19,298 nt of DNA from DASVDK01 sp036381125 [NCBI: Thermodesulfobacteriota bacterium] (GTDB taxonomy: Bacteria > DASVDK01), in NCBI GenBank assembly GCA_036381125.1, contig DASVDK010000286.1, positions 1 to 19,298 on the forward strand, read 5' to 3'. A program made the position numbers and the translations under genes. Shown here piece by piece: positions 1 to 19,298 of the stretch. Below the pieces are notes generated by a model. That model had not been told where the DNA came from. It saw only the letters and a list, made by a program, of their open reading frames with translations, and made no database searches. The first letter of the stretch is position 1; every line of letters begins with the position of its first letter.

Positions 1-939
1 GTGCCCCGCGATCGACTCGCGCATCTCCGTGTCGGCCTGCACGTTGCGCATCTGGTAGTAGTCCATGACGCCGAGGCGCCCGCTGCGGAAGGCCTCGGAG
101 ATCGCCTTCGGTACCTCTGCCTCCGCCTGCACCACGCGCGCCCGCATCGCCTGCTCCTCCGCCACCGCCATGGCTCGCCGCTCCTCGGCCTTCGCCTGCG
201 CCACCCGCTTGTCCGCCTCGGCCTGGTCGGTCTGGAGCTGGGCGCCGATGTTCTTGCCGACGTCGACGTCGGCGATGTCGATCGAGAGGATCTCGTAGGC
301 GGTGCCGGCGTCGAGCCCCTTCTCGAGGACCGTCTTCGAGATGCTGTCCGGGTTCTCGAGCACCTGCTTGTGGCTGCGCGCCGACCCGATCGTCGACACG
401 ATGCCCTCGCCGACCCGCGCGAGGATCGTCTCCTCGCCGGCGCCGCCGACGAGGCGGTCGATGTTGGCCCGTACGGTGACCCGCGCCTGGGCGATGATCT
501 GGATGCCGTCGTTGGCGACGGCGGCCACCCTCGGGGTGTCGATCACCTTGGGGTTCACGCTCACCTTGACGGCGTCGAGCACGTCGCGCCCGGCGAGGTC
601 GATGGCGGTGGCCCGCTGGAAGGTGAGCGGGATGTTGGCCTTGTCGGCCGAGATGAGGGCGTTCACCACCTGGTTCACGTTGCCGCCCGCCAGGTAGTGC
701 GCCTCGAGCCGGTCGACGTCCATCGTGAGGCCGGCCTTGGTGGCGCTGATCAGCGGCCGGACCACGGCATGCGGGTTCACCTTGCGCAGGCGCATGCCGA
801 CGAGGGTCGACACGCGGATCGGCACGCCGGAGAAGTAGGCCGTGATCCAGAGGCCCACCGGCACGAAGTAGAGGAAGACGGCCGCCGCGACGAGGATGGC
901 GACGACGACGAAACCGAGCACGACGAGCGACAGGTCCAT
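1..939 (-). CDS. floA: Flotillin-like protein FloA (partial, C-terminus beyond left edge)
   Basis: The 313 codons seen start at ATG 937-939 and stay open to the window edge; the family is about 330 aa, so only about 18 residues are missing. The protein starts with one hydrophobic membrane segment (about residues 4-28, [20 protein letters not shown]), followed by an SPFH/PHB-like domain. A charged Ala/Glu-rich coiled-coil stretch comes next (about residues 235-285), then [16 protein letters not shown], a hallmark of FloA (YqfA). By family knowledge it is a membrane scaffold that forms lipid-raft-like foci and affects membrane fluidity. It lies 3 bp after nfeD, and its Shine-Dalgarno GAGGTG overlaps the nfeD stop region, so the two are co-translated, as in the yqeZ-yqfA pair. 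Identification is secure. Confidence 0.95.
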
Positions 940-942
940 AGA

Positions 943-2322
943 TCACCTCTCTTCCCGCTCCCTGACGACCTCCCTGACGATCGGCCTCGTGCCGGCCATC
1001 CGGACGACCGTCACCGCCCGGCCCGCGGGGACGAACGGCCCCTCGGAGACCACCTCGACGCGCGCGCCGCCGAACTCGGCGAAGCCGGTGGGGCGAAGGT
1101 CGGTGAGCGTGCGCCCCTCCTGGCCGACCCACTCGGGCCCCGGCTCCCCGGCCGGCGCGGAAGGGGCCGGCGTCCGCTCGGGGCCGAGCACGGCGGCCAG
1201 CCGGAGCCGCCGGAAGGCGGGCGTCGCCGGCGCGAGCAGGGAGAGGAGCACGACGCCGCCGGCCGTGAGCACGAGCGTGCCGACGAGGATCCAGGCCGCC
1301 CGCGACCAGTCGGCCATGGTGGGGAGGCGGCCGACGAGCGAGAGCCCCAGCCCCGCAAGGAGCGCGACGAGGCCGAGGATCCCCGCGACGCCGAAGCCCG
1401 GGATCACGAGGAGCTCGAGCAGCAGGAGGAGCACGCCGACGGCGACGAGCGCCGCCTCCTCCCAGCCGACCAGCCCGACGACGTACTGGCCGCCGAAGTA
1501 GAGCGCGAGGGCGGCGATGCCGATGCCGCCGGCGAGGCCGAAGCCGGGCGAGTACAGCTCCACGATGATCCCCACCATCCCGACCGAGAGCAGGAGTGAC
1601 TGGACGATCGGGTTCGTGAGGACGCGGAGGAGCCGCTCCGCCCAGTTCGGCGCCGGCTGCACGACGCGGGCGCCCGCGAGCCCCTCGGCCGCGAGCAGGG
1701 CGGCCCGTCCGGCCGCCTCGCCGTCGGCGATGCCGAGCGAGAGCGCCTGCGCCGTCGTGAGGGTGAGGAGCTTGCCTTCGGGGGCGAGGGGCGGGAAGTC
1801 GACGTCGGCGTCGACCATCGCGGCGGCCGCCTCGGGCGGCCGGCCGCGCGCCTCGGCGGTGGCGCGGAAGAGCTCCCGGACGGCCGAGGTCGCCTTCTCC
1901 CCGGCCGGCTGCCCGGCGGCGTCGACCGGCGCGGCTGCGCCGATCACGGCGCCGGGCGTCATGTAGATGCGCGTCGATGCGAGCGCGACGAGGGCCCCGG
2001 CGGAGTACGCCTCGCGGTCGACGAAGGCGATGGTGGGGAGCTGGGCACGGAGCAGGGCGTCGCGGATCCGGATGGCGGCATCCACTCGCCCGCCGGGGGT
2101 CTCGAGGCGGATGACGACGGCGGCGGCCCCTTCGGCCGCCGCCTCGTCGAGGACCCGCTCGAGATAGGGGGCGAGGCCGAGGTCGATGGTCCCCGCGACC
2201 TCGACCTGGTAGACGAGGGGTGGGCCGGTCGCCGCGCCGACCGCCGCCCGGGGCGGTGGACCGAGGGCCAGGCCGATCGCGATCGCGGCGACGAGCCGGC
2301 CGATGACGCGTCGAGCGTCCAT
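943..2322 (-). CDS. nfeD: NfeD-family membrane-bound serine protease (long form)
   Basis: This 459-aa protein has a signal peptide (about residues 1-30, cleavage near AVGA), a ClpP/crotonase-like protease domain (about 36-215), several membrane helices (about 235-360) and a C-terminal OB-fold NfeD domain (about 395-455). The nucleophile is probably Ser107 in EAYSAGAL. Lys143 is the likely partner of the Ser-Lys dyad known from archaeal 1510-N proteases. The partner substrate in that family is a stomatin/flotillin-type protein, which fits floA directly downstream. I chose ATG 2320-2322 because it sits right before the signal peptide; a GTG five codons upstream (2335-2337) is the alternative. 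Neither has a strong Shine-Dalgarno. It follows gdhA by 45 bp on the same strand and may share its transcript. Confidence 0.9.
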   Translation of the reverse strand: MDARRVIGRLVAAIAIGLALGPPPRAAVGAATGPPLVYQVEVAGTIDLGLAPYLERVLDEAAAEGAAAVVIRLETPGGRVDAAIRIRDALLRAQLPTIAFVDREAYSAGALVALASTRIYMTPGAVIGAAAPVDAAGQPAGEKATSAVRELFRATAEARGRPPEAAAAMVDADVDFPPLAPEGKLLTLTTAQALSLGIADGEAAGRAALLAAEGLAGARVVQPAPNWAERLLRVLTNPIVQSLLLSVGMVGIIVELYSPGFGLAGGIGIAALALYFGGQYVVGLVGWEEAALVAVGVLLLLLELLVIPGFGVAGILGLVALLAGLGLSLVGRLPTMADWSRAAWILVGTLVLTAGGVVLLSLLAPATPAFRRLRLAAVLGPERTPAPSAPAGEPGPEWVGQEGRTLTDLRPTGFAEFGGARVEVVSEGPFVPAGRAVTVVRMAGTRPIVREVVREREER

Positions 2323-2367
2323 CCGAGCATGGTACACGCTCGGCCGAACGCTCGCGCTCGCAACACG

Positions 2368-3636
2368 TCAGCTCGTGAAGAACGGCTGGGTGCCGTGCGC
2401 CTCGATCGCCTCGGCCAGGCGGGCGAGGGCGTGCACGTAGGCGGCCGTCCGGCAGGTGAGCGACTTCTCCCTCGAGAGCGTCCAGACCTTCCGTCCCTCG
2501 GCCTCCATGATCGACTTGAGCCGCGCGTGCACCTCCTCGAGCGTCCAGTAGTAGCCCTGCCGGTTCTGCACCCACTCGAAGTAGGACACCGTGACCCCGC
2601 CCGCGTTCGCGAGGATGTCGGGAAGGACCACCACCCCCTTGCGGGCGAGGATCGCGTCGGCCTCGGGGGTGACCGGGCCGTTGGCCAGCTCGAGGATCAC
2701 CTTCGCCTTGACGCGCTCGGCGTTGTCGGCGTGGATCATGTCCTCCAGGGCGGCCGGGACGAGGAGCTCGCAGTCCATGGCGATCAGGTCCTCGCCGGGG
2801 ATCGCGGTCGCGCCGTCGCTGCCCGCCAGCGCGGCCACGCTCCCGTCGCGCCGCTTGGCGGCGGCGAGCTTCGCCGGGTCGAGCCCCTGCCGGGAGTAAA
2901 CGGCGCCCTGCGAGTCCGACACGGCCACGATCCGGTAGCCCTCGAAGTGCAGCATGCGGGCGATGTGCTGGCCGGCGTTGCCGAACCCCTGGATGGCGAC
3001 GCGCCGCTCGGCGTCGGCGAGCCCCAGCTCCCGCTCGAGGTGCTTGATCAGATAGAAGCCGCCCCGGGCCGTCGCGTCCTCGCGGCCGAGCGAGCCGCCG
3101 AGGGCGATCGGCTTGCCGGTGATGACCGCCGGCGACGCCTGGCCGACGATGGTGTTGTACTCGTCGGCCATCCACCCCATGATCATCGCGTTCGTGTAGA
3201 CGTCCGGGGCCGGGATGTCGCGCTCCGGCCCGATGACGCGGGCGAACGCCTGGACGTACGCTCGGGAGAGCCGCTCGAGTTCGGCCTTCGACAGCCGGCG
3301 CGGGTCGACGCGGACCGCCCCCTTGGCGCCGCCGTACGGCAGGTTCGCCACGGCGCACTTGAAGGTCATCCAGAACGCAAGGGTCTCGACCTCCTCGGCC
3401 GTGGTGTCCGGGTGGAACCGGATCCCCCCTTTCGTCGGTCCGCGCGTGTCGTCGTAGCGGCACCGCCACGCCATGAACGACTTCCTGGACCCGTCGTCCA
3501 TGCGGATCATGAGACGGACCTGCAAGGTCTCCCGGGGGTACTTGAGCTTCTCGAGCACGTCGCCATCGATGTCCAGGTGGCGCGCCGCTTCGTCGAGGCG
3601 CGTCAGCGCCTGGGCGAGCATGGATCGTTCCGTCAT
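2368..3636 (-). CDS. gdhA: Glutamate dehydrogenase (Glu/Leu/Phe/Val dehydrogenase family)
   Basis: The 422-aa product has the normal length of hexameric bacterial and archaeal glutamate dehydrogenases, which interconvert glutamate and 2-oxoglutarate plus ammonia in the cytoplasm. The N-terminal substrate domain carries GPTKGGIRFH (Lys69), FKCAVANLPYGGAKGAV (Lys93 and catalytic Lys105) and PAPDVYTN (Asp145). The Rossmann nucleotide motif is GFGNAG (217-222), with Asp241 near the end of the second strand, which leans towards NAD but does not prove it. ANAGGVTVSYFEWVQN near the C-terminus is typical. The start ATG 3634-3636 gives the family's usual N-terminus and has AGAGGGA about 8 nt upstream; the reading frame continues far upstream but only as non-homologous sequence. 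It is divergent from the gene at 3916. Confidence 0.95.
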   Translation of the reverse strand: MTERSMLAQALTRLDEAARHLDIDGDVLEKLKYPRETLQVRLMIRMDDGSRKSFMAWRCRYDDTRGPTKGGIRFHPDTTAEEVETLAFWMTFKCAVANLPYGGAKGAVRVDPRRLSKAELERLSRAYVQAFARVIGPERDIPAPDVYTNAMIMGWMADEYNTIVGQASPAVITGKPIALGGSLGREDATARGGFYLIKHLERELGLADAERRVAIQGFGNAGQHIARMLHFEGYRIVAVSDSQGAVYSRQGLDPAKLAAAKRRDGSVAALAGSDGATAIPGEDLIAMDCELLVPAALEDMIHADNAERVKAKVILELANGPVTPEADAILARKGVVVLPDILANAGGVTVSYFEWVQNRQGYYWTLEEVHARLKSIMEAEGRKVWTLSREKSLTCRTAAYVHALARLAEAIEAHGTQPFFTS

Positions 3637-3678
3637 CGGAGGTCCCTCTGGCTGAAACCGGGCTTGGACGGGTTGGGG

Positions 3679-3698
3679 CGCACGCCACGCTGCGTGCG
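3679..3698. promoter_or_regulatory. Inverted repeat upstream of gdhA
   Basis: CGCACGC-N6-GCGTGCG is a perfect 7-bp inverted repeat centred about 52 nt before the gdhA start codon. It could be an operator or a hairpin in the leader. No protein can be assigned, and in DNA this GC-rich a chance match is possible. Confidence 0.25.
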
Positions 3699-3835
3699 AG
3701 CGATCTCCGCCCTGCGCGACGCGGCCGCTCCGCGTACACGCGAGCTTAACGAGGGCTCGGGCGGACGTCCACCCGGCGCCCGACCCCCGCGCCGGGCCCC
3801 GGCCCCCTCCCCGAGAAAACACCGTTCCGGTCGAG

Positions 3836-3864
3836 TTGACCGGGACCGCGGCGGTTGCCACACT
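3836..3864 (+). promoter_or_regulatory. Possible sigma70-type promoter for the gene at 3916
   Basis: TTGACC (3836-3841, 5/6 match to the -35 consensus) is followed after 17 bp by CACACT (3859-3864, only 3/6 to -10). This would give a leader of about 45 nt. The rest of the 279-bp gap between gdhA and this gene shows nothing else I can name beyond the inverted repeat at 3679. Confidence 0.35.
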
Positions 3865-3915
3865 GGTCGGCCTTCCGCTCGTGATCCGGGCGCCCGACGG
3901 GAGAGGAGCCGCGGG

Positions 3916-4563
3916 ATGCCGGTACGGTTCGTGGGGAGCCAGCGCGAGACCGCCGAGGAGGGGCGGGTCGAGGCGCGCATCGACCTCGCCTCGCTGGCCG
4001 GCCGCCCGCACCTCTGCGCGGTCGGTCCGCTCGCGGCCCTCCGGGGCGAGGTCACCGTCCTGGACGGCCGGGCGTCGATCGCCCGCGTGGTGGACGGGCG
4101 CATCGCCGTGGACGATCGCCTCGAGGGGGGCGCGGCGTTCCTCGTCTGGGCCGAGGTGCCGGCCTGGCGAACGGTCCCGATCCCCGCGCACGTCCGGACG
4201 AAGCGGGACCTCGAGGCCTTCCTGCCCGAGGCGGCCCATGCGGCCGGCCTCGACCCCGCGGCGGCGTTCCCCTTCGTCGTGACGGGACGCGCGGCGGAGG
4301 TGCGCCTCCACGTCCTCGACCGCAAGGGGGACGGCCCGCACGACCTCCGGCGACACGAGGCATGCAAGGCCCGCTTCACGTTCGAGCAGGTCGACCTCGA
4401 GCTCGTCGGCTTCCACTCGGTGTCACACCAGGGCGTCTTCACGCCGCCCGGCGGCACGACCCACATGCACGCCCGGACCCCGGACAACCGGGTGTCCGGA
4501 CACCTCGACGGCGTGCGCCTCGTCGCCGGGGCGCGCCTCGGCCTGCCGAGCCTGGAGCGCTAG
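3916..4563 (+). CDS. Acetolactate decarboxylase-fold protein (divergent BudA/AlsD homologue)
   Basis: This is a 215-aa cytoplasmic protein without a signal peptide. The start is supported by GAGGAG 7 nt before ATG. Two blocks match the alpha-acetolactate decarboxylase family. Around residues 34-61, LCAVGPLAALRGEVTVLDG... parallels the family's G-E-(V/L)-x-V-L-D-G segment with its conserved Glu (here Glu45). At 166-198, GFHSVSHQGVFTPPGG is followed by THMH and GHLDGV. The histidines H183-x-H185-x10-H196 have the same spacing as the zinc ligands of the characterised enzyme (H194, H196, H207 in Brevibacillus). The family converts acetolactate to acetoin. No acetolactate synthase gene lies nearby and overall similarity looks low, so the substrate may differ. 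It converges on rbsK with a 25-bp gap. Confidence 0.6.
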   Translation: MPVRFVGSQRETAEEGRVEARIDLASLAGRPHLCAVGPLAALRGEVTVLDGRASIARVVDGRIAVDDRLEGGAAFLVWAEVPAWRTVPIPAHVRTKRDLEAFLPEAAHAAGLDPAAAFPFVVTGRAAEVRLHVLDRKGDGPHDLRRHEACKARFTFEQVDLELVGFHSVSHQGVFTPPGGTTHMHARTPDNRVSGHLDGVRLVAGARLGLPSLER

Positions 4564-4588
4564 ACGCCGCGGATCACGTCGAGGCGCG

Positions 4589-5530
4589 CTACTCGACGGG
4601 GATCGGCGCCGCGAGGTCGCGCGCGCGCGCCGCGATGGCGGCGGCGACCGGCATGCTCTCCTGGGCGCCTATCGCCTCGCAGGCGAGCGAGCCGGCCGTG
4701 CTCGCCAGGTGCAACGCCTCCCGCAGGTCGCTGCCGGCGTCGAGGGCGGCGGCGAGGACGCCGGTGAAGGTGTCGCCGGCGCCCGTCGTGTCGGCGACCC
4801 GCACCGCCAGCGCCCCGACCCGCCAGGCCGTCCCCCGCTCCGCGGCCACCGCCCCGCGACTGCCGAGCGTGACCACGCATGCGGCCCCGAGACGTTCGGC
4901 GAGGCTCCGGGCAAGGCGCACCGGGTCGCCGGCGGACGCGGAAGCCCCCAGCCCGGCCGCGAGGAGCGCGCCTTCGCCCTCGTTGGCCACCAGGACGTCG
5001 ACGAGCCCCGGCAGCCTGGTCGCGTCCTCGGCCGTGAGGAGCGAGGCGGGGGCGACGTTGAGGACGGTGCGGGCCCCGGCGCGGCGCGCCCGCTCGAGCA
5101 GCCGCCAGTTCTCGGCCGGCGGCACCTCCATCTGCACGACGACCGTCGCGCCAGGCCCGAGGACGGCGTCCGGCACGTCGTCGGCCCGCGCCGCCCGGTT
5201 GGCGCCAGCCGCCACGGTGATGACGTTCTCGCCGCGGTCGTCGACGACGATGGCGGCGCAGCCGGTCGGCAGGTCGGCCGGTGTCACGCCGGCGGCCATC
5301 ACCTGGTTCTCCGCGAGCCTCGCGACGAGGATCCGCGCGAACGCGTCGCGGCCGACGCGGCCGAAGAGCCGGACCGGCCGGCCGGCCCGGGCCGCCGCCA
5401 CCGCCTGGTTGTTGCCCTTGCCTCCCGGGCGGACGACGTACCCTTCGCAGAGCACCGTCTCCCCCGGCCCGGGCAGCCGGCCGACCCGCATGATGAGGTC
5501 GACGTTCAGCGAGCCGAAGACGACGATCAT
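4589..5530 (-). CDS. rbsK: Ribokinase (PfkB family)
   Basis: The 313-aa product has normal ribokinase length. It starts IVVFGSLNVDLIMRVGRLPG, then PGETV and RPGGKGNNQAVAAARAG (the first PfkB signature, binding the sugar). Near residue 250 it has DTTGAGDTFTGVLAAAL, the second signature, with the catalytic Asp and anion hole. The family phosphorylates ribose to ribose 5-phosphate with ATP in the cytoplasm; close relatives act on other pentoses or nucleosides. Its ATG overlaps the rpiB stop in an ATGA, so translation is coupled, and it is the last gene of the operon that starts at 10689. The pairing with an isomerase and an ADP-ribosylglycohydrolase-type enzyme supports a pentose substrate freed inside the cell. 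Confidence 0.88.
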   Translation of the reverse strand: MIVVFGSLNVDLIMRVGRLPGPGETVLCEGYVVRPGGKGNNQAVAAARAGRPVRLFGRVGRDAFARILVARLAENQVMAAGVTPADLPTGCAAIVVDDRGENVITVAAGANRAARADDVPDAVLGPGATVVVQMEVPPAENWRLLERARRAGARTVLNVAPASLLTAEDATRLPGLVDVLVANEGEGALLAAGLGASASAGDPVRLARSLAERLGAACVVTLGSRGAVAAERGTAWRVGALAVRVADTTGAGDTFTGVLAAALDAGSDLREALHLASTAGSLACEAIGAQESMPVAAAIAARARDLAAPIPVE

Positions 5531-6012
5531 CCGTCGCGCCTGGCCGCCGCGAGCCCGCGGTCCATCTCGTGCAGCTTCGCCACGCGTCGCCGGCAGTCGG
5601 GGTCGTCCGAGAAGCGGGCGGAGACGAAGGCGTCGACCAGGTCCACGGCGAGCCACGGGCCGACGATCTGGGCGCCGATGCACATGACGTTGACGTCGTC
5701 GTGCTCGACGCTCTGGTGGGCCGAGTGGACGTCGTGGCAGACCGCCGCCCGGATGCCCGGAATCTTGTTCGCGGCGATCGAGGCGCCCACGCCGGTGCCG
5801 CAGACCATGAGGCCGCGGTCCGCGTCCCCTCCGAGGATCTTCTCGGCGAGGCGCCTGGCGACGTCCGGAAAGTCTACCGGGGCCGGGTCGTAGGAACCGA
5901 CGTCGATCACCTGGTAGCCCCGCTGCCGCAGGAACTCCATCAGGCGGCCCTTCAGCGGGAACCCGGCGTGGTCCGAGCCGACGACGATGCGCGTGCCTGT
6001 CCGTTCGCTCAT
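5527..6012 (-). CDS. rpiB: RpiB/LacAB-family sugar-phosphate isomerase
   Basis: This 161-aa protein has the usual RpiB length. Typical features are GSDHAGFPLK (Asp14, His15), the catalytic-cysteine loop CGTGVGASIAANK (Cys71), and CHDVHSA followed by an EHDDVNVM block (His104). RpiB interconverts ribose 5-phosphate and ribulose 5-phosphate; relatives isomerise allose, galactose or tetrose phosphates. Two positions differ from canonical RpiB. The usual H-N-N/D-A-N is H-D-D-V-N, and the family's G-x-R after it, an Arg used for phosphate binding in characterised RpiB, is GAQ. The substrate may therefore not be ordinary ribose 5-phosphate. The start has GAGGA at 6-nt spacing and overlaps the stop of the GntR gene by ATGA. 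Confidence 0.85.
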   Translation of the reverse strand: MSERTGTRIVVGSDHAGFPLKGRLMEFLRQRGYQVIDVGSYDPAPVDFPDVARRLAEKILGGDADRGLMVCGTGVGASIAANKIPGIRAAVCHDVHSAHQSVEHDDVNVMCIGAQIVGPWLAVDLVDAFVSARFSDDPDCRRRVAKLHEMDRGLAAARRDG

Positions 6013-6740
6013 GTCCGTCCTCGCGTGCCTCGGGCCAGGTCGAAGTGCTCCCGGAGAACCGTCTCGGCCCGGTCGGGGTCTCGGCCGAGGATGGCGTCGA
6101 GCACGCGCCGGTGCGCCTCGCCCAGCGTGACGAGGACGTCCGGCCGGCCGATGATCGCCGCGCGCCGCTCGTGGTGGCTGCGACGCAGGAGGGTCTCGAT
6201 GGCCTCGTAAACGAAGAGCAAGACCGCGTTGCGGCTCGCCTGGACGATCGCCGCGTGGAACTCGAAGTCGGCGTCCGCGCCGGTATCGGCGTCCTCGACG
6301 GTCTCGAGGATCCGGTCGAGCGCGAGACGCAGGCGGGCTTCGTCTTCGGGCCTCGCGTTCGTGCAGGCCAGCCGGATCGCGTGGCACTCGATGGCGATGC
6401 GCGCCTCGAGCACGTGCTCGTAAACGGTCGGCTGCATGGCGAGCATGACGCCGAAGAAGTCCCGCAGCACGCCGACGTCCGGCGAGCGCACGAACGTGCC
6501 CTGCCCGGGCCTGATTTCCACCACGCCGAGGAGGGCCATGGCCCGCATGACCTCTCGCAGGCTCGCCCGGCTCACCCCGAGCCGCGTCGCGAGTTCCCGC
6601 TCGGACAGGAGCCGGTCGCCCGGGCGCAACGCCCCCGAGACGAGCTGGCTCTTGAAGAACTGGAAGATCTCCTCGAAGAGGTGCGCCTCGGTGGAGGCGA
6701 CGACCGAAAGGTCGGCGGCGATCCGTCGCGTCGTCGACAT
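6009..6740 (-). CDS. GntR-family regulator, FadR/FCD subfamily
   Basis: The 243-aa regulator has an N-terminal winged helix (about 20-85; LLSERELATRLGVSRASLREVMRAM is split by the usual turn, ending in GQGTFV) and a C-terminal all-helical FCD ligand domain (about 105-235). The metal/ligand set D-x3-H (Asp158, His162), His210 and His232 is complete, so it should bind a small carboxylate or sugar acid effector through a metal. ATG 6738-6740 has GGGAGG just upstream. It lies 11 bp after dctM and overlaps rpiB. A perfect FadR-type palindrome at 10702-10718 before the first operon gene is its probable operator, making it most likely the operon's own repressor. Confidence 0.9.
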   Translation of the reverse strand: MSTTRRIAADLSVVASTEAHLFEEIFQFFKSQLVSGALRPGDRLLSERELATRLGVSRASLREVMRAMALLGVVEIRPGQGTFVRSPDVGVLRDFFGVMLAMQPTVYEHVLEARIAIECHAIRLACTNARPEDEARLRLALDRILETVEDADTGADADFEFHAAIVQASRNAVLLFVYEAIETLLRRSHHERRAAIIGRPDVLVTLGEAHRRVLDAILGRDPDRAETVLREHFDLARGTRGRT

Positions 6741-6751
6741 GGGCGCCTCCC

Positions 6752-8035
6752 CTAGTAGCCCAGAAGCCTCGGCAACCAGGTTACCGCCTGCGGCACCAGC
6801 GCGAAGGCCAGCGTGCCGCCGATCAGCACGGCCAGGAACGGGACGATGGCCCGCGACGTCTCCTCGACGGTGGCCTTCGCGATGCTCGCGGTGACGAAGA
6901 GGACGACGCCGACCGGCGGCGTGACGACGCCGAGCGTGAGTGCGATGCAGACGATCACGCCGAAGAAGACCGGGTCGATGCCGGCGGCCTGCGCCATGGG
7001 GGCGAGGACCGGCGTGAGGATGATCAGGCCCGGGATGGTCTCGATGAAGGTGCCGACGGCGAGCAGGAAGAGCACGACGCCGACGGTGAGGACGGCCGGG
7101 CTCCGGATGCCGCCGAGGAGCGCCTCGGCCATTCGGGTCGGCACCTGCTCGAAAGCCAGGATCCAGCCGAAGAGCGTCGCGATGGTCATGACCAGCATGA
7201 CCACGCCGGTCGTGCAGGCCGTGGCGAGCAGGACGCGCGGGAGGTCGCGCAGGCCGATCTCCCGATGGACGAAGCGCGCCACGAGGAACGCGTAGACCGC
7301 GCCGACGGCGCCGGCCTCGGTCGGCGTCATGACCCCGCCGAGGATGCCCCCCATGATGAGGACCGGCGTCATGAGTGCGGGGCCGGCGTCGCGTGCCGCC
7401 GCGAGCACTTCGCGTGCCGTGGCCCGGCGGCCGACGGGTAGACCCCGCCGCCGCGCGACGATGCCGATGACGACGGCGAGCCCGAGCCCCATGACGGCGC
7501 CGGGGACGTAGCCGCCGACGAAGAGGGCACCCACCGACACGCCGGCGATGCTCCCGTAGACCACCATCGGGATGCTCGGCGGGATGATGGCGCCGAGGCT
7601 GCTCGAGGACGACTCGATCGCCGCGGCCATGCCGCTCGGGTAGCCGGAACGCTTCATGGCCGGGATGGTGATGGCGCCGGTTCCCGCGGCGTTCGCCACG
7701 GCCGACCCGGAGAAGCTGGCGAAGATCATGCTCGCCAGTAGCTCGACGACGCCCATGCCGCCGGCCAGGTGCCCGACGAGCGTGTGCGAGAAGGCCACCA
7801 GGCGCCGCGAGATGCCGCCGGTGTTCATCAGCTCGCCGACGAGCACGAAGAACGGGATGGCCGTGAGCGCGAACGAGTCGGCGCCCGCGTACATCTGCTG
7901 CGGGATCGTCTCGGGCGACACCGTGGGCATGAAGAGGAACAGGTAGGCGAGCGAGGCCAACCCGAGCGCGAAGGCGATCTGCGCGCGCGCCGCCAGGAAG
8001 ACGCCGAAGACGAGCAGGAGGACCAGGAGGCTCAC
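6752..8035 (-). CDS. dctM: TRAP transporter large permease subunit DctM
   Basis: This 427-aa integral membrane protein has about a dozen hydrophobic helices and the hallmarks of the DctM/ion-transporter superfamily: AIPFFVLVGELMNTGGISRRL, FASFSGSAVANAAGTGAI, SLGAIIPPSIPMVVYG, GVMTPTEAGAVGAVYA and TLGVVTPPVGVVLFVTASIA. It forms the sodium-coupled translocation channel for the solute delivered by DctP. The start is GTG 8033-8035, overlapping the dctQ stop as GTGA and giving the family's usual N-terminus (SLLVLLLVFGVFL). The reading frame extends upstream without homology, so the longer version is rejected. Confidence 0.95.
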   Translation of the reverse strand: MSLLVLLLVFGVFLAARAQIAFALGLASLAYLFLFMPTVSPETIPQQMYAGADSFALTAIPFFVLVGELMNTGGISRRLVAFSHTLVGHLAGGMGVVELLASMIFASFSGSAVANAAGTGAITIPAMKRSGYPSGMAAAIESSSSSLGAIIPPSIPMVVYGSIAGVSVGALFVGGYVPGAVMGLGLAVVIGIVARRRGLPVGRRATAREVLAAARDAGPALMTPVLIMGGILGGVMTPTEAGAVGAVYAFLVARFVHREIGLRDLPRVLLATACTTGVVMLVMTIATLFGWILAFEQVPTRMAEALLGGIRSPAVLTVGVVLFLLAVGTFIETIPGLIILTPVLAPMAQAAGIDPVFFGVIVCIALTLGVVTPPVGVVLFVTASIAKATVEETSRAIVPFLAVLIGGTLAFALVPQAVTWLPRLLGY

Positions 8036-8526
8036 GTGGAGGGGACCTCGCCGGCGAGCGTCTCGCGGAGCACCTCGAGGAACATGAGGATCGCCGAGAC
8101 CGGGACGCCGAGGTACCCCCACGCGGCGGAGATGCCGAGGATCGGGGTGACGCGTCCAAGCTCGAGCGTGGTGCAGACCAGCTCGATGCCCGACCAGGCC
8201 AGCACGCCGAGGAACGCCAGGACGAAGAGGCGGGTGACGGTGAGGAAGGCCGGCAGCGCGCGGCGGGGCACGCGGGCCGCCACGAAGTCCATCGCCACGT
8301 GCTGCTTGCGGCGAAGGGCGACGTACGAGCCGAGGAAGACCACCCACACGAAGAGCAGCCGGCTCACCTCCTCGGCCGAGATCCAACCGATCCCGAGCGT
8401 GTACCGGGCGAACACGTTGACCGACACGAGCAGGACCAGGACGCCGGTCAGGACCCAGGTGATCCCCTCGACCGCCCGGCCGACGGCCGCCTCGATCCTG
8501 GTGATCGCGCGCCCCGGTCCGCTCAT
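8032..8526 (-). CDS. dctQ: TRAP transporter small permease subunit DctQ
   Basis: The 164-aa protein has four hydrophobic helices and the DctQ signatures VNVFARYTLGIGWISAEEVSR, FVWVVFLGSYVALRRKQHVAMD, and a final helix after GISAAWGYLGVPV. It is the membrane partner of DctM in a tripartite ATP-independent transporter. ATG follows the dctP stop after 4 bp, and its own stop overlaps the dctM GTG, so the three transporter parts are made together. Confidence 0.93.
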   Translation of the reverse strand: MSGPGRAITRIEAAVGRAVEGITWVLTGVLVLLVSVNVFARYTLGIGWISAEEVSRLLFVWVVFLGSYVALRRKQHVAMDFVAARVPRRALPAFLTVTRLFVLAFLGVLAWSGIELVCTTLELGRVTPILGISAAWGYLGVPVSAILMFLEVLRETLAGEVPST

Positions 8527-8530
8527 CCGG

Positions 8531-9514
8531 CTACCTGGCGCCGACGACGAGCTCGTAGAGGTCGCGCCCGAAGCTCTTGCCGACGTACTCGGCGTGGATC
8601 GGGCGAGCGGCCTTCCGGAACGGCTCGAGGTCGGGGGTATTGACCGCGACGCCCCGCTCCTTCATCTTCGCGACCAGGTCGTTCGTCAGGGCCCTGGCGT
8701 GCTCGCGCTGGAAGTCCATGGCCTCCTTCGCCGCGGCGGTCATGGCGTCCTGTTGGTCCTTCGGCAGCGACGAGAAGAACCGGTCGTTGACGATGAGCAC
8801 CGTGAAGGACAGGAGGTGGTCGGTCATCGACATGAACTTCTGCACCTCGTAGAGGCGCGCCGGGTAGATGTTGATGACCGCGTTCTCCTGGCCGTCGATC
8901 GTGCCCTGCTGCAGCGCGGTGTAGACCTCCCCGTATGGCATCGCGACCGGGATGCCGCCGAACGCCCTGGTGACGGCGAGGTTGACCGGGCTCTGCGGGC
9001 TGCGGATCTTCAGGCCCGCGAGGTCGTCCGGCTTCTCGACGGGCCGCTTGCTGTTCGTGTAGACCCGAGCACCGTTGTAGCCCCACCCCAGGACGCGCAG
9101 CCGCTTCTCGCGCATCTGCGCCTCGACGGCCTCGCCGAGCCGCCCCTCGAGGAGCCGGAACGCCTGATCGTGGTCGCGGAACAGGTAGGGCAGGCTCAGG
9201 ATGGTGGTCACCGGCGCGAACTGCGCGAGCGGGTCGTGCCCGACGAAGGTCGCCTCGATCGTCCCGGTCTGGACGTTCTGGATGACCTCGGTCTCCTGGC
9301 CGAGCTGCCCGCCCGGGAAGACGGCCGCCTTGAGCTTGCCGCCCGTCTTCTGCTCGAGCAGCTCGGCGAACTTCTTCGCGCCGACGTCGAAGTGGCTGCC
9401 GGCTGCGCAGCAGTGCGGGATGCGGATCGTCGTCTGGGCGACGGCGGACCCGACGCCCGCGAGCAGGAGCGCCGCGGACGCGAGGCCGATGACACGGACG
9501 AAGCGACGAAGCAT
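8531..9514 (-). CDS. dctP: TRAP transporter substrate-binding protein DctP
   Basis: This 327-aa periplasmic protein has a Sec signal peptide (residues 1-26, cleavage at AVA|QTT). Family features include GAKKFAELLEQKTGGKLKAAVFPGGQLG, DDLAGLKIRSP with Arg171 (the residue that usually salt-bridges a substrate carboxylate) and the hallmark GTIDGQENAVINIY (about 204-217). The start has AGGAG about 9 nt upstream. TRAP receptors mostly bind organic acids, less often other polar compounds, so the imported solute probably carries a carboxylate. An unusual His-Cys-Cys (34-36) sits at the start of the mature protein near the ligand cleft. The gene lies 35 bp after the ADP-ribosylglycohydrolase-family gene in the same operon. 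Confidence 0.94.
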   Translation of the reverse strand: MLRRFVRVIGLASAALLLAGVGSAVAQTTIRIPHCCAAGSHFDVGAKKFAELLEQKTGGKLKAAVFPGGQLGQETEVIQNVQTGTIEATFVGHDPLAQFAPVTTILSLPYLFRDHDQAFRLLEGRLGEAVEAQMREKRLRVLGWGYNGARVYTNSKRPVEKPDDLAGLKIRSPQSPVNLAVTRAFGGIPVAMPYGEVYTALQQGTIDGQENAVINIYPARLYEVQKFMSMTDHLLSFTVLIVNDRFFSSLPKDQQDAMTAAAKEAMDFQREHARALTNDLVAKMKERGVAVNTPDLEPFRKAARPIHAEYVGKSFGRDLYELVVGAR

Positions 9515-9549
9515 GGGTGTCTTCTCCTGAGTCGTGCCCGAGCGGGCGG

Positions 9550-10689
9550 TTAGACGCTTCGGCTCTGCGCGTCGATCTCCGCGACCTGACGCCGCAGGTC
9601 CGCCAGGTTCGCCTCGATGGCGCGGGTGAGGCCGGCGGCCGTCTCGCGCATGGAGAGCTTCTGCATCGTGTACGGGTTCGCGTCGATGGCGCGCTGCACC
9701 GTCTCCACCCACTCGGCCGGCACGCCGTCGATCCCCTTGAAGGCGCCGCAGATCGAGCCCAGCATCCCGGCGATGCAGTCGGTGTCCCGGCCGAGGTTCG
9801 TGGCTCCTGTGAGCCCGTCCCGCACGTCCCCCTTCGTGATGCGGAAGAGCGCCATGACTTCCGCCGCCGTCTCGACCGCGTCGGCGTACGGGTAGGTCGG
9901 CATGAAGTGCTTGCGGATCGGCTCCCGGATGGCGCGCGTGTCGGGGTACTCGTCGGCGATCGCCAGCGCCTCGTCGATGATCTCCCGGGTGTGCCTGGAG
10001 ACGTACGCCCTGGAGGCGGCGATGATCGACTCGACCGTCGCGCCGGGGCGAAACGCCTCGGCCGTGGCAGCCGCGATGACCTTCGCCCCCTCGATGCCGC
10101 CGGAGGCCGGCGGCTGCATCAGCAGGCAGATGTCCTCCGCGTCGAGGGCCGCCTGGCGGGGGTTGCCGGCGTTGACGATGCCGACCGGGCCGATCATGTG
10201 CGCCGCGTCGACCAGGCCGGGCCACGGCGCCATCTGCCCGATGAGCCGTGGATGGATCCGCGAGGTCTCGTCACCGGCCATCAGCCGGTCGTAGTGGATG
10301 ACGATGTGCGGGTTCACCAGCCGGCCGATGTCCTCCCGCTTGATCTCCCGCCGCCAGATCGCTGCCACGTCCTCCACCGTCACGCGGCCCGGCTTCTCGA
10401 TCATCGCGAGGGCGAGCAGGTACCGGATCTCCGCCCCGTCCTCCGTCATGCCCGGGGCCATGTCCATGTGCCGGTAGTGAAGGGCGGGGCTGTTGTTCCA
10501 GTAGCGGACGTCCCGCTCGACCTGCACCCACGGCAGGAGGGTCTCCACCCAGCCGAAGTGCTTCTCGACTGCCTGCCAGCCGCCACCCGGAACACTCACC
10601 CACTCGACCGCGGCCCCCATCGCCGACCCGATGTTCGCGGCGGCGACGGAGCCGAAGACCTTCTTGAAGAGGGGGGTTTCCGCCAGCAT
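9550..10689 (-). CDS. ADP-ribosylglycohydrolase-family enzyme (probable riboside hydrolase)
   Basis: The 379-aa product has no signal peptide and should be cytoplasmic. It has the ADP-ribosylglycohydrolase (DraG/ARH, Pfam ADP_ribosyl_GH) motifs: GSAMGAAVE near residue 21, MTEDGAEIRYLLALAM (81-96) where the family has T-D-D, and NLGRDTDCIAGMLGSICGAFKG (298-319) where it has G-x-D-x-D-T. The metal-binding set is thus T82, E83, D84, D302, D304, with C305 in place of Thr. The family cleaves N- or O-ribosyl bonds with two Mg ions. Start ATG 10687-10689 was chosen because the promoter and operator lie just upstream; a start at 10758 would precede the predicted transcription start. It is the first gene of an operon ending in ribokinase and RpiB, suggesting it frees a pentose from an imported glycoside rather than acting on a protein. 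Confidence 0.85.
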   Translation of the reverse strand: MLAETPLFKKVFGSVAAANIGSAMGAAVEWVSVPGGGWQAVEKHFGWVETLLPWVQVERDVRYWNNSPALHYRHMDMAPGMTEDGAEIRYLLALAMIEKPGRVTVEDVAAIWRREIKREDIGRLVNPHIVIHYDRLMAGDETSRIHPRLIGQMAPWPGLVDAAHMIGPVGIVNAGNPRQAALDAEDICLLMQPPASGGIEGAKVIAAATAEAFRPGATVESIIAASRAYVSRHTREIIDEALAIADEYPDTRAIREPIRKHFMPTYPYADAVETAAEVMALFRITKGDVRDGLTGATNLGRDTDCIAGMLGSICGAFKGIDGVPAEWVETVQRAIDANPYTMQKLSMRETAAGLTRAIEANLADLRRQVAEIDAQSRSV

Positions 10690-10701
10690 GGTCTCCTCGG
10701 A

Positions 10702-10718
10702 CCGTGGTCTGACCACGG
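10702..10718. promoter_or_regulatory. FadR-type GntR operator (17-bp perfect palindrome)
   Basis: CCGTGGTCTGACCACGG is a perfect palindrome (8+1+8). Its core TGGTCTGACCA is the TGGTC-n-GACCA element bound by FadR-subfamily GntR proteins. It sits 12 nt before the start codon at 10689 and about 33 nt downstream of the predicted transcription start, where a bound repressor would block elongation. A further half-site TGGTCC (10727-10732) lies 22 bp away, two helical turns. It forms the inverted repeat ACGGAC-N8-GTCCGT (10715-10734), which overlaps the main operator. The GntR protein at 6009-6740 is the obvious ligand. Confidence 0.75.
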
Positions 10719-10749
10719 ACAGTTCGTGGTCCGTTTGCGAGCTGGCCAG

Positions 10750-10778
10750 ATCGTGCATCCGGGGCGTGCCGTTGTCAA
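10750..10778 (-). promoter_or_regulatory. Promoter of the ADP-ribosylglycohydrolase/TRAP/ribokinase operon
   Basis: On the minus strand a perfect -35 hexamer TTGACA (10778-10773) is followed after exactly 17 bp by CACGAT (10755-10750, 3/6 to the -10 consensus). This predicts transcription from about 10743 and a leader of about 54 nt that contains the whole operator region. Confidence 0.55.
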
Positions 10779-10846
10779 ACCGGATTTCTCGGCTGAGAGG
10801 TCTTCGGCCGCGGGGCGCCACGGGGCGCGAGCAGGCCCGGACCGGC

Positions 10847-10852
10847 TAGAAT
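10847..10852 (+). promoter_or_regulatory. -10 element of the ABC transporter operon
   Basis: TAGAAT matches the -10 consensus at 5/6 and would start transcription about 28 nt before the ATG at 10887. No good -35 is visible at 16-18 bp, so an activator may be needed. Confidence 0.4.
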
Positions 10853-10886
10853 GAGGTCTCTCTCCCGAGGCCTTCAGGAGGTGCAC

Positions 10887-11930
10887 ATGTCGTTCGAGGT
10901 GTCACGTCGCGGCCTGGCGGCCGCCGTCGCGCTCCTGGCCGCGCTCTGGTCCGCGGGCCCGGCTGCCGCCCAGCAGCGCCTGCCGGTCAAGATTGCGGTC
11001 GGCGGGGCGAGCTGTCTCTGCTACCTGCCCACCGTGCTGGCCGAGCGGATCGGCGCCTACGAGCAGGCCGGGCTCGACGTGGAGCTGATCAACTTCAAGG
11101 GCGGGTCGGTGGCCCTCACCGCCGTCCTGTCGGGGAGCGCCGACATCGTGTCGGGCTACTACGACCACACGGTGAACCTCGCCGCCAAGAAGAAGGCGAT
11201 GAAGTCGATCGTGGTCTACGACCGGTTCCCGGGCCTGGTCCTCGTCGTGTCGCCGAAGGCGACGGCCCAGGTGAAGTCGGTGCGCGACCTCGTCGGCAAG
11301 AAGGTGGGCGTCTCGGCCCCAGGCTCCTCGACCGACTTCTTCCTCAAGTACATCGCCCGGAAGCACGAGGTCGATCCGGGCCGCATCGCCGTGATCGGCG
11401 TCGGCCTCACCGACACCGCCGTGGCCGCGATGGAGCAGGGACAGGTGGACGCGGCGGTCATGCTCGACCCGGCCGTCACCTACCTCCAGAACAAGTACAA
11501 GGACCTGCGGATCCTCTCGGACACGCGCACCCAGGCGGACACCCAGGCCGTCTTCGGCGGCGACTACCCGGGCGGCTCCCTCTACTCCACCGTCGACTGG
11601 GTCGAGAAGCACCCGAAGGAGTCCCAGGCCCTCGCCGAGGCGCTCGTGCGGACGCTCCGCTGGATCCACAGCCACACCCCCGAGGAGATCATGGCCAAGA
11701 TGCCGAAGGAGTTCGTCGGCGAGGACCCGGCGCTCTACCTCTCGGCCCTCAAGAACACCATCCCGATGTACTCGAAGACCGGCCTCATGGACCCCAAGGG
11801 GGCCCGGGCGGTGCTCGACGTCTTCAGCCAGTCGTCGCCCGAGGTCGCACAGGCGAACATCGACGTGACCCGGACCTACACGAACGAGTTCGTCGAGAAG
11901 GCCGCGCAGAAGCTCGGCAAGGCCGACTAG
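10887..11930 (+). CDS. ABC transporter substrate-binding protein, SsuA/NMT1 type
   Basis: This 347-aa periplasmic binding protein has a signal peptide (1-28, cleavage after PAAA). A twin-arginine SRRGLAA at residues 6-12 could allow Tat export, although the motif is incomplete. The mature part has the NMT1/THI5-SsuA-TauA fold pattern: VGGASCLCYLPTVLAERIGAYEQAGLDVELINFKGG, then GSADIVSGYYDH, KSVRDLVGKKVGVSAPGSSTD and MEQGQVDAAVMLDPA. This class binds sulfonates, nitrate, bicarbonate or pyrimidine precursors; the ligand here cannot be told from sequence. A strong AGGAGGT lies 4 nt before ATG 10887; an in-frame ATG at 10851 lacks one and adds residues before the signal peptide. It is the first gene of a three-gene importer operon. 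Confidence 0.9.
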   Translation: MSFEVSRRGLAAAVALLAALWSAGPAAAQQRLPVKIAVGGASCLCYLPTVLAERIGAYEQAGLDVELINFKGGSVALTAVLSGSADIVSGYYDHTVNLAAKKKAMKSIVVYDRFPGLVLVVSPKATAQVKSVRDLVGKKVGVSAPGSSTDFFLKYIARKHEVDPGRIAVIGVGLTDTAVAAMEQGQVDAAVMLDPAVTYLQNKYKDLRILSDTRTQADTQAVFGGDYPGGSLYSTVDWVEKHPKESQALAEALVRTLRWIHSHTPEEIMAKMPKEFVGEDPALYLSALKNTIPMYSKTGLMDPKGARAVLDVFSQSSPEVAQANIDVTRTYTNEFVEKAAQKLGKAD

Positions 11931-11935
11931 CGACA

Positions 11936-12775
11936 GTGACGACGGCAGACCCCGTGAACGGCGGCGGGCGGGGCCCCGAGGCCCCGCCCGCCGTCTCCTT
12001 CGACGCGGTCACGATCCGCTTCGCCGCCCCCTCGGGGCAGGTCCACACCGTCATGCGCGACATCTCGCTCGACATCGCCGAGGGGACGTTCGTCGCCATC
12101 GTGGGCCCGAGCGGCTGCGGCAAGTCGACGCTCCTCAACGCGGCCGCGGGGCTCCTCTTCCCGCCGGAAGGCCGCGTGCGGGTCTTCGGCGAGCCGCTCT
12201 CCGGCGTGAACCCGCACGCCGCCTATCTCTTCCAGCAGGACGCGCTCCTCCCCTGGCGGACGGTCCTCGACAACGTGCGGCTCGGCCTCGTCTTCGCCGG
12301 CGTCCCGCGGCGGGAGAGCGAGCGGCAGGCGAGGGGCTGGATCGATCGGGTCGGGCTCAAGGGCTTCGAGGACCGCTTTCCGCACCAGCTCTCGGGCGGC
12401 ATGCGCAAGCGGGTGGCGGTGGCGCAGAGCTTCCTCGTGAACCCCCGCATCCTCCTCATGGACGAGCCCTTCTCGGCGCTCGACGTCCAGACGCGGCAGA
12501 ACATGGAGACGGAGCTGCTCGGCCTCTGGCAGGAGACGCGCAAGACGGTGCTCTTCGTGACGCACGACCTCGAGGAGGCGATCGCGCTGGCCGACCGCGT
12601 GGTGGTGCTCTCGGCCGGCCCGGCGCGCGTGAAGGGGGTGTACGACGTCGACCTGCCGCGGCCGCGCGACGTGGCCGAGATCCGGCTCACGCCCGAGTTC
12701 ACGGCGCTCTACACGCGCATCTGGGCGGACCTCCGCGAGGAGGTCCGGCGGCAGTACGAGGCGCGCCATGCCTGA
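11936..12775 (+). CDS. ABC transporter ATP-binding protein, SsuB/TauB type
   Basis: The 279-aa ATPase has Walker A GPSGCGKST (57-65), Q-loop FQQDALLPW (99-107), signature LSGGMRKRVAVAQ (152-164), Walker B ILLMDEPFSALD (172-183) and H-loop VTHDLEEA (208-215). The LLPWRTV segment after the Q-loop and the overall length are typical of nitrate/sulfonate/taurine importers. The GTG start follows the binding-protein stop after 5 bp and has only a weak ribosome site; GTG 11954 in the same frame is a shorter option. It overlaps the permease gene by 8 bp. Confidence 0.93.
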   Translation: MTTADPVNGGGRGPEAPPAVSFDAVTIRFAAPSGQVHTVMRDISLDIAEGTFVAIVGPSGCGKSTLLNAAAGLLFPPEGRVRVFGEPLSGVNPHAAYLFQQDALLPWRTVLDNVRLGLVFAGVPRRESERQARGWIDRVGLKGFEDRFPHQLSGGMRKRVAVAQSFLVNPRILLMDEPFSALDVQTRQNMETELLGLWQETRKTVLFVTHDLEEAIALADRVVVLSAGPARVKGVYDVDLPRPRDVAEIRLTPEFTALYTRIWADLREEVRRQYEARHA

Positions 12776-13574
12776 GTCGACCAGGGTCGCCACCCTCACG
12801 ACCCGCCGCGCCACGAGCCGCCCGGTCGTCGTGGCCCTCCAGGTCCTCACGTTCCTCGCCCTGATGGCGGCCTGGGAGGCGGCCTCCCGCACGGAGACGA
12901 TCGACCCCTTCTTCTTCAGCAAGCCGACCGACGTCGCCCGCCGCATGTGGGAGTGGGTGGCCACCGGCTTCATCTGGGAGCACCTCGTCACGACCCTGGT
13001 CGAGGCGATGCTCGCGTTCCTCATCGGGACGCTCGCCGGCATCGTCTTCGGCCTCGCCTTCGCGCGGATCGAGCTGCTCGCGGCGATCTTCGACCCCTAC
13101 ATCCGCATGCTGAACGCGCTGCCGCGGGTCATCCTCGCGCCGATCTTCCTCCTCTGGTTCGGCCTGGGCATCGCCTCCAAGGTGGCGCTCGGGGTCTCGA
13201 TCGTCTTCTTCGTCGTCTTCTTCAACACGTTCCAGGGGATCCGCGAGGTCGACCCGGTCGTCCTCAACAACGCCCGCATGCTCAAGGCGTCCGACCGGGA
13301 CCTGCTGCGCCACGTCTACCTTCCGTCGGCCCTCGCCTGGATCTTCTCGAGCCTCCACACGAGCATCGGCTTCGCCCTCGTGGGGGCGGTCGTGGGCGAG
13401 TACATGGGGGCCGCACGGGGGATCGGGTACATCGTGTCGCAGGCGCAGGGGGTGTTCGATACGACGGGCGTGCTCGCCGGCCTCATCCTGACGTCGGCCG
13501 TCGTGCTCCTGATCGACGTCGGCATCAACCGCCTCGAGGCGCATCTCCTCCGCTGGCGGCCGCGGGCGGCCTGA
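12768..13574 (+). CDS. ABC transporter permease, SsuC/TauC type
   Basis: This 268-aa membrane protein has about six helices and the family's cytoplasmic coupling loop (EAA-like motif, NNARMLKASDRDLLRHVYLP, about 166-185), plus the typical MLNALPRVILAPIFLLWFG and GEYMGAARGIGYIV segments. It forms the homodimeric channel for the importer encoded with 10887-12775. Its ATG lies inside the ATPase gene (8-bp overlap), so translation is coupled. It ends 76 bp before the convergent coxA. Confidence 0.93.
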   Translation: MPESTRVATLTTRRATSRPVVVALQVLTFLALMAAWEAASRTETIDPFFFSKPTDVARRMWEWVATGFIWEHLVTTLVEAMLAFLIGTLAGIVFGLAFARIELLAAIFDPYIRMLNALPRVILAPIFLLWFGLGIASKVALGVSIVFFVVFFNTFQGIREVDPVVLNNARMLKASDRDLLRHVYLPSALAWIFSSLHTSIGFALVGAVVGEYMGAARGIGYIVSQAQGVFDTTGVLAGLILTSAVVLLIDVGINRLEAHLLRWRPRAA

Positions 13575-13589
13575 GACGGCGGTCGCGGG

Positions 13590-13634
13590 GCGCCCGTGGG
13601 CGCGCCGCCGGCCGGCGTACGTCCTGGCGGCGCG
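13590..13634. terminator. Hairpins between convergent ABC operon and coxA
   Basis: Two inverted repeats lie in the 76-bp convergent gap: GCGCCC-GT-GGGCGC (13590-13603) and CGCGCCGCC-N16-GGCGGCGCG (13601-13634). They could stop transcripts from either side. There is no U-tract, so this is a plausible but unproven bidirectional terminator. Confidence 0.4.
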
Positions 13635-13650
13635 CGACCTCCGGGCCGGA

Positions 13651-15471
13651 TCACGCGGCCGGCTCGAGCGCCCAGGCGCCGATGCTGAAGACGAGGAGCA
13701 GGATCCCGGCTGCGCTCACGGCAACGCTCGAGACCATCCCGGCCGCCGCGAGCCCGAGGCCGAGGCCGGCGGCCGCCGGCCAGGCCGATGGGCGCGGCAT
13801 GTGGACCGGAGCCGCGGGCTTCGCGCCGCCGCTCACCGCGACGGGGCGCCGCTCCGGTCCGCCGGTCCAGAGGGGATAGCGCCCCTCGACGGTCGGGATC
13901 GTGGCGAAGTTGTACGCCGGAGGCGGCGAGGAGATCGACCACTCGAGGGTCGGCGCGTCCCAGGGGTTGGCCGGCGCCCGCTCGCCGCGGCGCAGGCTGC
14001 GGACGACGTTCACGACCAGGAGGGCGACCCCCACCGCGAGGACGAACGCCCCCACCGTGGCGACGAAGTTCGGGGTGGCGACGTTCAGCTCGGGCGCGTA
14101 GGTGTAGATCCGCCGCGGCATCCCGAGGAGCCCGATGAAGTGCATGGGGAAGAACGTCAGGTTGAGCCCCACGAAGATGAGCCAGAACGCCCACTTTCCG
14201 AGCCGCTCGTCGAGCATTCGGCCGCTCATCTTCGGGAACCAGAAGTGGAGCCCCGCAAGCGCGGCGAGCACCGTCCCGCCGAAGAGGACGTAGTGGATGT
14301 GGGCGACCACGAAGTAGGTGTCGGTCTGCTGGAGGTCGGCCGGAGGCGAGGCGTGCATGACCCCCGAGAGACCGCCGATGACGAACATCCCGATGAAGGC
14401 GGCCGCGTAGTAGAGCGGGGTGCGGAGCCGTATCGACCCGCCCCAGAGCGTGGCGAGCCAGTTGAAGATCTTCACCCCGGTCGGGACGGCGATGGCCATG
14501 CTCCCGATGCCGAACACCGAATCGGCCAGCGGGCCGAGTCCGACGGCGAACATGTGGTGCGCCCAGACGCCGAAGCCGAGCACCGCGATCGCGATGCCCG
14601 AGAAGACCATGAACGGGTAGCCGAAGAGCGGCTTGCGGGCCATGGCCGGCAGGACCTCGGAGATGATGCCGAAGGCCGGCAGGATCAGGATGTAGACCTC
14701 CGGGTGCCCGAAGACCCAGAAGAGGTGCTGCCAGAGGACCGGATCGCCGCCGGCCGACGGGTCGTAGAAGTGGGTCCCGAAGAAGCGATCGAACATGAGC
14801 AGGATCAGGGCCACCGTCACCGGCGGGAAGGCGAGCGCGACGAGGACGTTCGTGATCAGCGTCATCCAGACGAACAGCGGCATGCGCAGGAGCCGCATCC
14901 CCGGGCAGCGCAGGTTGACGATGGTCACGATGAAGTTGAAGGCGGAGGCAAGCGTGCCGACGCCGAGCACCTGGATGCCGAGCATCCAGAAGTCGATGCC
15001 CCGGCCGGGTGAGAACGCGCGGCTCGTGAGGTTGGCGTAGCCGAACCAGCCGGCGTCCGGCACCTCGCCCACGAGCCAGCTCGCGTTGAGGAGGAGGCCG
15101 CCGGCGAGGAAGACCCAGTAGCTGAAGGCGTTGAGGCGCGGGAAGGCGACGTCGCGCGCGCCGATCATGAGCGGCACGAGGTAGTTGAAGGCCGCGGCGT
15201 TGAGCGGCATGAGCGCGAGGAAGATCATCGTCGTGCCGTGCATGGTGAAGAGCTGGTTGTACGTCTCGGCATCGACGACGGTGTTGCCGGGCAGCGCGAG
15301 CTGGACCCGGATGAGGAGCGCCTCCACGCCCCCCAGGAGGAAGAACAGGCCGGCTGTGACGCCGTAGAGTATCCCGATCCGCTTGTGATCGACTGTGGTG
15401 ATCCAGTCCCATAGCCGCCCGGTTCGGGAAGAGGGTGCGGCGGCGGCCTCCGATGTCGTCGTCACGGTCAT
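13651..15471 (-). CDS. ctaD: Cytochrome c oxidase subunit I (aa3-type), C-terminally extended
   Basis: The 606-aa product has all catalytic residues of a type A heme-copper oxidase: heme a ligands His78 and His393, heme a3 ligand His391, CuB ligands His256, His305 and His306, and the His-Tyr crosslink partner Tyr260 in GHPEVY. Both proton channels are present: Asp107 (RDVAFPR) and Glu258 for the D-channel, Lys334 (PTGVKIFNW) for the K-channel. It ends the core with NPWDAPTLEWSISSPPPAYNF, then adds about 85 residues including two extra hydrophobic helices, so it exceeds the usual 520-560 aa. ATG 15469-15471 has GAGGA 6-7 nt upstream. No subunit II, III or assembly gene lies next to it. It is divergent from a Crp/Fnr regulator, with an Fnr-type box between them. 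Confidence 0.95.
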   Translation of the reverse strand: MTVTTTSEAAAAPSSRTGRLWDWITTVDHKRIGILYGVTAGLFFLLGGVEALLIRVQLALPGNTVVDAETYNQLFTMHGTTMIFLALMPLNAAAFNYLVPLMIGARDVAFPRLNAFSYWVFLAGGLLLNASWLVGEVPDAGWFGYANLTSRAFSPGRGIDFWMLGIQVLGVGTLASAFNFIVTIVNLRCPGMRLLRMPLFVWMTLITNVLVALAFPPVTVALILLMFDRFFGTHFYDPSAGGDPVLWQHLFWVFGHPEVYILILPAFGIISEVLPAMARKPLFGYPFMVFSGIAIAVLGFGVWAHHMFAVGLGPLADSVFGIGSMAIAVPTGVKIFNWLATLWGGSIRLRTPLYYAAAFIGMFVIGGLSGVMHASPPADLQQTDTYFVVAHIHYVLFGGTVLAALAGLHFWFPKMSGRMLDERLGKWAFWLIFVGLNLTFFPMHFIGLLGMPRRIYTYAPELNVATPNFVATVGAFVLAVGVALLVVNVVRSLRRGERAPANPWDAPTLEWSISSPPPAYNFATIPTVEGRYPLWTGGPERRPVAVSGGAKPAAPVHMPRPSAWPAAAGLGLGLAAAGMVSSVAVSAAGILLLVFSIGAWALEPAA

Positions 15472-15557
15472 GCGCGTCCTCGGCTGTGTTCCGGGCCCCG
15501 GTGCCTGTCCGGCCCCGCTACCGTCTTCTGAGGATGCGACGTCCGGCGGCGCGTTGC

Positions 15558-15573
15558 CTTGACCCGGGTCAAG
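15558..15573. promoter_or_regulatory. Fnr/FixK-type box between coxA and the Crp/Fnr gene
   Basis: CTTGACCCGGGTCAAG is a perfect 16-bp palindrome containing TTGA-N6-TCAA, the operator pattern of the Fnr/Dnr/FixK group. It lies 86 nt before coxA and 73 nt before the regulator gene, so it may control coxA, autoregulate the regulator, or both. The regulator's E-x-x-S-R recognition helix fits TTGA half-sites. Confidence 0.75.
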
Positions 15574-15646
15574 TCCAGCGGCGGAGGCGGTCTCGGGAGC
15601 GACGCGGTACCTTTCGGGGAGGGTTCGCGTCGAACAGGGGTGGCGT

Positions 15647-16366
15647 ATGACGGCAGGCGGCGAGACGCGGGAACGGGAGGCGTTTCGCATCCTTACGGAG
15701 CTTGTGGGCGAGAGCGGGCCCCCCCCGATCGCCTACCCCCGGTTGTCCGCGTGGCTGGCGGGCAGGCCGGCCGTCGAGCGCCGGCGGGGCGAGGTCCTCT
15801 TCGCCGACGGCGACGCCTATCGGGGCGCCGTCTTCCTCGTCGCCGGCACGGTGGCGCTCCGCAAGACGTCGGCGCGCGGCCGCGCGTTGATCCTCTCGGT
15901 CGAGACGGCCGGACGGCTCTTCGGTGAGCCGCCGCACTTCACCGGGGAGCCGGGCTACACGGTGTCGGCGCACGTGGTCGCCCCGTCGCGGATCATCTGG
16001 CTCACGCCCGCCGAGGTCGACTCGGCGCTCGAGGAGCCGCCGGTCGGGCGGGAGATCGTGGCGAACCTCGCGCGCAAGCTCCAGTATTTCCGGCACACGA
16101 TCTTCGAGTTCACCCTCATCGACACGCAGCGCCGGCTCTACCGCTTCCTCCACGACCTCGCCCGCTCGGCCCAGCACCGCAACCCGCCGCTCCTGCCGAC
16201 GACCGTCACCCTCCCGATCAGCAAACTCGAGCTGTCGCAGCTCATGGGCGTCACGCCCGAGACCCTCTCCCGGAGCTTCGAGGCGCTGGAGGCGGCCGGC
16301 GCCCTGGTGCGCCTGCCGGGGCGGGCGATCCGGCTGCGGCGCTGGGCCGAGGGGGACCCCGCCTAG
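15647..16366 (+). CDS. Crp/Fnr-family transcriptional regulator without cysteines
   Basis: The 239-aa protein has an N-terminal cyclic-nucleotide-binding-like beta-roll (about 30-125), a long dimerisation helix (about 132-165) and a winged helix-turn-helix (about 168-230). The recognition helix reads GVTPETLSRSFEAL, with Glu205, Ser208 and Arg209 in the positions that read TTGA in Fnr. There is no cysteine at all, so it cannot hold the oxygen-sensing 4Fe-4S cluster of Fnr. It is nearer in kind to Dnr/NnrR (heme, NO) or to FixK, but the signal is not visible. The effector pocket also lacks a clear cAMP set. AGGGG lies 6 nt before ATG. Fnr-type boxes occur just before and just after the gene. 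Confidence 0.9.
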   Translation: MTAGGETREREAFRILTELVGESGPPPIAYPRLSAWLAGRPAVERRRGEVLFADGDAYRGAVFLVAGTVALRKTSARGRALILSVETAGRLFGEPPHFTGEPGYTVSAHVVAPSRIIWLTPAEVDSALEEPPVGREIVANLARKLQYFRHTIFEFTLIDTQRRLYRFLHDLARSAQHRNPPLLPTTVTLPISKLELSQLMGVTPETLSRSFEALEAAGALVRLPGRAIRLRRWAEGDPA

Positions 16367-16378
16367 GGCCCCGCCGGA

Positions 16379-16421
16379 CTTGATGTGCGTCAAGGCGACC
16401 CCGATGGGCCGCCGGTAGGAT
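16379..16421 (+). promoter_or_regulatory. Fnr-type box with class II promoter spacing
   Basis: CTTGATGTGCGTCAAG (16379-16394) is a TTGA-N6-TCAA box 12 nt after the regulator stop codon. TAGGAT (16416-16421, 4/6 to -10) would start transcription at about 16428. That puts the box centre at -41.5, the classical position for activation by Crp/Fnr proteins. No -35 is needed in this arrangement and none is seen. The transcript would run towards acs. Confidence 0.6.
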
Positions 16422-16427
16422 GATTCT

Positions 16428-16570
16428 CAGGCGGCTGGCGATTCCCTTCCCCGACCCCCGAGTGTGCCGCCTTGCCGCTCCCACCGAGAGCCGAGCGGTC
16501 CATGGCCCGGACCCCCGACGTCTCGAGGCGCTCGGGCGCCGATTCCGTCTCCGGCGCCCGAGCGCCTTGG
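16428..16570 (+). ncRNA. Possible Fnr-box-controlled short transcript
   Basis: If transcription starts at the class II Fnr-type promoter (about 16428) and ends at the hairpin 16526-16567, the product is a non-coding RNA of about 140 nt. The ends are inferred from those two signals only; alternatively the hairpin is an attenuator in a long acs leader. No known RNA family is recognised. Confidence 0.25.
16526..16567 (+). terminator. Perfect 16-bp stem hairpin upstream of acs
   Basis: AGGCGCTCGGGCGCCG (16526-16541) pairs without mismatch with 16552-16567 across a 10-nt loop. It is followed by TGGG, not a U-run. In GC-rich genomes such U-less hairpins often terminate. It could end the regulator gene's mRNA, end a short Fnr-controlled RNA, or attenuate read-through into acs. 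Confidence 0.5.
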
Positions 16571-16596
16571 GCCGCGCTCGAGGGCCATCCTGGTGC

Positions 16597-16628
16597 TTGT
16601 ACCGGATATAACCGTGTTCGGCTACAAT
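16597..16628 (+). promoter_or_regulatory. Probable proximal promoter of acs
   Basis: Two good -10 hexamers occur in an AT-rich island: TATAAC (16607-16612, 5/6) and TACAAT (16623-16628, 5/6). The only -35-like sequence is TTGTAC (16597-16602), which lies 20 bp before TACAAT, longer than ideal. Initiation near 16635 would give a leader of about 78 nt, downstream of the hairpin. Confidence 0.45.
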
Positions 16629-16712
16629 GGCTGGCGGCATCGGCCGTCCCGGCGCCGCTCGAAGGGGACGGCCCGAACCGACAGGATTCCTCACCGAGCA
16701 AGGGGAGATGTT

Positions 16713-18659
<1,947 letters not shown>

Positions 18660-18669
18660 GCGCCCGTGG

Positions 18670-18706
18670 CCTGCCCGAGCGGAGCCTTCGGGCTCCGCTC
18701 GGCAGG
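18670..18706 (+). terminator. Hairpin terminator after acs
   Basis: A 16-bp stem (18670-18686 with 18691-18706, one bulged C) closes on a TTCG tetraloop, 10 nt after the acs stop. There is no U-tract, as is common at this GC content. It may also stop the convergent regulator transcript. Confidence 0.75.
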
Positions 18707-18731
18707 CGCCGCCCCTGCCGACGTACGTCGT

Positions 18732-19298
18732 TCACCTTGCGTCGGAGCCGATCCTGCCCGCGGCGTGCGCTCCCCGGCGTCGCGCCGCCCTTCGGCGTCC
18801 CCTGTGCCGACCCGAGTCCCCGTGGATGTCGCGAGCCTGAAGGACGCGATCCCGTGCCGCCCAGATGTGCTCGCGCATCAGCGCGTCGGCCCTGACGGCG
18901 TCGCGAGCGATGAGCGCGGCGAGGATGCGCTTGTGCGCGACGTGCGACTCACGGATCTGGTCCGGCGTGAAGTTGGCGAAGGTCCGAACGGCGAACGGCA
19001 GGTCGGTGATCTGATCGATCAACTTCTTCAAGGTCCGGTTCTGGACCAAGCTGTAGAGGAAGCCGTGGAACTCGTTGTTCATCCGCCGGAACGTGTCGCG
19101 CATCTCCGGCCCGTAGTGACCCGAAGCGGCACTCTTCTCGAGGATGGCCTCCATGCCGAGCACGATCCGCTCGAGAGCAGCGGCCTGCTCGGCGGACAGC
19201 CCTCGCGCGGCGACCTCCCGCATCGCCTCCGCTTCGAGGATGGCCCGGCAGGCATAGAGGTCCCGGACGTCGGCTTCCGTGTACCGGCGGGCTCGATG
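18732..19298 (-). CDS. GntR-family regulator, FCD domain (partial, N-terminus beyond right edge)
   Basis: The frame is open to the right edge and shows the last 188 residues. It begins RRYTEADVRDLYACRAILEAEAM, the usual entry to an FCD domain, and contains NNEFHGFLYSLVQNRTL and ESHVAHKRILAALIARDAVRADALMREHI, giving the histidine ligand set. The DNA-binding winged helix must lie beyond the window. The last 35 residues or so are an Arg/Gly/Ala-rich tail that FCD proteins normally lack; a frameshift near the end or simple C-terminal drift could explain it. An internal ATG at 19221-19223 is not the true start because the FCD domain begins upstream. It is convergent with acs, and its regulated genes are not in view. 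Confidence 0.88.
   Translation of the reverse strand, partial: HRARRYTEADVRDLYACRAILEAEAMREVAARGLSAEQAAALERIVLGMEAILEKSAASGHYGPEMRDTFRRMNNEFHGFLYSLVQNRTLKKLIDQITDLPFAVRTFANFTPDQIRESHVAHKRILAALIARDAVRADALMREHIWAARDRVLQARDIHGDSGRHRGRRRAARRRGAHAAGRIGSDAR

Follow-up and report, generated by a model that had tools for sequence, protein, structure and literature searches.

Why should an ADP-ribosylglycohydrolase-family gene head an operon that also encodes a TRAP transporter? The PF03747 family is named after protein de-ADP-ribosylation, yet its members often adjoin sugar importers. We analyzed this question in a stretch of 19,298 nucleotides (hereafter the window). The reading that we prefer, with a probability of about 0.55, is that of a repressed catabolic operon: a carboxylate glycoside would be fed in by the TRAP transporter, cleaved by the hydrolase and passed to an isomerase with an altered site, with FCD-type repression exerted from a palindrome.

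Gene order and conservation of the operon

Seven open reading frames on the minus strand occupy positions 4589-10689, and the coordinates and families given for them in the earlier note were confirmed. They encode the hydrolase of 379 aa (9550..10689; PF03747, E=8.8e-30), the TRAP solute receptor DctP of 327 aa (8531..9514; PF03480, E=4.5e-89), the small permease DctQ (8032..8526; PF04290, E=3.2e-27), the large permease DctM with a GTG start (6752..8035; PF06808, E=5.3e-114), an FCD-type GntR regulator (6009..6740; PF07729 and PF00392), an RpiB-like isomerase (5527..6012; PF02502) and a ribokinase-like PfkB kinase (4589..5530; PF00294). In the Pfam scan all of the matches (ADP_ribosyl_GH, DctP, DctQ, DctM, GntR and FCD, LacAB_rpiB, PfkB) were over the cut-off. 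The TRAP transporter is complete in one unit, as had been claimed. The 4-bp overlaps that had been described were found at three of the six junctions (dctQ/dctM, gntR/rpiB and rpiB/kinase), and the other three are gaps of 35 (hydrolase/dctP), 4 (dctP/dctQ) and 11 bases (dctM/gntR). In-frame starts exist further upstream of the hydrolase gene; the ATG at 10689 is preferred because the orthologues begin at the same place in the aligned N-termini. No sigma-70 promoter was predicted when the operon was scanned, and the number of terminator-like sites in it was near chance (2 versus 1.1).

The operon was compared with five orthologous loci, three from Spirochaetota and two from a Devosia-labelled family, whose hydrolases are 69-79% identical to that of the window, which is counted here as the sixth locus. 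The hydrolase gene followed by dctP, dctQ and dctM was found in the same order in all six loci, and the FCD regulator gene is attached in all six. An RpiB-like gene is attached in five; in the remaining one, L002, a PCC-domain gene takes its place. The earlier note had made its proposal depend on a conserved neighbourhood in relatives, and the core order was indeed present in the five further loci. Since these belong to two phyla, the cassette is beyond chance. Judging from these sequences, the hydrolase-TRAP cassette seems to be a rare but conserved bacterial gene group. The unit of seven genes has to be narrowed, the kinase gene being linked to the cassette in the window only (1/6 loci) and lying outside the conserved core. 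A divergent NMT1-type ABC transporter was considered as a part of the system and rejected, as it was not seen in the sequences beside L041, L002, L003 and L022; L001 is too short to judge.

The hydrolase and the solute receptor

The hydrolase scored 104.8 bits against PF03747 (cut-off 26.2). Its AlphaFold model, which is weak like that of DctP (mean pLDDT 61.7 and 64.2, respectively), matched ARH3 (6hh4) with Z 26.3 and rmsd 3.3 over 287 aligned residues, and the rows of its structure matches fall from Z 19.1 to 6.2. According to this model, the enzyme carries the all-helical ADP-ribosylhydrolase fold. The putative metal and catalytic residues are E29, T82-E83-D84 and D302-T-D304-C305, which may represent a binuclear metal motif and a catalytic Glu. 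DraG, ARH3 and MJ1187, the substrates of which are protein or ADP-ribose, share the fold and most of the metal-site residues with the window hydrolase. Their motifs T-D-D and D-x-D-T, however, differ from those of the window enzyme at two points, with T-E-D for T-D-D and D-T-D-C for the D-A-D-T of DraG. In addition, DraG, MJ1187 and Thermus 2cwc (ARH3 was not among the compared proteins) have Gly where the window hydrolase has R301. In the comparison with family members beside importers, this arginine is common to all 13 aligned sequences, in the motif N-x-[GA]-R-D-[TS]-D. The strict R301 pattern was present in 12 of 38 further loci, the remainder being genes missed by the ORF rule or cases with no match; R301 therefore cannot be taken as an established signature of every catabolic member.

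The fold common to DraG and ARH3 would allow the hydrolase to be a DraG-like regulator that acts in protein de-ADP-ribosylation, with the transporter adjacent by chance. We consider this very improbable: the hydrolase scored 23.4 bits against the DraG model TIGR02662 (cut-off 337.05) and 26.8 bits against the Tri1 model (cut-off 490), the transporter is attached in every one of the six loci, and no nif or ADP-ribosyltransferase family was found in the Pfam scan of the 17 window proteins. The small-molecule enzyme proposed earlier appears to be the better reading, and it is favoured because of the catabolic gene context. With metal bound, the enzyme would cut a glycosidic bond in the cytoplasm.

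The receptor bears on the nature of the imported compound. R150, R171, N211, Y194 and E74 are invariant in all six operon DctPs, and the matching residues of DctP-type receptors are described as binding carboxylate and hydroxyl (PMC11668362). The carboxylate that had been expected on the imported compound is thus supported, at the level of sequence, by the retention of the carboxylate-binding residues R150, R171 and N211. In the reading that we prefer, the TRAP transporter would import a small glycoside with a carboxylate, probably a 2-hydroxy one.

The isomerase and the kinase

The earlier note had extended the pathway from a riboside or similar glycoside through phosphorylation of the freed pentose to a pentose-phosphate intermediate, which we read as a route by ribose and ribose 5-phosphate to ribulose 5-phosphate. 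It is likely that a glycoside with a carboxylate is taken up and cleaved, and this part of the proposal stands. The ribose, however, had been deduced from family names, and the RpiB-like isomerase proved to be altered. It scored 144.3 bits against TIGR01120 (cut-off 138.65), with two of its orthologues falling below the cut-off (L041, 137.3 bits; L003, 103.7 bits). It retains the catalytic D/H/C/T/H in common with RpiB and with the D-erythrulose-4-phosphate isomerase DerI/EryI. In RpiB, Arg113, 137 and 141 are reported as the phosphate-site arginines (PMC4783025, PMC3755991). All five hydrolase-linked RpiBs carry Gln or Lys in place of Arg113 and lack GGRH, unlike ribose-5-phosphate isomerase B and DerI/EryI. 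The window protein has Gln at 113 and Pro-Asp for GGRH (137) and so falls short of the three-arginine phosphate site, with an Arg141-like Arg retained; in the spirochaete operon proteins, position 113 is Lys and an Arg adjoins the 137 place. These residues led us to reject the view that loss of phosphate binding is certain. It is worth noting that an RpiB label above a curated cut-off can mask an enzyme that lacks the usual phosphate site.

Two other candidates were rejected. The operon RpiB is not DerI/EryI, as its NF051858 score of 121.2 lies below the cut-off of 240. The loss of the phosphate arginines is not unique to hydrolase-linked RpiBs, as Gln or Lys is also present in four proteins of their clade that have no link to the hydrolase. 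According to the residue table and tree, position 113 is Trp in a 14-row sister clade and in L051, and Gln in the distant L038.

Since the phosphate site is altered, the substrate of the isomerase is probably other than ordinary ribose 5-phosphate. The enzyme would turn the freed sugar from an aldose into a ketose. The ordinary ribose-5-phosphate isomerase implied by the earlier note is not supported, on account of this site and of the clade, which is its own and also occurs without hydrolase or kinase beside acid importers. In L070, the isomerase gene lies beside TRAP and FCD genes without the hydrolase gene, and in L071 and L072 its neighbours encode FCD proteins and ABC receptors of family 3 (polar-amino-acid type); an enolase-superfamily enzyme is also present in one of these two loci.

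The neighbourhoods of L070-L072, although they are one locus each, would fit the degradation of a free sugar acid or derivative, where the hydrolase cuts a non-riboside (for example a glycosyl ester, a lactone-like compound or an amino-linked sugar acid) and the isomerase acts on an unphosphorylated acid sugar. The five closest entries to the window DctP are, we presume, erythronate- or pantoate-bound receptors. Receptors related to DctP are indeed described with bound erythronate or pantoate, but co-purified ligands may differ from the native ones (PMC11668362). We regard this alternative as quite unlikely. It is also unlikely that the RpiB-like protein is a new isomerase for an unphosphorylated sugar or sugar acid, with its phosphate pocket reused for another group, and that the hydrolase is a dedicated glycosidase feeding it from a TRAP-imported acidic glycoside. 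If true, glycosidase and new isomerase would form a two-enzyme route for a compound class that, to our knowledge, is covered by no known pathway.

The kinase scored 240 bits against the ribokinase model TIGR02152, below the cut-off of 299.65. Its best PDB match is the ribokinase 6znx, relative to which GSLN-VD, GGKGxNQ and DTTGAGD are retained, presumably as motifs with a ribokinase role. Unlinked ribokinase-like genes (33-42%) were found in all four searched carrier genomes, the fifth carrier (G1000) being left out, and G253 also holds one; the gene in G002 has two stops inside the matched stretch.

These kinase features are in line with a route that begins with the import of a ribosyl acid and its cleavage into ribose and the acid, after which ribokinase yields ribose 5-phosphate and RpiB yields ribulose 5-phosphate, as are the overlap of the kinase gene with rpiB, the TIGR01120 score of RpiB and the similar gene set of E. 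coli yegTUV. The single linked kinase and the altered residues of the linked RpiBs, however, argue against this route, and so does a second RpiB of two spirochaete carriers, which keeps Arg113 and GGRH although Gln occupies its His11 place. The ribose route is therefore possible but doubtful. Two of the later steps of the operon pathway appear to depart from the standard ribose pathway. In the preferred reading of a carboxylate glycoside, the ribokinase-like enzyme would be an addition in the window organism.

The operator-like site and related gene groups

A perfect 17-bp palindrome, CCGTGGTCAGACCACGG, occupies 10702..10718; it lies 13 nt ahead of the start codon of the hydrolase gene and is the proposed operator of the FCD regulator. 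It recurs at the same place in both proteobacterial relatives (L001 and L041); the spirochaete loci have a different FCD regulator and a different repeat. With no mismatches, the palindrome was found only in the window and in two distinct loci (4 records) of 105, in both at the hydrolase promoter. With two mismatches, its occurrence in the window was not above chance (6 versus 2.63 expected, with 12 of 200 shuffles as high), and only the exact form is therefore telling. The FCD protein would repress from this palindrome until a pathway acid binds the regulator. With its receptor of intact carboxylate site, one hydrolase, an odd isomerase and this defined operator-like site, the cassette offers a clean handle on the true substrates of such hydrolases.

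Precedents for the TRAP cassette exist in E. coli yegTUV and in family members beside sugar ABC transporters. In one bacterial family, PF03747 was present in 74 of 136 genomes, and a sugar-ABC part lay within 1.5 kb of the PF03747 gene in 15 of the 30 loci looked at. Plasmid ADP-ribosylglycohydrolase genes likewise occur in a catabolic setting: those of Nitratireductor, Sinorhizobium and Microvirga lie beside sugar ABC genes, and in Halalkalicoccus about 3 kb separate the gene from a tripartite tricarboxylate transporter. The enzymes of these four are 25-27% identical to the window hydrolase, and the plasmid cases differ from the window in having ABC for TRAP and LacI/AraC/IclR for FCD. Within a limited literature collection and set of terms, several searches that paired ADP-ribosylglycohydrolase with a TRAP transporter, a ribokinase, a solute binding protein or the fitness of mutants found no paper, and others led to the yegTUV and haem-uptake reports cited below.

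The rus ribose-scavenging locus of Bacteroides thetaiotaomicron reportedly has an ADP-ribosylglycohydrolase gene with ribokinases and, unlike the window, is said to use outer-membrane Sus-type import and no TRAP transporter. A published table passage on the rus locus has a ribokinase and a nucleoside hydrolase and names no ADP-ribosylglycohydrolase gene; the same source places such a gene in an unrelated haem-uptake locus (PMC10434189). In E. coli, yegTUV with GgaR/YegW is likewise a single unit, made up of a transporter, an ADP-ribosylglycohydrolase, a sugar kinase and a repressor of the GntR family, and the functions of the three yegTUV genes are described as having been unknown (PMC10819704). 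The yegTUV transporter is predicted to be a nucleoside:H+ symporter of the MFS type (PMC10819704). The kinase lies within the unit, which has neither TRAP nor RpiB.

Conservation of the operon and its control region

Seven minus-strand ORFs were found within 4589-10689, encoding a hydrolase of family PF03747 (9550..10689), DctP (8531..9514), DctQ (8032..8526), DctM (6752..8035), an FCD GntR regulator (6009..6740), an RpiB-like isomerase (5527..6012) and a ribokinase-like PfkB kinase (4589..5530). Their Pfam matches (ADP_ribosyl_GH, DctP, DctQ, DctM, GntR with FCD, LacAB_rpiB and PfkB) were all above cut-off, in agreement with the earlier note's family assignments. The 4-bp overlaps that it described were present at three of the six junctions; the remaining three are short gaps, the largest of 35 bases (hydrolase-dctP).

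A pattern-based orthologue scan with the hydrolase as query, in a genome set with a single representative per species, yielded three relatives at 69-79% identity: a MAG labelled Devosia (locus L001, genome G001), a Sphaerochaeta MAG (L002, G002) and a Spirochaetaceae MAG (L003, G003). Searches around these first carrier genomes added a spirochaete (G229, loci L016/L022) and a member of the G001 family (G1000, loci L039/L041). Counting the known positives, in samples that contain the genomes that prompted them, orthologues occurred in 3/392 Spirochaetota genomes, 3/139 in the family of G002 and G003, and, around G001, 1/385 in the class, 1/297 in the order and 2/136 in the family. More distant homologues (31-35%) were found in G002, G253 and G901.

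The search for a conserved neighbourhood that had been suggested gave a positive answer. The order hydrolase, dctP, dctQ, dctM was kept in 6/6 cassette loci (the window, L001, L002, L003, L022 and L041), each with an attached FCD GntR gene, and an RpiB gene came next in five of them. This is a genuine, conserved and rare operon. The RpiB slot of L002 holds a PCC-domain gene (PF03479; 5230-5682). Such genes recur near ADP-ribosylglycohydrolase genes, immediately upstream of the hydrolase in L024 (8655-9086) and in the hydrolase neighbourhood in L023 (7979-8404).

In the window, L001 and L041 the FCD gene lies downstream of dctM; in L002, L003 and L022 it is found ahead of the hydrolase. The two regulator groups are unlike, with 22-26% identity between them and 62-63% and 56-74% within. 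A perfect 17-bp palindrome was found at 10702-10718, 13 nt upstream of the hydrolase start. Its looser form, TGGTNNNACCA, has one copy in the window against 0.07 expected, and at least one copy appeared in 12 of 200 shuffles. The exact motif CGYGGTCAKACCRC, also with one window copy, was found among 105 fetched loci at only two distinct ones, L001 and L041 (L008 and L039 are repeat records of these), each time ~20 nt upstream of the hydrolase; with two mismatches allowed, the window count of 6 against 2.63 expected was not above chance. A resembling site, TGGTCATACCA, precedes a related FCD gene in L071. The spirochaete loci carry a different repeat, ATATATNTNAAATATAT, ahead of their own FCD gene, and among the 105 loci it was confined to L002, L003, L022 and their copies. 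We infer that the palindrome and the repeat are operators. That two dissimilar FCD regulators, each paired with a different site, would control the same cassette argues for one functional unit.

The operon shares its intergenic region with a divergent NMT1/THI5-type ABC transporter (receptor, ATPase and permease; 10887-13574, plus strand), and no such transporter was seen beside the cassette relatives whose surroundings were read. A second FCD-domain protein, partial, lies at the window edge (18732-19298, minus strand). At 13651-16366, the starts of COX1 (minus) and a Crp-type regulator ORF (plus) overlap by 44 bases as called; one called start is probably wrong.

Receptor and hydrolase

The predicted DctP model was weak (mean pLDDT 64.2). 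The closest DctP structures were 4p9k, 4pdh, 4pak, 4nq8 and 4pdd (32-36%), which we take to be the erythronate and pantoate entries. Among the structures related to the receptor of PMC11668362, all but two open structures and three sugar-acid binders bound pantoate or erythronate, mostly co-purified. The same paper describes a carboxylate held by Arg152, Arg173 and Asn213, an acidic residue 76 contacting a ligand hydroxyl, and an aromatic residue 196 closing the site. By our own reading of the numbering, the counterparts in the operon DctPs would be R150, R171, N211, E74 and Y194, which are invariant in 6/6. Since these residues match the described site, a carboxylate on the ligand, as the earlier note had expected, is well supported, perhaps with an adjacent hydroxyl; the receptor evidence reaches that far and does not extend to a glycoside.

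A search with a profile built from 13 rows matched the hydrolase to MJ1187 over nearly its full length (E 9.6e-32), DraG (2.2e-18) and ARH3 (about 1e-13). Its predicted model, although weak (mean pLDDT 61.7), matched ARH3 (Z 26.3, rmsd 3.3, 287 aligned), MJ1187 (25.8) and DraG (21.8), and Z dropped from 19.1 to 6.2 where the ADP-ribosylhydrolase fold ended in the list. E29, T82-E83-D84 and D302-T-D304-C305 align, with two departures, with residues of DraG and ARH3 that presumably serve in metal binding and catalysis; mutants of ARH3 E41, D77 and D314 are named in the titles of matched structures. R301 is present in 13/13 aligned members, whereas the MJ1187, DraG and Thermus sequences have Gly there, and the hydrolase falls far short of both the DraG and Tri1 models.

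The best reading, to which we give a probability of roughly 0.55, is that a carboxylate-bearing compound would be imported and then cleaved by this ADP-ribosylhydrolase-fold glycosidase. A comparable arrangement is E. coli yegTUV, a transporter-hydrolase-kinase set under the GntR-family repressor GgaR according to PMC10819704.

PF03747 occurs in 74/136 genomes of the G001 family, where a sugar-ABC component lies no more than 1.5 kb away in 15 of 30 fetched loci, and in one of the 30 (L097) the family gene overlaps a gene for a PfkB kinase. Three of the four plasmid members with surroundings read belong to sugar-ABC clusters that include LacI or AraC genes; the fourth, archaeal, has as neighbours an IclR gene, two enolase-superfamily genes and a tripartite tricarboxylate transporter. 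In L004, L006, L093 and L100-L105, ADP-ribosylglycohydrolase genes of a short form (about 390 aa) and a long form (about 700 aa) stand in tandem, often with sugar ABC parts.

Isomerase, kinase and the fate of the sugar

The earlier note continued import and cleavage with a ribokinase-RpiB route for the freed pentose. We consider ribose as the sugar, with this textbook ending, possible but less probable, as the RpiB differs from the standard enzyme and the kinase is not conserved across the cassette loci; import and cleavage are retained in our best reading.

The window RpiB passed the NCBIfam rpiB cut-off narrowly (144.3 vs 138.65), and 5/5 RpiBs of the cassette loci retain the catalytic D, H, C, T and H. 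PMC4783025 and PMC3755991 describe His11, Arg113, Arg137 and Arg141 as contacting the phosphate or as charged residues of the site, with Arg39 taking the role of Arg113 in LacAB. At the Arg113 position, 11 residues past the catalytic His, the linked RpiBs have Gln (window, L001, L041) or Lys (L003, L022), and no LacAB-type Arg39 substitute was seen in them. The GGRH motif, which holds Arg137, is missing from all five; an Arg141-like residue is present in the three proteobacterial ones, and the spirochaete pair has His or Val instead. G003 and G229 encode a second RpiB in which Arg113 and GGRH are present and His11 is replaced by Gln.

In a tree of 35 sequences, biased by their selection for similarity to the window protein, the five linked and four unlinked RpiBs form a Gln/Lys clade (support 97/93), adjoining a 14-row Trp clade (100/99) and separate from seven rows labelled canonical, all Arg. 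The unlinked genes lie with another TRAP and FCD gene and no hydrolase (L070), with a family-3 ABC receptor and FCD gene (L071), with these and an enolase-superfamily gene (L072), or without a clear partner (L069), so that an acid-type importer accompanies 8/9 clade members and the hydrolase 5/9. The Trp-clade locus L074 (5885-9973) has an FCD gene and a Pfam-confirmed apiosidase-like gene (PF13204), which hints that the wider RpiB group may serve unusual sugars. L073 and L075 resemble it; their RraA-like, CoA-transferase and crotonase-type genes were assigned from sequence alone.

The window kinase scored below the NCBIfam ribokinase cut-off (240 vs 299.65) and is linked to the cassette in 1/6 loci, its own, so that a seven-gene unit is not supported. 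No match to it was found in the other five loci, L001 being judged on the 347 bases between rpiB and the contig end, and L041 has no kinase ORF downstream of rpiB. L003 has a different PfkB-type gene, 3.4 kb ahead of the FCD gene and of ketodeoxygluconate-kinase type as read from its sequence. Unlinked ribokinase-like genes (33-42%) were found in all four carrier genomes searched (G001, G002, G003 and G229) and in G253; the G002 gene has two stops inside the match. Facing the window kinase is a plus-strand gene of 215 aa (3916-4563) with a weak alpha-acetolactate decarboxylase match (29.3 bits, cut-off 25).
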